64,000 nucleotides of DNA from Rossellomorea marisflavi (lineage in GTDB: Bacteria > Bacillota > Bacilli > Bacillales > Bacillaceae_B): the NCBI RefSeq assembly GCF_022170785.1, contig NZ_CP081870.1:3336001-3400000 (forward strand), in the 5' to 3' direction. The notes beneath the pieces are model-generated. The model had not been told where the DNA came from. It did no database searches and saw nothing but the letters and a program-made list of their open reading frames with translations. The translations under genes were made by a program, and so were the position numbers. Below are positions 1 to 64,000 of the stretch, piece by piece. Position 1 is the stretch's first letter. The number at the start of each line of letters is the position of its first letter.

Positions 1-1233
1 TCAAAAAAGGAAGAAGACATCGAGCAGAAGCTGTTTAACGGGTATACGCTCCTGAAAATGAACAGCGGACAATCCTTCGCATTCATTGCCACGAAGAATG
101 AGTTGGGACGTGAAGTGTCACAACCTGAAGTGGAATTCAGCGTCGTCGGCCCGAAGGAAGCATTCGTTGAGAACCTGAGCGATAACATCAATCTTGTCAG
201 GAGGAAGCTTCCGATCAAGGAACTGGTAGTGGATGAAATGAACATTGGTTCCATGACCCATACCCGTGTGGCCCTGGTCTATCTGGACGGTCTTGCCGAT
301 AAAGCCAACGTCGAGATTGTAAAGAATCGTCTTCAGGCCATCGATTTCGATCAGATCATGGACAGCTCCTTTATCGAACAGATCATCGCTGACAATAATT
401 ACTCCCCCTTTCCCCAGCTGCTGGATTCGGAACGGCCCGACCGGGTGGCTTCGGTCCTTGCTGAAGGGAAGATCGGGATCATGGTCGACGGGTCTCCCCA
501 TGTGCTGATCGGACCGACCACCCTGGTGGAATTTTTCTCAGCATATGAGGACTACTTCCTCAATTTCTCCATTGCCTCATTCTTCAGGCTTGTACGTGTA
601 TTTGCCGTGGCGTTCTCAGTCTTGATCACCCCGGTTTACGTGGCTGCCCTGACCTATCATTATGAGCTGATCCCGAAGGACTTGACGGCAACCCTGGTCA
701 CATCGCGTCAGGAAGTACCGCTGCCTCCGATTCTGGAAGCACTGTTCCTTGAGTTGACGATCGAGCTGCTTCGAGAGGCAGGCGCCCGCCTTCCAACGAA
801 GGTCGGTCAGACGATCGGTATCGTCGGCGGTATCGTCATCGGAACGGCGTCGGTGGAAGCGGGTATCACGAGTAACGTCCTCCTGATCCTCGTCGCCCTT
901 GCTGCCCTGGCATCCTTCACGACGCCCGTTTACCGGATGAGCAACACGATCCGGATCCTGCGTTTCCCGTTTTTATTATTTGCACAGCTGTGGGGGCTCC
1001 TTGGCATCGTTTTTTGTTTCTGTCTCTTAATGGGCCACCTGCTTCAACTCACTTCCCTTGGACGTCCCATTCTTGCACCTATCTACCCACCAAGATTAAA
1101 GGATCTTAGGGATTCGCTTATTCGGTTACCTTTTAACTTACAAACGATGCGTCCCCAATTTCTCCGAACACAGAAACCTTTACGATTCCAAGAATCAGAT
1201 AAAAAGAAGAAGAAAAAAGATATTGATGAGTGA
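1..1233 (+). CDS. Spore germination receptor A subunit (GerAA/GerKA family), 5' partial
   Basis: This is the A subunit of a GerA-type nutrient germinant receptor in the spore inner membrane. The reading frame is open from base 1, so the start lies outside the window; about 410 residues are visible, whereas family members have roughly 480-540. An N-terminal soluble part precedes the family-typical PFPQLL-x-ERPD segment and several membrane spans starting near FFRLVRVFAVAF. The loop with PLPPILEALFLELTIELLREAG and RLP-x-K-GQTIGIVGG is the hallmark of the family. The C-terminus is a basic tail with a six-lysine run. B and C subunits follow with 19-bp and overlapping junctions. Expression is presumably forespore-specific, but the promoter is not in the window. 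Which nutrient is sensed cannot be read from the sequence. Confidence 0.93.
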   Translation, partial: SKKEEDIEQKLFNGYTLLKMNSGQSFAFIATKNELGREVSQPEVEFSVVGPKEAFVENLSDNINLVRRKLPIKELVVDEMNIGSMTHTRVALVYLDGLADKANVEIVKNRLQAIDFDQIMDSSFIEQIIADNNYSPFPQLLDSERPDRVASVLAEGKIGIMVDGSPHVLIGPTTLVEFFSAYEDYFLNFSIASFFRLVRVFAVAFSVLITPVYVAALTYHYELIPKDLTATLVTSRQEVPLPPILEALFLELTIELLREAGARLPTKVGQTIGIVGGIVIGTASVEAGITSNVLLILVALAALASFTTPVYRMSNTIRILRFPFLLFAQLWGLLGIVFCFCLLMGHLLQLTSLGRPILAPIYPPRLKDLRDSLIRLPFNLQTMRPQFLRTQKPLRFQESDKKKKKKDIDE

Positions 1234-1252
1234 TACCCGGAGGTGAACATTA

Positions 1253-2338
1253 ATGCAACCGATACCTGAAAACCGCAAAGTATCAACTGGCCTTGCCTTT
1301 TTCCTCGTACACTCTACCCAGGTAGGGACAGGAGTGCTAGGATTTCAACGGATCATATCGCAACATGCTGGTTACGACGGGTGGATGTCGGTTATCCTTG
1401 CAGGTGCATTCACTCAGATTCTCATGTATATGATGTACAAAATGTTGGGAACCGTGGATGGTGATCTTGTATCAATCAACTCTTTTGTTTTTGGTAAATG
1501 GATCGGTCACTTCTTCTCTTTTTTATATTCCTTATACTTCAGTATGCTTGTTATAACCATCATCCGTTCCTACATTGAAGTAGTACAGGTTTGGATGTAC
1601 CCCCGCTTAAGTACATTCATCTTTTCTTTATTTTTTTTACTGCTTACCTACTATATCGTAAATGGTGGGGTAAGAACGATAACCGGCACAGCCTATCTGG
1701 GTACGATTCTTCCTAGTTATCTCGTCCTGACATTTGTATTTACGTTTAAGTACGCTGACTTCAGGAATATTCTTCCTGTTTTTGATCACAGTGTGAAGGA
1801 TATTCTATTGTCAACGAGAGATATGTCCCTTACTTACTTGGGATATGAAGCTATACTCATGCTTTACCCTTTTATTAAGAACCCTGAAAAGTCCTTGAAA
1901 TTTTCACAGTGGGGATTATTTTTCACTACGACGATATACACGGTAATAGCGATTATATCGTTTGGATTTTTTGCACCCGCTCAACTTGATAAAACCATTT
2001 GGGCTACACTATCAATGTGGAAAATAGTGGAAATGCCATTCGTTGAACGATTTGAGTATATAGGAATCGCCAACTGGTGCTTAATAATCCTACCCAATGT
2101 TTGCATCACGCTTTGGTGCTCCAGTAGGGTAATCAAACGGATAACCCCTATTAAACATCGAAACACACTCATCATCATTAGCATTTTATGTTTAGGTGTG
2201 TTGACCTTCGTTGATAAAAGAGATCAAATCAATCTGTTGAATACAATTTCTGGTCAGACTGGATTTTATTTTAATTTCCTGTACATTCCACTACTCTTTG
2301 TTCTGGTAATGGTTGTGAAGAAGGTGAAGAAAAGATGA
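1253..2338 (+). CDS. Spore germination receptor B subunit (GerAB family permease)
   Basis: A 361-aa membrane protein of the spore-germination branch of the amino acid/polyamine/organocation superfamily, the B subunit thought to bind the germinant. About ten hydrophobic spans are visible. The N-terminal FFLVHSTQVGTGVLGFQ resembles the substrate-site helix of GerAB proteins, and the YLGYEAILMLYPFI segment is also typical. The start is an ATG 8 bases after GGAGG. It lies 19 bp after the A subunit, and its stop overlaps the C-subunit start (ATGA), which supports translational coupling in one operon. Confidence 0.93.
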   Translation: MQPIPENRKVSTGLAFFLVHSTQVGTGVLGFQRIISQHAGYDGWMSVILAGAFTQILMYMMYKMLGTVDGDLVSINSFVFGKWIGHFFSFLYSLYFSMLVITIIRSYIEVVQVWMYPRLSTFIFSLFFLLLTYYIVNGGVRTITGTAYLGTILPSYLVLTFVFTFKYADFRNILPVFDHSVKDILLSTRDMSLTYLGYEAILMLYPFIKNPEKSLKFSQWGLFFTTTIYTVIAIISFGFFAPAQLDKTIWATLSMWKIVEMPFVERFEYIGIANWCLIILPNVCITLWCSSRVIKRITPIKHRNTLIIISILCLGVLTFVDKRDQINLLNTISGQTGFYFNFLYIPLLFVLVMVVKKVKKR

Positions 2339-3432
2339 AATACGCAATTCCATTGGTCTTATGTACAATCTGCCTAGTATTGTCGGGCTGTGTAGAGAAA
2401 GAGATCTTGGACGATCTGTACTTAGAAACCGGCAAAGCATATGATTACGTCTCTGAAAACAAAATCAGGGGTACGGCTGTTTTCCCCATTTATATGCCAG
2501 ACAAAACGATAGAGAACGGTTTCCTCTCTGAAGAAGCCTCGTCTACTCAGGAAGTAATAGAAAAAATTGAAAGAAGAGCTCAACAACCATTGGTCCGGGG
2601 AGCGCTTGATGTGGTTTTAATAGGGGAGAAACTAAGTGAAAAAGGGATTATTGATATCGCAGATTCACTCCAACGTGATGCCAGTGTCGGGGCCAGGGTA
2701 TTCCTCATTATTACAGAAGGTGAGGCTGGTGAAGTAATTCAAGGGAATTATGGAAATCGAGGAAACGGGATTTATCTTTCCAACCTCATTCAGCATAATA
2801 TCAATAAACGAGAGCTGCCCGAGACCAATCTTCATATGTTCCTTTATGACTATTATCAGAAAGGGCAATCATCTTATCTCCCAATCGTCAAAAAAACAGA
2901 CGATGGAAATGTGAAGATCACAGGAATTGCTTTATTAAGCTACGACCAGGTAGTAGGAAAAATCCCTGATGAAGAAATGTTTTTCTTTAAAATCATGGTA
3001 GACCGGATGGCAGAGGGCAGTCATGTCGTAAAAATGGGGAAAAATCCGAAGAAACCTCAAAAAAATGTGGAGGCTTCTGTAACCAGCTTATACTCTAAAC
3101 ATAAAATCACGATTGATAGACAGTCCTCCCCAGTCAATGTGGGAATAGAAGTTACCATTGATGGAATTATTAAAGAATATACTGGAGAGCTCCTCGGTTC
3201 AAAACAAATGGCTGCGGTAGAAGCACAAATGAAAAAGGATATAGAAGAGAAATGCCTTGCTTTGGTAAAATCCTTCCAAGAAAAAGGAATCGACCCATTA
3301 GGAATCGGGCAATACCAAAAGCATGGAGTCCGCGGGTTCGATATCAAAGAATGGAAAAAAGATATCTATCCCAAAGCCGACATCAAGGTGAAAGCCAAGG
3401 TCAAAATTCTTGAAGCCGGTACCGTCGAGTAG
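2335..3432 (+). CDS. Spore germination receptor C subunit, lipoprotein (GerAC family)
   Basis: A 365-aa lipoprotein, the C subunit of the germinant receptor, anchored to the outer face of the spore inner membrane. The signal peptide ends in the lipobox LSGC with the acylated Cys at residue 19. The remainder fits the three-domain GerAC fold and keeps conserved segments such as RGALDVVLIGEKLSEKGI early on and GIDPLGIGQ near the end, followed by a lysine-rich tail. It completes a canonical A-B-C operon; its start overlaps the B-subunit stop by 4 bases. No terminator hairpin is seen directly after it, and the next gene has its own promoter. Confidence 0.92.
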   Translation: MKYAIPLVLCTICLVLSGCVEKEILDDLYLETGKAYDYVSENKIRGTAVFPIYMPDKTIENGFLSEEASSTQEVIEKIERRAQQPLVRGALDVVLIGEKLSEKGIIDIADSLQRDASVGARVFLIITEGEAGEVIQGNYGNRGNGIYLSNLIQHNINKRELPETNLHMFLYDYYQKGQSSYLPIVKKTDDGNVKITGIALLSYDQVVGKIPDEEMFFFKIMVDRMAEGSHVVKMGKNPKKPQKNVEASVTSLYSKHKITIDRQSSPVNVGIEVTIDGIIKEYTGELLGSKQMAAVEAQMKKDIEEKCLALVKSFQEKGIDPLGIGQYQKHGVRGFDIKEWKKDIYPKADIKVKAKVKILEAGTVE

Positions 3433-3438
3433 AAGCGA

Positions 3439-3466
3439 TTTACAATCTCTCATTATCCGGTATAAT
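3439..3466 (+). promoter_or_regulatory. Sigma-A type promoter of the thioredoxin-like gene
   Basis: TTTACA, 16-bp spacer, TATAAT, followed by AGGGGG before the ATG at 3493. It makes the thioredoxin-like gene independent of the ger operon. Confidence 0.7.
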
Positions 3467-3492
3467 AAATGGGCATAAGGGGGTAATACATC

Positions 3493-3807
3493 ATGCAATC
3501 CATTAAAAACGAAGAAACCTTTTATGAATTCATCAACTCTGGTGACCCAGTCATCGTGAAATTCCATGCAGACTGGTGCCCTGACTGCCGCCGGATGGAT
3601 ATGTTCATTGACGACATCATGGCTGAATACAATCAGTTCAAATGGTACGATGTGAATAAAGACGAGCTTCCGGCTCTTGCCGAAAAATACGACGTCATGG
3701 GCATTCCAAGCCTGCTGGTATACAAGGATGGCGAAAAGATTGCCCATCTTCACAGTGCGAATGCCAAATCACCAGAGCAGGTAACCGAATTCCTCAGCAG
3801 CTTATAA
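3493..3807 (+). CDS. Thioredoxin-like protein (YtpP type)
   Basis: A 104-aa single-domain thioredoxin-fold protein, presumably a cytosolic thiol-disulfide oxidoreductase. The active site is WCPDC (Cys32 and Cys35), close to but different from WCGPC of classical thioredoxin. The cis-proline loop GIPSLLVYKDGE follows in the usual place, so the fold is complete. It is like B. subtilis YtpP in size and active site (from memory). It stands alone between its own promoter and a strong terminator. Partners are unknown. Confidence 0.88.
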   Translation: MQSIKNEETFYEFINSGDPVIVKFHADWCPDCRRMDMFIDDIMAEYNQFKWYDVNKDELPALAEKYDVMGIPSLLVYKDGEKIAHLHSANAKSPEQVTEFLSSL

Positions 3808-3818
3808 AAGCTCAACAG

Positions 3819-3853
3819 CCGACCAGACCCATGCGGATCTGGTCGGTTTTTTT
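3819..3853 (+). terminator. Rho-independent terminator
   Basis: A 9-bp stem CCGACCAGA/TCTGGTCGG with a 10-base loop followed by seven T, 12 bp after the thioredoxin-like stop codon. Confidence 0.9.
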
Positions 3854-3929
3854 GTCCTCAGGACCTGAATAGGTTTTCTTTGTGGGGAAATCCTACTTAA
3901 GAATCTGAATAGATAAAGGAGGGTTTGAT

Positions 3930-4079
3930 ATGACCAGATCACCGAATAATGGGAGCCAGAATCAGAATTCACCGAAGCGTGGAACAACTGAATTCGCCAA
4001 AGAAATCACAAGTGGCGATAACAGCAAGGGAAATAAACATAATAAAGATCAGCAGAACAAAACAAATAAAGACCAATAA
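3930..4079 (+). CDS. 49-aa hydrophilic protein, possibly gamma-type SASP-like
   Basis: A short reading frame with a near-perfect ribosome binding site (AAAGGAGGG, 6 bases before ATG) and a terminator hairpin 11 bp after the stop, so it is very likely a real gene. The protein is rich in Asn, Gln, Lys, Ser and Thr, without hydrophobic stretches or Cys. It contains GTTEFAKEI, which resembles the GTEFASE repeat cut by the GPR protease in gamma-type small acid-soluble spore proteins (SspE), and it ends in a Q/N/K-rich tail as those proteins do. That match is only a few residues long, so the family assignment is a hypothesis. It could equally be another small basic spore or stress protein. Confidence 0.6.
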   Translation: MTRSPNNGSQNQNSPKRGTTEFAKEITSGDNSKGNKHNKDQQNKTNKDQ

Positions 4080-4090
4080 TCTAACGGAAA

Positions 4091-4123
4091 AGACCGCACC
4101 CACTACCTCGGATGCGGTCTTTC
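4091..4123. terminator. Bidirectional terminator
   Basis: An 8-bp stem AGACCGCA/TGCGGTCT lies between the convergent 49-aa gene (+) and the DDAH-like gene (-). The minus-strand reading is followed by a T run, the plus-strand reading by a short one. Confidence 0.75.
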
Positions 4124-4138
4124 AATGGATATCAACCA

Positions 4139-4993
4139 TCATTGTCTGATTAGGGGAAGGGTACAGCATCTGAAAGATCCACCAGACTTGATGATCTCAG
4201 ACAGGTCCACTTCCTGTACGGTAAACCCTTCCGCAGCAATGCGGCGGTTCAGCTCTTTATTCTGGGTCAGGCTGATGATCTTGCCGTCCCCGATGGAAAG
4301 GACGTTGGGTCCCATCCTGAATTGCTCCTCTTCAGAAACCGTGATGACGTTATAATGCTTCTTGATTTCTTCATAATCGGACTCAGCGAAGGCAGGCGGA
4401 TAAACAAGGGCCCACTCACTTGAAATGATCGTGAACACGCAGTCAAGATGAAGGATCCCTTCTTTCAAGGGCAGCGTATGCACCTTGAGGTCCGGCAGCT
4501 GATTCCTCAAATGTTGAGCCGCAAGATCATTGGTCCGTCCGCTGATTCCCACCCAGACGTGATCACCGTCTACAAGAACGTCCCCTCCCTCAATGGAGTG
4601 ACGCAGCTCATGATACGGGATATCCTCCTCGTCGAGCCATTTTTTCAGAGTGATCACTTCATTCTGGCGAATCTCCGTGTTCATGGCAGAAACGAAGAAT
4701 TGGTTATGGATCGAGATCCCGATATCCCTTGTGAACACCTGCTCGTTCAGGTCCTTTGAAGGATCTAGATGGATGACCTCGGAACCGTGGCTTTCGAGGA
4801 CCCTGACGAACTCCCTGTGCTGGCTTACAGCTTTATCCGTATCGATATTTTCTTTCAGGAAATGCTTCTGGGTTTCATTGATGATTTCTTCTATGTGCAT
4901 GTACTCTGGTGAAACGACCACCACTTTTTTTAATGGATCATATTCATTCGGGCAATGGATGGAATCCCCCATCACCGGGAAATGTAAACTCAT
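4139..4993 (-). CDS. Dimethylarginine dimethylaminohydrolase-family amidinohydrolase
   Basis: A 284-aa enzyme of the guanidino-group-modifying (DDAH, arginine deiminase, amidinotransferase) superfamily, acting on arginine-like guanidino compounds. Visible elements are the N-terminal P-N-E-Y-D-P-L-K-K substrate loop, TRDIGI (Asp of the catalytic core), IEGGDVL, HLDCVF (general-base His) and, close to the C-terminus, SFRCCTLPLIR holding the nucleophilic Cys. The likely homologue in B. subtilis is YkgA. The true substrate is unknown. A paralogue lies at 21468-22412. The gene is monocistronic with a ribosome binding site AAGGGGTG before ATG. Confidence 0.85.
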   Translation of the reverse strand: MSLHFPVMGDSIHCPNEYDPLKKVVVVSPEYMHIEEIINETQKHFLKENIDTDKAVSQHREFVRVLESHGSEVIHLDPSKDLNEQVFTRDIGISIHNQFFVSAMNTEIRQNEVITLKKWLDEEDIPYHELRHSIEGGDVLVDGDHVWVGISGRTNDLAAQHLRNQLPDLKVHTLPLKEGILHLDCVFTIISSEWALVYPPAFAESDYEEIKKHYNVITVSEEEQFRMGPNVLSIGDGKIISLTQNKELNRRIAAEGFTVQEVDLSEIIKSGGSFRCCTLPLIRQ

Positions 4994-5149
4994 AGTGACA
5001 CCCCTTCAGTAAAGATTCTCTCTGCCTGAACCTTTTCCCTTTTAGTATGAATCCAAAACGTCGAATTAAACCATTGATCCTTTCACACAGCATACCTCAA
5101 TGGACTTTCCACATAAAGGAGTTCAGCAGGGTGTCTGACAAAGTATCCC

Positions 5150-6733
5150 TTACTGCACCAACCGATCACGATCTTTCCAAAATGCATTCCGGATCACGAC
5201 CTTCTGGATCTTACCCGATGCGGTCTTTGGCAGCTCATCCGTGAAGGTGATCCCCTTTGGCACCTTGAAGTGAGCTATCCTGTCCCGGCAAAAGGCAATC
5301 AGTTCTTCTTCCGTGACCTCCGTCCCTTCCCTCACCACGACCACTGCATGAGGCACTTCTCCCCATCGTTCATGGGGGACGGCGACGACCGCTGCCTCCA
5401 CGATAGCGGGATGTTCATAAAGCATCCCCTCCACTTCAATGGAAGAGATGTTTTCCCCGCCACTGATGATGACGTCCTTCTTCCGGTCCACAATATCAAT
5501 GTAGCCGTCAGCATCCACCGTCGCCATATCTCCCGTGTGGAGCCACCCATCCCGGATTGCTGCAGAGGTGGCATCCGGATTCTTGAAGTACCCTTCCATC
5601 ACCGTGTTGGTCCGGGTGACAATCTCTCCTGTCGTCAACCCGTCACGCGGAACCTCCCTTCCCCGTTCATCCACGACCTTCACGCGGGAGCCGATCATGG
5701 CATAACCGGCTTTCGCCTTCAACCGGTATTGGTCCTCCCGTTCAATTTCCTTTCCGGCTGATCGGATCACCGATGTGGTGATAAGGGGAGCGATTTCGGT
5801 CATTCCGTATACTTGGACGAACTCCCACCCAAGGTCCTCTTCCACTCTCCTGACAAAGGCAGGCGGAGGGGCAGAACCGGCAATGATAACCCTTACATTT
5901 TGTGAATGCACAGTTGCTTGGTTTGCTTCAAACTGATCAAATACCATATTGAGTACAGTCGGTGCCATATGCATGACTGTTACGTTGTGTTCATGAAGGA
6001 GCTGTAAGATCTTCTTAGGATCAACCTTCCTCAACATCACCTGTGTGGCACCGTTTGCCGTATAGTAAAAAGGTGAGCCCCACCCGTTCACATGGAACAT
6101 GGGGAGGACATGCAGAAGCGTATCCCTGTCGGATACACGTAAATGGTGCATAGCAGACATGGCGTGCAGGTAGTTGGTACGATGCGTCAACAGGACGCCC
6201 TTCGGATCGCCCGTGGTACCGCTCGTGTACAGAAGGGAGGCAATATCCGTCTCCTCAAGCGGCTCCCGTTTGAAAGTGTCCCCTCCGAAAGAAGCAATCC
6301 ATTCTTCATAATTGGCATGCTTCCCGCTATAGTCTCCATGGACCACTACCTTCTCCAGTGCGGGCACCCGATCAAGGATCGGCTCGACGAGATGAAGGAG
6401 CTCGTGATCAACAAGAAGTACCTTGCTTTCACTGTGAGTGAGGATGAACCGGTATTCTTCCGGTTTCAGACGGGTATTGAGCGGGGTCATGATGCCACCG
6501 ACACTGAATATGCCGTAAAATCCTTCAAGCATCTCCACCGAGTTCGGAGCAAGGTAAGCAACCTTATCCCCCTTCTCCACACCAGCGTTCTTCAATCCCC
6601 GGGCCAGACGGTTGACCCGACGGTTCATATCACTGTAAGTAAACTTCCTCTCCCCGTCAATGACCGCGACCTTATCACCGTACAATTCAACGGCCCTGTC
6701 CAAAAAATCCGTTAAAACCAATGGTACATGCAT
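5150..6733 (-). CDS. Acyl-CoA synthetase (AMP-forming fatty acid-CoA ligase)
   Basis: A 527-aa ANL-superfamily ligase that activates a carboxylic acid with ATP and CoA. Domains: N-terminal adenylation domain with the P-loop LLYTSGTTGDPKGV near residue 170, the VYGMTE adenine-binding motif (near 310) and WLHTGD (near 395), then the hinge VDRKKDVIISGGENIS and a C-terminal domain ending in LPKTASGKIQK with the catalytic lysine. The length is normal for medium- or long-chain acyl-CoA synthetases. The ribosome binding site AAGGGG precedes an ATG. It stands alone, so chain length and pathway cannot be inferred from neighbours. Confidence 0.9.
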   Translation of the reverse strand: MHVPLVLTDFLDRAVELYGDKVAVIDGERKFTYSDMNRRVNRLARGLKNAGVEKGDKVAYLAPNSVEMLEGFYGIFSVGGIMTPLNTRLKPEEYRFILTHSESKVLLVDHELLHLVEPILDRVPALEKVVVHGDYSGKHANYEEWIASFGGDTFKREPLEETDIASLLYTSGTTGDPKGVLLTHRTNYLHAMSAMHHLRVSDRDTLLHVLPMFHVNGWGSPFYYTANGATQVMLRKVDPKKILQLLHEHNVTVMHMAPTVLNMVFDQFEANQATVHSQNVRVIIAGSAPPPAFVRRVEEDLGWEFVQVYGMTEIAPLITTSVIRSAGKEIEREDQYRLKAKAGYAMIGSRVKVVDERGREVPRDGLTTGEIVTRTNTVMEGYFKNPDATSAAIRDGWLHTGDMATVDADGYIDIVDRKKDVIISGGENISSIEVEGMLYEHPAIVEAAVVAVPHERWGEVPHAVVVVREGTEVTEEELIAFCRDRIAHFKVPKGITFTDELPKTASGKIQKVVIRNAFWKDRDRLVQ

Positions 6734-6868
6734 GAACTCAACCCCTTATTTTGTCCTTGATTCAGTTATAAGGTAATTTATGTGAATGTTCAATCATTTC
6801 GTTTTATAAAAGGGAATCCTGTGACCCCCCTTTTTTTATGCCGGTCGGTTACATCCGATTCTCCTTGC

Positions 6869-6897
6869 AAAAAAACGGAGGCATGATTGCCTCCGTT
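6869..6897 (-). terminator. Terminator of the DEAD-box helicase gene
   Basis: On the minus strand ACGGAGGCA and TGCCTCCGT form a perfect 9-bp stem with a 4-base loop and T run, only 4 bp after the stop codon. Confidence 0.9.
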
Positions 6898-6901
6898 CAC
6901 A

Positions 6902-8221
6902 TTATCGACTTCTTCTTTGATCTGTGCTTCTCTTCCGCTCCCCACCGCGGCGTGAAGAACCAGAACCTTGGGATTTACCGGCTCTCGGTCTTTCCTTCGA
7001 GCGGTTCCCCCTATTGCGATCCCGGCTTTCGCGGATGTTCTTTTCCCTGCGATCTTTGGTGGACTCTCCGCCCGACACCTTAGGAGTCGGCTGGGATAAC
7101 GCTACTTCCACGATCCTGCGCGGAAGATTCAATCCCAGTCCCTTTTCAATCGTCTGGAGATCCTGCTTGTCCTTAAGCGCCACGAATGTGATGGCAAGGC
7201 CGTCTTTCCCCGCCCTTCCCGTACGACCGATCCGGTGGATGTAGCTTTCCACATCCTGGGGAATATCGTAATTGAACACATGGGTGACGCCATCGATATC
7301 GAGACCGCGGGCGGCTACGTCGGTTGCGATCAGATACTGGAGTTTCACTTCCCTGAAGCGTTTCATTACGCCTTCGCGTTTTGCCTGGGAAAGGTCTCCG
7401 TGGAGCTCGTCCACGAGGAAGCCACGCGCTTTCAACTCTCCATAAAGCTTTGAAACCCTTCTTTTCGTCCTGCAGAAGATGATGCCAAGGAACGGCTGCT
7501 CTTCTTTGATCACCTTGGAGAGAGCATCGAGCTTTTTCCTGTCTGTTGTCTCAACGACTTCCTGACGGATCTCTTCGACAATCCGCTCCTTTGTCCTGAT
7601 CTCCACATTGCTTGGAGACTTCATGTAGCGCTTCCCGATCTTGCGGATATCCTTGGACATGGTTGCTGAGAATAAAGCCGTCTGTCTTGTGAATGGCGTC
7701 TCCCTGATGATGGATTCCACTTCATCAAAGAATCCGATATGAAGCATCTGATCTGCTTCATCGAGTACAAGGAACGAGACATCGATGAATTCGATCGTTC
7801 CCCTCCGAACGTGATCAAGAATCCGTCCCGGAGTCCCGATTACCACATGGATAGCTTTATTTTTCAGCCTGTGGATCTGCTTTTCAACATCCTGACCACC
7901 ATATACGGCGAGGACATTGATGTCTTCCTCGGTTGCCGCAAGAAGCTGCTTCAACTCTGCTGTGACTTGGATCGCCAATTCGCGCGTCGGAGTCACGATC
8001 AGTGATTGGATCGTGTCCTTATTGCTATCTATGGAATGAAGCATCGGAAGCAGGAAGGCCAAGGTCTTCCCTGTCCCCGTCTGGGCTTGCCCGATGACGT
8101 CCTTTCCTGCCATAAGCAAGGGGATCGTCTCTTTCTGGATCGGGGTCGGCTCAGTGATGGACTGCCCTTCCAATGCCTGGATGTACTGTTGATCAATGCC
8201 TAACTCTTTAAACTCATTCAT
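6902..8221 (-). CDS. DEAD-box ATP-dependent RNA helicase
   Basis: A 439-aa cytosolic RNA helicase. All core motifs are present in order: Q-motif TPIQKETIP, motif I AQTGTGKT, Ia PTRELAIQ, Ib [50 protein letters not shown]. The C-terminal tail of about 70 residues is rich in Arg, Ser and Gly ([20 protein letters not shown]), typical of RNA-binding extensions. The start was placed at 8221 (MNEFKEL), preceded by AGAGGTGACAG, rather than at an upstream ATG without a ribosome binding site. It is related to CshA-type helicases that act in ribosome assembly and RNA decay in the cold, but which paralogue it is remains uncertain. Confidence 0.92.
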
Positions 8222-8316
8222 ACTGTCACCTCTTGGTCCATTATACATGGAACGAACCAAGATACATAGGCTCTATGCTATAATGGGACAATCGAAAACA
8301 GAAATGAGGATGAAAC

Positions 8317-8775
8317 ATGCTGACGTTTGAACAAAAATGCACGATTATAGAAGGGTTCGAGGAACTGACCCGCAAGGACGTATCCCTCGGCAGGGTAAAC
8401 TATCACTTCGAAGACAGCTTGTACGAAAAAACGACCGTCGTTTACCACCTTCACCCGAATGGGAACGGCTTCGTCTATACAGGCAATCTTCCAGGTTATT
8501 CGCCAAATGCCAAAGGACTCGTGAATGTAAGGGACTTTGATGAAGAGCAATTAGCTTCAATCATCGCTGACTCGATCCGCTTCCTGAGCACGGAAGAAGA
8601 AGTCCTGCCTCCTGAAGAGCAAACTTGGATGGACGCAGAGGGACATACCCTTTTGCTCACGGAAGAAGATGACCGCTGGACTATTTATTCAGGGGAAAAT
8701 CTTGAAGACAGTTTCGGTGGCTATGAAGATGCTGCCCATTATCTTCGGGAAGAAGGCTTCAAGCGTCGTCACTGA
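8317..8775 (+). CDS. Conserved hypothetical protein, 152 aa, acidic
   Basis: I do not recognise this family. The protein is soluble and acidic (EDD and EEE clusters) with one Cys, no signal peptide and no membrane span. It carries a His/Asn-rich strand region HLHPNGNGFVYTGNLPGYSPNAKG around residues 45-65 and a C-terminal segment SFGGYEDAAHYLREEGF. A TATAAT box at 8279-8284 and AATGAGGATG before the ATG support expression. It is divergent from the helicase gene and 79 bp upstream of the FMN reductase gene. Confidence 0.75.
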   Translation: MLTFEQKCTIIEGFEELTRKDVSLGRVNYHFEDSLYEKTTVVYHLHPNGNGFVYTGNLPGYSPNAKGLVNVRDFDEEQLASIIADSIRFLSTEEEVLPPEEQTWMDAEGHTLLLTEEDDRWTIYSGENLEDSFGGYEDAAHYLREEGFKRRH

Positions 8776-8854
8776 GAAAAGAAAATGACACCTCCCAAAG
8801 TGTGTTGACATACTAAATATACTATCGCCTATTTCACAAAAGGAGTGACTTCGA

Positions 8855-9400
8855 TTGAAGATTTTGACGTTGCTGGGTAGTACGAGGAAAAATGGGAATT
8901 CAGAAACCCTTGCCCGAAAAGCGGTGGAAGGGACAGATCACACCCTCGTCACCCTGGCGGACCTTACCATTGAAGCCATCACCGACCTCAGGCACACGCC
9001 TGAAGGGTTCTCACCGGTGGATGATGATTACGAAAAGCTCGTCACCCTCATGGAAGAACACGATGTCCTTTTATTCGCCACCCCACTGTATTGGTACGGG
9101 ATGAGCGGACCGATGAAGGACTTCTTCGATCGCTGGAGCCAGTATCTTCGCGATGACCGTTTCAACCTGAAGGAAGAACTGAAGAAAAAGAAAGCCTACG
9201 TCATCATTACAGGCGGTACCAGCGCCAAAGTGAAGGGGCTCCCCCTTGTACAGCAGTTCAATTACATTTGCGAATTCGTAAACATGGAATTTGTCGACTA
9301 TATCATAGGTGCCGGTGTCAAACCGGGCGAAATCCTGAATGACGAAGCATCCCTTCTTAAAGCAGCTCGCTGGAATAAAGCATTCAAGGAATCTCTATAA
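8855..9400 (+). CDS. NAD(P)H-dependent FMN reductase, YwqN-like flavodoxin-fold oxidoreductase
   Basis: A 181-aa flavoprotein of the NADPH-dependent FMN reductase family. The N-terminal GSTRKNGNSE is the FMN phosphate loop, and ATPLYWYGMSGPMKDFFDRW is the isoalloxazine-contacting signature. FITGG-type segment IITGGTSAKVKGLP follows. The start is TTG, chosen because AAAGGAGTG lies 8 bases upstream and the flavodoxin strand begins immediately (KILTLLG). The size matches B. subtilis YwqN. The electron acceptor is unknown. A hairpin terminator follows. Confidence 0.85.
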   Translation: MKILTLLGSTRKNGNSETLARKAVEGTDHTLVTLADLTIEAITDLRHTPEGFSPVDDDYEKLVTLMEEHDVLLFATPLYWYGMSGPMKDFFDRWSQYLRDDRFNLKEELKKKKAYVIITGGTSAKVKGLPLVQQFNYICEFVNMEFVDYIIGAGVKPGEILNDEASLLKAARWNKAFKESL

Positions 9401-9410
9401 ACACCATTTC

Positions 9411-9443
9411 AAAAAGCCAGGCATGGTCAATGCCTGGCTTTTT
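9411..9443 (+). terminator. Rho-independent terminator
   Basis: AAAAAGCCAGGCATT-like stem (GCCAGGCAT/ATGCCTGGC) with a short loop and five T after the FMN reductase gene; nearly symmetrical. Confidence 0.88.
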
Positions 9444-9527
9444 ACGTTGTGCTCCACGTTTACAAAAGAATAAGCCATGGGAACCCGGTTATACTACTAC
9501 TAATTCTGTTGAAGAGGTGGAGAATGC

Positions 9528-9815
9528 ATGGACTTTCCGACGATCCATACGAATTTCTGGGATGCTGTCACGGCCATTCCCATCATCATCGTCCTGACCC
9601 AGTTGATCAAGATCACCATTAAACCGCGCCCATTCTGGGTTCCGACGATTGCCATCATCTTCGGACTTCTCCTATCGGTATTCGTCAGCCACAAAGGTCA
9701 TCTTGCCACCGGGATTTTCATGGGCTTCTTTTATGGCTATGCAGCAATCGGCAGCTTCGCATCCATGAAAACGTCTTTCCTGACCTACAGGGGAATGAAG
9801 GAAACAGCCGAATAA
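9528..9815 (+). CDS. Small integral membrane protein, unknown function
   Basis: A 95-aa protein with about three hydrophobic helices: AVTAIPIIIVLTQLIKI, FWVPTIAIIFGLLLSVFVS and GIFMGFFYGYAAIGSFAS. It recalls small phage-holin-like or DUF-type membrane proteins of Bacillus, but no phage genes lie nearby. The start follows GAGGTGGAG. Its stop is only 2 bp from the convergent ohrR stop, with no terminator between. Function unknown. Confidence 0.7.
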   Translation: MDFPTIHTNFWDAVTAIPIIIVLTQLIKITIKPRPFWVPTIAIIFGLLLSVFVSHKGHLATGIFMGFFYGYAAIGSFASMKTSFLTYRGMKETAE

Positions 9816-9817
9816 TC

Positions 9818-10252
9818 TTATCCCTGATGCCGCAGCTTTTTCAGGATCGTTGATAGTGTGCCATCAAGCTGCACCAATTCCTCAGGGTTCATATCCAGGT
9901 TCTCAAGGAGGCGGGTCGGCACACATTCAGCTTTTTCCCTCATGTTTTCTCCATCCTGTGTGAGGGTAATACATACACTACGTTCATCTTCAACAGAACG
10001 CCGGCGTTCCACAAGCCCGTTTGCCTCCATCCTTTTCAGCATCGGAGTCAGCGTACCGGAATCAAGGAAAAGATGTGTTCCAAGCTCCTTGACAGTCACC
10101 GTACCCTTCTCCCAAAGGACCAGCATGGCCAGATACTGTGGATATGTGAGGCCGATCTCATCCAGAAGTTCTCTATATAATTTCGTAATCTCCCGCTCGG
10201 CAGAGTAAATCTTAAAACAAATCTGATTCTCAAGAAGCAATAATTCCTTCAT
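9818..10252 (-). CDS. ohrR: Organic hydroperoxide sensor-repressor OhrR (MarR family)
   Basis: A 144-aa MarR-family winged-helix repressor. The N-terminal LLLENQICF carries the reactive Cys that organic peroxides oxidise in the OhrR family; YPQYLAMLVLWE, DSGTLTPMLKRMEANGLV (recognition helix) and the wing RRRSVEDERSV are almost diagnostic of OhrR. The start was set at 10252 because AAGGA is well spaced there; starts further upstream would place the ATG too close to it or add a non-homologous leader. It is divergent from ohr, with a perfect palindrome between them. It is expected to repress ohr and possibly itself until its Cys is oxidised. Confidence 0.92.
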   Translation of the reverse strand: MKELLLLENQICFKIYSAEREITKLYRELLDEIGLTYPQYLAMLVLWEKGTVTVKELGTHLFLDSGTLTPMLKRMEANGLVERRRSVEDERSVCITLTQDGENMREKAECVPTRLLENLDMNPEELVQLDGTLSTILKKLRHQG

Positions 10253-10319
10253 GGATTTCATGTCCTTTCTTATTTTAAACTCATTATCGATATCATACAG
10301 AATAAAAACAAAATCATCA

Positions 10320-10343
10320 AATTTAATTGTACACAATTAAATT
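10320..10343. promoter_or_regulatory. OhrR operator (perfect inverted repeat)
   Basis: AATTTAATTGT and ACAATTAAATT are perfect 11-bp arms separated by 2 bp. The site abuts the ohr -35 box and lies between ohrR and ohr. The AATTGT/ACAATT core matches what is known of OhrR operators. A weaker AATTGCACACAACCTAATT-like sequence at 10390-10409 may be a second site. Confidence 0.85.
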
Positions 10344-10344
10344 G

Positions 10345-10373
10345 TTGACAACTAAAACAAACAGATGTAATAT
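10345..10373 (+). promoter_or_regulatory. Sigma-A promoter of ohr
   Basis: TTGACA, 17-bp spacer, TATAAT-like TAATAT. The -35 box is adjacent to the OhrR palindrome, consistent with repression by occlusion of RNA polymerase. Confidence 0.85.
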
Positions 10374-10437
10374 AGGTTTTGTAGTTATCAATTGCACACA
10401 ACCTAATTAAATAAAAAAATTCAAGGAGTGAATGAAC

Positions 10438-10860
10438 ATGGAAGCATTATACACAGCAAAATCAACAGCAGACGGCGGACGTACAGGTAAAGTGGTAAGC
10501 AGCGACGGATTGATCGATTTTGATTTGGCCATGCCTAAATCCCTCGGCGGATCTGGAGACATGGATTCCACCAACCCTGAACAACTATTCTCAGCAGGCT
10601 ACGCAGCATGCTTCGACAGCGCCCTTAACATGGTTGCACGTCAAGAACGCAAGAAAATCGACTCACGCGTAACAGCTGAAGTATCCATCGGCAAAGACAC
10701 CGACGGCGGCTTCAAACTTGCAGTAGTCCTCACAGCTGCCATCAACGGCGTAGACGAAAGCGAAGCAAAAGACCTGATCGAAAAAGCCCACCAAGCTTGC
10801 CCTTACTCCAAAGCAACACGCGGCAACATCGACGTGGAATTGAAAACAGAAAGCTTCTGA
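10438..10860 (+). CDS. ohrA: Organic hydroperoxide resistance protein Ohr (OsmC superfamily)
   Basis: A 140-aa thiol-dependent peroxidase that reduces organic hydroperoxides in the cytosol. Both catalytic cysteines are present in their family motifs: AGYAACFDSAL and QACPYSKATRGN. The N-terminal LYTAKSTADGGRTGKV is also typical. The second of two ATGs was chosen because AAGGAG lies 9 bases upstream of it and only 3 from the first. Codon use is strongly biased (runs of GCA, AAA, GGC), which suggests high expression. Regulated by the divergent ohrR. Whether it corresponds to OhrA or OhrB of B. subtilis is not certain; linkage to ohrR favours OhrA. Confidence 0.92.
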   Translation: MEALYTAKSTADGGRTGKVVSSDGLIDFDLAMPKSLGGSGDMDSTNPEQLFSAGYAACFDSALNMVARQERKKIDSRVTAEVSIGKDTDGGFKLAVVLTAAINGVDESEAKDLIEKAHQACPYSKATRGNIDVELKTESF

Positions 10861-10880
10861 TTCATATCAAGCACAAAAAG

Positions 10881-10926
10881 AACCCGAGCCGATTCTCGTT
10901 ATGAGATTCGGCTCGGGTTTTCTTTT
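10881..10926 (+). terminator. Terminator of ohr
   Basis: Stem AACCCGAGCCGA-T-TCTC/GAGA-T-TCGGCTCGGGTT (one mismatch) with a T run. Confidence 0.88.
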
Positions 10927-10993
10927 TATACAATTTGATTGACTCCAAGCAACGTAAGAAAGGGCTACCTCCCTTTCCTATTCCGTGTATAAA

Positions 10994-11101
10994 GGGGCGC
11001 GGCCGACTCCTGCGTGGATCAGAGACCCTGGAGGCGCCAGCCGAAGCGGCTCAGGCTACCTCCCCGCTGGAAAGCAGCCGCCGCAGCGAAATGGAACGGT
11101 C
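10994..11101. repeat. Intergenic repeat family R, copy 1 (shortened)
   Basis: The conserved order is GACTCCTGCG, GAGACCCTGGAGGCG, AGCCGAAGCGGCTCA, CCCCGCTGGAAAGC and GCCGCCGCAGCGAAATGGAACG. It lacks the GAGGCAAGGT segment present in copies 2 and 3. The outer arms (GCGGCC/GCCGC) and the inner AGCCG/CGGCT can pair, so the unit can fold as a branched hairpin. No protein is encoded. The 740-bp gap between ohr and the metallo-hydrolase gene consists largely of three such copies. Confidence 0.8.
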
Positions 11102-11219
11102 TGCTAACTAAGAAATATGTGTCTCAGGGCAGTATAAATCAGGTAGATTTTAAGAGAATTTAGTATGGCTACCTGATCCAGCAATTAGATTCCCTTCAAT
11201 CATCCAACAGTGCAATGAA

Positions 11220-11339
11220 GCGGAGGCGGCTGACTCCTGCGTGGATCAGAGGCAAGGTTGAGACCCTGGAGGCGCCAGCCGAAGCGGCTCAAATGCCTCC
11301 CCGCTGGAAAGCAGCCGCCGCAGCGAAATGGAACGGTCT
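11220..11339. repeat. Intergenic repeat family R, copy 2
   Basis: A full-length copy of about 120 bp starting GCGGAGGCGGC and ending GCCGCCGCAGCGAAATGG. It is nearly identical to copy 3, and the flank CCCTTCAATCATCCAACAGT is also shared with copy 3, giving a tandem period of 209 bp. Confidence 0.85.
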
Positions 11340-11428
11340 TAGTATTACTACTCCCCACTTCAACAGTAAGAATTCGATACTGGGAATGAAGCAACAACTT
11401 CCCTTCAACCATCCAAGAGTGCAATGAA

Positions 11429-11548
11429 GCGGAGGCGGCCGACTCCTGCGTGGATCAGAGGCAAGGTTGAGACCCTGGAGGCGCTAGCCGAAGCGGCTCA
11501 AATGCCTTCCCGCCGGAAAGCGGCCGCCGCAGCGAAATGGAACAGTCT
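11429..11548. repeat. Intergenic repeat family R, copy 3
   Basis: A tandem copy of the unit at 11220 with a handful of substitutions. Some preserve pairing or complementarity, such as GCCGGAAAGCGGCC against GCTGGAAAGCAGCC, which fits selection on structure, but this is an inference from few changes. Confidence 0.85.
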
Positions 11549-11668
11549 ACTCACTATTCTTAGTACAAAATAACCATCAACACTTCTGACTATCGCCCAT
11601 CTTGGACAGAATAACACCTATCAAGCTATACTTTTCCTATCTAGATCACTCTCGAAAGGAACGACGCC

Positions 11669-12751
11669 ATGACTGCCATCATCACCATCGTCCTCATCCT
11701 GCTCATCTCCACCATCGCCATCCTGCGCTTCTACCCACCACTAGGGAGAAAGCCTTCCAGGACACACGTGGAATCTTCCGCAGCATTCAAGGATGGATCA
11801 TTTTATAATAAAGAAGAAATCAATATGAGCACCGGCTTTTCCTCCAGCATCGGAATGCTCAAAGACTTCATAAAAAAAGACACGGAACGGAAGCCTGCAG
11901 AGGCCATTCCCATGGTCCAAATCAAGCCGGGAACCCATATACACGAGACAGCCATCACGTGGTTCGGTCATTCAGCCACTCTCCTGGAACTGGAGGGAAA
12001 ACGGCTTCTCCTGGACCCCATGTTCGGAAAAGCTCCCACTCCATTTCCATGGCTTGCAGGAAACCGGTTCAGCAAAGACCTTCCATTCTCCACCGAAGAT
12101 CTTCTGCCCATCGATGCCATCCTTTTTACACACGATCATTACGATCATCTGGATTATGGCACCATCAAACGATTGAAAGACCACATCCCTCAATTCTTTG
12201 TTCCGATCGGGGTCGGAAGTCATTTGGAACGTTGGGGAGTCGAGGCCGCGCGAATTACAGAAGTAGATTGGTGGGAGGAACTGGATTGGAAGGGGCTGAA
12301 GCTTGCCTTTACACCGTCGAGGCATTTTTCAGGACGGAGCCTGAATGATCGCAACGCTACGCTTTGGGGTTCCTGGTGCATTATGGGGAAATCAAAGAAA
12401 GTGTTTTATTCAGGGGATGGCGGTTATGGGTCTCATTTCAAGAAAATCGGAGAGCAATACGGACCGTTCGATTTGACCATCATGGAGTGCGGCCAATATG
12501 ATCCCCGCTGGAAGGACGTCCACATGATGCCGGAAGAAACGGCCCAGGCCCACCTTGATGTGGGTGGAAATCTCATGCTTCCGGTCCACTGGGGTGCATT
12601 CGTCCTGTCATTCCATTCCTGGACTGATCCAATCGAACGTGTATCCGCCTCTGCCCAGCAATTGAATATCCCTATCCTTACCCCCAAGATCGGGGAGCGA
12701 CTGGTAGTCGAAAAAGGAGAGAGGGGCACACCCCACTGGTGGAAAGCATAA
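11669..12751 (+). CDS. Membrane-anchored MBL-fold metallo-hydrolase (NAPE-PLD/UlaG-like)
   Basis: A 360-aa protein with an N-terminal membrane anchor (AIITIVLILLISTIAIL) followed by a metallo-beta-lactamase-fold domain. TWFGHSATLLELEGKRLLLDP opens the fold, THDHYDHLD is the HxHxDH metal motif, and later ligands are in SRHFSGR, YSGDGGYG and LPVHWGAF. The arrangement matches bacterial homologues of N-acyl-phosphatidylethanolamine phospholipase D and UlaG-like lactonases. The exact substrate is unknown. The ribosome binding site is GAAAGGA. A terminator hairpin starts within the last codons. Confidence 0.85.
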   Translation: MTAIITIVLILLISTIAILRFYPPLGRKPSRTHVESSAAFKDGSFYNKEEINMSTGFSSSIGMLKDFIKKDTERKPAEAIPMVQIKPGTHIHETAITWFGHSATLLELEGKRLLLDPMFGKAPTPFPWLAGNRFSKDLPFSTEDLLPIDAILFTHDHYDHLDYGTIKRLKDHIPQFFVPIGVGSHLERWGVEAARITEVDWWEELDWKGLKLAFTPSRHFSGRSLNDRNATLWGSWCIMGKSKKVFYSGDGGYGSHFKKIGEQYGPFDLTIMECGQYDPRWKDVHMMPEETAQAHLDVGGNLMLPVHWGAFVLSFHSWTDPIERVSASAQQLNIPILTPKIGERLVVEKGERGTPHWWKA

Positions 12752-12775
12752 GGACCTGATCCTTATGCTTTTATT
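12743..12775. terminator. Bidirectional terminator between convergent genes
   Basis: AAAGCATAAGG/CCTTATGCTTT stem with a 7-base loop and T-rich tail; it overlaps the stop codon of the metallo-hydrolase gene and touches the stop of the convergent monooxygenase gene. Confidence 0.85.
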
Positions 12776-13752
12776 TATAAAATGGCATCGGCCAACAGTT
12801 CATACGACCTTTTCTTCGCCTCAAAGTCGGCTATGTTCGTGATGATCATGAACTCGTCCGTCCTGTATACTTCACTGAGCATATCCAGCTCTTCTTTCAC
12901 CTTCTGGGGAGTTCCGATGAGCATCCGCTTTCGGTTTTCTTTGACCTTCTCGATTTCCGAAGGTCGCAGAATCCTGCTTTCCGCAGATGCATGCGTAGGA
13001 ATGCGGGTGTCGATGCCCCTTTCAACTTCAAGCAGCCAATGATCCTGTGTCATGGCAAGGCGCTCGGCTTCTTCCTGTGTCGGGGCACAGACGACGAAAA
13101 TGCACACGTTGCTCTTTGGATCCTGAAGTCCTGCTGATGGCCGGAACTGTTCATGATAAAGATCCATCGCCCTCTTCCCGTTGGCCGGTGAGATGAAATG
13201 ACCGAAGGTGAACGCTGTCCCGAGCTCTGCCGCAAGCCTTGCTCCCCTGTGGGTGATGCCGAGGATCCACGGAAGCACACGTCCTTCTGTCATGGGGTAT
13301 GCTCGGACCTTGGATTCTTCCAGGTTCCACAAGTAGGACTGAAGGGCCTCTACTTGATGAGGGAATTCGTTCATGCTCTTTTTCACTCCATCCGTAAGGG
13401 CGATCCTGGTCTCATACGACCCACCCGGTGATCGACCGATTCCAAGGTCGATCCTGCCGGGAAAAAGCGTCTCGAGGACCTTGAAATCTTCCGCAATCTT
13501 CAACGGACTGTATTGAGGCAGGAGGACGCCTCCAGAACCGATCCGGATCCTCTCTGTAATGGACGCAAGATGTGAGATAAGCACCTGTGGAGAAGTCCCC
13601 GCCATGCCGTTTGTATTATGATGCTCTGCGACCCAGAACCTTGTATAGCCCCACTCTTCTGCCAGCCGCGCAAGCTCCCCTGTCTGTTTGAACGCCTCCC
13701 CCGCCTCTTCTCCTACGGTACGGACCGTTTGATCCAATACGCTTAATTTCAT
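12775..13752 (-). CDS. LLM-class flavin-dependent oxidoreductase (luciferase-like monooxygenase)
   Basis: A 325-aa TIM-barrel flavoprotein of the bacterial luciferase superfamily, group with a conserved N-terminal LSVLDQ. FWVAEHHNT is the FMN-site signature; RIRIGSGGVLLPQYSPLKIAEDF and DLGIGRSPGG follow as in YceB/YwcH-type proteins of B. subtilis. It probably uses reduced FMN and O2 on an unknown substrate. The ribosome binding site is AAAGGGG. It lies next to catDE but is separated by a terminator, so co-transcription is unlikely. Confidence 0.88.
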   Translation of the reverse strand: MKLSVLDQTVRTVGEEAGEAFKQTGELARLAEEWGYTRFWVAEHHNTNGMAGTSPQVLISHLASITERIRIGSGGVLLPQYSPLKIAEDFKVLETLFPGRIDLGIGRSPGGSYETRIALTDGVKKSMNEFPHQVEALQSYLWNLEESKVRAYPMTEGRVLPWILGITHRGARLAAELGTAFTFGHFISPANGKRAMDLYHEQFRPSAGLQDPKSNVCIFVVCAPTQEEAERLAMTQDHWLLEVERGIDTRIPTHASAESRILRPSEIEKVKENRKRMLIGTPQKVKEELDMLSEVYRTDEFMIITNIADFEAKKRSYELLADAIL

Positions 13753-13832
13753 GAGTCACGCCCCTTTCTTGTTGTATCATTATCCCACGTTCATGAGTGG
13801 TTTAACACGGAACTGCTCATATCCGTTCAACC

Positions 13833-13863
13833 AAAAAAAGGCTCCCGTACAAAACGGGAAGCC
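13833..13863 (-). terminator. Terminator of the catDE operon
   Basis: On the minus strand GGCTTCCCGT/ACGGGAGCC stem with one mismatch and seven T, 8 bp after the catE stop. Confidence 0.85.
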
Positions 13864-13870
13864 CTTCTTC

Positions 13871-14722
13871 TTAGATCGTGATCAACTTGATTTTATTTCC
13901 TGACGGATCCTCGGTGTGGAACCCGTTTTCGGACTGGTCAGCATTCGCTCCGATCGCTCGAAGTTTCACTGCAGCTTCATCGAGAGCTGACTGAGATGGA
14001 TATACGAGCGTATAGGCATCCAGACCAACCTGGTTCTCCGCCGGACGCGGCGCCCCTGTCCCATTCCATGTGTTCAGCCCGATATGATGGTGATAGCGCC
14101 CAGTCGACATGAAGATCGCCTGCCCCCCGTAGCGGGTGACGACATCGAATCCGAGTCCGTCATGGTAGAACGCTTCGGCTGCCTTCAGATCATTCACATG
14201 AAGATGGATATGTCCCATGACCGTATCGGCAGGAAGGCCCGTCCACGGCTCTTCATCTGATTCAGCAAGGACGGCTCGCGCATCCACATGCTCGGTACCC
14301 ATCCTGACCTGATCGCCGTTCCATACCCAATCGGATGATGGGCGGTCGCGATAGATTTCGATTCCGTTGCCGTCCGGGTCAGACAAATATAGGGCTTCGC
14401 TGACTTCATGATCTCCAGATCCGAGTTGGATATTGGACGATAGAAGATGATGGAGACTTTTGCCCAGTTCCTTCCTTGAAGGCAGCAGGATGGCAAAATG
14501 ATACAGCCCTGTCGTTCTCCCCTGCTTTGCCTGCACTCCTTCCGGCTGGATGATCGTAAGAAGGGGCACCTTCCCATCAGCGGTCAGGACAGCCCTATGT
14601 CTGCTTTGTTCCAACACATCAAAACCGATGACTTCTTTGTAAAACGAGAGCGATCGCGCTAGATCCGTCACCTTGATTGTCACATTTCCAACATACGTAT
14701 TCGGAGATTCATGAAATCCCAT
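13871..14722 (-). CDS. catE: Catechol-2,3-dioxygenase CatE (two-domain VOC protein)
   Basis: A 283-aa extradiol dioxygenase with two vicinal-oxygen-chelate modules (about residues 10-125 and 165-283). Metal-ligand candidates are YHFAILL, HIHLHVNDL, YHHHIGLN and the glutamate in GNGIEIYRD. The length and the partner gene match B. subtilis catDE, in which CatE cleaves catechol and related diphenols. The ribosome binding site is GAGGAGG. It lies 15 bp downstream of catD in one operon, with the divergent regulator catR nearby. Confidence 0.88.
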   Translation of the reverse strand: MGFHESPNTYVGNVTIKVTDLARSLSFYKEVIGFDVLEQSRHRAVLTADGKVPLLTIIQPEGVQAKQGRTTGLYHFAILLPSRKELGKSLHHLLSSNIQLGSGDHEVSEALYLSDPDGNGIEIYRDRPSSDWVWNGDQVRMGTEHVDARAVLAESDEEPWTGLPADTVMGHIHLHVNDLKAAEAFYHDGLGFDVVTRYGGQAIFMSTGRYHHHIGLNTWNGTGAPRPAENQVGLDAYTLVYPSQSALDEAAVKLRAIGANADQSENGFHTEDPSGNKIKLITI

Positions 14723-14737
14723 TGCGCTCTTCCTCCT

Positions 14738-15112
14738 CTATGCTTTCTTCCAGCGATTATCTAATGCAAATGCAGATTGACTTGATAAAATGAAGTAAAC
14801 CGACATGGCCAGCAGGGCCACATCCAACTCATAGCCTCCCACAAAACCGGCAGAAAATTTAACCGTCACAATGGCGCCGAGCATCACCAAGGTAAATAGG
14901 GCTCCGATGATTCTTGTTCCAAGCCCGAGGATCATGGCCACGCCGCCGACAAGCTCGATAACGGCTACGATATAGGCCATGAATCCAGGTATCCCCATAC
15001 TGGAGAAGAAGTCCGCCGTATTGGAGAGCCCTCCCTGAAACTTATCCAGCCCGTGGACAAAAAATGTAAATCCGAGAACGATACGTAAAATAAATGATGC
15101 GATAGATTGCAT
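14738..15112 (-). CDS. catD: DoxX-family membrane protein CatD
   Basis: A 124-aa protein with four predicted helices typical of the DoxX family (FFVHGLDKFQGG in the first loop, AVIELVGGVAMILGLGTR in the middle). First gene of catDE; ribosome binding site AAGGAGG. DoxX proteins are associated with membrane redox and detoxification, but the biochemical role of CatD is not known. Its promoter and a palindrome lie upstream. Confidence 0.88.
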   Translation of the reverse strand: MQSIASFILRIVLGFTFFVHGLDKFQGGLSNTADFFSSMGIPGFMAYIVAVIELVGGVAMILGLGTRIIGALFTLVMLGAIVTVKFSAGFVGGYELDVALLAMSVYFILSSQSAFALDNRWKKA

Positions 15113-15147
15113 AAAGATTTGTACCTCCTTGTTGTAATTGCGAATTA

Positions 15148-15164
15148 GGTTACTTTATGTAACC
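15148..15164. promoter_or_regulatory. Probable CatR operator
   Basis: GGTTAC and GTAACC arms separated by TTTAT. It lies just downstream of the catD -10 box, around the expected transcription start, an ideal place for a repressor such as the divergent HxlR-family protein. Confidence 0.7.
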
Positions 15165-15165
15165 A

Positions 15166-15194
15166 ACTTTACTTAAATAACTAGGTTGTGTCAA
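15166..15194 (-). promoter_or_regulatory. Sigma-A promoter of catDE
   Basis: On the minus strand TTGACA, 17-bp spacer, TAAAGT. Confidence 0.75.
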
Positions 15195-15258
15195 GTAAAC
15201 AAATAACTAAAAAACTTAAAATGTGATATACTAGGCACATAGAAGGAGGCGCAAGGCT

Positions 15259-15570
15259 GTGAAACAATCAGAAATTTGTCCTCGATTCGAGAAAGCGATC
15301 GGTATCCTCAGTCAAAGATGGACGACCTTGATCATCTACCAGCTATTGAACGGTCCTCAGCGGAACAGTGCCATCAAAGATGCTATCGGGATCAGCGGAC
15401 GGCTGCTCTCAGAAAGATTGAAGGACCTTGAGGAAGAAGGAATCATCAAACGCACCGTTTACCCCGAGACACCCGTAAGGATCGAATACTCCCTCACGGA
15501 TAAGGGGTATTCCCTTGAACCTTTGATAAAGGGGATCGAGGAATGGTCCCAGGATTGGATCCACCTATAA
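15259..15570 (+). CDS. catR: HxlR/DUF24-family redox-sensing repressor CatR
   Basis: A 103-aa winged-helix regulator. The single Cys7 sits in EICPRFEKAIGILSQRW, where CatR and YodB carry the thiol that reacts with quinones and diamide. LLSERLKDLEEEGII is the recognition region. The GTG start has GAAGGAGG upstream. It is divergent from catDE, as expected for local repression. The assignment as CatR rests on this context and on Cys7; YodB-type paralogues are similar. Confidence 0.82.
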   Translation: MKQSEICPRFEKAIGILSQRWTTLIIYQLLNGPQRNSAIKDAIGISGRLLSERLKDLEEEGIIKRTVYPETPVRIEYSLTDKGYSLEPLIKGIEEWSQDWIHL

Positions 15571-15573
15571 AAA

Positions 15574-15880
15574 GAGGCTGAGACAAATATGTTTTAGTCA
15601 TAGTAAAACCCGAATCATTTGCCTACGATAAAGCAAATGATTCGGGTTTTAAATTCGTTTAATGAAAATTAAAATTTCATTGTTCCCAGCGGTTGATCGG
15701 AGTGCAAGACGAAGACTCCAGCGGGAAGAGTAGCTGATGTGAGACCCCGCAGGCGTGCCGAGGAGGCTCACGGGCTACCCGCGGAAAGCGAAGTCTTGCA
15801 CGGAGATCATGAGCGGTAGTAAGATCCTATACTGATCGTGTTCGGCATTAAAGGGGCCTTTTTTAGTTTTGTCCCATCTT
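15574..15880 (+). mobile_element. MITE-like non-coding element, copy 1 (about 307 bp)
   Basis: The ends are an imperfect inverted repeat: GGCTGAGACAAA on the left and TTTTGTCCCATCTT on the right. Inside are an 18-bp hairpin (see 15605), then a core with GTGCAAGAC/GTCTTGCAC arms around GACTCCAGCGGGAAGAG, GAGACCCCGCAGG and GAGGCTCACGGG, then ATCCTATACTGATCGTGTT. A second, internally deleted copy lies inverted at 32964-33197. No ORF or transposase is present. It fills the gap between catR and the MFS gene. Confidence 0.75.
15605..15650 (+). terminator. Long hairpin within the element; likely catR terminator
   Basis: AAAACCCGAATCATTTGC pairs with GCAAATGATTCGGGTTTT (18 bp, perfect) around a 10-base loop. 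It contributes T and A tails on both strands. Confidence 0.7.
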
Positions 15881-15980
15881 CATTGTTTGTCATACGGTTA
15901 CATAAATTGAAAAGACTTGTTCCAAACATAGCCCTTCCAGTGTATATTTAGAGGAGCGAAATAACGGAAGAAGGTTGCGT

Positions 15981-17177
15981 ATGTGGAAAAATAAAAACGT
16001 ATGGATCCTGCTGAGCGGTGAGTTCATCGCCGGACTCGGACTGTGGCTCGGGATCATCGGAAACCTCGAGTTCATGCAGGAAAAAGTACCGTCTGATTTT
16101 ATGAAGTCCCTGATCCTTGCTTCAGGATTGCTTGCCGGTCTAGCGGTCGGACCCTATGCTGGAAAGCTGATTGACAGGATGAAGAAAAAAACGGTCATGC
16201 TGGCTGCGGGCTTCATCCGGGTGGTGAGCGTGGTGTTCATGCTGATCGCCATTCACACCGGGTCCGTCCTATGGATGGTCGTTTTCCTCATGGTGATCCA
16301 GCTCTCTGCTGCATTCTATTTTCCTGCGCTTCAGGCAGCGATCCCCATGGTCGTAAAGGGAAAAGAGCTCCTGCAGATGAACGGGGTCCACATGAATGTG
16401 TCCACCCTATCAAGGATTCTCGGGACGGCACTTGGAGGCGTGCTCCTGGTCATCATGCCACTCTACATGCTTTATATCCTTTCCCTTTTGGCGTATGCCA
16501 TCCTATTCGGCCTCACCTGGTTCCTTTCATTCCAGGAAGAAGGGGCATCCACGGTGGCAAAAGGGAAATCAGGTGGATTCAAAGAAGTCTTCCCCGTGCT
16601 GAAGAATCTTCCCATCGTCTCCATGACGCTGGTCATGACCCTCATCCCCCTCCTGTTCATAGGGGGATTCAACCTGATGGTCATCAACATCAGTGAAATC
16701 CAGGACAGTACCGCCATCAAGGGATGGATCTATACGGCTGAGGGCCTCTCGTTCATGATCGGTGCCTTCGCCGTGAAGCGAATCGGAGAAAAGATTTCCC
16801 CTTACAGAATCCTGTTCACCTTCTCATTCATCATCGGGATTGCCCAACTGGTTCTGTACTTTGCCGGGAACCCGGTACTTTCGGTGCTGTCGTTCATCAT
16901 CTTCGGTTTTGCCGTCGGCTGCTTCTTCCCGACTGCGGCCACCATCTTCCAGACGAGGATGCCGAAAGACTATCATGGGAGGTTCTTCTCGTTCCGGAAC
17001 ATGCTCGACCGGATGGCCTTCCAGGTTGTCCTTCTCATGACAGGACTGCTTCTCGATCTTGTCGGGTTGCCTGTCATGACCGTCCTGTTCGGCGGATTCT
17101 CACTGATCATGACCACGATCTTCTACGTGAGATTCAAGGCACTGCAAGAGGAGAAGACTCAAGAAATCAACGTATAA
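15981..17177 (+). CDS. MFS transporter (macrolide-efflux-like, MFS_3 type)
   Basis: A 398-aa protein with about 12 membrane helices. GPYAGKLIDRMKKKTVML between helices 2 and 3 is the MFS loop motif; the long central loop contains SFQEEGASTVAKGKSGG. The C-terminal half has GFAVGCFFPTAATIFQTRMPKDYHGRFFS, typical of the Mef/MFS_3 drug exporters. The start at the ATG (15981) rather than the in-frame TTG 6 bases upstream is favoured by GAAGG spacing. The substrate is unknown. It ends at a bidirectional terminator. Confidence 0.85.
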   Translation: MWKNKNVWILLSGEFIAGLGLWLGIIGNLEFMQEKVPSDFMKSLILASGLLAGLAVGPYAGKLIDRMKKKTVMLAAGFIRVVSVVFMLIAIHTGSVLWMVVFLMVIQLSAAFYFPALQAAIPMVVKGKELLQMNGVHMNVSTLSRILGTALGGVLLVIMPLYMLYILSLLAYAILFGLTWFLSFQEEGASTVAKGKSGGFKEVFPVLKNLPIVSMTLVMTLIPLLFIGGFNLMVINISEIQDSTAIKGWIYTAEGLSFMIGAFAVKRIGEKISPYRILFTFSFIIGIAQLVLYFAGNPVLSVLSFIIFGFAVGCFFPTAATIFQTRMPKDYHGRFFSFRNMLDRMAFQVVLLMTGLLLDLVGLPVMTVLFGGFSLIMTTIFYVRFKALQEEKTQEINV

Positions 17178-17178
17178 A

Positions 17179-17219
17179 AAAAGACTGGAGACTCCTCTGT
17201 GGGGCTCCAGTCTTTCTTG
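17179..17219. terminator. Bidirectional terminator between two MFS genes
   Basis: AAAGACTGGAG/CTCCAGTCTTT stem with a 13-base loop, with A and T runs on either side. Confidence 0.88.
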
Positions 17220-17222
17220 TTA

Positions 17223-18410
17223 TTATGAAACTTCAGATGTTTCCAACTGACGGCCACGGCGTTTCTTCGAGACCCATGCGTAGGCAGCGATCGTGATGAT
17301 GATGATGCTTCCGCAAACCACGTAAAGGGATGAGTATCCCAGATGGGATGAAACGATTCCGAGAGCAAATGAACCAATCGCAATTCCAAGGTCATACATG
17401 ATAAAGAATGTAGACGTGGCATGCCCGGTACGTTCTTTCGGTGCTTTCTGGATGGCCATGGTCTGATAACTTGGGAGCAGTGCCCCATACCCAAGACCAA
17501 TCAATCCTGCGGAAACCAACAGCAGTCCTGTTGTATGCGTCACGCTGAGCATGAACAACCCGATTGCAAAGATCACAAGGGACGGATAGATGACAGCACT
17601 TGGACCTGAGCGGTCGAATAGGCGGCCCGTGAACGGTCTTGATAGCAGCATGACCGCTGCAAATACAACAAAGAACAAGCTGACTGATTCGAACAAACCA
17701 AGGGCTTTCGCGTACACCGAGATGAACGACATGATCCCGGAGTATGCAAGGGACGTCAAGAATCCTACGAATGCAATCGGCAATGCCTTGAATTCAAAGA
17801 TGTCTTCAAGTGTCATACGTCCTTTCGGCGACACCTTCGTTTTCTCCTCTTCTACCACTTCGATTCCGAACGAGCAGGCAAAGCCGATCAGCAATACGAC
17901 AGCCAGACCAAGGAAAATCATTTTAAACGGAAGGATCTGAAGCAGAGCCAATGATAGGAATGGTCCTACAACGACAGCAAGGTTCATGGACATGGCGAAA
18001 TAGCCAAGCCCTTCCCCTTTACGCTCTGCGGGTACCATATCTGCTGCAAGCGTCATGAGGACGGTGGAACACAGGGCGAAAAAGATCCCGTGTACAAAAC
18101 GCAATACCATCAACAGGAAGAAGCTGTTGACGAACGGATAAACGAATGTAAAGATACAAAATAAAAAAATGCCGGCGAGAAGTACTTTTCTCTTACCGAA
18201 CACCTCAAGGATCTTACCTGCAAATAAACGGACGATGATAGCTGCAATCAAGAAAATCGTTGTCACAAGTCCTGCCTGTCCTTCATTTCCTTGAAGATCA
18301 TCCAGCACATATACCGGTAGTATGGTCAACAACGAGTAAAAGACAAGGAACATAAAGAAGTTATTAATGACGGTCATGATGAATGGCCGCGTCCAGATTG
18401 GCTTATTCAT
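17223..18410 (-). CDS. MFS transporter, YwoG-like
   Basis: A 395-aa, 12-helix major facilitator. AGKILEVFGKRKVLLAG is the loop 2-3 motif and RFVHGIFFALCSTVLMTLAADMVP lies in helix 4-5, as in the YwoG drug-efflux-like subgroup. The divergent MarR gene upstream mirrors the ywoG-ywoH pair of B. subtilis, so it is probably controlled by that regulator. Promoter TTTACA-17-TATAAT on the minus strand. The substrate is unknown. Confidence 0.85.
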   Translation of the reverse strand: MNKPIWTRPFIMTVINNFFMFLVFYSLLTILPVYVLDDLQGNEGQAGLVTTIFLIAAIIVRLFAGKILEVFGKRKVLLAGIFLFCIFTFVYPFVNSFFLLMVLRFVHGIFFALCSTVLMTLAADMVPAERKGEGLGYFAMSMNLAVVVGPFLSLALLQILPFKMIFLGLAVVLLIGFACSFGIEVVEEEKTKVSPKGRMTLEDIFEFKALPIAFVGFLTSLAYSGIMSFISVYAKALGLFESVSLFFVVFAAVMLLSRPFTGRLFDRSGPSAVIYPSLVIFAIGLFMLSVTHTTGLLLVSAGLIGLGYGALLPSYQTMAIQKAPKERTGHATSTFFIMYDLGIAIGSFALGIVSSHLGYSSLYVVCGSIIIITIAAYAWVSKKRRGRQLETSEVS

Positions 18411-18462
18411 AACATTTCTCCTAACTGTTATTTAGTTTACTAACTTAATTAATGTCATGCTA

Positions 18463-18491
18463 ATTATAACGCGGATTTGTGAATTTGTAAA
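18463..18491 (-). promoter_or_regulatory. Promoter of the ywoG-like gene
   Basis: TTTACA, 17-bp spacer, TATAAT read on the minus strand. Confidence 0.75.
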
Positions 18492-18493
18492 CA

Positions 18494-18525
18494 TAGTTGC
18501 CATGACAACTACTTATGTCTATGAT
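18494..18525. promoter_or_regulatory. Palindrome and promoter of the MarR gene
   Basis: TAGTTG-6-CAACTA inverted repeat (18494-18511) overlaps the -35 box of a plus-strand promoter TTGCCA-16-TATGAT (18498-18525) and abuts the opposite -35 box. It is therefore placed to control both divergent genes; probable MarR operator. Confidence 0.6.
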
Positions 18526-18596
18526 AAAATTACCCTTCCTCATCCACATTTACGTTATGATAGAGGCAAGAATCTACTTTTAGCAGGTGATGAAAA

Positions 18597-19037
18597 ATGA
18601 ACACGACTTTTGATGAATCCATCGGTTTGAATACGAGTCACACGATCCGGAACGTCATCCGGTATCTTACCGTCCATTTGAAGGAATTTGATCTTACGCC
18701 GGAACAGTGGACCGTACTGAAACGCCTGGCAGCCAACGATGGGATCAGCCAGAAAGCATTGGCTGAGCTTGCCGACAAGGACCAGCCTACCGTCACTAGA
18801 ATCCTCGATATCCTTGAACGCAAAAATCTGATTACGAAGAAAAAGAATGTCGACGATCGCCGCTCCTTCTTGATCCACATCACGGATAAAGGGAAAAACG
18901 TGAAGCAGGAACTGACTCCTTTCATTGAGGATGTATTTGAAAATCAGATTTTAAAAGGGATTCCTGAAGAGAAGTTAGAAGTGTATAAAGAAGTCCTTCA
19001 ACTCATCAATCAGAATATGAGGGACAGGACGGACTGA
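18597..19037 (+). CDS. MarR-family regulator, YwoH-like
   Basis: A 146-aa winged-helix regulator. HLKEFDLTPEQWTVLKRLA opens the DNA-binding domain, DKDQPTVTRILDILERKNLI is the recognition helix, and the wing is KKNVDDRRSFLIHIT. Divergent from an MFS exporter with an inverted repeat between, so it is likely its repressor. The downstream TIM-barrel gene begins 16 bp after its stop and may be co-transcribed. The inducing ligand is unknown. Confidence 0.87.
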   Translation: MNTTFDESIGLNTSHTIRNVIRYLTVHLKEFDLTPEQWTVLKRLAANDGISQKALAELADKDQPTVTRILDILERKNLITKKKNVDDRRSFLIHITDKGKNVKQELTPFIEDVFENQILKGIPEEKLEVYKEVLQLINQNMRDRTD

Positions 19038-19053
19038 ATGAGGAGGCGGAACC

Positions 19054-19788
19054 TTGAAGAAAATACCTGTTGCCCTGCAGCTGTTTACGCTGAGGGAGGA
19101 AGTGGACAAGGATTTCAAAGGTACATTGAGAAAAGTGGCTGAGATGGGGTTCGACGGAGTCGAGCTTGCAGGTCACGGTGGGCTGGATATCCTGGAGGTT
19201 AAGGAGGCACTTCAATCCTGTGGACTGCAGGCCATTTCCAGCCATGTGCCCCTCGCAGATCTGCGGAATGATCTGAAGAAGGTCTTGGAGGAGCAATTGG
19301 AGCTCGGTGTGAAATTCATTGTATGCCCATACCTGACTGAAGAAGAGCGTGACTATGCGCTTTTGATCTCAGACTTGAATGCCATTGGCAAACGCTGTCA
19401 CGAAGCCGGCCTCACCCTTTGCTATCACCATCATGATTTCGAAGTGCTGACAGAATATAATGGACGCCCTGCCCTTTCTTCCATATTGGAAGAAACGAGC
19501 GTAAAGGCGGAGCTCGATGTATACTGGCTGACATATGCCGGGGAAAATCCGGCCAAGTGGATCGAACGCTACCATCCTCCCCTTGTTCACTTAAAGGATA
19601 TGACCACTGATGGGGAACGCTTCTTCGCGGAACTGGGAACTGGTGGTGTTGACCTGGAGCCTGTCTTCGCCTTAGAGGAAAGCGCTAACATCCATTGGTG
19701 GATCGTTGAACAGGATGCCTCGAAGACGAGCCCCATCGAAAGCGTGAGGAAAAGCATGGATTATTTAAAACAGATTGGATTGGCCTAA
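19054..19788 (+). CDS. Sugar phosphate isomerase/epimerase-family protein (xylose isomerase-like TIM barrel)
   Basis: A 244-aa protein of the AP endonuclease family 2 / xylose isomerase-like barrel group. QLFTLREEVDKDFKGTLRKVAEMGFDGVELAG is the typical opening; YHHHDFEV, ELDVYW, VHLKDM and the final IVEQD supply the metal-binding Glu, Asp and His set. TTG start preceded by AGGAGG. It resembles IolE and related inosose or sugar epimerases, but no sugar operon surrounds it, so the substrate is open. Its last codons form half of an 18-bp hairpin. Confidence 0.83.
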   Translation: MKKIPVALQLFTLREEVDKDFKGTLRKVAEMGFDGVELAGHGGLDILEVKEALQSCGLQAISSHVPLADLRNDLKKVLEEQLELGVKFIVCPYLTEEERDYALLISDLNAIGKRCHEAGLTLCYHHHDFEVLTEYNGRPALSSILEETSVKAELDVYWLTYAGENPAKWIERYHPPLVHLKDMTTDGERFFAELGTGGVDLEPVFALEESANIHWWIVEQDASKTSPIESVRKSMDYLKQIGLA

Positions 19789-19839
19789 CGAAGAAAGAAT
19801 TCTGCTTGCACTCCGGCAGGGTTCTTTCTTCGTTAGGCC
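19782..19839. repeat. 18-bp perfect inverted repeat without T tract
   Basis: GGCCTAACGAAGAAAGAA and its exact complement flank a 22-base loop that itself contains CTGC/GCAG. The left arm overlaps the stop codon of the preceding gene. No T run follows, so it is not a standard intrinsic terminator, though it could block 3' exonucleases. Confidence 0.85.
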
Positions 19840-19853
19840 AGATCTCCTCCAAT

Positions 19854-19886
19854 TAAAAAAAGACCCGCACCTCGGGGGCAGGGTCA
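19854..19886 (-). terminator. Terminator of the quinone reductase gene
   Basis: On the minus strand GACCC/GGGTC closing an internal GC-rich stem, followed by seven T. Confidence 0.7.
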
Positions 19887-19903
19887 AACTTCCTGTCTGT
19901 ATC

Positions 19904-20884
19904 TTACTTGATCAATGCCACGATTTTTCCTTTTACATGTCGTTCGGAAAGACGTTTGAGGGCGGCTGGTACTTCTTCCAAGCTCACCGTTTCTCCTAGC
20001 ATGGGATCAATCTTACCGCTTGCCACAAGGTCAAGCAGGTCATCGCCGATGGTCGCGAAATCTTTTTCGGCGTGACGATCTCCCGCATGATGACCCGCCT
20101 GCAGGGCAATTTCATGGACAGACGGTACGATGGAGAATGGTGATACACCAGAAAGGTCAGGTGCCCCGGCGATGTAAGCGATATGCCCCATATAGGCAAG
20201 CATGTCCAAGGATTCAGTGGCACTTTGCCTGCTGACGGCATCCACTACGGCGTCTACTCCCCGTCCATCGGTCAGTTCCCGTACCTTCTCCACTACATTT
20301 TCCTTTTTGTAGTCGACGACGTAATCCGCTCCAAGGGATTTTACATATTCATGGTTGTGCTCAGACGCCGTGGAGATGACCGTCTTTCCTTGAAGCTTCG
20401 CAAGCTGGACGCCGAATCCACCGACGCCGCCTGCTCCTCCGTGGATCAGGATCGTCTGGATGTGATCCAGTGGCAATTTCCGGTGAATGGCCTGGTAAGC
20501 TGTGTATCCGGCAGTTGGCAATGCGGCTGCTTCTTCGAATGAAACCGAATCCGGAATGATGGATACCGAGTGAGCTTTTACCGTACTGAATTCAGCAAAT
20601 GATCCTTTCTTGGTCCAATCTCCGTGATAAAGGACGCGGTCTCCTACTTTTGGATGGTCAACGCCTTCCCCAAGTTCAACCACAACCCCCGCACCGTCAA
20701 GACCGAGGATATGAGGATAGCTCCAAGCGGCATTTCCATTGGTACCTGTTTTATAATCAACCGGATTCAATCCTGCCGCATGAATCTCAACCAGGACTTC
20801 TCCTTTTCCGGGTGAAGGACGATCCACTTCCTCAACCTTCATCTCTTCCCATTGATTCTTCCCTTCCAACAGCAGTGCTTTCAT
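19904..20884 (-). CDS. Zinc-type alcohol dehydrogenase-like / NADPH:quinone oxidoreductase
   Basis: A 326-aa medium-chain dehydrogenase/reductase. AAGLNPVDYKTG and GLDGAGVVVELGEGV belong to the GroES-like N-terminal domain; ALPTAGYTAYQAI and the nucleotide motif IHGGAGGVGGFGVQLAK identify the quinone oxidoreductase branch. The catalytic zinc cysteines of alcohol dehydrogenases are absent, as expected for this branch. Likely reduces quinones or unsaturated carbonyls with NADPH. Ribosome binding site AAAGGAGG. The divergent HxlR-family gene is its probable regulator. Confidence 0.88.
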   Translation of the reverse strand: MKALLLEGKNQWEEMKVEEVDRPSPGKGEVLVEIHAAGLNPVDYKTGTNGNAAWSYPHILGLDGAGVVVELGEGVDHPKVGDRVLYHGDWTKKGSFAEFSTVKAHSVSIIPDSVSFEEAAALPTAGYTAYQAIHRKLPLDHIQTILIHGGAGGVGGFGVQLAKLQGKTVISTASEHNHEYVKSLGADYVVDYKKENVVEKVRELTDGRGVDAVVDAVSRQSATESLDMLAYMGHIAYIAGAPDLSGVSPFSIVPSVHEIALQAGHHAGDRHAEKDFATIGDDLLDLVASGKIDPMLGETVSLEEVPAALKRLSERHVKGKIVALIK

Positions 20885-20930
20885 CTATATTTCCTCCTTT
20901 ATTTTCATACTATGAACTGATAACTTCTAG

Positions 20931-20945
20931 GTATATAATATATAC
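20931..20945. promoter_or_regulatory. Palindrome between quinone reductase and HxlR genes
   Basis: GTATAT-AAT-ATATAC, a perfect inverted repeat 46 bp upstream of the reductase start. It overlaps AT-rich -10-like sequence, so it may be an operator; being so AT-rich it could also be chance. Confidence 0.45.
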
Positions 20946-21022
20946 TGTCTAACCATACCGCAAGTAGGCACTATTCTGTGCCCCAGTTACCGAATGGAAA
21001 CCATACAGGGAGGAGAAACACC

Positions 21023-21400
21023 ATGAAAGAACTTCAGCAAGACTACCACTGTGCCATCGATATGGTCATTGAGTTGATCGGAGGAAAGTGGAAAGTATTG
21101 ATTTTATGGAATCTGAACGAAGGGGACAAACGCTTTAATGAGTTGAGGCGCTCCATCCCGGACATCACCCAGAAGATGCTCACCCAGCAATTACGGGAAC
21201 TGGAGGCCCATGGTCTTGTGTCCCGTACTGTATTCCAGGAAGTCCCTCCCAGAGTGGAATATGCCACGACTGCCCTCGGCAAAAAGCTTCAGAAAACCCT
21301 CTTTGAAATGTGCAGATGGGGAGATGATTATGCAGAGGAAAAGGGCATCAATATGAACCGCTGCTGGACGACGTATGACTTCATGGAGAAACAGACCTGA
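21023..21400 (+). CDS. HxlR-family transcriptional regulator
   Basis: A 125-aa DUF24/HxlR winged-helix protein. Cys10 lies in DYHCAIDMVIELIGGKWKVLIL, the standard redox-sensitive position; MLTQQLRELEAHGLVSR is the recognition region. Two more Cys occur towards the C-terminus (MCRWGDD and NRCWTT), which could form disulfides. The start was set at the ATG after GGGAGGAG; an upstream GTG lacks a ribosome binding site. Divergent from the quinone reductase gene, which it probably controls. Confidence 0.88.
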   Translation: MKELQQDYHCAIDMVIELIGGKWKVLILWNLNEGDKRFNELRRSIPDITQKMLTQQLRELEAHGLVSRTVFQEVPPRVEYATTALGKKLQKTLFEMCRWGDDYAEEKGINMNRCWTTYDFMEKQT

Positions 21401-21419
21401 TTCCAGGCTCAAATACATG

Positions 21420-21463
21420 ACAGCATTCAACACTATTTCCCGGGAAAAGGGTTGAATGCTGTT
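21420..21463. terminator. Hairpin between convergent genes
   Basis: ACAGCATTCAAC/GTTGAATGCTGT, a 12-bp perfect stem enclosing TTCCCGGGAA. The T tract is poor; probably a bidirectional terminator or mRNA end structure. Confidence 0.6.
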
Positions 21464-21467
21464 GAAA

Positions 21468-22412
21468 CTAGGCGCGTATGAATGGCAAGGTCATACAGCG
21501 GATCCCTCCGCCCCCTTTTTCCAATTCATTCACGTCCACTTCGATGATGCGTAATTGCTTCCGTTTCGGGTGTTCCTTCAGGATGTGCCTGTTCATTTTC
21601 GTGGAGACAAGCAAGGTTTCCGGATTCAGGTTCAGGAAATTGATATCCGCTACCGTATGGGACACGTCGTCGGTCCAAAGAATGTCATAACCATGCCGCC
21701 TCAGGAAATCCCCAAGCATATAATAATGGGATCCCCCCTCATGGACGACCTGTACAGGCAGGAAACGCATATATCCTTTAGCCAGGATCACGCCTTCACC
21801 CACCGCATTGAGATTCATATCCAGATGAAGGGTATCGCCTCTCCTCGGGAGATCGATGATGGCGATTTCACTATAGCCTGCGTCAAACATCTTCCCCTGC
21901 ACGGCTTCGATGCTTTCGATACTTGTCCTTAGACCCGTATTGACGAGGATTGCGTCTTTATTTAACAGCATAAGATCCCCGTACTCCAGTGCCTTCAGTT
22001 CATTGTTATCCTCAATCCGGAAAATATCAGGTTCGAACCATTCACTGAAGAGACGGTGGGAATGCGCATACTCTGGTGCCCTCATCGATGTCCCGGCATC
22101 TCCGGGAATCAGACGGTCACGAAACACACAAGCAAGATCCCTCACAAAGATCCTGTTGATGAGTTGACGGCTCAGCGCAGCATCATCCTCCTTCAGATAG
22201 TCCGCATAATCAATGACCTTGACACCTTCCGACTCCATCGCTGCCTTCATCGCCTGGAAGTTTTCCAACGCGATCTCGTGATCAACAGGTTTTTCCCACT
22301 GCACGTAATCGGCTGTTTTTTGATCGGGAACGTCCAGGGTGGAAGGGGAACATACCAGTACGGTCTTCAATTCACCAAATTCATTTTCACATCTCGGCTG
22401 TATCTTATCCAT
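21468..22412 (-). CDS. Arginine deiminase / amidinotransferase-family protein
   Basis: A 314-aa member of the guanidino-modifying superfamily. Visible elements: RCENEFGELKTVLVCSP at the N-terminus, FVRDLACVF, EYGDLMLLN, GDTLHLDMNLN with the catalytic His, and GGGGIRCMTLPF with the nucleophilic Cys at the C-terminal end. It differs clearly from the shorter relative at 4139-4993, so the two probably have different substrates. No arginine-catabolism genes are nearby. Ribosome binding site GGAGG. Confidence 0.85.
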   Translation of the reverse strand: MDKIQPRCENEFGELKTVLVCSPSTLDVPDQKTADYVQWEKPVDHEIALENFQAMKAAMESEGVKVIDYADYLKEDDAALSRQLINRIFVRDLACVFRDRLIPGDAGTSMRAPEYAHSHRLFSEWFEPDIFRIEDNNELKALEYGDLMLLNKDAILVNTGLRTSIESIEAVQGKMFDAGYSEIAIIDLPRRGDTLHLDMNLNAVGEGVILAKGYMRFLPVQVVHEGGSHYYMLGDFLRRHGYDILWTDDVSHTVADINFLNLNPETLLVSTKMNRHILKEHPKRKQLRIIEVDVNELEKGGGGIRCMTLPFIRA

Positions 22413-22493
22413 GTCATTGCCTCCATCACTTCATATGCTCATTAGAATCCCCCTTGCATCATCCGAGCATACAAAAAAAGAGACAAGGAACCC

Positions 22494-23222
22494 TCATCTC
22501 TTAGCGGCTTTCAAGCTATTCAAAAATGGACATTTACTAATGGAGGCATCATCATCTCCCAGATAGTATTGCTGCCATTCAAAATTATCTTCCTGACCGT
22601 ACCACTTCAAACTAGGATGAACCTCTACCTCATCGTACTTCTCAAGGCGATATCTGATGATTTTTTTCATTTTCTGACCAAGGGGTGTTCCTGAATTGAT
22701 TTCTTCGAACACCCATCGCGGCTGAAAGGCCATCATGAAGTAAGGGAAGTGTCGGCTCTTCCGTTTTTGATGAGCAGGGGTCGCACAGAATGCAAAGTAC
22801 GACTCTCCGTGATGACAGAATTCCCATGAATGATGGGAGGGATCTTCTGAAATGCCCTCAGGCCATGGTACGGGGTCATCTGCGTGAAGCTGATTCAGCA
22901 GCCCCCAGAATCGATCCCTGAATCCATCGACTGTTCCTTCCTTCCATTCAAAGAATACGACCAAGGAGGTAAATGTGCCGGCTGACCTCGACATGCGTGT
23001 GTATTCTGACAGCATAGAAGCGAGTTTTCCACCTGCGGCTTCCGGTTCGCCTGAAGCGAAGCCGTACCTTACCATATCTTTTTGAAAGCCTTGAACTCCT
23101 GGAACGCAAGGGTATGGCTGATCACGATTTTCCATCATTTCCTTGAAATAATCGTATGCCTCTTGCTCCCATTCTTTCATCGCGTCTCTGTTCCCTTCGA
23201 TCCATTCACGATTCAGAATCAT
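22494..23222 (-). CDS. YqcI/YcgG-family protein
   Basis: A 242-aa soluble protein of the YqcI/YcgG family, function unknown. Typical segments are PYPCVPGVQGFQKDMVRYGFA, HSWEFCHHGESYFAFCATPAH and SRHFPYFMMAFQPRWVF; Cys and His are frequent but no established metal motif is known to me. The C-terminus has SKCPF. The start follows GAGGGGGGAC. It lies directly downstream of a LysE-family gene, repeating the ycgF-ycgG neighbourhood of B. subtilis. Confidence 0.85.
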   Translation of the reverse strand: MILNREWIEGNRDAMKEWEQEAYDYFKEMMENRDQPYPCVPGVQGFQKDMVRYGFASGEPEAAGGKLASMLSEYTRMSRSAGTFTSLVVFFEWKEGTVDGFRDRFWGLLNQLHADDPVPWPEGISEDPSHHSWEFCHHGESYFAFCATPAHQKRKSRHFPYFMMAFQPRWVFEEINSGTPLGQKMKKIIRYRLEKYDEVEVHPSLKWYGQEDNFEWQQYYLGDDDASISKCPFLNSLKAAKR

Positions 23223-23282
23223 TGGTGTCCCCCCTCGGAAATACACCACATGATATGTAACGGTCATGAACTGGGTGTCTGT

Positions 23283-23912
23283 CTAGGAGAACAATACATC
23301 CGCTGCACGGATGGCAAAGTAAATGCCGAAGCCGAACATGACCACTCCAGAGAGTATCGAGATGAGACGCAATGCACCCGGACGGACATATTTCTTGGCA
23401 CCCGTGGCAATGATGGCCATGGTGATATCCCAAATCGTGATTCCGATAAAAATCCCCAGGCTATATAGGAGGACATGACCTGTTCCGTAGGAGGAAGTCG
23501 TTTGAGCAAGGATCGAACCGTAAATCCCAAGCCAAAAAATGATGCTGAGGGGATTCGATAGTGCCATGATAAAACCTGTCCATAGCGATTTTCTCTTGGA
23601 CTCTCCTTCAGCCCCCTGTTGCGGTTGCATCAGTTCATGGGATTTCGCAATACTTTCAATACCCGTGAAGATCAGGATGAACGCACCCGACATCCACAGG
23701 ATCAATTGGATGATCGGCGTGTCGATGAACGGTGCGAGCCCAAAGTAAATGGCAAGCATGAAGATGGCGTCGGCTCCCATGCCTCCGACGCCTACGAGCC
23801 ATGAATGCCAAAATCCATAGCGTATCCCCTTGTCCAACTGAGCCGCATTGATTGGCCCCATCGGTGCAGACAAAGATAATCCCAGGAAGATATAACTGAA
23901 GAAAATACTCAT
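23283..23912 (-). CDS. LysE/RhtB-family amino acid exporter, YcgF-like
   Basis: A 209-aa membrane protein with about six helices. GLSLSAPMGPINAAQLDKGIRYGFW is the LysE-family signature; ALSNPLSIIFWLGIYG follows in helix 4. Exports an amino acid or related solute, identity unknown. 60 bp upstream of the ycgG-like gene, probably one operon. Confidence 0.87.
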   Translation of the reverse strand: MSIFFSYIFLGLSLSAPMGPINAAQLDKGIRYGFWHSWLVGVGGMGADAIFMLAIYFGLAPFIDTPIIQLILWMSGAFILIFTGIESIAKSHELMQPQQGAEGESKRKSLWTGFIMALSNPLSIIFWLGIYGSILAQTTSSYGTGHVLLYSLGIFIGITIWDITMAIIATGAKKYVRPGALRLISILSGVVMFGFGIYFAIRAADVLFS

Positions 23913-24064
23913 GAATGCCCACCTTTACCACGTCTTTCTTCCATTGTATTCAGGCTTGTCTTGAAATAGTCGTGGATATTGTGGTGGGGACCTTCTGCTT
24001 TGCATGTAATCCTGCGCAGTGTACATACTAAATGGCGAATGACAGTTTCCAGGAGGGATACACA

Positions 24065-24661
24065 ATGGACCAACAGCCTTTCAACCAGCAACACATGCAG
24101 GCACCGCCGAATCATGGCGGGCATGAACTATTTGATGCCCACGAAGTGATTGCAGGAATCATCTCCATGCTTGATCAGTATCAAATGTATGAGCCCCACA
24201 TTCAGGATCCGGCCCTGAAGGACATCCTTCATCGCCAGTCCTCATTTGTGACAACGCTATATAATACCATTGTCGAAAGCTTCTCAACAGGCAGCAAGCC
24301 TCAGGTTCCGACACAGGTTTACGAGATGACGCAGGAGCATCAAACCGTTTATGGCATCAAAGCAGGAGCGCCCAAAAAGCCGAATGCGTCTGTACAGGAC
24401 CTATCGGACAATGGCTTATCCGCTTACATGCTCGGTCAGACCAAGTCCCTCGCCTCCCTTCTTGCCATGACGGCCCTTGAAATGACCAATCCCGTCCTGA
24501 GAAGAGTGGTGGCAGATAGCGTGCCGAACTTCATCGAGATGAGCTACGAAACCTTCCTTTATCAGAATAAACATGGGTACTATCAGGTTCCTCAGCTGCA
24601 GGCTCAGGACATGGCCCTCATGCTTCAAAGTTATGCCCCTTCCAATCAAACTAAGCATTGA
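24065..24661 (+). CDS. Spore coat protein, CotF-like
   Basis: A 198-aa protein of the coat protein F family. The N-terminus is Gln/Pro/His-rich (QQPFNQQHMQAPPNHGGHE). The helical body has FDAHEVIAGIISMLDQYQMYEPHIQDPALKDIL, close to ferritin-like CotF/YhcQ-type proteins, and the tail holds Tyr and Gln (NKHGYYQVPQLQAQDMALML). The start was set after AGGAGGGA. Presumably sigma-K or sigma-E dependent and mother-cell specific; CATACTAAA at about 24024 is only a partial match to a sigma-K -10 box. Confidence 0.85.
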   Translation: MDQQPFNQQHMQAPPNHGGHELFDAHEVIAGIISMLDQYQMYEPHIQDPALKDILHRQSSFVTTLYNTIVESFSTGSKPQVPTQVYEMTQEHQTVYGIKAGAPKKPNASVQDLSDNGLSAYMLGQTKSLASLLAMTALEMTNPVLRRVVADSVPNFIEMSYETFLYQNKHGYYQVPQLQAQDMALMLQSYAPSNQTKH

Positions 24662-24663
24662 TC

Positions 24664-24701
24664 AAAAAATCCCGTCCTTCGTTTTGAAGGACGGGATTTT
24701 T
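24664..24701 (+). terminator. Terminator of the coat protein gene
   Basis: AAAAATCCCGTCCTTC/GAAGGACGGGATTTTT perfect stem with a 4-base loop. Confidence 0.92.
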
Positions 24702-24760
24702 CACATGCCCACCCATCCAGACATATGATGGTTGATAAAAAGGCATGGAGGTGTATTTCG

Positions 24761-25255
24761 TTGATCCATATTGTCAAGACAGGAGAAACGCTGTATCAGA
24801 TTGCCACCGATTTCCGTAAGCCACTTAAGACCATCATCGATGCCAATCCCGGTGTGAGCCCGGGAGCGATTTATCCAGGGCAGCCCATTGTCATTCCTGG
24901 CATCCCGAATACCCATACCATCCCGTACAGAATCGAGGTTTCAGTGAATAAACGGTGGCTTCGCCTTTATAAAAATGGAACACTGGTGAAGCAATATCCC
25001 ATAGCAGTAGGAAGGATGCTCCATGAAACCCCGATCGGTGAGTTCATCGTGATCAACAAATCTCCCAATCCAGGTGGTCCATACGGGACGATGTGGATGA
25101 GCTTGTCGAAGCAAGGTTATGGCATCCATGGAACCAACGATCCAAGCTCGATTGGAAAAGCGGTATCGGCTGGATGCATCCGGATGCAGAATAAGGACGT
25201 GGAGGAGCTGGCAGGAATCATCCCGGTGGGAACACCTGTCATGATCACCCCTTGA
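24761..25255 (+). CDS. LysM-YkuD L,D-transpeptidase
   Basis: A 164-aa two-domain protein: LysM at residues 1-50 ([23 protein letters not shown]) and an L,D-transpeptidase domain with [20 protein letters not shown], containing the catalytic His and Cys. The TTG start gives exactly the 164-aa length of B. subtilis YkuD (from memory) and has TGGAGGTG upstream; the upstream ATG codons lack a ribosome binding site. There is no signal peptide, as in YkuD, which acts on the spore or cell wall. Neighbour of a coat protein gene, compatible with a late sporulation role. Confidence 0.88.
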
Positions 25256-26449
25256 TCACCTCACGACCCTTTTGGCCCCGGAAGCATCGAGACCGGCAAA
25301 CGTGTGGAGCACGTCAGCAGCTCTGTAAATATCCTCCGACCCGATAAGGGCCGTTACCTTTTCCGGATCTTCATGGATGGAAGATACATCGATTCCGGAA
25401 TCACCAAGAGTGGACCTCACCCCGAACCTCAGAATGTCTGAACCCGGTGATTTCACGATGGTCACTTTTGCCTGCTCCACCTTCTTCGAGTATTCCTGGC
25501 CAAGATCGCGCAACAGATGCTCGACGTCGCTGCGGTCAGATGCATCCACCGTCAGGGTCAGATCCTGCCCCTTCCAGTGCAAATCGGGTTTCACGTGGAT
25601 GACTTCGAGGGATTCCTTGAGAAGGGATTCCAACCCGTAAGCGGAATCCTTCATACTGATGGAGGTGACCTCATCTTTGAACGCAACACCGACAGGGCCC
25701 CGATCAGTGGTATGAATGTGGTCATCCACGAGTGTTCCCTCGCCTTTGATCAAGCCTGGAAGGATACGGAACGGAATCCTGCTCTTTTTTGAATGAAAGA
25801 CGGCCCTGGGATGGATGACAGCTGCCCCGGAATCAGCGAGACAGAGAACCTCACGGTAGGTAAGATGTGGGATTCTCGTCGCAGCAGGCACAACCCGGGG
25901 ATCTGTCGTATAGATCCCATCTACGTCCGTATAGATATCACAGCGCTCCGCACCAAGGGCTGCAGCAAGGGCCGTCGCCGTCGTATCGGAACCTCCCCTT
26001 CCAAGGGTCGTGATTTCACCGGCGTCTGTGATTCCCTGGAATCCCGCCACCACAGGGATGATTCCTTTACGGAGCTCATCCTGCACTCGGGATGGGTCGA
26101 TCTCTTTTATCCTGGCCTTCCCATGGACGCCATCTGTTCTGATGCCCGCTTGTCGCCCAGTAAGAGAAACGGCTTTGAATCCCGCCTCTTGAATCGACAG
26201 GGTCAACAGGGCAATGGTGATTTGTTCACCAGTGGATAACAGGAGGTCCATCTCCCGTTTCGGTGGATGGGCCGTGATTTCCCCAGCGAGCTTCGTCAAA
26301 TGGTCAGTCGTGTCACCCATGGCGGACACGACGACGGCCACTTCTTTCCCCTTTTGCTTCTCACGGATGACATGCTGGGCCATCCGTTTGATTCTTTCCA
26401 CCGATCCCACTGAAGTGCCTCCGAATTTCTGTACGATGATCTCCACCAT
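25256..26449 (-). CDS. Aspartate kinase
   Basis: A 397-aa aspartokinase that phosphorylates aspartate, the first step to lysine, threonine and methionine. VQKFGGTSVGS is the kinase signature, LLSTGEQITIALL, TLGRGGSDTTA and DVDGIYTTDPR complete the catalytic domain (to about residue 245); two ACT domains follow. Its stop is adjacent to the convergent transpeptidase stop with no space for a terminator. It starts 21 bp after hom and is therefore under the same SAM riboswitch, suggesting a methionine-dedicated isozyme. Confidence 0.92.
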   Translation of the reverse strand: MVEIIVQKFGGTSVGSVERIKRMAQHVIREKQKGKEVAVVVSAMGDTTDHLTKLAGEITAHPPKREMDLLLSTGEQITIALLTLSIQEAGFKAVSLTGRQAGIRTDGVHGKARIKEIDPSRVQDELRKGIIPVVAGFQGITDAGEITTLGRGGSDTTATALAAALGAERCDIYTDVDGIYTTDPRVVPAATRIPHLTYREVLCLADSGAAVIHPRAVFHSKKSRIPFRILPGLIKGEGTLVDDHIHTTDRGPVGVAFKDEVTSISMKDSAYGLESLLKESLEVIHVKPDLHWKGQDLTLTVDASDRSDVEHLLRDLGQEYSKKVEQAKVTIVKSPGSDILRFGVRSTLGDSGIDVSSIHEDPEKVTALIGSEDIYRAADVLHTFAGLDASGAKRVVR

Positions 26450-26470
26450 GTCCCCTTCTTTCGTAAATAG

Positions 26471-27712
26471 TTAACGTACCGATGCTTCCCTTTTCAATCT
26501 GGACTCAAGGGGAAGTTCCTTCAAGATGGGATAGGGCTGCAGCTTCTCATCCGCTTGCTTTACTGCATTCCATTCTTCTTCACTTCCTCTGATGAAGAGA
26601 TACAGGTGGCCGCTCAGTGTGATGCGGTCCAACAGATCAAAGCGGTCGACCCATTCAGGCAATGCCTCACCAGAAGTCCTCACCACCCATTCACCATCAC
26701 GGCCGGAAAGGGATTCGACTCCTATTCTGGCACGCGTCTCGGAAGATGCGTATCTTCCTTCGATCAGAGATAGAAAATCCTCCACCATCGCACTTCCTGT
26801 AGGTAATTTACCCGCTCCCGGTCCTGACAGGGTGACCCTTCCCACCAGGCTTCCTTTTACAGACACAACGTTTTCAACATTCTCCACTCCGTAAAAAGGA
26901 TGAGACTCCTTCACCAGTACCGGCTCCACTACTCCGCTTATGCTTTCTCCGTCCCTTTGAATCGACCCGACATGCTTGAACCGGAGGGAGAAGGATTCAG
27001 CGGCCTGCAGCCAATCACTGGTTAGATCTGTGATCCCTTTTTTCGGGACCGCTCCCCAGTCGGGCTGACCATGGAAGGCGGCTCGACTGAGGATCATGAG
27101 CTTATAGAAGGCATCCTGTCCTCCTACATCACTGGTGGGATCTGCTTCTGCGTACCCTTTTTCCTGAGCAATAGAAAGGGCCCGCTCGAAGGACAAGCCT
27201 TCTTTCCTCATCTGGGAAAGGATGAAATTGGAGGTCCCATTCAATATACCTTGAATATGTGTGATTTCATTCACATTCAGTAGTTGCCTGATGGCCCCGA
27301 TAATGGGAAGTCCTCCTGCCGTAGTCGCTTCAAATCCGACTGCGACTCCCCGTTCACGTGCCCGTGTCAAAAGGTCCTCACCCTTCGAAGCAAACATCGC
27401 CTTATTGGCCGTTACAACATGGATCCCCCGTTCGATGGCCTTGGTGAGATAGGTGTATCCAGGTTCTTCCCCGACAATCGCTTCAAACAAGACATCGATG
27501 CCCTCTTCTTCCAGGATTTCGTCAAAGTCCGTCGTGACCTTGATGCTTGGATCAATCTCTCTTTCCTTTGATGGGTCTTTGATCAAGATGGCACGGATCC
27601 GCACCTCTTTTCCCGTGATATCCTTGATCCTTTCGCGATGTGTTTCCAGGGCTTCGTATACCCCCTGACCGACGGTTCCGAATCCGAGTAGTGCTACGTG
27701 CAATTCTGACAT
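26471..27712 (-). CDS. hom: Homoserine dehydrogenase
   Basis: A 413-aa NAD(P)-dependent enzyme reducing aspartate semialdehyde to homoserine. LLGFGTVGQGVYE is the Rossmann motif; VTANKAMFA, GFEATTAGGLPIIGAIR and ILNGTSNFILSQM, with GYAEADPTSDVGGQDAFYK, form the catalytic signature. The C-terminal part, from about residue 340, is ACT-like but shows limited similarity. Ribosome binding site TAGGAGG. It heads an operon with aspartokinase behind a SAM-I riboswitch, so homoserine supply is tied to methionine status. Confidence 0.93.
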   Translation of the reverse strand: MSELHVALLGFGTVGQGVYEALETHRERIKDITGKEVRIRAILIKDPSKEREIDPSIKVTTDFDEILEEEGIDVLFEAIVGEEPGYTYLTKAIERGIHVVTANKAMFASKGEDLLTRARERGVAVGFEATTAGGLPIIGAIRQLLNVNEITHIQGILNGTSNFILSQMRKEGLSFERALSIAQEKGYAEADPTSDVGGQDAFYKLMILSRAAFHGQPDWGAVPKKGITDLTSDWLQAAESFSLRFKHVGSIQRDGESISGVVEPVLVKESHPFYGVENVENVVSVKGSLVGRVTLSGPGAGKLPTGSAMVEDFLSLIEGRYASSETRARIGVESLSGRDGEWVVRTSGEALPEWVDRFDLLDRITLSGHLYLFIRGSEEEWNAVKQADEKLQPYPILKELPLESRLKREASVR

Positions 27713-27764
27713 GTTTCTTCCTCCTAAAGGGTTGAATGACTTGGTTGAAAGATGGCAGGGGATA

Positions 27765-27925
27765 CAAAAAAGCCCCCTTCTTATGGTTAAGAAGAGGGCT
27801 TATGAGGCAGGCTCCTCCCCTTATCTTCCAGATCACCATCGATCTGTAGGAATTGGCACCTTTCATGATTGCAGGTTGCCGGGCTTCATCGGGCCTATTC
27901 CCTCCGCCGCTCTAGATAAGAGTGT
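27765..27925 (-). promoter_or_regulatory. SAM-I (S-box) riboswitch of hom-aspartokinase
   Basis: Read on the minus strand: CTCTTATC (P1), GGCGGAGGGA, GGCCCGATGAAGCCCGGCAACC split over P2 and its loop, AGGTGCCAATTCC, and GATAAGGGG closing P1 (27817-27826). These are the conserved S-box elements. A terminator follows: AGCCCTCTTCTTA/TAAGAAGGGGGCT with T run at 27767-27800. SAM binding is expected to promote termination before hom. Confidence 0.93.
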
Positions 27926-27964
27926 GTGTTTTTCTGGTTTGTTCAGTCAATAAGTATGAGTAGG

Positions 27965-27994
27965 ATTATATAGGGGATCAGGGCTTTACGTCAA
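27965..27994 (-). promoter_or_regulatory. Promoter of the hom riboswitch transcript
   Basis: TTGACG, 18-bp spacer, TATAAT on the minus strand, about 35 bp before the aptamer. Confidence 0.8.
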
Positions 27995-28151
27995 TAGGTT
28001 TTTTATCTTTTCTGATAATTAGACTCTTTTCGACCCTTTAAAAGCAGGGCTAAAAAAGATTTATTTAAAATACCTCAAAATACGTTTTAACCCGCACACG
28101 AAGGGAAACAAATGACTACTCAACACCATTCAGAAAGGATCGGGTTACACC

Positions 28152-29537
28152 ATGTTTAAGAAATTCCTGCCAAATGACGTACAAAAGTACCTGCTCATGT
28201 CCAAAAGACAGCGGGCTCACGAAATCCAGCTCACCATCTGGTTCATGCCCTTCCTTTACATCTGCCTGTCCCTGCTGCTTGTGGCATGCACCTTGTTCCT
28301 AGATCTGAAAGTAGAGCTGTCTCATTATGTACCAAAGCTCTTCAGCATGAATGCATCGGTCACCAGGACGCTCGTCAGTACCCTGATCGGCGGGGTACTC
28401 ACTCTGAGTGCCTTTACACTGAACTCCCTTCTCGTCGTCCTTACGACATTCAGCGGACAGTTCTCGCCACGCATGCTGCTGAATTTCATCTCCGATAAAA
28501 AGACCCAGCACGCTCTCGGCATCTTCAATGGGAGCTTTGTCTTTGTACTATTCAACTTCCTCTTCATCGGAAGTTCAAAGAAAGAAATGTTCACCGCCGC
28601 ACCCGTCCTGACCGTCATCGTCGCCTTCATTGCAGCCATCACTTTCATCTTCTTCATCAACCACGCCTCTACGTGGATGCAGGTACATAATATCACCTAC
28701 AACATGAAGAAGGTATCCGAAGTCATGATCAATCAAACACTGAAAAAAGATCTGGAATGCCACCGGACAAAGGATGATCATCCCCGGTTCGAATTGGACG
28801 AAAGCAAGTGCCTGAATGTCAAAGCAAAGGCATCGGGCTACGTACAGCTCATCGACTTCCATTCCATGATCGAGAAAGCCAGGGAGGACGGGATCATCGT
28901 ACGCCTGCACTTCAAAATCGGCGATTTCGTCCTCTGCGGAAACAACCTTATCTGCCTGTACGGGGCGGATGAAGAAAAAGTCGATGTGGAAAAATACCTG
29001 GCTCTTATTGAAATCGGCCACAAGGAAACGGAAATTCAGGATCTTCAAATGGGAATGCACAAACTCGCAGAGGTGGCCATCAAATCCCTCGGCAATGACG
29101 ACCCGAAAACAGCGTCCAATACGATTCACCAGATTACGGATCTGATGCTCACCATCAATCATCATCTGTCATTCTCCCCTTACTTAATTGACGATGATGA
29201 GGATGTCCGGGTCATTCTCGAGATTGAAGACTTTGATTATTACCTGTATCGCGGATTCGGATACGTCAGGCATTATGCCCGGGGCAACCATTTGATCATC
29301 ACCGATATCGTAAAAGCTCTTTCCCGTCTTTCAGAAACCCTGCCGCGCGAACGGCATCAATGTCTTTGGGACTTCGCCGCCAACACCATCGATCATATAG
29401 AAGAATCCGTGATCTATGAACTTGATAAAACCTTCTTGCTCACCGAACTGAAAATCCTTGCCAAGATCACCGGTCATACCGAAGAGTACCAACACATCCA
29501 CCAAAAATTTTATCCCGATGCCAATCGGAACGTATAA
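28152..29537 (+). CDS. DUF2254 family membrane protein
   Basis: A 461-aa membrane protein of the DUF2254 family. Four helices occupy the first 185 residues (IWFMPFLYICLSLLLVACTLF; LVSTLIGGVLTLSAFTLNSLLVVL; FVFVLFNFLFIG; VLTVIVAFIAAITFIFFI), with SGQFSPRMLLNF between, typical of the family. The remaining 275 residues are cytosolic, including an ASGYVQLIDF strand region and HHLSFSPYLIDDDEDVRVI. Function unknown. The gap upstream (27.97-28.15 kb) holds only AT-rich sequence and no gene that I can see. Confidence 0.85.
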   Translation: MFKKFLPNDVQKYLLMSKRQRAHEIQLTIWFMPFLYICLSLLLVACTLFLDLKVELSHYVPKLFSMNASVTRTLVSTLIGGVLTLSAFTLNSLLVVLTTFSGQFSPRMLLNFISDKKTQHALGIFNGSFVFVLFNFLFIGSSKKEMFTAAPVLTVIVAFIAAITFIFFINHASTWMQVHNITYNMKKVSEVMINQTLKKDLECHRTKDDHPRFELDESKCLNVKAKASGYVQLIDFHSMIEKAREDGIIVRLHFKIGDFVLCGNNLICLYGADEEKVDVEKYLALIEIGHKETEIQDLQMGMHKLAEVAIKSLGNDDPKTASNTIHQITDLMLTINHHLSFSPYLIDDDEDVRVILEIEDFDYYLYRGFGYVRHYARGNHLIITDIVKALSRLSETLPRERHQCLWDFAANTIDHIEESVIYELDKTFLLTELKILAKITGHTEEYQHIHQKFYPDANRNV

Positions 29538-29558
29538 CTGATGTTTCTCGTACGAATA

Positions 29559-29612
29559 CAAAAAGAGCCCATTGGAAGCCGTAAAGCCCGCATCCGATGG
29601 GGTCTTTTTGTG
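29559..29612. terminator. Terminator between convergent genes
   Basis: AAAAAGAGCCCATTGG and CCGATGGGGTCTTTTT pair imperfectly around an inner stem-loop containing AAGCCGTAAAGCCCGC; T runs suit both directions. Confidence 0.65.
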
Positions 29613-29621
29613 TAGATCAAG

Positions 29622-31325
29622 TTATGAATTCTTCACGATTGATCCTTCAAGCTCGTCAATCTCTTTTTCCACGAACGCCACAAGCCCCTTGATCATATCA
29701 GCGGAAAAATCAAAAGATAGTCCTGCCGCTTCATACACATCGGATAGAGAAGCCGTATTCCCAAGCCTGAGCGCTTCCTTGTACCCTTCGATTGCCCGAT
29801 CGGGGTCTTCTTTGTAGATCCGGTAGAGCTGCAAAGCCCCAAGCTGGGCAATGACATATTCGATGTAATAGAAAGGGACCTCAAAAATATGAAGGACAAA
29901 GAGCCACGCCTTCTTCTTCACCTCTTCATACCCGCTCCAATCCTCTTCTGATGACAGATAGCTGTCTACGATCCGTCCGTACGCCTCTGATCGCTCCTCC
30001 TTAGAATGACCGGGGTTCTCATACATCCAGTGCTGGAACTCATCGACCCTGATTCCTGTCGGGAAGAACTGGATGATGTCCCTGAGCATATCAAGCTTGG
30101 CCTGACGCACCTGCTCTTCTGAATAAAAATGATGCCAGTGATCCATGGACAATAACTCCATCCCCATGCTCGCAAGCTCAGCCGATTCCATCGGGGTCGC
30201 CCGGTCAAAAGCAAGGGGGAGAGTACGCTTGAAATCATTGTGGATGCAGTGCCCCATTTCATGGATCAGAGTCGTCACATCCCCATGGGTGCCCGAGGCA
30301 TTCATGAAAATGAACGATAGACCGGAAACAGGTAGCGATTCACAGAATCCTCCCGGGGACTTATTCTTCCTCGTCTCAAGATCCAATAGCCCCTTCGTAT
30401 CCATCAGGTGGAGAAGTTCAGAAAATCGAGGAGAAATCTCTCCCAATACGCGTCCGGTCTTCTCCACCAGTTCGTCACCTGTCTTGAATGGTCGCAGGGG
30501 CTCTTCATCCAGCGGCACGGCCCTATGATCATATGGACGGATGGATTCCACGCCCAACTCTTCTGTTTTTTTGGACAAGATCCTTCCGATTGCCGGCACG
30601 ACATGTTCACGGATCGAATCCGCCAGTTCCTTGCAATCTTCTGGTGTATAATCGAAGCGATTATATTTCTTGAACATATAATCCCGGTAGTTCGCGAGCC
30701 CGCTATTGGCGGCCTTCTGCTCGCGGATCACCATGAGCTCATCCATGATTTCTTGTAGTTCCTCTTCCACCCCACCGAGGGCTCCGAATAGTTGATCGTA
30801 GACCTTTTTCCGTTTGGTCCGGTCCGGATCTTCGAGCAGTGGAAACAGTTGGGGAATCGTCAGTTGCTCTCCTTCCCACTCTGCCGTCAGAGCGCCTGTC
30901 AGTTCAAAGTATCGTGTGGCCAGACGGTCCTCCTTTATTTCAAGATCAATATTTTCTTCCCTGTAGAGTTCTGCAGCCGTTTGTTTACTCCTGATAAGGC
31001 GTCCGTATACTTTTTTATCCAATTCATGTGGACTCGATAACAACTTTTGATCAAGCTGCGCTTCATACCTCTTAAGGAGGGGCAGCACATGCTCCTGATC
31101 GAACTGATACGTTTCCTGAACCTCTGTATCCTGATTGTGGGTCTGGAAGTCGATGTAATGGCCATCAAGGGCTTCCCGAAGTTCATCCTGATAATCCGAT
31201 ACCTGTTTCAGCCAGTCTTCTACCTCTTCGGCGTTATGAAACGGAGCCGCCAGAAACTCTTCGAATCTTGTTTTCATCGCTTCTATATTTCTCATATCAT
31301 GGGTTTCTACATACACCTTTGACAT
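29622..31325 (-). CDS. M3-family oligoendopeptidase (PepF-like)
   Basis: A 567-aa zinc metallopeptidase. HEMGHCIHND is the HExxH zinc motif near residue 355, with the third ligand Glu in MESAELASMGMELL about 25 residues on; PGGFCESLP and SGLSFIFMNASGTHGDVTTL precede it as in the M3 oligoendopeptidase F group. Cytosolic, cleaves short peptides. The start was moved to the ATG after GGGGGAGAG, removing a 12-residue leader. It is a single-gene unit. Confidence 0.9.
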   Translation of the reverse strand: MSKVYVETHDMRNIEAMKTRFEEFLAAPFHNAEEVEDWLKQVSDYQDELREALDGHYIDFQTHNQDTEVQETYQFDQEHVLPLLKRYEAQLDQKLLSSPHELDKKVYGRLIRSKQTAAELYREENIDLEIKEDRLATRYFELTGALTAEWEGEQLTIPQLFPLLEDPDRTKRKKVYDQLFGALGGVEEELQEIMDELMVIREQKAANSGLANYRDYMFKKYNRFDYTPEDCKELADSIREHVVPAIGRILSKKTEELGVESIRPYDHRAVPLDEEPLRPFKTGDELVEKTGRVLGEISPRFSELLHLMDTKGLLDLETRKNKSPGGFCESLPVSGLSFIFMNASGTHGDVTTLIHEMGHCIHNDFKRTLPLAFDRATPMESAELASMGMELLSMDHWHHFYSEEQVRQAKLDMLRDIIQFFPTGIRVDEFQHWMYENPGHSKEERSEAYGRIVDSYLSSEEDWSGYEEVKKKAWLFVLHIFEVPFYYIEYVIAQLGALQLYRIYKEDPDRAIEGYKEALRLGNTASLSDVYEAAGLSFDFSADMIKGLVAFVEKEIDELEGSIVKNS

Positions 31326-31654
31326 CTTCTCTCCCCCTTTTAACTCTCTTAATTTTACCATTAAAATCCATACACACTCAACTTTTCGGCCGTCCTGGTT
31401 TACAAAATGACAGATATGGGAAAAAACAGATCGAAAGAACCAAGTAAAGGTAGTAAAAGGGAAATCATCTTCACTATCACATTTATTCCATTATTAGGAT
31501 TTATATGGAATCGTTATCCTTATTGATTCCATCTCTCTTCCAAAATCCCAACTTCTTCTTCCTTTTGATGATAAGGACTTTTTTCCTCAATCAAGATCAA
31601 GGTGATAGTACCTATTCTTTCATGAGAGAGCAAGCAAAGAATGAATAATGGTGA

Positions 31655-31684
31655 TTGATAGAATTTGGAGATTTCCCTTATACT
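31655..31684 (+). promoter_or_regulatory. Promoter of the DUF5068-like lipoprotein gene
   Basis: TTGATA, 18-bp spacer, TATACT, 33 bp before the start codon. The rest of the 390-bp gap (31326-31717) shows no gene or clear structure. Confidence 0.65.
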
Positions 31685-31717
31685 GTTAAAGGTTCAAACT
31701 AGAAAGGAAGTCATAGC

Positions 31718-32962
31718 ATGCAGAAGAAATGGATCTTGGCAGGAACGATCGCCGGTATGCTCGCATTGACCACCGCATGTGGAAACAGCGACACGGCAGC
31801 AAAGAAAACAGATGAGGATAAAAAATCCGAACAAAAAGCAGAAAAGAAGGAACAAACCGAGAAAGAGACTTCAGGAGCAAAACTCGAGAAAAAGGATTCC
31901 TCTTCCACCCAATCACAATCAGGCTTGATCAATCCTGATCTCGAAGCAAATCTTCCAGACGCCACCCTGGACGTCGTCTATGAAAACGATGAGCCCGGCA
32001 TAGAATTAATATCAAATAATATGTCCTTCATGGTAGACCGTTATCAAGTCGTTCACGTCAGTCATGCACCTGCTGGTGAGTTCGATGGAGATGAAGCGTA
32101 TATCGTATCCATGAATGGAAGCATCGATAATCAAACCAATGGAGATCTCTACTTCAACAACCCAGATATCCTCGGAACGGATCAGTTCGATACGCATATG
32201 ATGAAGCTCGACTACTCAAGGGAAGTCAGGCTGCACCCGGAGATGGACGGAACCGTTGATGATCCCGCCCACTACAAAAAGGGCGAGAAGCAAGAAGGCA
32301 TACTCGAATACATATTGACGAAAGAGGAATACGAGACCCTCAAGGATGCCAATGTGAAGTTCCGCGTCGCCCAAAGCTCTGCCGATAAGGACTTCTCGGA
32401 GAAAGTCAGCGATGAAAAAGTCTTTGATCTTCCCCTATCGGGAGAAAATGCCGAAAAGCAAACGGCTGCTTCAAAGGAATTCTACCCTGACAGCATCCTG
32501 AAAGATAATGTGGCAGAAAAAGAGATGCTAGCAAAAAATGAATCCATCGGTAAAACCGAAACCGGTGAGAAGGTGGACGTCACACTCGATGGCGTGCAGT
32601 TCACGAAGCTGACGCCTACGGAAAGCTACCAAGATGCCTTCACAGGATTCGGTGACGAAAACATCGTGGCTACCACTGTCAAAGTGACAGTGAAAAACAA
32701 CACAGATACCGACATTACACTCGACCAGTTCAGCACGTTCCTATCAACCGACAAGGTACAATACCTCGATGAAGGTTCCCTTGCGTTTGATACAGGAAGC
32801 ATCAAGCCTGGTGAAACCGGTGAGAAGTACCTCGTTTACCTCATGAAGGAAAAGAGCGACTACGGAGAAGCCAAAGATTTTACCTTCCGACTGACCCACC
32901 TCACCAATCAAGATGGAAAAGACCTGTTGAAGAACGAGCTCACATTTGATATGCCGAAGTAA
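31718..32962 (+). CDS. Secreted lipoprotein, DUF5068-like
   Basis: A 414-aa lipoprotein: signal peptide with lipobox LTTAC (Cys21), then a Lys/Glu/Ser-rich linker (residues 25-70), a first domain around residues 80-240 resembling DUF5068 proteins, and a second beta-rich domain from about 275 with ATTVKVTVKNNTDTDITLDQFSTFLSTD, like the immunoglobulin-type DUF4352 domains of Firmicutes lipoproteins. Function unknown. The start follows AGAAAGGAAG. Immediately after its stop lies the second copy of the MITE-like element. Confidence 0.8.
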   Translation: MQKKWILAGTIAGMLALTTACGNSDTAAKKTDEDKKSEQKAEKKEQTEKETSGAKLEKKDSSSTQSQSGLINPDLEANLPDATLDVVYENDEPGIELISNNMSFMVDRYQVVHVSHAPAGEFDGDEAYIVSMNGSIDNQTNGDLYFNNPDILGTDQFDTHMMKLDYSREVRLHPEMDGTVDDPAHYKKGEKQEGILEYILTKEEYETLKDANVKFRVAQSSADKDFSEKVSDEKVFDLPLSGENAEKQTAASKEFYPDSILKDNVAEKEMLAKNESIGKTETGEKVDVTLDGVQFTKLTPTESYQDAFTGFGDENIVATTVKVTVKNNTDTDITLDQFSTFLSTDKVQYLDEGSLAFDTGSIKPGETGEKYLVYLMKEKSDYGEAKDFTFRLTHLTNQDGKDLLKNELTFDMPK

Positions 32963-32963
32963 T

Positions 32964-33197
32964 GAAAAAAGGCACAAAACGAAAAGGAACCATTTACGGA
33001 CCAACACGATCAGTATAGGTTCTTAATAAAGCTCATGATTCCCGTGCAAGACTTCGCACTCAGCGGGAAGAGCCTTGGTCTTGGACTCCAATCAACAGCT
33101 AGATTAATAGTAATAGTCTTGAAGCAAATAAATACCCGAATTCATTGCCTGATCCCAAGCAGATGAATTCGGGTTTTACTATACGTATGTCCCAACC
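32964..33197 (-). mobile_element. MITE-like non-coding element, copy 2 (inverted, internally deleted, about 234 bp)
   Basis: Read on the minus strand it matches copy 1 (15574-15880) from end to end: GTTGGGACATACGTATAGTA, the ACCCGAATTCAT hairpin, GGAGTCCAAGACC, GAAGTCTTGCACGGGAATCATGAGC, AACCTATACTGATCGTGTT, and a right end TTTTGTGCC. About 70 bp of the core (the GAGACCCCGCAGG to CACGGGCTA part) are missing. It begins 1 bp after a stop codon and supplies the hairpin ACCCGAATTCAT-x-ATGAATTCGGGT. Confidence 0.75.
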
Positions 33198-33285
33198 TTC
33201 TCTTCTTTTCATATCCACTCCACACCCGCCATGGTATAATCATTTTTGTAAGCGTTATCTACCATTTTCAATGAGGAGTGTTTAC

Positions 33286-33699
33286 ATGTCGATCAACATT
33301 TATCTCAACTTTAATGGAAACTGCCGCGAAGCCGTCCTATTCTATGCAGATGTCTTCCGCACGGAACCCCCACACATCATGACCTTCAAAGAAGCCCCGC
33401 CAATCCCTGATTTCCCCCTTCCGGAAGAGGCAAAGGAATTGATCCTCCATGCCAATATCGTCATCGACGGCGAAAAGATCATGTTCTCAGACACCTTCCC
33501 CGGCACACCCTTCATGGAAGGAAATAATATCACGTTAGCCATCGTCAAAGACAATAAGGACGTACTAACAGCACTCTTTGATCGCCTGAAAGAAGATGGC
33601 CATGTGGATATGCCTCTGCAGGAAACGTTCTGGAGCCCCCTCTACGGCGGGGTTACGGACAAGTTCGGCATCCAGTGGCAGTTCAACTACGAAGAATGA
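33286..33699 (+). CDS. VOC-family protein, PhnB-like
   Basis: A 137-aa single-module vicinal-oxygen-chelate protein of the PhnB/YjdN type. INIYLNFNGNCREAVLFYADVF is the typical opening, IMFSDTFPG and GNNITLAIV the centre, and WSPLYGGVTDKFGIQWQFNYE the conserved C-terminus. Function unknown; related proteins resemble 3-demethylubiquinone methyltransferase folds and glyoxalases. The ATG after TGAGGAGTG was chosen; TATAAT at 33235-33240 may be its -10 box. Confidence 0.85.
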   Translation: MSINIYLNFNGNCREAVLFYADVFRTEPPHIMTFKEAPPIPDFPLPEEAKELILHANIVIDGEKIMFSDTFPGTPFMEGNNITLAIVKDNKDVLTALFDRLKEDGHVDMPLQETFWSPLYGGVTDKFGIQWQFNYEE

Positions 33700-33703
33700 T
33701 AGA

Positions 33704-33734
33704 AGCCTGCTGGCCGATCGGCCAGCAGGCTTTT
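33704..33734 (+). terminator. Terminator of the VOC gene
   Basis: AGCCTGCTGGCC-GATC-GGCCAGCAGGCT, a 12-bp perfect stem with four T. Confidence 0.9.
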
Positions 33735-33736
33735 GG

Positions 33737-35119
33737 TTACCTTATGTTCTTTTCTTGGACGGAATCTTTTGATGCTTTCACCTTTGAAGCCGATTTAGGC
33801 TTCGGACCTTGGTGGTCGGGACGAGCCTGCTCATATACCGCGGCCCCTACAATTTCAGCCACATCCTGCAGCTTCTCTTTGCTGATATTATCGATTGTAT
33901 CCTCGGGAGTATGGTACCATGGCTCAAACGGACTGTGGATGAAGGCTCCCGCTGGGATTCCCGCTTCAGCAAACGGAACATGATCGCTCCTGCCGCCTTC
34001 ACCGATCGGCGTCGGGAATCCGTTCAATCGCTCGCTCGCAGCCTGGGATAGCTCCGTTACGAGGTTCGGGCTTCCATCGAGTGTGCGGAGGACCAGATCA
34101 CCTGCGTCCCTGCTACCCACCATGTCGAGATTGAAGTACCCGATAATCCGGTCACGTTCTATTTGCGGCAGGGAATCTACATAGTGATAGGACCCCAGCA
34201 GACCCAATTCCTCAGCCCCGAATGTAATGAAGCGTATCTCTGTATCTGTCGGTACATTTTTGAACACCTTTGCGAGTTCCAAGGTAACAGCTGTACCCGA
34301 CGCATCATCGTTCGCGCCAGGAGCCCCTTCTACTGAATCATGATGGGCCCCGATGATAAGCACATCATCCGTTGCTTTTTTCTTATTGACCGGAGCTTTC
34401 GAGGCAATGACATTGTGAGAGGTGCGCTCCGATGTTTCCGCTCCCTCGATTGTCAGCCGGACGGTCTCTCCGATATGTCGGCGCAGCTCTTCTCCTTCGG
34501 CCTTGGAAAGGGTGATGGCCGGTATGTAGCGATCATCCGGTTCTCCCAATGTCCCGCTCAGCGAGCCATCCGTATTGTTGTAGATGATGACCCCTGCGGC
34601 TCCTGCTTCAGACGCATTGACGATCTTCTGTGCAAACGTGATTTCCCCTCGCTGGATAAGAACGATCTTCCCGTCTACATCTACTCCATCAAAGTCTCCT
34701 ACTCTTCCAAGTCCTGCAGAAACGAGCTCGCCTGACACATCACCACTAACCGAGTAAGTGAATGCATCCGGGTTCCACTCGCCTTGCACCCCTGACAGTT
34801 CGATTGCAGTAGGTGCCGTGTACCCTATAAAGGTAAAGGGTTGAAGTGTCACGTCATACCTGTACGATTCAAATTGTCGTTTTACATACCTGATGGCATT
34901 TGCCTCGGATTCTGTCCCGGCTACCCTCGGTATTTGTTGAAGCTGATCGATCGTCTGATAGATTCGCTCCGAATCGATTTTCTTGATCAGATTCCGCTCA
35001 TGCGGATTTTGCAAGAGCTCCTTTCCTGGTTCAGGTGCCCCTGCAATGGCTGGTTGAAGTCCAACAGCGCCAAACGATAGGGTCGTCGCAAGAGCAATGG
35101 ATACGACAGATTTTTTCAA
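33737..35119 (-). CDS. Secreted M28-family aminopeptidase (YwaD-like)
   Basis: A 460-aa secreted zinc aminopeptidase. A signal peptide (KKSVVSIALATTLSFGAVGL, cleavage near AIAGA) is followed by a protease-associated domain around residues 120-225 (GKIVLIQRGEITFAQK) and the M28 domain: GAHHDSV, GANDDASGTAV, FITFGAEELGLLGS, NLDMVGSR and HTPEDT hold the zinc ligands and catalytic Glu. The start is TTG, 7 bases after GAGGAGG; upstream in-frame ATG lacks a ribosome binding site. A lysine-rich C-terminal tail may bind the wall. Confidence 0.9.
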   Translation of the reverse strand: MKKSVVSIALATTLSFGAVGLQPAIAGAPEPGKELLQNPHERNLIKKIDSERIYQTIDQLQQIPRVAGTESEANAIRYVKRQFESYRYDVTLQPFTFIGYTAPTAIELSGVQGEWNPDAFTYSVSGDVSGELVSAGLGRVGDFDGVDVDGKIVLIQRGEITFAQKIVNASEAGAAGVIIYNNTDGSLSGTLGEPDDRYIPAITLSKAEGEELRRHIGETVRLTIEGAETSERTSHNVIASKAPVNKKKATDDVLIIGAHHDSVEGAPGANDDASGTAVTLELAKVFKNVPTDTEIRFITFGAEELGLLGSYHYVDSLPQIERDRIIGYFNLDMVGSRDAGDLVLRTLDGSPNLVTELSQAASERLNGFPTPIGEGGRSDHVPFAEAGIPAGAFIHSPFEPWYHTPEDTIDNISKEKLQDVAEIVGAAVYEQARPDHQGPKPKSASKVKASKDSVQEKNIR

Positions 35120-35208
35120 ACGGTTTCCTCCTCTACTTATTTGATAGAATAGTAACAATATTTTGTCGTTTAATGAAAGAGTAGGAATAACCGGTAAGAA
35201 ACTACCAT

Positions 35209-36006
35209 TTATAGCCCATTGGCATGATCATAGCCGGTGGATTGAACCTGTAAAAGCCACCCTCGAGTGAAATCAAGGAGTTGTCGAAAGGCCCCTGAAG
35301 TTGAGTAAGTATGGGACCCTTTCGGAATGATTGCCTTTTCTACCTCTCCCGAACGCCGATTGGAGAAGTTTGAGTGATAGAGGGAGCAGTAATCGACGGA
35401 GATTTCTTCATCCTGGTCACCGTGGGCAAGCAAGACATTCCCCATATACTCATTTGCCCGCCGTATCGGGTCCCACCCTTGAAGGGTCGTGAGAAACTCT
35501 CGCTTCAGCTCATAGCCCAAATAATCTGCCTTCCCGTCCCGCAAGATGGCTTCTTCCACATCATCTCCGATAATGCGTCCAAGATCATGCCGGGGAGAGC
35601 CGACCGCCGACCAGAGGGCAAGGTGGCGAACTTCTTCTTCGATGGCTGCTTCAAGGGCCACTGCCCCCCCAAGGCTGTGGCCGATCAAGGCAATGCTCTC
35701 CGGGTCCACCCCTTTCATCTGCTTCACAAACCCGATGACCGCCTTCGTCTGTGCAATGAAGCGATCTTTTGTATTCAAGCCGTACTCCCCCAGACTTTCT
35801 CCGCAACCGTCGTAATCGAAACGTACGACGATGTGTGAGCTGAGTTCATGTGCAGCCTTCACGAATAATCGGTCCACGCCTTCTTTTGAACCGACGAAAC
35901 CATGACAGATGATGACGGCCGGATGGACGCCGAGACGTGTAGCAGGATACTGTATGGCTGCAGGAAGGTGGGTACCCTCCCATGGAATGGATGTATACCA
36001 GCTCAT
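35209..36006 (-). CDS. Alpha/beta hydrolase downstream of a SAM riboswitch
   Basis: A 265-aa alpha/beta hydrolase. ICHGFVGSKEGVDRLF is the oxyanion loop, RFDYDGCGES and IGHSLGGAVAL carry the nucleophile elbow (Ser), VLLAHGDQDEEIS the acid and GSHTYS the His. No signal peptide, so cytosolic. Related proteins are annotated as esterases or acyl-peptide hydrolase-like. Ribosome binding site AAAGGAGAGG. The only transcript start visible upstream on this strand leads through an S-box about 170 bp away, which suggests a link to sulfur metabolism; the substrate is unknown. Confidence 0.85.
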   Translation of the reverse strand: MSWYTSIPWEGTHLPAAIQYPATRLGVHPAVIICHGFVGSKEGVDRLFVKAAHELSSHIVVRFDYDGCGESLGEYGLNTKDRFIAQTKAVIGFVKQMKGVDPESIALIGHSLGGAVALEAAIEEEVRHLALWSAVGSPRHDLGRIIGDDVEEAILRDGKADYLGYELKREFLTTLQGWDPIRRANEYMGNVLLAHGDQDEEISVDYCSLYHSNFSNRRSGEVEKAIIPKGSHTYSTSGAFRQLLDFTRGWLLQVQSTGYDHANGL

Positions 36007-36173
36007 CTTACCCTCTCCTTTTATCTTAGTAGATTTTCCTTACGGTTTGTATGTGCCTTCGAACACTGTTTCCCCTATGGCTAGGCCTCTACATGCGCGC
36101 CTTTTAAAGTGTATAAATCTGCGCCTCAGCGTTATGACTAATTAATCCAATCGATTTAATCGGATTTATATAC

Positions 36174-36316
36174 AAAAAAAATCTCCCATAAGGAGATGTA
36201 CATTACTCTCTCCCCTTATCTGCCAGGCTGAAGTTGCCTACTGGAATGAGCACCTTCCATTTGGAGGTTGCTGCGGGATCGTTGGACCAGATTCCTTCCC
36301 CGACTCTTTATAAGGT
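36174..36316 (-). promoter_or_regulatory. Divergent SAM-I (S-box) riboswitch
   Basis: Read on the minus strand: CCTTAT-AAAGAG, GGGGAAGGA, CTGGTCC, GCAGCAACC, AAGGTGCTCATTCC and GATAAGGGGAGAG, in S-box order with P1 CCTTAT/ATAAGG. The P2 loop reads AACGAT instead of the usual GATGAA, so the pseudoknot partner is altered. A terminator CATCTCC-TTAT-GGGAGAT plus eight T follows at 36174-36197. The family call is good; the ability to bind SAM is uncertain. Confidence 0.8.
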
Positions 36317-36326
36317 AGTATAGATT

Positions 36327-36355
36327 AAATTATCTTACAATTCACTCTTTGTCAA
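36327..36355 (-). promoter_or_regulatory. Promoter of the divergent SAM riboswitch
   Basis: TTGACA, 17-bp spacer, TAATTT on the minus strand. Confidence 0.7.
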
Positions 36356-36400
36356 CCATAAATCCTACAGTGAAACTATGAATTAAAACTAAATCCCCAC

Positions 36401-36429
36401 TTGACAGGTTGGTTTTGACGCTGTAAGAT
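36401..36429 (+). promoter_or_regulatory. Promoter of a candidate small RNA
   Basis: TTGACA, 17-bp spacer, TAAGAT on the plus strand, back to back with the riboswitch promoter and not followed by any plausible plus-strand ORF. Confidence 0.6.
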
Positions 36430-36435
36430 TGGCTC

Positions 36436-36502
36436 AACATCTTTACCCCCAATGATCCATATCGACCGAAGGCATATCAACTGCCTCCGGTCCTTTTTTT
36501 CG
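36436..36502 (+). ncRNA. Candidate small RNA of about 65 nt
   Basis: From the predicted start to the T run of an intrinsic terminator (36464-36500: GACCG-A-AGGCA/TGCCT-C-CGGTC, seven T). There is no ribosome binding site or meaningful ORF. The terminator has its T run only on the plus strand, so it does not serve the convergent lipoprotein gene. Prediction from promoter and terminator only. Confidence 0.45.
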
Positions 36503-36507
36503 AGAAG

Positions 36508-37062
36508 TCAGTCTTCCATCTCATATCGTCCGTCTTCATAGATCCTGAATGCCCCGACTTCCCCTGTTCCTCCTTCATCTTTGAGGGTTTGTGATATGAG
36601 ATGGAGGGTATAATAGGTCCCTTTTTCATCGGTTTGGGGCTTGCCATCACCCTCATCAATCAGGATATCTCCATCAGATGCCACGTTCAGCTCATCCTTT
36701 AAGAACTCAATGGCTGTTTCCACATCCGTAATGCCTGCAGTGGACCCGGATTCCCCGACTGGTCGTTGCGGTCCAGGAGCATTCCGTGCCGATGATTCGC
36801 CATCCTCTGCAGGCTCCTCCGCTTCCTGACTGTCCTGATCATCCCCGGAAGAGTCCGATGCTTCTTGATCCTCTTCACCGAGTGATACTTGGTCGGATGT
36901 TTCATCAGGCTGTTCCGGGGCATCTTCTCTTCCCGCTTCCTCTGCATCAATTGTTTCTGTTGCATCCGTTTCCACCGGCGCTGTATTTCTTGGGGATTGT
37001 CCGCATGCACCCATCAACAACATGATGGGAATCAACGCGATTAACCGTTTCCAGCCGTTCAT
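36508..37062 (-). CDS. Small lipoprotein with acidic linker
   Basis: A 184-aa lipoprotein: signal peptide with lipobox LMGAC (Cys20), a long acidic low-complexity linker (residues 25-105, rich in Glu, Asp, Ser, Gln), then a compact C-terminal domain with DVETAIEFLKDELNVASDGDILIDEG and YYTLHLISQTLK, ending GAFRIYEDGRYEMED. The C-terminal domain recalls small Bacillus lipoproteins of unknown role. The ATG after AAGGGGAGA was preferred over an upstream one. I do not recognise a function. Confidence 0.75.
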   Translation of the reverse strand: MNGWKRLIALIPIMLLMGACGQSPRNTAPVETDATETIDAEEAGREDAPEQPDETSDQVSLGEEDQEASDSSGDDQDSQEAEEPAEDGESSARNAPGPQRPVGESGSTAGITDVETAIEFLKDELNVASDGDILIDEGDGKPQTDEKGTYYTLHLISQTLKDEGGTGEVGAFRIYEDGRYEMED

Positions 37063-37246
37063 TGCTGTCTCCCCTTCCTCATTCTTCCTCATACCACCAT
37101 TATTTCAGAAACAGGGTGGCCGGACAACTCTCAACCACAGGGGGCCTTCATTCATCATCTGTGCAGACAGACCGAGTATAATCATTGGCTCAACGAGCAT
37201 CCTATGCCTTACAATCTGCTTATAACCTAATCGAGGAGGAAGTACC

Positions 37247-38008
37247 ATGAAATATACCGTCATTACAGGAGCAAGCTCCGGGATTGGCTATGAGGCCGCT
37301 CTGGCATTTGCAGCACGGGGGAAGAATCTGATTCTTGCTGCCAGAAGGAAAGAGAACCTTGAGGAGTTGAAGGACCGCATCCTGAAGGCCCATCCTGACC
37401 TGGATATCAAACTTTTCTCCACCGACCTGTCCGTTACCTCCAACGCTCATTCCTTCTATGAAGAGATCAAGTCATTTGAGCTGGAGACGTTTGTGAATAA
37501 TGCCGGTTTCGGTAATTTCGATCCCGTCGGCGAACAAAATCTGGACAAGATCGAACAGATGATGAGACTCAATATCGAAGCCCTCACGATCCTCTCCACC
37601 CTATACGTGCGCGACTTCTCACAGGTCGAAGGAACGCAGCTCATCAATATTTCCTCAGGCGGCGGCTACACGATCGTTGCCGATGCGGTCACCTACTGTG
37701 CGACCAAATTCTATGTGAGTGCCTTCACGGAAGGACTTGCGAGAGAGCTTTCCGAATCCGGTGCGAAGATGACAGCGAAGGTTCTTGCCCCTGCCGCTAC
37801 GGAAACGGAATTCGCCCAACGATCCATTGATTCCGATCAGTTTGACTATGAAAAAGCACTGCCCAAATACCATACTGCGAAGGAAATGGCACAATTCCTC
37901 CTTGATCTGTATGATGGGGATCATGTTGTTGGGATCGTGAATGGTAAAACCTATGAATTCCTCCTTCGTGATCCGATCTATCCATACGTATCAAGAACAA
38001 GAAACTAA
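37247..38008 (+). CDS. Short-chain dehydrogenase/reductase
   Basis: A 253-aa SDR oxidoreductase. TGASSGIG is the cofactor loop with AARRKENLEEL suggesting NADP(H); NNAGFG, the catalytic Ser in NISSGGGY and the YCATK motif follow. Atypical SDRs of this type are close to YqjQ-like or DltE-like proteins. The start follows GAGGAGG. It stands alone with its own terminator. Substrate unknown. Confidence 0.88.
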   Translation: MKYTVITGASSGIGYEAALAFAARGKNLILAARRKENLEELKDRILKAHPDLDIKLFSTDLSVTSNAHSFYEEIKSFELETFVNNAGFGNFDPVGEQNLDKIEQMMRLNIEALTILSTLYVRDFSQVEGTQLINISSGGGYTIVADAVTYCATKFYVSAFTEGLARELSESGAKMTAKVLAPAATETEFAQRSIDSDQFDYEKALPKYHTAKEMAQFLLDLYDGDHVVGIVNGKTYEFLLRDPIYPYVSRTRN

Positions 38009-38019
38009 CATCAATATAG

Positions 38020-38054
38020 AAAGGGTGTCCCGAAACGTCGGGACACCCTTTTGT
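38020..38054. terminator. Bidirectional terminator
   Basis: AAAGGGTGTCCCG/CGGGACACCCTTT, 13-bp perfect stem with a 5-base loop, between the SDR and the convergent ABC ATPase gene. Confidence 0.9.
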
Positions 38055-38058
38055 TAAT

Positions 38059-39792
38059 TTATGCGCCTGCTTCCACCGGTACTGCCACCCAGTGGCCACT
38101 CGACACTTCGACAAGCTCCGATGATTGCAACCCGTAGCGATCTGCATCCGTTTGTTCCTCCAGAAGGACGCGCTCCTTCTTCTTCTCGATCGTTGGATCA
38201 GGAATCGGGATGGCAGATAGCAGGGACTTAGTATATGGATGTTGAGGGTTGGTATAGAGTTCCTCGCTTTCGGCAAGCTCGACGATCTTCCCGGCATACA
38301 TCACGGCCACCCGGTCACTGATATGCTTCACCATGGATAAATCATGAGCTATGAAGAGGTATGTGAGCCCCAGTCGCTTCTGAAGATCCTGAAGAAGCTC
38401 CACGATCTGTGCCTGAATCGATACATCAAGGGCCGACAAAGGCTCATCGCACACGATGAACTTCGGTTCCACCGCCAGGGCACGCGCGATTCCGATCCGC
38501 TGTCGCTGTCCACCGGAGAACTCATGGGGATAGCGCTTCGCATGGGAAGCCTGAAGCCCCACCATTTCAAGCAGTTCCTCCACACGCCGCTTCCGGTCCT
38601 GCTTCGTTTTGCACAGCCCGTGGATATCAAGGGCCTGACCGATGATATCCATTACTTTGAAACGGGGATTGAGTGACGCATAGGGGTCCTGGAAGATCAT
38701 CTGCATATGGCGCCTCATCGCTTTCATTTCACGCTTCGTCATGCCGTTGACCGACATTCCTTCATAGGTGACGATGCCTCCTGTCGGTTCATTCAACCGC
38801 AAGATCGCCCGACCCGTCGTCGACTTACCTGAACCAGATTCTCCCACAAGCCCCAATGTTTCGCCTTCACGGATAAAGAAGGAGATATCATCCACCGCCT
38901 TCAAGGTATGGCCTTTTCCAAGGTCGAAATGCTGACGCAGGGACGATACATCAAGGAGTGGCGGCTTGTCTGGTGAACAATCCTTTTTAGATTTTTTCGG
39001 TTCATCGAGACGCGGGAGGGCGTTCAGGAGCTTCTTTGTATACGGATGCCTTGGTGAGGCGAAGATTTCTTCTGTTGTCCCCCGTTCCACGATTTCTCCT
39101 TCTTTCATGACCACGACCGCGTCACACATACCGGCCACCACCCCAAGGTCATGGGTGATGAGGATGATAGACGTTCCGAACCTCTCCTGCATATGTTTCA
39201 TGACATTCAGGATCTGCTTCTGGATGGTGACATCGAGGGCCGTCGTCGGCTCGTCGGCAATCAGGAGGGTCGGTCTGCAGGCAAGGGCGATGGCGATCAT
39301 CACGCGCTGGCGCATCCCCCCGGAGAACTCATGGGGATATTGACTATACCGCTCCTCGCTGTTGCGGATACCCACTTGTTTCAGGATATCGATGGCTTCC
39401 TTCTTCGCCTGTTCCCGTGTCAGGTCCTGATGTTTCACGAGGCTCTCGGCAATCTGGTTCCCGATCCGGATCGTCGGATTGAGGGATGTCATAGGGTCCT
39501 GAAAGATCATGCCGATGTCACAACCGCGTATGGACTCCATCTCCTTCTCGGTCTTCTCCGCGAGATTCTCGCCGAGGAACGTGATCTCCCCTTCCTTCAT
39601 ATACGAGGGTGGCGATGGTAGCAGCCTCATGATCGATCGTGCCGTCACGCTTTTCCCGCTACCCGATTCCCCTACGATGCCCAGGGTCTCGCCTTTTTTC
39701 ACTTCAAAACTTACACCGCGCACTGCATCGAATTCCTCTTCCTTTGATTGGAATGAGATATGCAAATTGTCTACTTTAAGAATTGATTCCAC
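38059..39792 (-). CDS. Peptide/nickel-type ABC transporter ATPase, two fused nucleotide-binding domains
   Basis: A 577-aa protein that joins two DppD/DppF-like ATPases in one chain. Domain 1: Walker [11 protein letters not shown]-loop [10 protein letters not shown], signature FSGGMRQRV, Walker [13 protein letters not shown]. Domain 2: [50 protein letters not shown]. Each domain carries the HPYTK oligopeptide-transporter tail. Start: a GTG 5 bases after AGGTGG was preferred to a GTG 9 bases upstream. Divergent from the permease and binding-protein genes with which it presumably forms one transporter. Confidence 0.9.
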
Positions 39793-39820
39793 TTTTTCCA
39801 CCTGCCAGGACGATTTGTTA

Positions 39821-39835
39821 AATTTTCTAAAGTTT
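39821..39835. promoter_or_regulatory. Possible CodY box
   Basis: AATTTTCTAAAGTTT differs in three positions from the CodY consensus AATTTTCWGAAAATT. It sits between the divergent ATPase and permease genes, and CodY is known to control peptide transporters, but a three-mismatch hit in AT-rich DNA is weak. Confidence 0.3.
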
Positions 39836-39926
39836 ACATTGATTTTTCAAGAATGTGTATTTAAAATATACTAAACAGATCGGAATTATGCAATTTGTAT
39901 TTTAGCAAAGGAGGGCAACGCTTCAC

Positions 39927-41369
39927 ATGGAAACGGCGAAAGCTACTGGCACCTATGCACAAACCCCGATGTTCCAAGATACCTATCAAAAGATGCAGCG
40001 ACGGAATCTTTATCACATCTTCATTCTGATTCTCGGATTACCGGTCCATCTCGCCGTCTTTTTCATCTATCTTCACAGGAAGAGGAACGACCCTTATCAG
40101 AAACTCCTTCACGAAATGAAACAGGGACTGATCGAAGAAGGAGTGAAAGCCACTTACGTAACACGCGCCGAAGAAGAACTTCAAAAAAAGAACATCTTCT
40201 TCAATCAACAGGCATCATCCTCAGCCATCAAGGCAAAAGCCGAACGACTCGCTCAGGAAAGATTGGATGAAACGGCTGAAGAGAGGACGGTCAAACAGCT
40301 CACCCTGCAGGACGAACGGAAGATCACGTATAAAGAAACCTTCGGGTCCCTACTCCTGAACCCGACGTTCCTGATTCTATCTGCTCTACCCGGTCTCCCT
40401 ATGTATCTACTACTGCTCTTATACAGCAATCATTTTGTAAAATACATATTCGAACGCCTCGTCATGAGCTTATTCGTCATCATAGGAGTCGCATTCCTTG
40501 TCTTCACCATCCTGTACCTATCCCCGTTCAATCCGGCAGCGAACATACTCGGGGAGACAGCGACAAAGGATCAGATCGCTGCATTCAATGTCATTCACGG
40601 TTTGGATCAGCCTTATCTTGTGCAGCTGTGGAACACGATCAAAGGAATTGCCACCTTTGACCTCGGCTCTTCCTTTACAGGAAATGAAGAAGTCGCATCG
40701 AGCATCGGAAGGAAGTTTCCCATCACCCTGACACTGGCCATCATTTCACTGGTCATGGCAATTGTGATCGCCATTCCGATCGGCATCGTTTCTGCAACGA
40801 AGCCAAGGTCATTCTTTGACTATACGTTTATGTTCGTGGCGTTGATCGGTCTGTCCATCCCGAACTTCTGGCAGGGGCTGATCTTCATCCTGAACTTCTC
40901 AATCAAATGGAAGTGGTTCCCGGCAACCTACACCCCGGGCAACTGGCTGTCGATCGTGATGCCGGCCGTCGTCCTCGGGACCGCTTTGACTGCATCGATT
41001 GCCCGAATGATGAGGTCATCCACCCTGGAAGTGATCAATGAGGACTATATCCTGACGGCCAAGGCCAAAGGATTGAACAAGCGGCAGGTGCTCTGGAAGC
41101 ACGCAGTGAGTAACGCCATGATCCCCGTCATCACGGTCATCGGTCTCCTTTTCGGCGGAATGCTCGGAGGTGCCGCCGTGACGGAGAAAGTATTCAACAT
41201 CAGCGGGATCGGAAGCTACATCGTCGATAAGCAGTTCATCCCCGATATTCCCGCCATCATGGGAGGGGTCGTCTACATTGCCATCACGATCTCCCTCGTC
41301 AATCTATTGATCGATATCCTGTATGCGTTCTTCGATCCGAGGATCCGCTCCAAGATGAAACAATATTAA
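39927..41369 (+). CDS. ABC transporter permease (DppB-like) with extra N-terminal region
   Basis: A 480-aa permease; usual DppB/OppB proteins have about 310-340. The canonical part starts near residue 172 ([32 protein letters not shown]) and ends with the EAA-type loop ([38 protein letters not shown]). Before it lie about 170 extra residues: a hydrophobic helix ([18 protein letters not shown]), a charged, Glu/Lys-rich soluble segment of about 95 residues and a second helix ([18 protein letters not shown]). The extension topology suggests a cytosolic domain between two additional helices. First of three co-directional genes; ribosome binding site AAAGGAGGG. Confidence 0.88.
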
Positions 41370-41382
41370 AGCAGGTGCATGT

Positions 41383-42888
41383 ATGACAACCAACGTGGAA
41401 GTACCGCATTACAAAAAGAAATTCGCACTGAAAATATCATCTGAATATACACAGTCCACCTTCACATGGGTGCTGTCCCTGGCCATCACGCTCATCTTCC
41501 TATTCAACAGTTTCGACCTGTCGGAAGGGTCCATGAAGCCGGTTGCATTTACGTTCTTCGCGGCCTATGCATTCTTCACCATCGTACAGCTGGTGATCAC
41601 GCGGCTGATCAAACGGGACCTGAACAGGGACGGGGTCATCCGGAAAAGCACGAGGCGCCTTGGCTATCTCCAGCTTCTCAGCCTGTTGACGGCCAATGTC
41701 TTCACCGTCAGTGCCGCCTTCCTACTGATCAAAGAAAAGAAATCGCCCGAATACACATTCTCGGTTTATATGATTCTGACGCAGATCTTCGTCATTGCCG
41801 TATCCGCTCTTAATCTATTCAAGCCGTACGTATCGGATACGTTCCTACTGGGGATGTTCCTGCTCCTCGCCATCACGATGTTCCACCTCGCCGTCCTATG
41901 GATGGTGATCACGTTCGGTGAACGCCTGCCGAAATGGACCGGCATTGTGGCGGTTCTATTGATGCTCACGGGATTGACGGGCAATCTTTTCGCCATCTTC
42001 CTCGGGTGGAACCTCCTCATGAAGTCACGGGGAGAACATCATCCCGTCACCGGCACATGGTACCGGGTGTGGGATAAGGTGACCGGCAATATGACATCCA
42101 TGCTCGGATTGTTCTTCATTGTCTTCCTGTTCTCGATTTCCGTTTGCAGCTACCTGACGTTCGATTATGCCCTCGCCGTAGAGAATAATTACTCGGCGAT
42201 CCTGCAGACGCCGAACCTTGCCTACCCCCTCGGGACCGATGATTATGGGCGAGACCTATTCTCCCGGATCATCTTCGGGGCACGGATCTCCCTCATCGTC
42301 GGGTTCCTCTCAACGTTGATCCCGTTCATCATCGGCGGCATCCTCGGGGCGATTTCGGGCTATTACGGTCAGCGGACCGACAATATCATCATGAGGCTAC
42401 TGGATGTGCTATACGCAATTCCGGGAATCCTCCTCGCCATCGTCATCATCGCAGCATTCGGGTCCAACACGACGACCCTTGTCCTCGCACTGAGTGTCGG
42501 GTCGATCCCGACCTATGCCAGGACAATGAGAGCCAATGTGCTCATGGTATCAAACTATGAATATGTCGATTCCGCCCGCGCACTGGGCACAGGGAATTTC
42601 GAAATCATCTTCCGGCATGTGGTGCCGAACTCAATGGCACCGATGATCGTCAAATCGACCCTCACCATCGGGGGGGCAGTGATCGCCACCAGCAGTCTGA
42701 GCTATCTCGGACTCGGTATCGAGCCTCATATACCCGAGTGGGGAAACATCCTGAAAATCGGCAGCACGTATCTTGAAACACATTCCTATCTCGCCATCTA
42801 CCCGGGTCTTGCCATCATCCTCCTAGTCCTCTCCTTCAATTTCCTTGGAGACGGCCTGCGGGATGCCCTTGATCCGAAGTTAGACTAA
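41383..42888 (+). CDS. ABC transporter permease (DppC-like) with extra N-terminal membrane domain
   Basis: A 501-aa permease, about 200 residues longer than usual DppC/OppC. The canonical part begins near residue 240 ([21 protein letters not shown]) and contains [22 protein letters not shown] and the EAA loop [24 protein letters not shown]. The first 220 residues form roughly six additional hydrophobic segments with short charged loops, without similarity that I recognise. It starts 13 bp after the first permease. Both permeases being extended points to a distinct transporter subtype. Confidence 0.88.
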
Positions 42889-42915
42889 AACCAACACCTT
42901 AGGAGGTCATTCATT

Positions 42916-44706
42916 TTGAAAAAATCCATTTTCGCCGTGTTCCTTGCGCTTGTCCTGTTTGCAGCAGGCTGCGTGAACACAAAATCAGATGTAGCTGAAG
43001 ACAGCAAGAACGATGGGAAGAAGCCGACCATTGAAATCCTCGGCATGAGTTCAAGCGAGTCCGATATCAATATCCTTCGCGACCAGCTTGTGAAAAACGG
43101 CTTCGATGTGAAGCTGAATGTTCAACCGGACTACGGAAGCTTCAAATCACAGCAGGATGCAGGAAACTATGACGTCGCCCTCTCCAGCTGGACGACGGTG
43201 ACAGGTAACCCTGACTATGCCGTACGCTCCGTCTTCAAATCCGGTGGAGATTACAGCACAATCGCCGATGAGAAGGTCGACAAGCTGATTGATGAAGCAA
43301 GTATGCAAACGCCTGAAGAATTCACCAAAACGTACAAGGCACTGGAAGACCGCCTTGTATTCGAAAAAGCGTATATCGCACCGCTCTATATCTCATACAA
43401 AGCACAGGGAATCAACAAGGACGTGCTGAACACCGATACCGTCCGCCTCTCCAAATCCCGTGCCCTAGCGTGGGAAACGATCGACTTCAATGACGAAGCG
43501 AAACGTGCTAACGATCCACTGATCATGCAGCAAAGCATCCCGACCCTGACGTCCCTTGACCCGATCAAAGGGAATGACGGATCCATCAATACAATCAACA
43601 CGAATATGTATGTAAGGCTTGTGAACCTGACCGATGATGACAACATCACGGCTGATGGTTCCCTCTCCCGCAACTACACGATCGGCGAAGGAAATTCAGA
43701 GTACTACTTCCTGCTACGCGATGATATCAATTTTGCCAAAGTAACAGACAAAAAAGCCGTCGATTCCGGTGAGCGCGTCGGCGCCGACGATGTCATCTTC
43801 TCTCTGGACCGTGCAAAGGATAAGGATTCCGTTCCTGATCACCGTACGTACACCCTCCATGAGCATATCAAGGATGCAGAAGTCGTGACCGACCTGAAGG
43901 AACTTGACGGAAAGACCAATGACGGAAAAACGATCCGTGAAAGCCTCGAGAATGGCCTTGATCAAAAAATCTCAAGTCTTGTAGATGATAAAAACGACGC
44001 CGATAACGGAAGCGGAAAATACCAAGTCGTGAAAATGACGACGACCGAACCATTCCCACAAGTATTGAACTACCTTGCCCACCAATCGGCCGGGATCGTA
44101 TCGAAGAAACAAGTGGAAAGCATCAACACGTATGATGTCGCATCCTTCGATGTGAAGAAAGACATCCCGTACGGTGACCAAAACACCGTCACGGAAGGCG
44201 ACAAATACGATAACAGCCTTTACGCAAGCGGACCATACATCATGACGTACAAAAACGATTATGAAGCCGTCTTCCAGAAGAACCCTGCCTACATGAAAGG
44301 CACTGAAAACGAAGCGAAGATCAGCAACATCAATGTCCGCTTCATTGCAGAAGCCGACAGCGCCCTGTCCGCCCTGCGTAACGGGGAAATCCATTTCTAC
44401 TACGGAGTCCCTGAAACGAAATACGAAACCGTAGAAAAAGACGACAAGCTGAAGCTGCAGCGCATCGAAAGCAACGGCGTATCGTACCTGCTCTTCAATT
44501 CCAAAGGCCGTGACGTTTCCAAAAGTGACGACCTAAGAAAAGCCGTCCTGTACTCCATAAACCAAGATGAGTTCATCGACTACTACCAAGGCAACAAAAT
44601 CAAAGCCGTCTCCACCGTCAGCCCCCTTGTCGACACAGGCAACGAGCTGAAGGCCGACAGTGATAAAGTGAAGGAATTCCTGAAGAAATATCAAGAGAAT
44701 AAGTAA
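42916..44706 (+). CDS. Peptide-type ABC substrate-binding lipoprotein, apparently circularly permuted
   Basis: A 596-aa lipoprotein (lipobox FAAGC, Cys19; TTG start after AGGAGGTCAT). The order of segments is unusual for family 5 binding proteins. Residues about 37-170 look like the normal C-terminal lobe (ILRDQLVKNGFDVKL, YDVALSSWT, VDKLIDEA, YIAPLYIS). Residues about 200-596 then run from the normal N-terminus (SIPTLTSLDPIKG, YFLLRDDINFAK, ADDVIFSLDRAKD) to the region that usually precedes that lobe (LRKAVLYSINQDEFIDYYQG, DSDKVKEFLKKY), where the protein stops. It is the last gene of the operon. Substrate probably peptides, but unknown. Confidence 0.88.
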   Translation: MKKSIFAVFLALVLFAAGCVNTKSDVAEDSKNDGKKPTIEILGMSSSESDINILRDQLVKNGFDVKLNVQPDYGSFKSQQDAGNYDVALSSWTTVTGNPDYAVRSVFKSGGDYSTIADEKVDKLIDEASMQTPEEFTKTYKALEDRLVFEKAYIAPLYISYKAQGINKDVLNTDTVRLSKSRALAWETIDFNDEAKRANDPLIMQQSIPTLTSLDPIKGNDGSINTINTNMYVRLVNLTDDDNITADGSLSRNYTIGEGNSEYYFLLRDDINFAKVTDKKAVDSGERVGADDVIFSLDRAKDKDSVPDHRTYTLHEHIKDAEVVTDLKELDGKTNDGKTIRESLENGLDQKISSLVDDKNDADNGSGKYQVVKMTTTEPFPQVLNYLAHQSAGIVSKKQVESINTYDVASFDVKKDIPYGDQNTVTEGDKYDNSLYASGPYIMTYKNDYEAVFQKNPAYMKGTENEAKISNINVRFIAEADSALSALRNGEIHFYYGVPETKYETVEKDDKLKLQRIESNGVSYLLFNSKGRDVSKSDDLRKAVLYSINQDEFIDYYQGNKIKAVSTVSPLVDTGNELKADSDKVKEFLKKYQENK

Positions 44707-44710
44707 TCGG

Positions 44711-44745
44711 AAAGAGCCTGCCGGAAGAGATCCGGCAGGCTCTTT
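44711..44745 (+). terminator. Terminator of the ABC transporter operon
   Basis: AAAGAGCCTGCCGG/CCGGCAGGCTCTTT, 14-bp perfect stem with a 7-base loop; likely works in both directions. Confidence 0.92.
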
Positions 44746-44752
44746 ATTTGCT

Positions 44753-45454
44753 TCATTTCTGTTTCCGGTACAGCAGGATAAAGTAAACGCATATGAGCAT
44801 GACGCTATAGAAAAGGATCCACCCATAGTTTGCATAAACAGACGCCGATATGGAAGACAGATCATCGTTCATCGCCATGATATCCAGCGAGCGATAGAGG
44901 GGAGGAAGAAACCACATCACCACTGGGGCAATCCATTTCCCCATGGATGCCAACGCCAGGGTAAGGATGAGCACCGAGAGCGTCCCCCACCATGTGTTCA
45001 ACGGATTCCTCATCCATTCCCTTGTGAAGAGGGCCGACAAGGAGATGGATAAGACGCTCAGTGAGAAGTGGGCAAGCACCCCCATTATGACATGATATTG
45101 ATTCAACCCTTCCCCGAACCCTCCGATGACCAAAGGATACCCGACCGACAGGATGCTGAGGACGAAGCCATTAAGCAGGGCAATGGTATACAGGGATGCA
45201 TGATAGCGCCATACCGGCCTCGCATGCATGAGCGTCACTTCTTTTTGACCCTCATCCTCCGCATGGAAGATGGTGATCGTGATCCACCCCATGATGAAGA
45301 ACAGGGCAATGGACGTAAAGGAATAGCTGTCCAAGATAGGATTGGGCGTATATGTGTAATTCAGCATCAGAACGAATAGGTATATGAATAAGGGCGGTAT
45401 AGATTTAAAGGTGCGCAGATGAACAAGGAAGGAATAGCGGAACAGTGCCGTCAT
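44753..45454 (-). CDS. ABC-2 type permease, membrane subunit
   Basis: A 233-aa protein with about six helices (FIYLFVLMLNYTY; SIALFFIMGWITITIF; LLNGFVLSILSVGYPL; LAHFSLSVLSISLSALF; LSVLILTLALASMG; FYSVMLICVYFILL). No sequence motif is recognised, but the 4-base overlap with an ABC ATPase gene and the ABC-2-like topology indicate the membrane half of an export system. Substrate unknown. Confidence 0.78.
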   Translation of the reverse strand: MTALFRYSFLVHLRTFKSIPPLFIYLFVLMLNYTYTPNPILDSYSFTSIALFFIMGWITITIFHAEDEGQKEVTLMHARPVWRYHASLYTIALLNGFVLSILSVGYPLVIGGFGEGLNQYHVIMGVLAHFSLSVLSISLSALFTREWMRNPLNTWWGTLSVLILTLALASMGKWIAPVVMWFLPPLYRSLDIMAMNDDLSSISASVYANYGWILFYSVMLICVYFILLYRKQK

Positions 45455-46320
45455 GACTGAACCACCCCTCTTCCCTCGATCATTGAAACGTCGACTCCTA
45501 CTTCTTTGATGGATGCTCCTCTTTGCAGAAGTGCCAGGAGCACCCTGTCCATTTCATCCTCACCCAGCGCCGCTTCCATGCGCAACCGGTCATCGGTTAG
45601 TTCGAGTGATTTTTTCATTTCAAGAAGAGGAGTTACATGATCCAGTTTTGTTGAATGGATATCAAAGACAATCCTGAATTTTTCCTTGAGTAAACGCTCC
45701 TCTTTCACCAGTCCCTTGTCTTTTATAACAAAGATCTGATCGGCAAGCCTGCTCAGCCTTCTGGATTCATGACAGGTGAAGACGATTCCCACCCCGGTTC
45801 CTTTCAACTGCCCAAACAATTCCTCTAATTCCTGCTGAGCAGGGGCATCAAGTCCGGACAGTGGCTCATCCATGATAACGAGATGCGGCTCTTCCAGCAT
45901 GGCCTGCATGATGAGGACCTTTTGCTTCATGCCTTTGGAAAAGGTGGAGATACGCTGATCTTTGACAGACTCCAGTCCGAAATCTCCCATCAGTTTGGTT
46001 ATCCGTGTCCGAAGGGTGCCTGCATCCATCCCTCGAATCTTTCCCATGTGGGTCAAGTACTCTACAGGGGCAAAGGGAATACTTCTTGGCGTGACTTCCG
46101 GTACATAACTAATGGTCAAAGGCATCAAACCGTGAATGATGCTTCCTTCGTCCACCCTGCTCATACCCGCAATCAGTTTAAGCAATGTGCTTTTACCGGC
46201 TCCATTATCTCCCCTCAGCATGACGATTTGATTGCTGTACAAAGAGAACGATATCCCTCTTAATACTTGGTGTTGTTTATATTTTTTTGAGATATTCACA
46301 GCTGTTAGCAGTAGCGACAC
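45451..46320 (-). CDS. ABC transporter ATP-binding protein
   Basis: A 289-aa ATPase. Walker A is GDNGAGKST, the signature region reads ISTFSKGMKQKV (FSKGM in place of LSGGQ, common in ABC-2 exporters), Walker B is LVIMDEPLSGLD and the switch His is in TCHESRR. The C-terminal 80 residues are a regulatory extension. The GTG start follows TAGGAAGC. Partner of the overlapping membrane gene. Probably an exporter or a resistance-type transporter. Confidence 0.87.
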   Translation of the reverse strand: MSLLLTAVNISKKYKQHQVLRGISFSLYSNQIVMLRGDNGAGKSTLLKLIAGMSRVDEGSIIHGLMPLTISYVPEVTPRSIPFAPVEYLTHMGKIRGMDAGTLRTRITKLMGDFGLESVKDQRISTFSKGMKQKVLIMQAMLEEPHLVIMDEPLSGLDAPAQQELEELFGQLKGTGVGIVFTCHESRRLSRLADQIFVIKDKGLVKEERLLKEKFRIVFDIHSTKLDHVTPLLEMKKSLELTDDRLRMEAALGEDEMDRVLLALLQRGASIKEVGVDVSMIEGRGVVQS

Positions 46321-46393
46321 GCTTCCTACCCTCTTTCACATATATGGAAATATATTCTTGCTCATTATTACAGAAAACCCGAAAAATTCCCAT

Positions 46394-46432
46394 AAAAAAG
46401 AGGCTTCCCCTTACATACTGGGGAAGTCTCCT
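46394..46432 (-). terminator. Terminator of the isochorismatase-like gene
   Basis: On the minus strand GACTTCCCC/GGGGAAGCC stem with an 8-9-base loop and six T. Confidence 0.8.
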
Positions 46433-46447
46433 TCATTGCAAGTTCGA

Positions 46448-47005
46448 TTATCTATACTGATCATGCGCTGGTCGGAACAGATCCTCTTCCGCTTTCCTGA
46501 CCATGGCGAAATGCTCGACATTATAATGGCCGTGCAGGGTCGCATTGTGATGCGCAATGATTTTTTCCGCAGGCAGTGCCTTTGAGTCGGAGGTCGTGTG
46601 CCCATCCTCTACGAGCGTCACGTCAAATCCACTGACCGTCGCCGTTCTTACAGCCGTATCGATGCAGTACTCTGTTTTGCACCCCATCATAACAAGATGA
46701 CCGATGCCGGCATCCTTCAAATGGGCGAGAAGAGGAGTACCATGGAAGGCATTCGTAGCTGCTTTATCAAAAATCACGGCGTCCCCCGGGACATGGATAT
46801 CTTTATGGATTTCAAATCCAGGGCCCTTTCCTTCCGCCACATCCACATCGCGGATGAAGACCATGTCGATCTGTTCCTTTTGCGCTTTGGCAATCACCTG
46901 ATTGATTGTGGAGATGACCCTCTCCTTTTCCCAAACCGGCACCTCGGTTTCGCTTCCGTCCATGAGATCCTGCTGACAATCAATGATCACTAGTGTCTGT
47001 TTCAA
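46448..47005 (-). CDS. Isochorismatase-family cysteine hydrolase
   Basis: A 185-aa cysteine hydrolase. Catalytic triad candidates: Asp9 in VIIDCQQDL, Lys in FDKAATNAF and Cys in KTEYCIDTAVRTA, the family pattern. Relatives include nicotinamidase- and YwoC/YrdC-like proteins; the substrate cannot be named. The start is TTG 6 bases after AAAGGGGT. It is a single-gene unit. Confidence 0.87.
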   Translation of the reverse strand: MKQTLVIIDCQQDLMDGSETEVPVWEKERVISTINQVIAKAQKEQIDMVFIRDVDVAEGKGPGFEIHKDIHVPGDAVIFDKAATNAFHGTPLLAHLKDAGIGHLVMMGCKTEYCIDTAVRTATVSGFDVTLVEDGHTTSDSKALPAEKIIAHHNATLHGHYNVEHFAMVRKAEEDLFRPAHDQYR

Positions 47006-47134
47006 TTTATCTACCCCTTTATGTATGCCATGTTAATCCCTTCTATAATATCACATTATTCAGATATCATTCTTTTTTATCAGTCTCGGGATAAACAGGA
47101 GGGGATAGAGTAATAGATACAGATTAAATCCCCA

Positions 47135-47440
47135 CTACGCCGCATCAAAGTCCTTCATCCATGCCCAGAAGGCGACCGCCTGCAGACCGGAGCAGCTGGT
47201 GAGTACAAGGGAAATCAGGGCAAGGCCCTTCCAAGATGGATTGCCTCTCTTCAGCAGGTAGAGACTGGTTAATCCGGATACAGAAATCAGGAGATCCAGA
47301 GGGAGGAACGACCAGTTCCAGGCCACGATATGGGGATCATCATAATCCTTGAACGCCCAATCCTGGGGAATCCACCCCGTGAATGTCACAATCCAATAGA
47401 GGATGAATCCAATGTCTGTAACGAGAAAAAAACCTTTCAT
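47135..47440 (-). CDS. DUF5360 family membrane protein (YvaD-like)
   Basis: A 101-aa protein with three helices (FFLVTDIGFILYWIVTF; NWSFLPLDLLISVSGLTSLYLL; ALISLVLTSCSGLQAVAFWAW). It starts 5 bp after the SMR gene stop, with AGGTGAGGG as ribosome binding site, so it belongs to the same operon. The pair repeats yvaE-yvaD of B. subtilis. Function unknown. Confidence 0.8.
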   Translation of the reverse strand: MKGFFLVTDIGFILYWIVTFTGWIPQDWAFKDYDDPHIVAWNWSFLPLDLLISVSGLTSLYLLKRGNPSWKGLALISLVLTSCSGLQAVAFWAWMKDFDAA

Positions 47441-47445
47441 GGCCC

Positions 47446-47808
47446 TCACCTGTTCGTCTCCTCCCCAATCTGCGGAGTATCTTCCGTACCGTGACCACCA
47501 GCCACATTCAGGATCACCACTCCCGCAATGATCAAGATGATCGCCACCGCCTTCAGCCAAGTGATGGTCTCACCGAAGTAAAACACCCCGATGAAAGTGA
47601 TGATCATAATGCCCATCCCTGACCACACGGCATACGCAAGGGATACGTCCAACCCCTTCAAGGCTAGCGTCAAAAATGACAAACTCGCTATATAGAAAAC
47701 CATCAATAAGATACTCGGTCCAACTTTCGTAAAGCCCTCCGACGCCTTCATGCTCGACGTCCCCGCGACCTCGAACAATATGGCCGCGATGAGATAGATC
47801 CAGTGCAT
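47446..47808 (-). CDS. Small multidrug resistance (SMR) family transporter (YvaE-like)
   Basis: A 120-aa four-helix SMR protein. The essential Glu lies in AAILFEVAGTSSMKASEGF (helix 1); SLAYAVWSGMGIM and GVFYFGETITWLKAVAIILIIAGVVIL are family-typical. A hydrophilic C-terminal tail of about 15 residues is longer than in EmrE. Ribosome binding site AAAAGGAG. The leader upstream contains a 25-bp-periodic palindrome array. Possibly a quaternary-cation or guanidine-type exporter; substrate unknown. Confidence 0.87.
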   Translation of the reverse strand: MHWIYLIAAILFEVAGTSSMKASEGFTKVGPSILLMVFYIASLSFLTLALKGLDVSLAYAVWSGMGIMIITFIGVFYFGETITWLKAVAIILIIAGVVILNVAGGHGTEDTPQIGEETNR

Positions 47809-47842
47809 GATAAATCACTCCTTTTAAGCGGGTGGGGTGTTT

Positions 47843-47928
47843 GTGCCTGGCACCCTTTGCCCTTTTTGTGCCTGGCACCTTTCGCCTCTTTTGTGCCTGG
47901 CACCTTTTCCTCTTTTTGTGCCTGGCAC
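47843..47928. repeat. Four-copy palindrome array with 25-bp period
   Basis: GTGCCTGGCAC, a perfect palindrome with a central T, occurs at 47843, 47868, 47893 and 47918, exactly 25 bp apart. The 14-bp spacers are pyrimidine-rich on the plus strand. The array lies 35-120 bp upstream of the SMR start codon, in its leader or promoter region. Confidence 0.9.
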
Positions 47929-47996
47929 CTATAAGGAAGCTCTTTTAAGCACGAACTGCGGAAGTTAAAATTCCCACTTCAGTAGCTTAATGCATT

Positions 47997-48410
47997 TTAA
48001 AGGGATGTCATGTCGATCTCATCATATAAACTCGTAAGGAATGGAAGATCCTCAGGATACTGATGATCGAGTATGCTGAGCTCATCAAACGAAAACCAGG
48101 CGGCTTCTTCCACTAATTGATCGGGGTCGTTCAGGGGCCTCGGGCTGCCCTTCACCGCTACAAGGAAGTAATGAATGCAGACATCGTAGCCTTTGACGAC
48201 GGTCGTTTTGATCTTCAGTTTCTTAAGGATCTTCACGGTGTATCCCGTCTCCTCCATCATTTCCCTTACACAGCAGGCTTCAGGCGTTTCCCCTTTTTCG
48301 ATTCCGCCTGACGGGATCGCCCACTTGGTGGAGTTGTATCCTCTTACGAGAAGGACCTCATTTTTATCATTGAAGCAGACACCTGCCGAACCATTCCATG
48401 TTTTTGTCAT
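47997..48410 (-). CDS. Nudix hydrolase
   Basis: A 137-aa Nudix protein. The Nudix box GGIEKGETPEACCVREMMEETGY matches Gx5Ex7REUxEExGU completely. Preceded by WNGSAGVCFNDKNEVLLVRGY, which suggests a MutT-like nucleotide or sugar-nucleotide hydrolase. The start lies 1 bp after the MFS stop and uses GGAGG inside the end of that gene. Third gene of a TetR-MFS-Nudix operon. Confidence 0.88.
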   Translation of the reverse strand: MTKTWNGSAGVCFNDKNEVLLVRGYNSTKWAIPSGGIEKGETPEACCVREMMEETGYTVKILKKLKIKTTVVKGYDVCIHYFLVAVKGSPRPLNDPDQLVEEAAWFSFDELSILDHQYPEDLPFLTSLYDEIDMTSL

Positions 48411-48411
48411 T

Positions 48412-49674
48412 TTACATTTCCTCCGCTTTCAGTATGACTTCTTTCGATGCAGCTCCCGACATCCTGGCGGTAAGGATGCCATAACACAGTGATCCACCAA
48501 GACCGATCAGGAGCAAGACTCCGCCCATGTAGACCGGTGACAGCCACTCGCCGACGACGATGAGAAGGGAAGCAATGATCATGGCTCCGTAACCAGTGAG
48601 GCTATAGAAGGCCATGTAGGTACTCCTCCCGTTCTCGGGGGCCAAGTCACCGATCATCGCCTGTTTGATTGGTACATACATCAGCTCTCCGACGGTGCCA
48701 AAGAACATGAGGATGAAGAGGAACAGGATATTGTCGGTGACCGCAAATGCACTGAAACAGATGGTAAAAACAATAAGGCCAGTAAGCAGGGTGGTCCGGT
48801 CCCTCCACTTCCTGAACATGAGCAGAACGAGGGCTGATAGTGCCACGACCAGGAGTGTATTTTCCGTCCGGAGAAAACCAAGGAGCCGGGTCCCGTCAAG
48901 TTCAAAGCTTAAACCGAATACGCTCCCTGTCTGCTGCGGAATATCCCGCTCAAAACGGATGCCGATGTAGTTTGTGAGGGACTGTTCCAACGTAAGGATC
49001 AAAATGCCTCCCACGATGAAATACATGAACAGCTTATCTTTCAGCACGCTGCTGTAACTGATGGATACAGGAGGTACATCTTCATGGGATTCTGAGGTGA
49101 ATAGCTTTCCGAGATGAATAGAAATTGTGACCAGTAAAGAAATAAACGTGATGGACGTGACGCCGATGAAGAGTTGAAACAGGTAGTCTTTGAAGAGAAA
49201 GGCCCCGACTACACCTCCGATGGCATTGGCAAGATTGGCGAGCCAATAGCTGATGGTGAAGACGGTTTTTCGCGAAGCGGAGTCTGTGACGTCGATGATC
49301 ATAGCCTGGGCGGCGGGACTGAACAGACCACCAAAGAACATATTGAAGATGAAGAGAAAGGCTGTTACATAGGGAAGATCGAACCATGGTGAGTTACACA
49401 GGGTGATGAAGACATAGGAGACCAGGAGCCCGAGCTCCCCGTACACCATGATCTTCTTCCTCCCAAGTTTATCGGACAAGGTACCGCCGAGGAAACCGCC
49501 GGCAATGCCACTCAGGATCACGACCACCAGGACGATACCCGTGATCGCAGCCCCGAGCTTACCGGCAAAATAGATTGCCAGGAACGGCATGACGGCCATG
49601 GAGACAAGTCCGCCGAAAAACTGCATCACCAGCCTGAATTTGACGTTGGGATGGATCTCCTTCAGTTTTACCAT
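48412..49674 (-). CDS. MFS transporter in a TetR-regulated operon
   Basis: A 420-aa, 12-helix major facilitator. GGTLSDKLGRKKIMVYGELG is the loop 2-3 motif; GGLFSPAAQAMIIDVTDSASRKTVF and GELMYVPIKQAMIGDLAPENGRSTYMAFYSLTGYG resemble YttB/MDR-type efflux proteins. The ATG overlaps the TetR stop (ATGGTAA), so translation is coupled. Probably exports the ligand of the TetR repressor. Confidence 0.85.
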   Translation of the reverse strand: MVKLKEIHPNVKFRLVMQFFGGLVSMAVMPFLAIYFAGKLGAAITGIVLVVVILSGIAGGFLGGTLSDKLGRKKIMVYGELGLLVSYVFITLCNSPWFDLPYVTAFLFIFNMFFGGLFSPAAQAMIIDVTDSASRKTVFTISYWLANLANAIGGVVGAFLFKDYLFQLFIGVTSITFISLLVTISIHLGKLFTSESHEDVPPVSISYSSVLKDKLFMYFIVGGILILTLEQSLTNYIGIRFERDIPQQTGSVFGLSFELDGTRLLGFLRTENTLLVVALSALVLLMFRKWRDRTTLLTGLIVFTICFSAFAVTDNILFLFILMFFGTVGELMYVPIKQAMIGDLAPENGRSTYMAFYSLTGYGAMIIASLLIVVGEWLSPVYMGGVLLLIGLGGSLCYGILTARMSGAASKEVILKAEEM

Positions 49675-50291
49675 TTCCTCGCACCGTCGGGGTGTTGATA
49701 CGGACCGAAGAGGCGTATGGCTTGTATCTTCAACGCTTCCCACAGCCTGTGATTACTTGGGGCATCTATGTAGGTAAGTCGCATTCCATTCAACGTGGAC
49801 ATGTAGGAGTGGGCGAGAAGGTCAGGAGGGTCGGGGTAAAATAATCCCATCTTCTGTCCTTCCTCCAGTACGGGACTCACCGACTCAATAAAATCGGTCA
49901 CAAAGCCATCCAGCTCCTCGAACAATGCCGGATAGCGATCGAGCCTAGCCAACACCTGCTGGACAAGGCGGAGGAATTCACTTTTTTCTGAAAAGATCGT
50001 GACATGGCGGTCGACCATGGCCTTAATGATTTCCATGGGGTCACCGGTAAACGTACCCTTGATGTCGAGGAAATGCGGTTTGATCTCCTCAAGCTGTTCC
50101 AGGATCACGGTCTCATAGAGCAATTCCTTCGTCTCGAAATACGTGAAGACCGTTCCGAAGCTTACACCTGCTTCCTTTGCGATATCCGCTACAGTCGTCT
50201 CGAAATAGCCCTTTTCGCTGAAGATTTTGCTTGCAGTACGAAAGATCCGGTCGCGTTTAAGCCTCTTCTTTTCCTCCATCGATGGTTTCAT
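49668..50291 (-). CDS. TetR-family transcriptional regulator
   Basis: A 207-aa TetR repressor. The HTH is in IFRTASKIFSEKGYFETTVADIAKEAGVSFGTVFTYFETKELL (residues about 16-58); the ligand-binding domain has few conserved residues and a C-terminal DGARKW. An 18-bp palindrome between its -10 box and start codon indicates autoregulation. First gene of the operon with an MFS transporter. Confidence 0.9.
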   Translation of the reverse strand: MKPSMEEKKRLKRDRIFRTASKIFSEKGYFETTVADIAKEAGVSFGTVFTYFETKELLYETVILEQLEEIKPHFLDIKGTFTGDPMEIIKAMVDRHVTIFSEKSEFLRLVQQVLARLDRYPALFEELDGFVTDFIESVSPVLEEGQKMGLFYPDPPDLLAHSYMSTLNGMRLTYIDAPSNHRLWEALKIQAIRLFGPYQHPDGARKW

Positions 50292-50312
50292 GGCGTATCC
50301 CCTTTAAAATTG

Positions 50313-50330
50313 ATTGATTGATCAATCAAT
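50313..50330. promoter_or_regulatory. TetR operator (18-bp perfect palindrome)
   Basis: ATTGATTGATCAATCAAT, directly downstream of the operon -10 box and 21 bp before the start codon of the TetR gene. Confidence 0.82.
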
Positions 50331-50359
50331 AATATACACCCAAACATTTCCATCGTCAA
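50331..50359 (-). promoter_or_regulatory. Promoter of the TetR-MFS-Nudix operon
   Basis: TTGACG, 17-bp spacer, TATATT on the minus strand; the -10 abuts the palindrome. Confidence 0.75.
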
Positions 50360-50382
50360 TATTTATTTTAGAAAATTCAGAA

Positions 50383-50874
50383 TCACGAAGACACCAGCCA
50401 TTCTTCCCTGGTCATTGCATAAATCGCCTGCCTTGCCCCGAATCGCTCCACTTCTTCTTCCACTCTCATCCCGAGATTCTCCAATAGCCTGCATGAGCGG
50501 TCATTCAACACTTGGGTTTCAGCCACGATGCGTTGGAGCTCCAGCGTCTGAAAGCCATGAGTCAACACTGCCGCCACGGCTTCCTTGGCATATCCCTTCC
50601 CCCAGTGCTCCGGTAAAAACTGATAGGACACCTCCGTATCCCGGCCATTGTGATGGGTCGAAAGGGATACTCCTCCAAGAAATGTACCGTCCTTCAAATC
50701 GCGAACAGCCCAGTGGAGCTGCTGACCCATCACTGCCATCAACCCTTCAAAATCCAGATCGTTCCTGACTCCGCCAAGATATCGCCTTACATCTTCGTCT
50801 GCATATAACCTCCTGATGGACGGGATATCCTTATCCGTCATACGCTCGATTGAACATCTATCAGTTCTCATCAT
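50383..50874 (-). CDS. GNAT acetyltransferase, RimJ/RimL type
   Basis: A 163-aa N-acetyltransferase. YQFLPEHWGKGYAKEAV is the acetyl-CoA-binding motif A and RIVAETQVLNDRSCRLLENLGM motif B of the RimJ/RimL ribosomal-protein acetyltransferase type (GNAT-3). The start overlaps the end of the upstream alpha/beta hydrolase gene by 14 bases, so the two form an operon. Substrate unknown. Confidence 0.87.
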   Translation of the reverse strand: MMRTDRCSIERMTDKDIPSIRRLYADEDVRRYLGGVRNDLDFEGLMAVMGQQLHWAVRDLKDGTFLGGVSLSTHHNGRDTEVSYQFLPEHWGKGYAKEAVAAVLTHGFQTLELQRIVAETQVLNDRSCRLLENLGMRVEEEVERFGARQAIYAMTREEWLVSS

Positions 50875-51697
50875 CTTTCTTACCCCAGCTTTCCCTGATT
50901 TCGTTCACGATGACATCCGGCCGGTCCCAATGAATCAAATGGGATGCCTGAGGGATATCCTTCACAATCGCCTTAGCCCCATCTTTAAACAACGTAGCCA
51001 TATGAATCCGGTTTTCCTCACGTTGAACCGGCAGTGTTGCACGCAAAAGGACGATCCCCCGTGGCAATCGATCATAATGCTCAAGGACTTCATGCCGGTG
51101 CATGGCCATGACGTATGCTGCACCCGTTTCCCCCCGTGCGTGCCAGTAATATCGTCCATCCTTCATCAAAGCAAGATCTTCTCCTGCACGGTCAAGAGCA
51201 TCCGACCTCCGGCTTCCACTGTATACCGCTTCATTCAGAAACTCATCCCATGTACTCCACGAATCCTCGAAATCCTTGCGGTAATACGCGACTTCATCCG
51301 CTTCACTAATATTTCCGAGGCTCTTTGCCTGATAGCCTCCGTCAATCAGGATGGAGCCCCTCACCTTGTCACGGTTCTCCAACAGATAGAACAAATGGGC
51401 GAAACTTCCCCAGGAGTGGGAGAGAAAATAGAAGTCTTCCAGTTTCAGTGCTTGGATGACCCCCTCCAGCCACTCAGCCATCCTGGGCATTTCATAGTCT
51501 GCCGGGTTTGCAAATGGAGCAGTCCGGCCATGACCGGGGGCATCAACGGCTATGATCCTGAATTCACCTTTTAATTCTTCTGCAATTTCAATGAAACTGA
51601 GAGCCGTACTTCCCAGGCCGTGCAGGCAGAAAATTACGGGGTGATCATGATCACCCCACTCGGTGATATGGGTGTTGGATCGATAATAGGTTTTCAC
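50861..51697 (-). CDS. Alpha/beta hydrolase
   Basis: A 278-aa hydrolase. FCLHGLGSTALSF is the oxyanion loop, VDAPGHGRT precedes the nucleophile, and FLSHSWGSF holds the Ser (SHSWG elbow). The catalytic His is in ASHLIHW near the end. Start: GTG preceded by AGGAG at 9 bases; two upstream ATG codons have no ribosome binding site. Operon with the following acetyltransferase. Likely an esterase or epoxide-hydrolase-like enzyme. Confidence 0.85.
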   Translation of the reverse strand: MKTYYRSNTHITEWGDHDHPVIFCLHGLGSTALSFIEIAEELKGEFRIIAVDAPGHGRTAPFANPADYEMPRMAEWLEGVIQALKLEDFYFLSHSWGSFAHLFYLLENRDKVRGSILIDGGYQAKSLGNISEADEVAYYRKDFEDSWSTWDEFLNEAVYSGSRRSDALDRAGEDLALMKDGRYYWHARGETGAAYVMAMHRHEVLEHYDRLPRGIVLLRATLPVQREENRIHMATLFKDGAKAIVKDIPQASHLIHWDRPDVIVNEIRESWGKKDDEN

Positions 51698-51818
51698 TAC
51701 AACTATCTCCTCTCTTATGGTTCTAAGCATCATTATCCTACTTTTGGTAATTGCACACCATCCTCATTTTTATTCCTTTTTGTTTCAATAGAAGGAACCG
51801 TGGAGTCGATCCACCCAT

Positions 51819-52259
51819 TTATAACGTTTTCACCATTGTATAGTAGCTGCTACCTGGTGGATAATCCATGATTTCCCCCACAACTTCATACCCTTTGCTT
51901 TCATAAAATGAACGGGCCTGGAATTCAAACGTAGTCAACAGTGCCTTCCTGACTCCTTTCTTTATGGCGATCCTTTCACTTTCTTCTAGAATCTTTGTTC
52001 CTATGCCTCTCCCTCTGGACTCTTCGTGTAGCCAAAAATCATGAATCTCCATCCAATTCCAGTAACACTCCGCATATAATCCCCCTAACCACTTTCCTGT
52101 AGAATCCGATACTATCAAGGTTAGTGGCTTAACCGCATTCTCCTCCCTTTTTTCTTTATGTTTAGGAGAATGCGCATTATTATATTCTCTTATGTTATGA
52201 TGCAAAAAAGTTGTGAAGTCTTCGTTACCTTCTAAGGAAACGCTTATTTTATAATCCAT
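51819..52259 (-). CDS. GNAT acetyltransferase
   Basis: A 146-aa acetyltransferase. HDFWLHEESRGRGIGTKILEESERIA is motif A (RGRGIG) and LTTFEFQARSFYESKGYEVVG motif B; the C-terminus PPGSSYYTMVKTL is typical of a small GNAT subgroup. The ATG was chosen 5 bases after GGAGG. Substrate unknown. Confidence 0.87.
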   Translation of the reverse strand: MDYKISVSLEGNEDFTTFLHHNIREYNNAHSPKHKEKREENAVKPLTLIVSDSTGKWLGGLYAECYWNWMEIHDFWLHEESRGRGIGTKILEESERIAIKKGVRKALLTTFEFQARSFYESKGYEVVGEIMDYPPGSSYYTMVKTL

Positions 52260-52274
52260 CTTTTCCTCCATTCA

Positions 52275-52305
52275 AAAAGGAGGACCATCCGGCCCTCCTT
52301 TAAGT
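52275..52305 (-). terminator. Terminator of the MltG-like gene
   Basis: On the minus strand AAAGGAGG/CCTCCTTT stem with a 10-base loop and T run. It ends just before the ribosome binding site of the acetyltransferase gene. Confidence 0.75.
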
Positions 52306-52321
52306 GTGTTGATTTTTTCTA

Positions 52322-52789
52322 TTACTTTTTAAACACCTTATCAATGATCTCATCCGTCGTCATGCCGCTCTCGACTTCGAACGTTCCTGGACGAAGATTG
52401 TTCTCGAGTTTACGTTTTTCGACGCGCTTGTAGAAATCGAGTCCGTCTTTGATGATATTAGCTTTTTCAAGGGCGTTCCCTACATCAATGCTGGTCATCC
52501 CATCTGAAACAGTCAGGACGGTTTTATATACGATCTTTTCTTTTGCAGGCTGATCGTCAGCTTTTTCTGCTTCCTGCTTCTCTTCTTCACCCTTATGGAT
52601 GGCGAATCCTTTTGAGGTCAGATGCTGGATCATTTCGTCATCCGTCATCTTTTCCTTGACGGTCTTGGTCTCAGGTTTCGCTGTCGTCGTTTTTGCTTCC
52701 GGCTGATCGGTGAAAAAGTAGACCCCGCCGGTCACGGTTGCGGCGACAAGAAGGCCAGAGGCAAAACTGCGCAATGTATTGGGTCTCAT
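52322..52789 (-). CDS. Membrane-anchored protein with MltG/YceG-like module
   Basis: A 155-aa protein with an N-terminal membrane anchor (SFASGLLVAATVTGGVYFFT), a Lys/Glu/Thr-rich linker with a short DDEMIQHLTSKGFAI segment, and a C-terminal module VSDGMTSIDVGNALEKANIIKDGLDFYKRVEKRKLENNLRPGTFEVESGM. This resembles the LysM-like region of the endolytic transglycosylase MltG without its catalytic domain. Its start overlaps the previous gene by 4 bases (ATGA). Presumably envelope-associated; the role is unknown. Confidence 0.75.
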   Translation of the reverse strand: MRPNTLRSFASGLLVAATVTGGVYFFTDQPEAKTTTAKPETKTVKEKMTDDEMIQHLTSKGFAIHKGEEEKQEAEKADDQPAKEKIVYKTVLTVSDGMTSIDVGNALEKANIIKDGLDFYKRVEKRKLENNLRPGTFEVESGMTTDEIIDKVFKK

Positions 52790-53163
52790 TGGGCAACCAT
52801 GCTCCTTTCAGCCTTTTTTGTCATATATGGTGTAAGCATGCGTTCGACTTCTATGGTCGGGAGCTGTTGCTCTGATGCGATGCTTTCAATGGAGTATCCA
52901 CGCTTATGAAGATCTAACATTTCCCGGAGCACGCGGCGTTCATCGGATGTGGCCGGTACTGCACCTGCCTGCTGTGCGGTAATTTCCGCGTCCAGCTGCA
53001 TGGCGCGCATCTGCTTTTCCAATTCGTGTACTTCATTCATCACCGAAATCGACATGTGCTCAACCTGTTGTTCGAGCTTAGATTTCGACTGGCTCGTCTT
53101 TACAAACGATAAAATGAGCAGCACAACAGCCGCACCAAACAAAATGGCGATTATCCATCCCAT
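52786..53163 (-). CDS. Membrane-anchored coiled-coil protein with C-terminal HTH-like segment (SwrB-like)
   Basis: A 125-aa protein: an N-terminal helix (WIIAILFGAAVVLLILSFV), a coiled-coil stretch (residues about 28-65: KLEQQVEHMSISVMNEVHEL), and a C-terminal HTH-like region DLHKRGYSIESIASEQQLPTIEVERML. This layout is like SwrB/DUF6115 proteins, although it is not near flagellar genes. Ribosome binding site AAGGAGG. In an operon with the MltG-like gene. Confidence 0.7.
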   Translation of the reverse strand: MGWIIAILFGAAVVLLILSFVKTSQSKSKLEQQVEHMSISVMNEVHELEKQMRAMQLDAEITAQQAGAVPATSDERRVLREMLDLHKRGYSIESIASEQQLPTIEVERMLTPYMTKKAERSMVAQ

Positions 53164-53344
53164 CTTATGTTCCTCCTTCTATGTAACAATTTATCAACCT
53201 AAATTATACCCTGAACCCTGTCACAATTCGATTTTTATCGACAAAACACGACTTTGATCCTGTACCTATACCATTATATAACAACCTCATTGGGATTTGT
53301 ATCCTGTTTTTCTTTACAAGTTTATGACGATTCTTTTCCTTATT

Positions 53345-53911
53345 TCACGAATAGATCATAACAAAATGAAGAACGGCTTCGGTTTCTTCCAAGTTCGAGT
53401 AGCCATGGGGTTGATCCGCAGGGAATTGGATGGAATCGTATTGTTCTAGGGAATAAAGCCGGTCACCCACCCTCACCTCCACGCGCCCTTCCATGACGGT
53501 GACATATTCCTTCACTCCCGTCTGATGGGCGTCGGCCATATAATGACTGTGCGGCTTAAGGAAAGCCCTGTGGGTTTCAAGTGAACCATAATGAGAGGTG
53601 GAAAACATCGGTTCAAGGGTCAAGGATCCATCAGCACTCAATACCTTTCTTCCTTCATTCTTCCTCGACACCTTCACTTGCTCCTTTTCCATCAGTAAAG
53701 AGGAAATCGGGATCGATAGACCATTGGCGATCTTCCAGATGATCGTCAGTGACGGATTGGCCTCCCCACGCTCGATGTTCCCGAGGGTCAGCTTGCTGAC
53801 GCCGGTCAAATCGGCAAGTGCCTGCAAACTTAAATTCTGTTCCCCGCGTACATCCCTCAGGATGGTACCGATATGTTTGGCAAGAGATTCAGGATCTTCC
53901 CATGTGTTCAT
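53345..53911 (-). CDS. XRE-family regulator with cupin domain
   Basis: A 188-aa protein with an N-terminal HTH (residues 14-70: SLQALADLTGVSKLTLGNIERGEANPS) and a C-terminal cupin domain (residues about 105-185) with GVKEYVTVMEGRVEV and FPADQPHGYSN. The ATG after AAGGAG at 8 bases was taken. Divergent from an EmrE-type exporter with a palindrome between, suggesting that a small ligand bound by the cupin controls the exporter. Confidence 0.88.
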   Translation of the reverse strand: MNTWEDPESLAKHIGTILRDVRGEQNLSLQALADLTGVSKLTLGNIERGEANPSLTIIWKIANGLSIPISSLLMEKEQVKVSRKNEGRKVLSADGSLTLEPMFSTSHYGSLETHRAFLKPHSHYMADAHQTGVKEYVTVMEGRVEVRVGDRLYSLEQYDSIQFPADQPHGYSNLEETEAVLHFVMIYS

Positions 53912-53990
53912 ACTCATTTCTCCTTCCATTGTCGGAAAATTAATTCAATCAGCCTGTTGTAGGTTCGTGTTCGGTATATTATATTTATCT

Positions 53991-54004
53991 TATAGTTTAC
54001 TATA
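53991..54004. promoter_or_regulatory. Probable operator of the XRE-cupin regulator
   Basis: TATAGT-TT-ACTATA inverted repeat between the divergent regulator and exporter genes, 24 bp before the exporter start. A plus-strand TTGTAG-17-TATATT promoter (53957-53985) lies just upstream. Confidence 0.6.
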
Positions 54005-54027
54005 TTTAACCGAAGGGTGAATGATTT

Positions 54028-54996
54028 ATGAAAGAACTTCTTCTTGGAATTGTCTCGTCCATGTTCTTTGCCGTTACATTCATTTTGAATCGTTCCATGG
54101 AGCTGTCCGGGGGGAGCTGGATGTGGAGTGCTTCCCTTCGTTTCCTGTTCATGCTTCCGTTTTTCCTTCTCATTGTACTTGCAAGGAAGAATATGAAACA
54201 AGTCTTTCTTGAACTCAAAGCGAATCCTGGTGGATGGCTGCTTTGGAGCTTTTTCGGTTTCGTCCTGTTCTACGCCCCACTGACCTATGCCGCCACTTAT
54301 GGACCGGGCTGGCTTGTAGCGGGCACATGGCAGTTCACGATCGTAGCGGGAATCCTGCTCGCGCCGCTCTTTTTCACCACTGGGCCAGACGGAAGCAAAC
54401 AGCGCCACCGCATCCAAAAGAAAGCGCTGATCATATCCCTTCTCATCCTCACAGGTGTAATCTTTATCCAACAGCAGCAAGCTGCCGAGCTGACACCCAT
54501 CCAGATGTTGATGGGCATCCTGCCGGTTCTCGTAGCGACCTTTGCCTATCCTCTCGGTAACCGTAAAATGATGAGCTTATGCAACGGAAGGCTCGATACG
54601 TTCCAGCGGATCCTCGGCATGACGATTGCAAGCCTCCCCTTCTGGCTGATCCTGAGCGCACTCGCCATATGGAAAGCGGGTTTGCCGAGTGGCGGGCAAG
54701 TGACTCAATCCTTTGTTGTAGCAGTGTGCTCAGGCGTGATTGCCACTACCCTGTTCTTTATTGCCACGAACCGGGTCCGTCATCATCAAGGGAAGCTCGC
54801 CTCAGTCGAAGCCACGCAGTCGACCCAGGTCCTGTTCGTCATGGCCGGTGAAGCCATCTTCCTGTCGAGCCCGCTTCCGACCGGCATTGCAGCCGTCGGG
54901 ATCCTGTTGATCATCGCCGGGATCATCGGTCATACGTTAAATATGAAAAAGATGAATGCCCCCCGATCCGTCACCCTTCAGAAGAGCACTCCATAA
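54028..54996 (+). CDS. Multidrug resistance efflux transporter (EmrE/DMT family)
   Basis: A 322-aa membrane protein with ten helices, of the drug/metabolite transporter type annotated as multidrug resistance efflux. Duplicated halves: the first begins LLLGIVSSMFFAVTFILNRSMELSGG, the second around residue 160. AATYGPGWLVAGTWQFTIVAG and SVEATQSTQVLFVMAGEAIFL are family segments. Its neighbour, a divergent XRE-cupin regulator, likely controls it. The exported compound is unknown. Confidence 0.85.
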   Translation: MKELLLGIVSSMFFAVTFILNRSMELSGGSWMWSASLRFLFMLPFFLLIVLARKNMKQVFLELKANPGGWLLWSFFGFVLFYAPLTYAATYGPGWLVAGTWQFTIVAGILLAPLFFTTGPDGSKQRHRIQKKALIISLLILTGVIFIQQQQAAELTPIQMLMGILPVLVATFAYPLGNRKMMSLCNGRLDTFQRILGMTIASLPFWLILSALAIWKAGLPSGGQVTQSFVVAVCSGVIATTLFFIATNRVRHHQGKLASVEATQSTQVLFVMAGEAIFLSSPLPTGIAAVGILLIIAGIIGHTLNMKKMNAPRSVTLQKSTP

Positions 54997-54998
54997 GA

Positions 54999-55025
54999 AA
55001 AAGCGTCCTGCCCGGGACGCTTTTC
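54999..55025. terminator. Terminator between convergent genes
   Basis: AAAAAGCGTCC/GGGACGCTTTT stem with a short loop. Confidence 0.85.
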
Positions 55026-55026
55026 T

Positions 55027-55470
55027 TTATGATGACTCCATATTCTTCTGCACTTTCTTCAGTAAACCCAGCAGCTGTTGCTGCTCCTCGCGATCGAGAC
55101 CATGAAACTGGGTGGCTTGGACCTGCTCCTGTTGTGGAACCACTTCGTCGTAGAGCTCCCGCCCGCTTGCTGTAAGGGTAATGGTTTTCGTCTTCCACTG
55201 CTGTTCACGCTGCACGTATCCGAGCTTCTCCATCTTCGTGATGAGCTGCGTGATATTGCCCTTGGTGACGAACAATTTCTCACCGAGCTCCTTCTGTGTG
55301 AGCTTCCCATGCACCCCCACTTGGGTCAAGCAGTCGAACTGGGCACTGGTGAGTCCCCATTTCTTGAGGTGATCATTGTTTTCCTTGATGCTATGATTGT
55401 ATACCCGCGAGAGACGAAACCACAGCATCAGGCCAAGGCGCTTTTCCTTCATGGATAGTGGATTGCTCAT
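55027..55470 (-). CDS. MarR-family regulator in the ring-cleaving dioxygenase operon (MhqR-like by context)
   Basis: A 147-aa MarR protein. FDCLTQVGVHGKLTQKELGEKLFVTKGNITQLITKMEKLGYVQR is the DNA-binding region; the wing carries REQQWKTKTITLT. One Cys (FDC) is in the helix before the HTH. Its start overlaps the dioxygenase stop (ATGA), so it is co-translated with it. In B. subtilis MhqR represses dioxygenase, nitroreductase and azoreductase genes for quinone resistance; the same gene types surround this one, but the regulator itself was identified by family and context only. Confidence 0.82.
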   Translation of the reverse strand: MSNPLSMKEKRLGLMLWFRLSRVYNHSIKENNDHLKKWGLTSAQFDCLTQVGVHGKLTQKELGEKLFVTKGNITQLITKMEKLGYVQREQQWKTKTITLTASGRELYDEVVPQQEQVQATQFHGLDREEQQQLLGLLKKVQKNMESS

Positions 55471-56423
55471 TTCCCTTCCTCCCTTCGTGCCTCTGGAAGT
55501 GGCTTGATCTTTGATTCGATTTCCTCTCTTCTTTCTTCGAGGAACGGCGGCAGGGAAAGGTTCCTGCCGAGACGGTCACGGGTCTCATCGGTTTCGAAGC
55601 CCGGTCCGTCAGTGGCCAGTTCAAAGAGGATGCCGCTCGGATCATGGAAATAGATTGATCTGAAGTAATGGCGATCAATCGATCCCGACGTTTTGATCCC
55701 TTGATTCTCCAGATGATCGATCCACTCATCGAGCTCCTCCTCATCGCTCACACGGAATGCGACATGATGGACCCCACCGCGCCCTTGGCGTTCTTTCGGT
55801 CCATCTTGTTGAAGAAGATGGACCTCGGATCCTCTCCCTCCAAGACCAGTTGTGAAAGTCTTGTTTTCTCCTTCGGTTCCCGTGTCCTTTTTCACAAACC
55901 CCAGAATCTCTTCCAGGAAGCGTTCGGTCGCTTCCGTATCTTTTACCGTCAACTGCACAGGACCGAGGCCACTGATGGCATACGCTTGAGGAACCGTACT
56001 CCCTGACCACGTATTCCTCTCAGCACCCGGATCCGCCAGCAGTTGCATCCGGTGACCGTCGCGGTCCCTGAACCCGAGGACGCTATATCCAGACCGATAG
56101 GAAATCCCGTCATGCTCAACTCCGAATTCTTGGAACCGGCTTCGCCAATAGCCCAGTGCTTCTTCTGACGGCACTAGCAATGACACGAGGGATATGCTAT
56201 CCGTACCGGCATGATTCTTAGCCAGATTGGGGATTTCAAAAAAGGTCAGTTCCGATCCCGGACTTCCCGTTTCGTCCCCATAGAATAGATGGTAATAGAA
56301 CGGATTGTCCTGGTTTACCGTCGTCTTTACGAGGCGCATGCCGAGGATGTCACGATAAAAGGGCAGGTTTACTGCCGCATTGGCTGTAAGTGATGAGATG
56401 TGATGGATTCCTTTGAGTTCCAT
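55467..56423 (-). CDS. Ring-cleaving dioxygenase, MhqO/MhqA-like (VOC family)
   Basis: A 318-aa, two-module VOC protein. LKGIHHISSLTANA opens module 1 with a metal-ligand His; RGGVHHVAFRVSDEEEL opens the second half and SGILFELATDGPGFETDE provides the Glu ligand. LSLPPFLEERREEIESKIKPLP is the conserved family C-terminus. It is expected to open hydroquinone or catechol rings formed from quinones. The start was set after GGGAGG, removing an 11-residue leader. Operon with the MarR gene; divergent from a paralogue. Confidence 0.88.
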   Translation of the reverse strand: MELKGIHHISSLTANAAVNLPFYRDILGMRLVKTTVNQDNPFYYHLFYGDETGSPGSELTFFEIPNLAKNHAGTDSISLVSLLVPSEEALGYWRSRFQEFGVEHDGISYRSGYSVLGFRDRDGHRMQLLADPGAERNTWSGSTVPQAYAISGLGPVQLTVKDTEATERFLEEILGFVKKDTGTEGENKTFTTGLGGRGSEVHLLQQDGPKERQGRGGVHHVAFRVSDEEELDEWIDHLENQGIKTSGSIDRHYFRSIYFHDPSGILFELATDGPGFETDETRDRLGRNLSLPPFLEERREEIESKIKPLPEARREEGK

Positions 56424-56480
56424 GATGCGTCCTCCCTGAATGTTTCTTGCTTGCATCTTTTCATGTGATTATGTATTATC

Positions 56481-56496
56481 AGTTTAGTACTAAACT
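56481..56496. promoter_or_regulatory. Palindrome between two ring-cleaving dioxygenase genes
   Basis: AGTTTAGTACTAAACT, a 16-bp perfect palindrome in the 134-bp gap between divergent dioxygenase genes; probable operator of the MarR protein. It does not resemble the MhqR box that I remember from B. subtilis. Confidence 0.7.
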
Positions 56497-56557
56497 CAAA
56501 AACCGTCAAGCATGTGGCCCAGCTACAAACGATACGAAAAAAAAGGAGAGATAGGCC

Positions 56558-57541
56558 TTGAACCATTTAAAAGGAATCCATCACGTGACCGCCATCACGA
56601 GCAGTGCGGAAAAGAATTATGAATTCTTCACCTACGTCCTCGGGATGCGCCTTGTGAAAAAGACCGTCAATCAGGATGATATCCAGACATACCATCTTTT
56701 CTTTGCCGATGACAAAGGAAGTGCAGGAACCGATATGACGTTCTTTGACTTCCCTAACATTCCACGTGGGGTACACGGAACGAATGAAATCGCGAAAACA
56801 TCCTTCCGTGTACCGAGTGATGAAGCCCTTGACTACTGGGTCAAACGCTTCGATCGCCTGAAGATCGACCACAGTGGCATCACGACACGCTTCGGGAAAA
56901 AGACCCTTTCTTTCACCGACTTCGATGATCAGCAGTACCAATTGATCTCGGATGAAAAGAATGAAGGCGTCCCTGCCGGCACCCCATGGCAGGATGGACC
57001 GGTTCCATTGGAATATGCCATCACCGGTCTAGGACCGATCTTTATCCGCATCCAAGACTTCGACTACTTCAAAAAATTGATGGAAATGGTCCTTCAATTT
57101 AAAGAAATCGGTCATGAAGGAAGCTTCCACCTGTTCGAAGTCGGAGAAGGCGGAAACGGGGCACAGGTCGTCGTCGAGCACAACACCGTTCTTCCGAGCG
57201 CCCAACAAGGCTTCGGTACCGTCCACCACGTGGCCTTCCGCGTTGAGGACCGTGCCGTACTTGATGAATGGACAAAACGCATGGAAGAGTTCGGATTCCG
57301 TACGTCCGGATATGTGAACCGCCACTTCTTCGAATCACTCTATGCCCCTGTGGCTCCACAGATCCTGTTCGAGTTTGCAACAGATGGCCCCGGATTCATG
57401 GGAGACGAGCCGTACGAAACCCTCGGGGAGAAGTTATCCCTGCCTCCATTCCTCGAGCCAAAGCGCGAGCAGATCGAAGCGCTCGTTCGACCGATCGATA
57501 CGGTCAGGAGTACGAGAGATATCCAGAAAGAGTATGAGTGA
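56558..57541 (+). CDS. Ring-cleaving dioxygenase, MhqO/MhqA-like, second copy
   Basis: A 327-aa homologue of the protein at 55467-56423. LKGIHHVTAITSSAEKNYEFFTYVLGMRLVKKTVNQDD is the family N-terminus; FGTVHHVAFRVEDRAVLDEWTKRM and ILFEFATDGPGFMGDEPYE follow, with LSLPPFLEPKREQIEALVRPID at the end. Metal ligands His, His and Glu are kept. TTG start after AAAGGAGAG. Divergent from the other copy with a palindrome between. The sequences are clearly different, so this is an old duplication. Confidence 0.88.
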   Translation: MNHLKGIHHVTAITSSAEKNYEFFTYVLGMRLVKKTVNQDDIQTYHLFFADDKGSAGTDMTFFDFPNIPRGVHGTNEIAKTSFRVPSDEALDYWVKRFDRLKIDHSGITTRFGKKTLSFTDFDDQQYQLISDEKNEGVPAGTPWQDGPVPLEYAITGLGPIFIRIQDFDYFKKLMEMVLQFKEIGHEGSFHLFEVGEGGNGAQVVVEHNTVLPSAQQGFGTVHHVAFRVEDRAVLDEWTKRMEEFGFRTSGYVNRHFFESLYAPVAPQILFEFATDGPGFMGDEPYETLGEKLSLPPFLEPKREQIEALVRPIDTVRSTRDIQKEYE

Positions 57542-57564
57542 AGAAATATACTAGTAAAAAGCGG

Positions 57565-57598
57565 AAAAAGCATCGGTTTTTTAAACCGGTGCTTTTTC
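57565..57598. terminator. Terminator after the second dioxygenase gene
   Basis: AAAAAGCATCGGTTT/AAACCGGTGCTTTTT stem (one mismatch) with a T run; usable in both directions. Confidence 0.85.
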
Positions 57599-57706
57599 TG
57601 TATAGCCGTATAAAGTACAGCACATATGTTGCCTCCAGATTTAATAAGAAAAGATCTATCGATAAGCATGCTAAAGCGGATACGCGGAAAACCGCATCCC
57701 TTATCT

Positions 57707-58015
57707 TTAATCAGCCGGTCTTGGACCTGGCTTTTTGCCAGTCGATTCCACCGTCAGGACCGGACGGACGGAGGCGTCCCCTTCGACTCTGATCTGGCAG
57801 GACAAGCGCAAGCGATCCTCATACGTCATCTCTGTCTCACCGGCCGACAGCTCACAGAAATCCCCGTCATGAATTTCGACCCTGCACGTGGTACAGCGTG
57901 CGTTGCCGCCACATCAATGCAGGATGTCCACTCCGTTGTCCTCCAGGGCCAGAACCAGCTTCGTACCCTTTTCAACCGTATATTTCCCGTAACCGATCAC
58001 TGTCAACTTTGGCAT
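57707..58015 (-). pseudogene. 2Fe-2S ferredoxin gene interrupted by an in-frame TGA
   Basis: A 103-codon frame with GAGGAGG 8 bases before the ATG encodes a plant-type [2Fe-2S] ferredoxin: MPKLTVIGYGKYTVEKGTKL, then VDILH, a TGA codon at 57914-57916, then CGGNARCTTCRVE with three cluster cysteines; the fourth is in RLSCQIRVEG. Everything after the stop keeps the family pattern, with no frameshift. In homologues the interrupted codon is usually Arg (HRCGGN), so CGA to TGA is the likely change. Recent pseudogene, sequencing error or read-through are the alternatives; selenocysteine is unlikely. Confidence 0.8.
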
Positions 58016-58115
58016 GGATCCGACCTCCTCATTTTATATAGTGTAACCATTCGCTATTCAATCTTTCCTGTTTTGTATGATGACTGTTAAATTTTATTAA
58101 TTTTCAAATAATTAT

Positions 58116-58144
58116 TTGACTTCCACATATCAGACGATTATAAT
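58116..58144 (+). promoter_or_regulatory. Sigma-A promoter of the nitroreductase gene
   Basis: TTGACT, 17-bp spacer, TATAAT. Confidence 0.85.
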
Positions 58145-58168
58145 TACCCTATGTTTAAAATGTTTTAA

Positions 58169-58177
58169 TTCGAGATA
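58169..58177. promoter_or_regulatory. Possible MhqR half-site
   Basis: TTCGAGATA in the leader of the nitroreductase gene equals one arm of the MhqR box as I recall it from B. subtilis (ATCTCGAATTCGAGAT). The other arm is degenerate, so this is tentative. Confidence 0.35.
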
Positions 58178-58193
58178 TTTAGGAGGAAATCCA

Positions 58194-58793
58194 ATGTCAG
58201 TAGATTTTTATGAAAGCCTACAGTCCCGCCGTACGTATTATGGAATCGATAAGCAGGTAAGTGTCTCAGACGAACGGGTAAAGGAAATCGTTGAGTTTGC
58301 CGTCAAACATACGCCTTCTGCTTTCAATTCACAGACTGCTCGCGTTGTCGTCCTTACAGGAGACGCTCATGACAAGCTATGGGATCTAACCACTTCCGCC
58401 CTGAAAAAAGCAGTAGGAGACGGAGATTTCACTGGAACCCAACAGAAGATGGATTCTTTCAAAGCAGGCTATGGCACAGTCCTGTTCTTCGAAGAGGAAA
58501 GCATCGTCAAGTCCCTTCAGGAACAATTCGCCCTCTATGCCGACAACTTCCCGATCTGGTCCCACCAATCCTCCGGGATGCATCAGCTCGTTGTATGGAC
58601 TGCGCTTGAATCAGAAGGCCTCGGCGCCTCCCTTCAGCATTACAACCCGCTGATCGATGAAGACGTGAAGAACGAATGGAGCCTCCCGCAAAGTTGGAAG
58701 CTCATCGCCCAAATGCCATTCGGCAATCCAACAGCCGAGCCGGGTGAAAAGCAATTCCAGCCGCTTGATGAACGCGTGAAATTTTATAAATAA
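58194..58793 (+). CDS. Nitroreductase-family oxidoreductase, MhqN-like
   Basis: A 199-aa FMN-dependent nitroreductase. DFYESLQSRRTYYGI is the N-terminal FMN-phosphate site (SRR), KHTPSAFNSQTARVVVL the next, and SSGMHQLVVWTALESEGLGASLQHYNP the dimer and cofactor segment. Similar in size and pattern to MhqN/YdfN-type proteins linked to quinone stress. The ATG was chosen for the AGGAGG 9 bases upstream; upstream codons overlap the promoter and cannot be translated. A terminator follows. Confidence 0.88.
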   Translation: MSVDFYESLQSRRTYYGIDKQVSVSDERVKEIVEFAVKHTPSAFNSQTARVVVLTGDAHDKLWDLTTSALKKAVGDGDFTGTQQKMDSFKAGYGTVLFFEEESIVKSLQEQFALYADNFPIWSHQSSGMHQLVVWTALESEGLGASLQHYNPLIDEDVKNEWSLPQSWKLIAQMPFGNPTAEPGEKQFQPLDERVKFYK

Positions 58794-58798
58794 GACAG

Positions 58799-58834
58799 AA
58801 GCACAGCGATCCGGATGATCGCTGTGCTTTTTAT
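58799..58834 (+). terminator. Terminator of the nitroreductase gene
   Basis: AAGCACAGCGAT/ATCGCTGTGCTT, 12-bp perfect stem with a 7-base loop and T run. Confidence 0.92.
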
Positions 58835-59037
58835 TTAAATCCCTAGCCATTTTCATGCTGACTAACACAGGTTGTGCAGACGCTGCAGAACCGAATCATC
58901 CAGATGAATCCTCCCCACCCTCAATGGAACGGTGATGATGAACGGCGCAGAATATCCGATAGAGAGAGGAAATTACCAGTGGGAATTCAAAAGAGGCAAG
59001 AACCGCCCCATCCCCTTCCATAATAGTATGGAAGTAG

Positions 59038-59160
59038 CAGCGCAGGGCGGACGATTCCTTTGGGGACCAGAGGCAAGGTTGAGACCCTGTTGACGTCAGC
59101 CAAAACGGCTCATGATGATTCCCCGTTGGAAAAAGGGCGACCGCAGCGGAAAGGCACGAA
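59038..59160. repeat. Intergenic repeat family R, copy 4 (diverged)
   Basis: Same element order as copies 1-3: CGATTCCTTTGGGGACCAGAGGCAAGGTTGAGACCCTG, AGCCAAAACGGCTCA, CCCCGTTGGAAAAAGG and GACCGCAGCGGAAAGG. It is the most diverged copy. The 1.09-kb gap between the nitroreductase and azoreductase loci consists mainly of copies 4-6 and short AT-rich linkers; no gene is seen there. Confidence 0.8.
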
Positions 59161-59258
59161 CTTAATCAAATAGTCTATGAACTAGAAAATATTTTTTGCA
59201 CCTATCAAAAGGAAGGATGTCGAACACAGCATCCTACCTATCACCACAAAGTGCCTTG

Positions 59259-59378
59259 TAGCGGAGGCCACCTGACTCCTACGGGAATAGAGGGTAGCTT
59301 GAGACCCTGCAGGCGCAGCCGAAGCGGCTCAACACCCTCCCCGAGGAAAGCAGGTGGCCGCAGCGAAAAGGAACGAAC
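59259..59378. repeat. Intergenic repeat family R, copy 5
   Basis: GCGGAGGCCACCTGACTCC pairs with CAGGTGGCCGCAGC at the other end; the centre keeps TTGAGACCCTGCAGGCG and AGCCGAAGCGGCT. Outer arms differ from copies 1-3 but remain complementary (CCACCTG/CAGGTGG), which indicates compensatory change. Confidence 0.85.
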
Positions 59379-59471
59379 CCAATCAAATAGTCTATGAAGT
59401 AGAAGAGGATTTTCTCACCCATTAAAAGATATGTCGAACACACCATCCTCCCTACCACCACAAAGTGCCTT

Positions 59472-59590
59472 GCAGCGAAGGGCGGACGACTCCTTCGGGA
59501 ATAGAGGCAAGGTTAAGACCCTGCAGGCGTAGCGAAGGGCTCAACTGACTCCCCGAGGAAAGCCGCCGACCGCAGCGAAACGCAACGAAC
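59472..59590. repeat. Intergenic repeat family R, copy 6
   Basis: TGCAGCGAAGGGCGGACGACTCC ... AAAGCCGCCGACCGCAGCG. Flanks (CAAATAGTCTATGAA and TGTCGAACACA-CATCC) are shared with copy 5, a tandem period of about 217 bp. The inner AGCCGAAGCGGCT is shortened to AGCGAAGGGCT. Confidence 0.85.
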
Positions 59591-59882
59591 CTTTCCCTTC
59601 TTCTCTCCCATTTAAAAAGTGGATGGGGTTCCTAAACCTTATCACCTAGTTCAATCAGCAAAGAACAACGACTCCTACAGATAGAAAGCACCTGCCGAAT
59701 CTGAACGAAGGCCCACTATTTTAAATGGAGGCAAACACGCTTAAATCCCTCATCACAGCACATACTAACCCAAACAACCCCATCCGATTGAATGGACAAA
59801 ATTCGCCAGCCACCACGATTTTCTGTTACAATAAGTACATAAGTTATTTTTTTATACAACCGTTTGAAAGGGGTTACATATA

Positions 59883-60200
59883 GTGGAGGACCGACAAGAA
59901 CTTCACCCTAAAGTAGAGAAAAGCTTCGAACTGATCGGTAAAAAATGGACCGGCTTGATCATTTATGTTTTAATGAGTGGACCAAAGCGCTTCAGCGAAT
60001 TGAGCGAAGCCATCCCCGCCCTGAGCAGACGATTATTGACCGAGCGCGTTAAAGAGCTTGAAGAACACGGGATTGTCATCAGGGAAGTCATAGCGGATCG
60101 GCCGATTCGATCGGAATACTCACTCACACAGAAGGGAATCGAACTGGGTAACATCCTCGGACCTATCAGCAAATGGGCAGAAAGCTGGGTCCATGACTAA
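59883..60200 (+). CDS. HxlR-family regulator without cysteine (YodB-like)
   Basis: A 105-aa winged-helix protein close to YodB: HPKVEKSFELIGKKWTGLIIYVLMSGPKRF and ALSRRLLTERVKELEEHGIVIREV. The position of the conserved redox Cys is His8 (LHPKVE), and the protein contains no Cys at all. GTG start after GAAAGGGG. It is followed after 24 bp by an azoreductase gene, as YodB controls AzoR1 in B. subtilis. It probably regulates that gene but cannot use the thiol mechanism. Confidence 0.85.
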   Translation: MEDRQELHPKVEKSFELIGKKWTGLIIYVLMSGPKRFSELSEAIPALSRRLLTERVKELEEHGIVIREVIADRPIRSEYSLTQKGIELGNILGPISKWAESWVHD

Positions 60201-60224
60201 CCTCTAATAGAAAGGGTTGACATC

Positions 60225-60860
60225 ATGACCAACGTTCTCTATATCACAGCTCATCCACTCAGTGAAACTGAATCCCTCAGCATGGCTGTTGGCAAAGAAT
60301 TTTTCGATACATATAAACGATCTCACCCCGAAGATGAGATTGTTCACCTGGACCTGTATCAAAGTGATATCCCGTTTCTCGACAGTGATGTCTTCAACGG
60401 ATGGGAAAAGCTCCGCTCCCAAGCATCGCTTGCAGACCTCTCTACCACCGAACGCCTCAAAGTCGGACGCCTTGCCGAACTTGGCGGTCAGTTCCTGCTG
60501 GCAGATAAATATATCTTCGTCACTCCCATGTGGAACTTCTCCATTCCCGCCATCATGAAGGCCTACATCGATGCCGTTACCGTATCCGGTAAGACGTTCA
60601 TCTACACAAAGGACGGAATACAGGGAATGCTTGCAGGCAAAAAGGCCATCCATATCCAGTCACGGGGGGATATATATTCCGAAGGGCCGGAAGAACCGCG
60701 TGAGCTTGGTCATCGGTATATGGAAGTGATGATGGAATTCTTCGGAGTCGCTTCCTTCGAAAGCATCATCATCGAAGGCCAGATGAAATATCCTGAAAGA
60801 ACGGAAGAAATCAAGACCAAAGCGATGGCAGAGGCTCATGAGAAGGCTCAAACATTTTAA
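60225..60860 (+). CDS. azoR: FMN-dependent NADH-azoreductase
   Basis: A 211-aa flavodoxin-fold enzyme. [25 protein letters not shown] is the FMN-binding opening, [30 protein letters not shown] the isoalloxazine signature, and IQSRGDIYS the third site. It reduces azo dyes and quinones with NADH. In an operon with the Cys-less HxlR-family gene; a terminator follows. Which of the paralogues AzoR1 or AzoR2 it matches is not clear. Confidence 0.9.
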
Positions 60861-60869
60861 TGGACAAAG

Positions 60870-60893
60870 ACACCCGGATTGGGTGTTTTTTAT
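60870..60893 (+). terminator. Terminator of azoR
   Basis: ACACCC/GGGTGT stem with a 5-base loop and six T. Confidence 0.8.
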
Positions 60894-60962
60894 TTATGTA
60901 ATCGTTTATGGAACACAATTTTAATCTACTACACATTAAAAAGTCGGTACTAAAAAATCCAC

Positions 60963-60995
60963 AAAAAAAAAGGAGGCACAATGCCCCCCTTTTTC
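60963..60995 (-). terminator. Terminator of glcU-gdh
   Basis: On the minus strand AAAGGGGGGCA/TGCCTCCTTT stem (one mismatch) with nine T. Confidence 0.8.
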
Positions 60996-61005
60996 GTTTT
61001 TCCTA

Positions 61006-61809
<804 letters not shown>

Positions 61810-61836
61810 TTATGTTGATGCTGTACCTATGGATGA

Positions 61837-62697
61837 TTATTGGCTTTTCGTGATTCCGAGAAGGACACCGCCGATGATGATCAGGATGATACCGAAGATG
61901 ATACCGACCATTTGACGTTTGGTTTTCTTCTCACCTAGAAGGAAGATTCCTCCGAGTGTTGAAATAACGATACCCATTTGTGAGAGGGAGAAGCTTGTTG
62001 CGACTCCGACTTTCGGTTGTGAGATGAAGAGGAACATGTTCCCCGCAGCCCAGATCAACCCTGGAATGATGTTTTTGATTGCATATTTGTTGAATGGCTT
62101 ATGTCTGTAAGTAAGAATGATTCCTCCGATGAACATCCCGATTGCTTGTGGGAATAGGGCTGTCCAACCATCAACGTCGAATAGACGTGCAATGACAACA
62201 TATACAAGGTAACCAATGGTTGAAACGATAAGCGTGATGATCGCTTTCTTGAATTGTTTTGAATTCTCTTCGTTCTTTTGTTCCTTGCTTTCCAGTGATG
62301 TCAGTACGATTCCGACGATGATACAGATAAGGGCAATGATTCCTAATATGACAGTGACCGCAGTGGACCACTCATTAAATACAATGACACCGAACAATGC
62401 AGTTGAAACAAGCTGCATACCGGTTGAGATCGGCATTGTTTTGGAAACACCGATATATTCGATCGTTTTGAGCTGATTACTTTGACCTACGGCCCAGAAT
62501 AGACCCGAAACGATTCCGACGATAAAGATGGTTGGTGTTAGAACCGGATGAACAACCAAGAAGATGACAGCTGAGAAGATCAGCGCCCCGATTGTTGTTC
62601 CTAGTGTCTGGCTATAAGCGCCTCCACCGAGTTTCACATTGAAAAGTACAATGCTCCCCCAGAATATCGCAGGAAGGATGGCTAAGAAAATATCCAT
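61837..62697 (-). CDS. glcU: Glucose uptake protein GlcU
   Basis: A 286-aa, ten-helix transporter of the GRP/DMT group, mediating proton-coupled glucose entry. ILPAIFWGSIVLFNVKLGGGAYSQTLGTTIGAL is the family start and PISTGMQLVSTALFGVIVFNEW the central signature; hydrophilic residues KEQKNEENSKQFKK form the middle loop. First gene of glcU-gdh, as in B. subtilis. A promoter with a palindrome lies upstream. Confidence 0.92.
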   Translation of the reverse strand: MDIFLAILPAIFWGSIVLFNVKLGGGAYSQTLGTTIGALIFSAVIFLVVHPVLTPTIFIVGIVSGLFWAVGQSNQLKTIEYIGVSKTMPISTGMQLVSTALFGVIVFNEWSTAVTVILGIIALICIIVGIVLTSLESKEQKNEENSKQFKKAIITLIVSTIGYLVYVVIARLFDVDGWTALFPQAIGMFIGGIILTYRHKPFNKYAIKNIIPGLIWAAGNMFLFISQPKVGVATSFSLSQMGIVISTLGGIFLLGEKKTKRQMVGIIFGIILIIIGGVLLGITKSQ

Positions 62698-62759
62698 GAA
62701 TGTGAACCTTCTTTCCTAAACTGTTGATGTATTTGTGAGCGACTATTTGTTCACTCAAT

Positions 62760-62795
62760 GTTACTAATAGTAACTAGGTAGAAAAAAATAGTCAA
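62760..62795 (-). promoter_or_regulatory. glcU-gdh promoter with overlapping palindrome
   Basis: On the minus strand TTGACT, 17-bp spacer, TACTAT (62767-62795). A perfect palindrome GTTACTA-A-TAGTAAC (62760-62774) covers the -10 box. This is a vegetative-type promoter under a repressor, whereas the B. subtilis operon is forespore-specific; a weak sigma-G-like TGAACA-18-CATCAAC lies just downstream. Confidence 0.6.
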
Positions 62796-63087
62796 TCGAT
62801 TGAGCTCCTTTTTTTTCTTACCCATTTTCGTAAAAATAAACCCTTTCATTTGTGAAATGTTGAGCGTACGCAACAAACCTTGTCATGCTAAGTAATTCAG
62901 AATTTGTCAGAAAAAACGGTTATTCCATTTCCTTACATAAATGTGATAATACACGTAATAATCTGACTACTTAAAGTAACCGTTTTCCTTGAAATGGCGC
63001 GGTTTTCAGGGGACTTCAAAGGGTTCGACTCACCAGGAAAAACGTAAAATGTAAGCGTTCGATTCTGTCACAAATAAAAAAATCCAC

Positions 63088-63118
63088 TCAAAAAAAACGA
63101 CCTTTTTTGGAAGGTCGC
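63088..63118 (-). terminator. Terminator of the glycerate kinase gene
   Basis: On the minus strand CGACCTT/AAGGTCG stem with a 6-base loop and a run of T; about 110 bp after the stop. The rest of 62.80-63.22 kb is AT-rich and shows no gene. Confidence 0.75.
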
Positions 63119-63224
63119 TACTCTGAAGAAATTGCATTTTTTTGATGTAGAGGATGATTTTACACATAATTCATTGGTTTATTCGGCCTGATATGGCTTG
63201 GCAGTGTGATTGATTTTCGAGAGT

Positions 63225-64000
63225 TCATTTACTTATTCCGATCCCCATTTTCAGGACTGCAGCCACATCCCTAGATGCACGTTCCAGAAGATGCGTTGCC
63301 TGACTGAAAGCCTCGGGCAGTTCCATGATCCCGGATACGATTGAAAACAGGGCATCGATGCCGTGGTCATAGACGACCCTACTGTCATCCGTGAGGGAAC
63401 CGGCGATACCGATCACGGGAATCCCGAACTCCTTGGCAGCCTTTGCGACTCCGATTGGTGTTTTGCCATAAATGGTCTGTCCGTCTATGCGCCCTTCTCC
63501 TGTTATGACGAAAGAAGCATTCTTGACGTTCTCACTGAACTTCAAGGCCTTTAGGACAATATCGATACCGCAATTCAGCTCGGCATTCAGGAAAGCAAGA
63601 AGGGCAAAACCGAGTCCTCCAGCAGCACCGGTGCCTGCTTTGCTGGCGATCTCTTCACCACTCGGCGCAATGGAGGCTAGATGGGCAAGGTTTTGGTCAA
63701 GGATATCAACCATTTCCGGATCAGCTCCCTTTTGCGGACCGAAGATTGCAGAAGCACCGGTGGGCCCTGTAAGGGGGTTGGTGACATCACATGCCACTTC
63801 GAGCTTGACGGATTCCAGTCTTGGATCCAGCAGACTCAAGTCAATGGAACTTATAGTAGAGAGTGCTCCGCCACCCGGACCGATCTCTTGCCCTTGTTCA
63901 TTCAAGAACCTGCCTCCGAGAGCCTGTGTCATACCCACACCGCCATCGTTGGTGGCACTGCCGCCAATCCCCACGATGATATGGCTGACGCCTTCATCAA
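63225..64000 (-). CDS. Glycerate kinase, 3' two thirds (partial)
   Basis: About 258 residues of a glycerate kinase of the GlxK/GarK type, which phosphorylates glycerate from glyoxylate or glucarate breakdown. GIGGSATNDGGVGM is the family signature, DVTNPLTGPTGASAIFGPQKGA the central one and FVITGEGRIDGQT the third. The frame is open to base 64000, so the N-terminal third (about 120 residues) and the start are outside the window; the GTG at 63974 is internal. Confidence 0.92.
   Translation of the reverse strand, partial: DEGVSHIIVGIGGSATNDGGVGMTQALGGRFLNEQGQEIGPGGGALSTISSIDLSLLDPRLESVKLEVACDVTNPLTGPTGASAIFGPQKGADPEMVDILDQNLAHLASIAPSGEEIASKAGTGAAGGLGFALLAFLNAELNCGIDIVLKALKFSENVKNASFVITGEGRIDGQTIYGKTPIGVAKAAKEFGIPVIGIAGSLTDDSRVVYDHGIDALFSIVSGIMELPEAFSQATHLLERASRDVAAVLKMGIGISK

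Follow-up and report, generated by a model that had tools for sequence, protein, structure and literature searches.

The gene at positions 42916–44706 (+) of the window, by which we mean the whole 64,000-nucleotide stretch of Rossellomorea marisflavi DNA analyzed here, almost certainly encodes a circularly permuted family 5 (OppA/DppA-like) substrate-binding protein. Our full explanation, to which we give a probability of about 0.85, is that its product is the surface-anchored GisD lipoprotein of a GisABCD-type importer, a natural permutation of the family 5 fold that would capture glutathione (GSH) or GSSG.

Gene and Residue Map of the Window Protein

The gisD-like gene, identified as a circularly permuted family 5 substrate-binding lipoprotein from its open reading frame, its Pfam order and a rotation scan, starts with a TTG codon preceded by a ribosome-binding site, aggaggt, at 42901–42907 (+). 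The product of 596 residues opens with a lipoprotein signal peptide (42916–42972, +) predicted from the sequence and a 47-row alignment to end at the lipobox cysteine, Cys-19, which is nearly invariant (90% or more) in that alignment. Residues 37–190 (43024–43485, +) correspond to the C-terminal segment of standard SBP family 5 proteins (profile positions 292–366 and beyond), as assigned by Pfam, a PDB sequence search, the rotation scan and half-profiles. A short linker from the old C-terminus to the old N-terminus, residues 191–198 (43486–43509, +), is placed by the best rotation point of 189, and residues 199–596 (43510–44703, +) carry the standard N-terminal region through to the middle of the second lobe (Pfam, rotation scan and half-profiles). 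The new C-terminus lies in the loop after an AKELL-type helix. The short segments from which the preliminary description had read this order were all located in the protein: LRDQLVKNGFDVKL from residue 54, YDVALSSWT from 85, VDKLIDEA from 121 and IAPLYIS from 154 in the front part, and TLTSLDP from 210, KAVLYSINQDEFID from 542 and DSDKVKEFLKKY from 581 in the later part.

The Family 5 Profile Is Matched in Swapped Order

The whole window protein matches the Pfam family SBP_bac_5 with 129.8 bits, above the curated cut-off of 32.4, and this is the sole Pfam family that it matches at E values up to 1. The match runs against the standard N-to-C order of the profile. Residues 254–591 align to profile positions 10–275, and the N-terminal piece scanned alone aligns over residues 38–112 to positions 292–366 of 368 (E = 2.4e-7), with a score of 30.7 bits that is slightly below the gathering cut-off of the family; when the protein is scanned alone from residue 196 onward, the match ends at profile position 275. 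A PDB sequence search gives the same swapped order against chain 5u4o, where window residues 437–554 align to 200–314 and residues 32–157 to 360–489. Six other SBP_bac_5 proteins of the R. marisflavi genome cover nearly the entire profile in one piece (starts 1–7, ends 364–367) and one more gives a 55.3-bit match to positions 4–158 only; the window protein alone is split in reverse order, into profile positions 10–278 and 292–366. By its profile order, the protein is a permuted variant of SBP family 5 rather than a standard member.

When the window protein was rotated in silico (residues 199–596 followed by 37–198), a single continuous Pfam match to positions 10–366 of 368 was obtained with 135.8 bits, and matches in the PDB became longer and unbroken, e.g. 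5u4o residues 200–489 in one piece. For the rotation scan, a profile was built from 20 standard family 5 proteins, five from Escherichia coli, six from the R. marisflavi genome and nine from other genomes, the last having been picked as “clo” controls among standard-order matches to the rotated window protein. The mature window protein was rotated in steps of 6 and the controls in steps of 12, each control against a profile built without it. The window protein gave its best single match, 181.4 bits, when cut at 189 (model positions 36–496 of 514), compared with 122.3 bits unrotated; all cuts from 171 to 207 lie within 3.0 bits of the best score, and the whole-sequence scores, which sum both pieces, differ less (185.0 rotated versus 177.2 unrotated). 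A staphylococcus-like GisD has its maximum at this cut as well (153.1 versus 95.5 bits). Among the controls, 17 of 20 score best unrotated, and the other three (NikA, SapA and own_L197) gain 0.1–0.6 bits when rotated.

When the profile is divided into half-profiles at the loop that follows the AKELL helix, the C-half matches ahead of the N-half in 109/109 full-length relatives, the window protein included, a count in which some records appear twice under two locus identifiers (e.g. L031/L146 and L062/L205); the N-half comes first in all 20 standard proteins. The C-half model scores 49.7–73.4 bits in all 110 rows. Row 110 is a 257-residue Staphylococcus aureus fragment (L160), whose opposite order rests on a 1.5-bit match and is uninformative. 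Chance is excluded because of the rotation scan with its 20 controls and because the permuted order is seen in 109/109 relatives against 0/20 standard proteins. The preliminary description had proposed a circular permutation of a family 5 binding protein with the old termini meeting near residues 170–200, and had pointed to N- and C-half scans and to homologues of the same order as ways to check it. The swapped profile order, the rotation and the half-profile test bear out the permutation, the junction falls at about 189–198, and homologues with the C-half first were indeed found.

Predicted Structure

An AlphaFold2 model of the window protein, computed with 47 orthologues, has a pLDDT of 82.0 and a pTM of 0.81, with ten-residue block means of 75–98 over residues 41–190; values under 50 are found mainly in the signal peptide and linker (residues 1–33) and at 412–433. 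In a Foldseek search of the PDB the best 50 of 1271 matches are OppA/DppA-like binding proteins by title (1dpe, 6ofq, 1uqw, 3m8u and others), and among the matches listed the glutathione-binding GbpA (3m8u) has the best target score (TMt 0.53), with YliB/GsiB (1uqw) at 0.50. Foldseek aligns in sequence order and the moved segment lies outside the superposition; a target score near 0.5 is possible for a permuted protein. Folded alone, the moved segment (residues 37–198) gives a poor model (pLDDT 64.9, pTM 0.41), which is expected of half a lobe but lends the permutation no support.

Two readings that do without a permutation can be set against these results. Residues 37–190 might belong to an additional domain, unrelated or a second one, that was fused ahead of a truncated family 5 protein, and the moved segment by itself does score slightly under the Pfam gathering cut-off (30.7 against 32.4 bits). 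We regard this as very improbable, as the segment is the part of the profile that is absent from the remainder of the protein, is recognized by the C-half model at 49.7 bits or more in every row, joins the rest in one alignment upon rotation (model positions 36–496 of 514) and folds poorly alone. The particular combination of an unrelated domain at 37–190 with a complete standard order in 200–596 fails against the profile: residues 38–112 supply its missing end, and the match of the part from residue 196 onward ends at position 275. An assembly error, a frameshift or a chimaeric gene in one genome is already refuted and keeps a negligible probability: we found no support for any of these, the same order recurs in 109/109 full-length proteins from many genera (a few records counted twice), and there are no in-frame stops in the R. 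marisflavi genome or in three relatives within the genus.

The Four-gene Transport Unit

The binding protein gene stands in a unit with two permease genes and a divergent ATPase gene. The gisA-like gene (38059–39801, −), assigned by profile matches and identity, encodes a fused double ATPase of 580 residues and is divergent from gisB, gisC and gisD; its top NCBIfam model is GsiA, at 660.9 bits, below the cut-off of 1077 for that model. Profile matches, identity and hydrophobic segments identify the two permeases, both of which are extended at their N-termini. The gisB-like permease (39927–41369, +; 480 residues) has an OppB/DppB-type core from about residue 171, preceded by about 165 extra residues, and 8 hydrophobic segments in all; the gisC-like permease (41383–42888, +; 501 residues) has an OppC/DppC-type core from about residue 226, about 220 extra N-terminal residues and 10 hydrophobic segments in all.

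This layout of a divergent fused ATPase, two N-terminally extended permeases and GisD is found at 107 of 110 binding-protein loci, a count that takes in a few loci whose permease frame is split or shortened or whose ATPase runs off the end of a contig. Three loci deviate. L073 has no more than the start of an open reading frame, the S. aureus record L160 contains an inverted duplication, and L206 (3893–10793) has, in place of the divergent fused ATPase, two separate ones located between permease and binding protein, with all genes on a single strand; the binding protein of L206 is permuted all the same. The GisB N-terminal addition occurs in 25 genomes, and all 12 of the regions fetched contain the full unit. 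Beyond the four genes no cluster of neighbors is present in more than 18 of 109 loci. In the staphylococcus-like locus L201 both permeases likewise have N-terminal additions with extra hydrophobic segments. The N-terminal part of the window GisC (permease pair 39927–42888) is longer by about 110 residues than that of the staphylococcus-like GisC (L201, 5201–7716).

A Conserved Element in the Divergent Promoter Region

The region between gisA and gisB contains a conserved element, TAAAATATACTAAACAGATCGGAATTATGCAATTT, at 39862–39896 (+), identified by a pattern match across loci; the window site fits the pattern with 0 mismatches. Sites resembling TATATCAATCGGAATAATGCAATT occur in this region at 81 of 108 loci, compared with 2.54 expected from mononucleotide shuffles, the pattern having been drawn up after the sequences had been seen; the element is lacking from 27 of the 108, three staphylococcus-like loci among them. 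By eye, its core resembles the site of CymR, the cysteine repressor, at Bacillus subtilis cysK as printed in PMC11487621. Inspection of the R. marisflavi genome, also by eye, revealed a CymR-like Rrf2 protein adjoining a cysteine-desulfurase-like gene and a TGGAATTA-type site upstream of the main cysK gene; of three other cysK-family genes, one has only AGGAAT, inside the preceding gene, and two have no site. Searched genome-wide, the element gave the gis site with 0 mismatches and two further matches with 3 mismatches, one within secY and the other beside genes unlike sulfur genes, and a reversed control pattern gave one match. We infer that the element is a candidate CymR site, and keep the reading at this strength because there are few further matches in the genome, the cysK sites are mixed, and the S. 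aureus CymR paper (PMC2869319) contains 0 occurrences of the strings “oligopeptide” and “SA0203.”

Elsewhere in the window, a SAM riboswitch at 27818–27922 (−, 90.4 bits) precedes open reading frames 26471–27712 and 25256–26449, and a second one at 36213–36316 (−, 70.2 bits) precedes open reading frame 35209–36006. We take the three products to be homoserine dehydrogenase-like, aspartokinase-like and alpha/beta-hydrolase-like, respectively.

Relation to Staphylococcal GisABCD

In S. aureus, gisA and gisBCD-ggt correspond to SAUSA300_0200–0204, with the ATPase gene divergent; the system imports GSH and GSSG, and the cells need it to grow when low GSH or GSSG is the sulfur source (PMC10355420); work with gisD mutants indicates that growth on GSH at or below 250 μM depends on Gis (PMC12510641). 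The window unit shares with this system, as it is described in PMC10355420, a fused ATPase encoded divergently, two permeases that have additional membrane segments, and the lipoprotein GisD. Identity between the window and the staphylococcus-like L201 is 49% for GisA, 44% for GisB, 46% for GisC and 42% for GisD (over 1–589). In the S. aureus record L160 the ATPase and the permeases recur, together with the beginning of the binding protein (44% identity). Three staphylococcus-like genomes, which we infer to be staphylococcal, are 72–81% identical to L160 over that part and have genes for two permeases, the binding protein and ggt in a row, with the ATPase gene divergent from them. The S. aureus GisD fragment opens with the same moved segment and continues into the TLDP region, and a full-length staphylococcus-like GisD is permuted as the window protein is. 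The comparison makes it very probable that the window unit is orthologous to staphylococcal GisABCD, and the protein is named GisD because of this orthology of the four-gene importer.

The window locus and its non-staphylococcal relatives differ from GisABCD-Ggt in that ggt is absent beside them, being adjacent in 3 of 110 loci, all staphylococcus-like (fetched flanks). Because of this absence, membership is limited to the GisABCD type, without Ggt. The R. marisflavi genome has one ggt match (Pfam), away from the window locus; this gamma-glutamyltranspeptidase gene runs in the same direction as the genes of a family 5 importer of standard order (L204, 5538–12529), and the genome may thus hold two glutathione-related importers, one permuted and one standard. 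The L160 record (NZ_CP077929.1) is a 30.5-kb S. aureus “plasmid” with an inverted duplication centered near gisD and a type I restriction subunit R gene, and could represent chromosomal sequence that was misassembled.

Substrate of the Window Importer

In DppA and GbpA an aspartate (Asp-408 and Asp-432, respectively) holds the amino group of the ligand (PMC3295651). In the register of the 3tpa/HbpA2 alignment this position is taken in GisD by Val-95, invariant in 47 of 47 sequences, and in an alignment GsiB likewise lacks the aspartate of the Asp-408 type. Because the ligand-holding aspartate is replaced by Val-95, the GisD pocket, as read from the aligned sequences, is not of the DppA/GbpA type, and the assignment of glutathione binding rests on orthology, with the function carried over at 42% identity. 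We consider GSH/GSSG the probable substrate of the window importer. GisD would then close its lobes on glutathione and/or GSSG and pass the ligand to GisB and GisC, and the fused GisA ATPase would power import as a sulfur source.

The permutation could be real and the Bacillaceae and Paenibacillaceae transporter nonetheless carry another small peptide or a gamma-glutamyl or sulfur compound, glutathione being confined to the ggt-bearing staphylococcal branch. The fetched flanks, with ggt adjoining only 3 of 110 loci, speak for such a division, as do the GisD identity of 37–43% between the two branches (106 loci), the branch of 0.91 that leads to the staphylococcus-like pair in the tree, the position of the R. 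marisflavi ggt beside a separate standard-order importer, and the lack of the CymR-site-like element in the three staphylococcus-like loci. Yet the two branches share the complete set of four parts as well as the divergent arrangement, and the pocket-loop residues Trp-92, Thr-94, Val-95, Gly-97, Pro-99, Tyr-101 and Ala-102 are common to the window GisD and the S. aureus fragment. In addition, the presence of the CymR-site-like element in most of the remaining loci points to sulfur supply. A different substrate is a real possibility on this balance, though clearly the weaker one, and we retain glutathione or GSSG as the preferred ligand.

Comparison with Known Binding Proteins

The preliminary description knew of no binding protein of this class with such an order. 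This stands insofar as we found no described permuted family 5 protein and no remark on the order of GisD in the open-licence literature, and the string “permut” has 0 occurrences in the main text of the GisABCD paper (PMC10355420). The order is, however, no peculiarity of a single gene: it marks a conserved clade that has a named and functionally studied member, staphylococcal GisD. Nor is it without precedent among ABC binding proteins at large, a naturally permuted binding lipoprotein of an ABC importer, TpMglB-2 (Tp0684) of Treponema pallidum, having been described in another family (PMC4990184). TpMglB-2, a “Type Ic/Cluster Bc” ligand-binding protein, retains ligand binding in its permuted form, and its authors suggest that tethering may matter; unlike GisD, it has a sugar-binding Type I fold, another break point and a fourth hinge crossing (PMC4990184). 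GisD gives no sign of the Type I sugar-binding fold, as it matches Pfam SBP_bac_5 only and the Foldseek matches listed are OppA/DppA-like. With the precedent of TpMglB-2 as given in PMC4990184, the permutation is a structural variant within a known importer class.

E. coli GsiABCD, which imports GSSG (PMC11719327), resembles the window system in having a family 5 binding protein, GsiB, without an aspartate of the DppA Asp-408 type, and a fused double ATPase. It differs in the standard order of GsiB, which is 22% identical to the window GisD after rotation, and in the arrangement of the gsi genes as one co-directional operon. DppA, OppA and GbpA share the fold family and profile match with GisD; E. 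coli DppA and OppA are in standard order, and where the aspartate of DppA and GbpA holds the ligand amino group (PMC3295651) GisD has Val-95.

Probable Origin of the Permutation and Its Consequences

In a tree computed on rotated sequences, 20 GisD proteins form one side of a branch with a support of 100/100 and a stem length of 2.73; the bootstrap is not fully settled, several long branches are flagged, and we claim no nearest standard relative. Because these 20 form one clade, a single origin of the permutation is the simplest reading of the sequence data. The best standard-order matches to the rotated window protein have 23–30% identity over part of the length, the best long one 24% over 498 columns, and a search for an intermediate, either a standard-order sister or a tandem duplicate of gisD, found none. 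The permuted gene probably arose once, by in-frame tandem duplication of a standard gene and trimming at both ends; the old N- and C-termini would have been joined by about 8–10 residues and the new ends opened in the second-lobe loop after the AKELL helix, with the two-lobed fold probably retained.

Standard family 5 members have their N- and C-termini side by side on the first lobe. As a consequence of the permutation, the lipid anchor of GisD would hang on the second lobe rather than the first. If true, nature has circularly permuted the OppA/DppA fold in a transporter type known to supply S. aureus with glutathione sulfur, and a binding protein can switch its tethered lobe yet stay under selection, which bears on binding-protein docking and on the design of permuted biosensors. 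Ordinary alignments of GisD to GsiB or DppA would be out of register. More tentatively, GisD might found a permuted class of family 5 binding proteins with the lipid anchor on the opposite lobe, the membrane additions of GisB and GisC having co-evolved toward a docking geometry unlike that of Opp/Dpp, and the published view of glutathione recognition by GisD versus GsiB might partly reflect an out-of-register comparison; we think this wider proposal rather doubtful.

Distribution of GisD

The survey in PMC10355420, which was confined to genomes with Ggt, reports GisABCD-Ggt as complete in a few staphylococci, relatives of S. aureus, and as nearly complete in a few bacilli. In our scan of species genomes there were 117 pattern matches, of which 97 were relatives (80 kept, 66–99% identity), from Rossellomorea, Cytobacillus, Niallia, Neobacillus, Lederbergia, Sporosarcina, Paenibacillus, Saccharibacillus and others. 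By sampled genomes, the R. marisflavi genome included each time, GisD relatives occur in 4 of 36 within the genus, in 23 of 397 within the order and in 4 of 398 within the phylum, the last four all inside the class; with the S. aureus fragment as query, 34 of 398 genomes in the class sample were positive. Among viral contigs, 80 pattern matches yielded 0 relatives. Soil bacteria are numerous among the carriers of the permuted order, and Staphylococcus shares it. The GisABCD-type importers without a linked ggt would thereby be extended to many Bacillaceae, Planococcaceae and Paenibacillaceae.

The GisD copy of another genome of the genus (L209, 68% identity) groups with L217, from a different family, and apart from the window copy, which suggests gene transfer. 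A contig titled Arthrobacter (L025, 5682–7493) holds a Bacillales-type Gis locus at 73% identity, reflecting either contamination or recent transfer.
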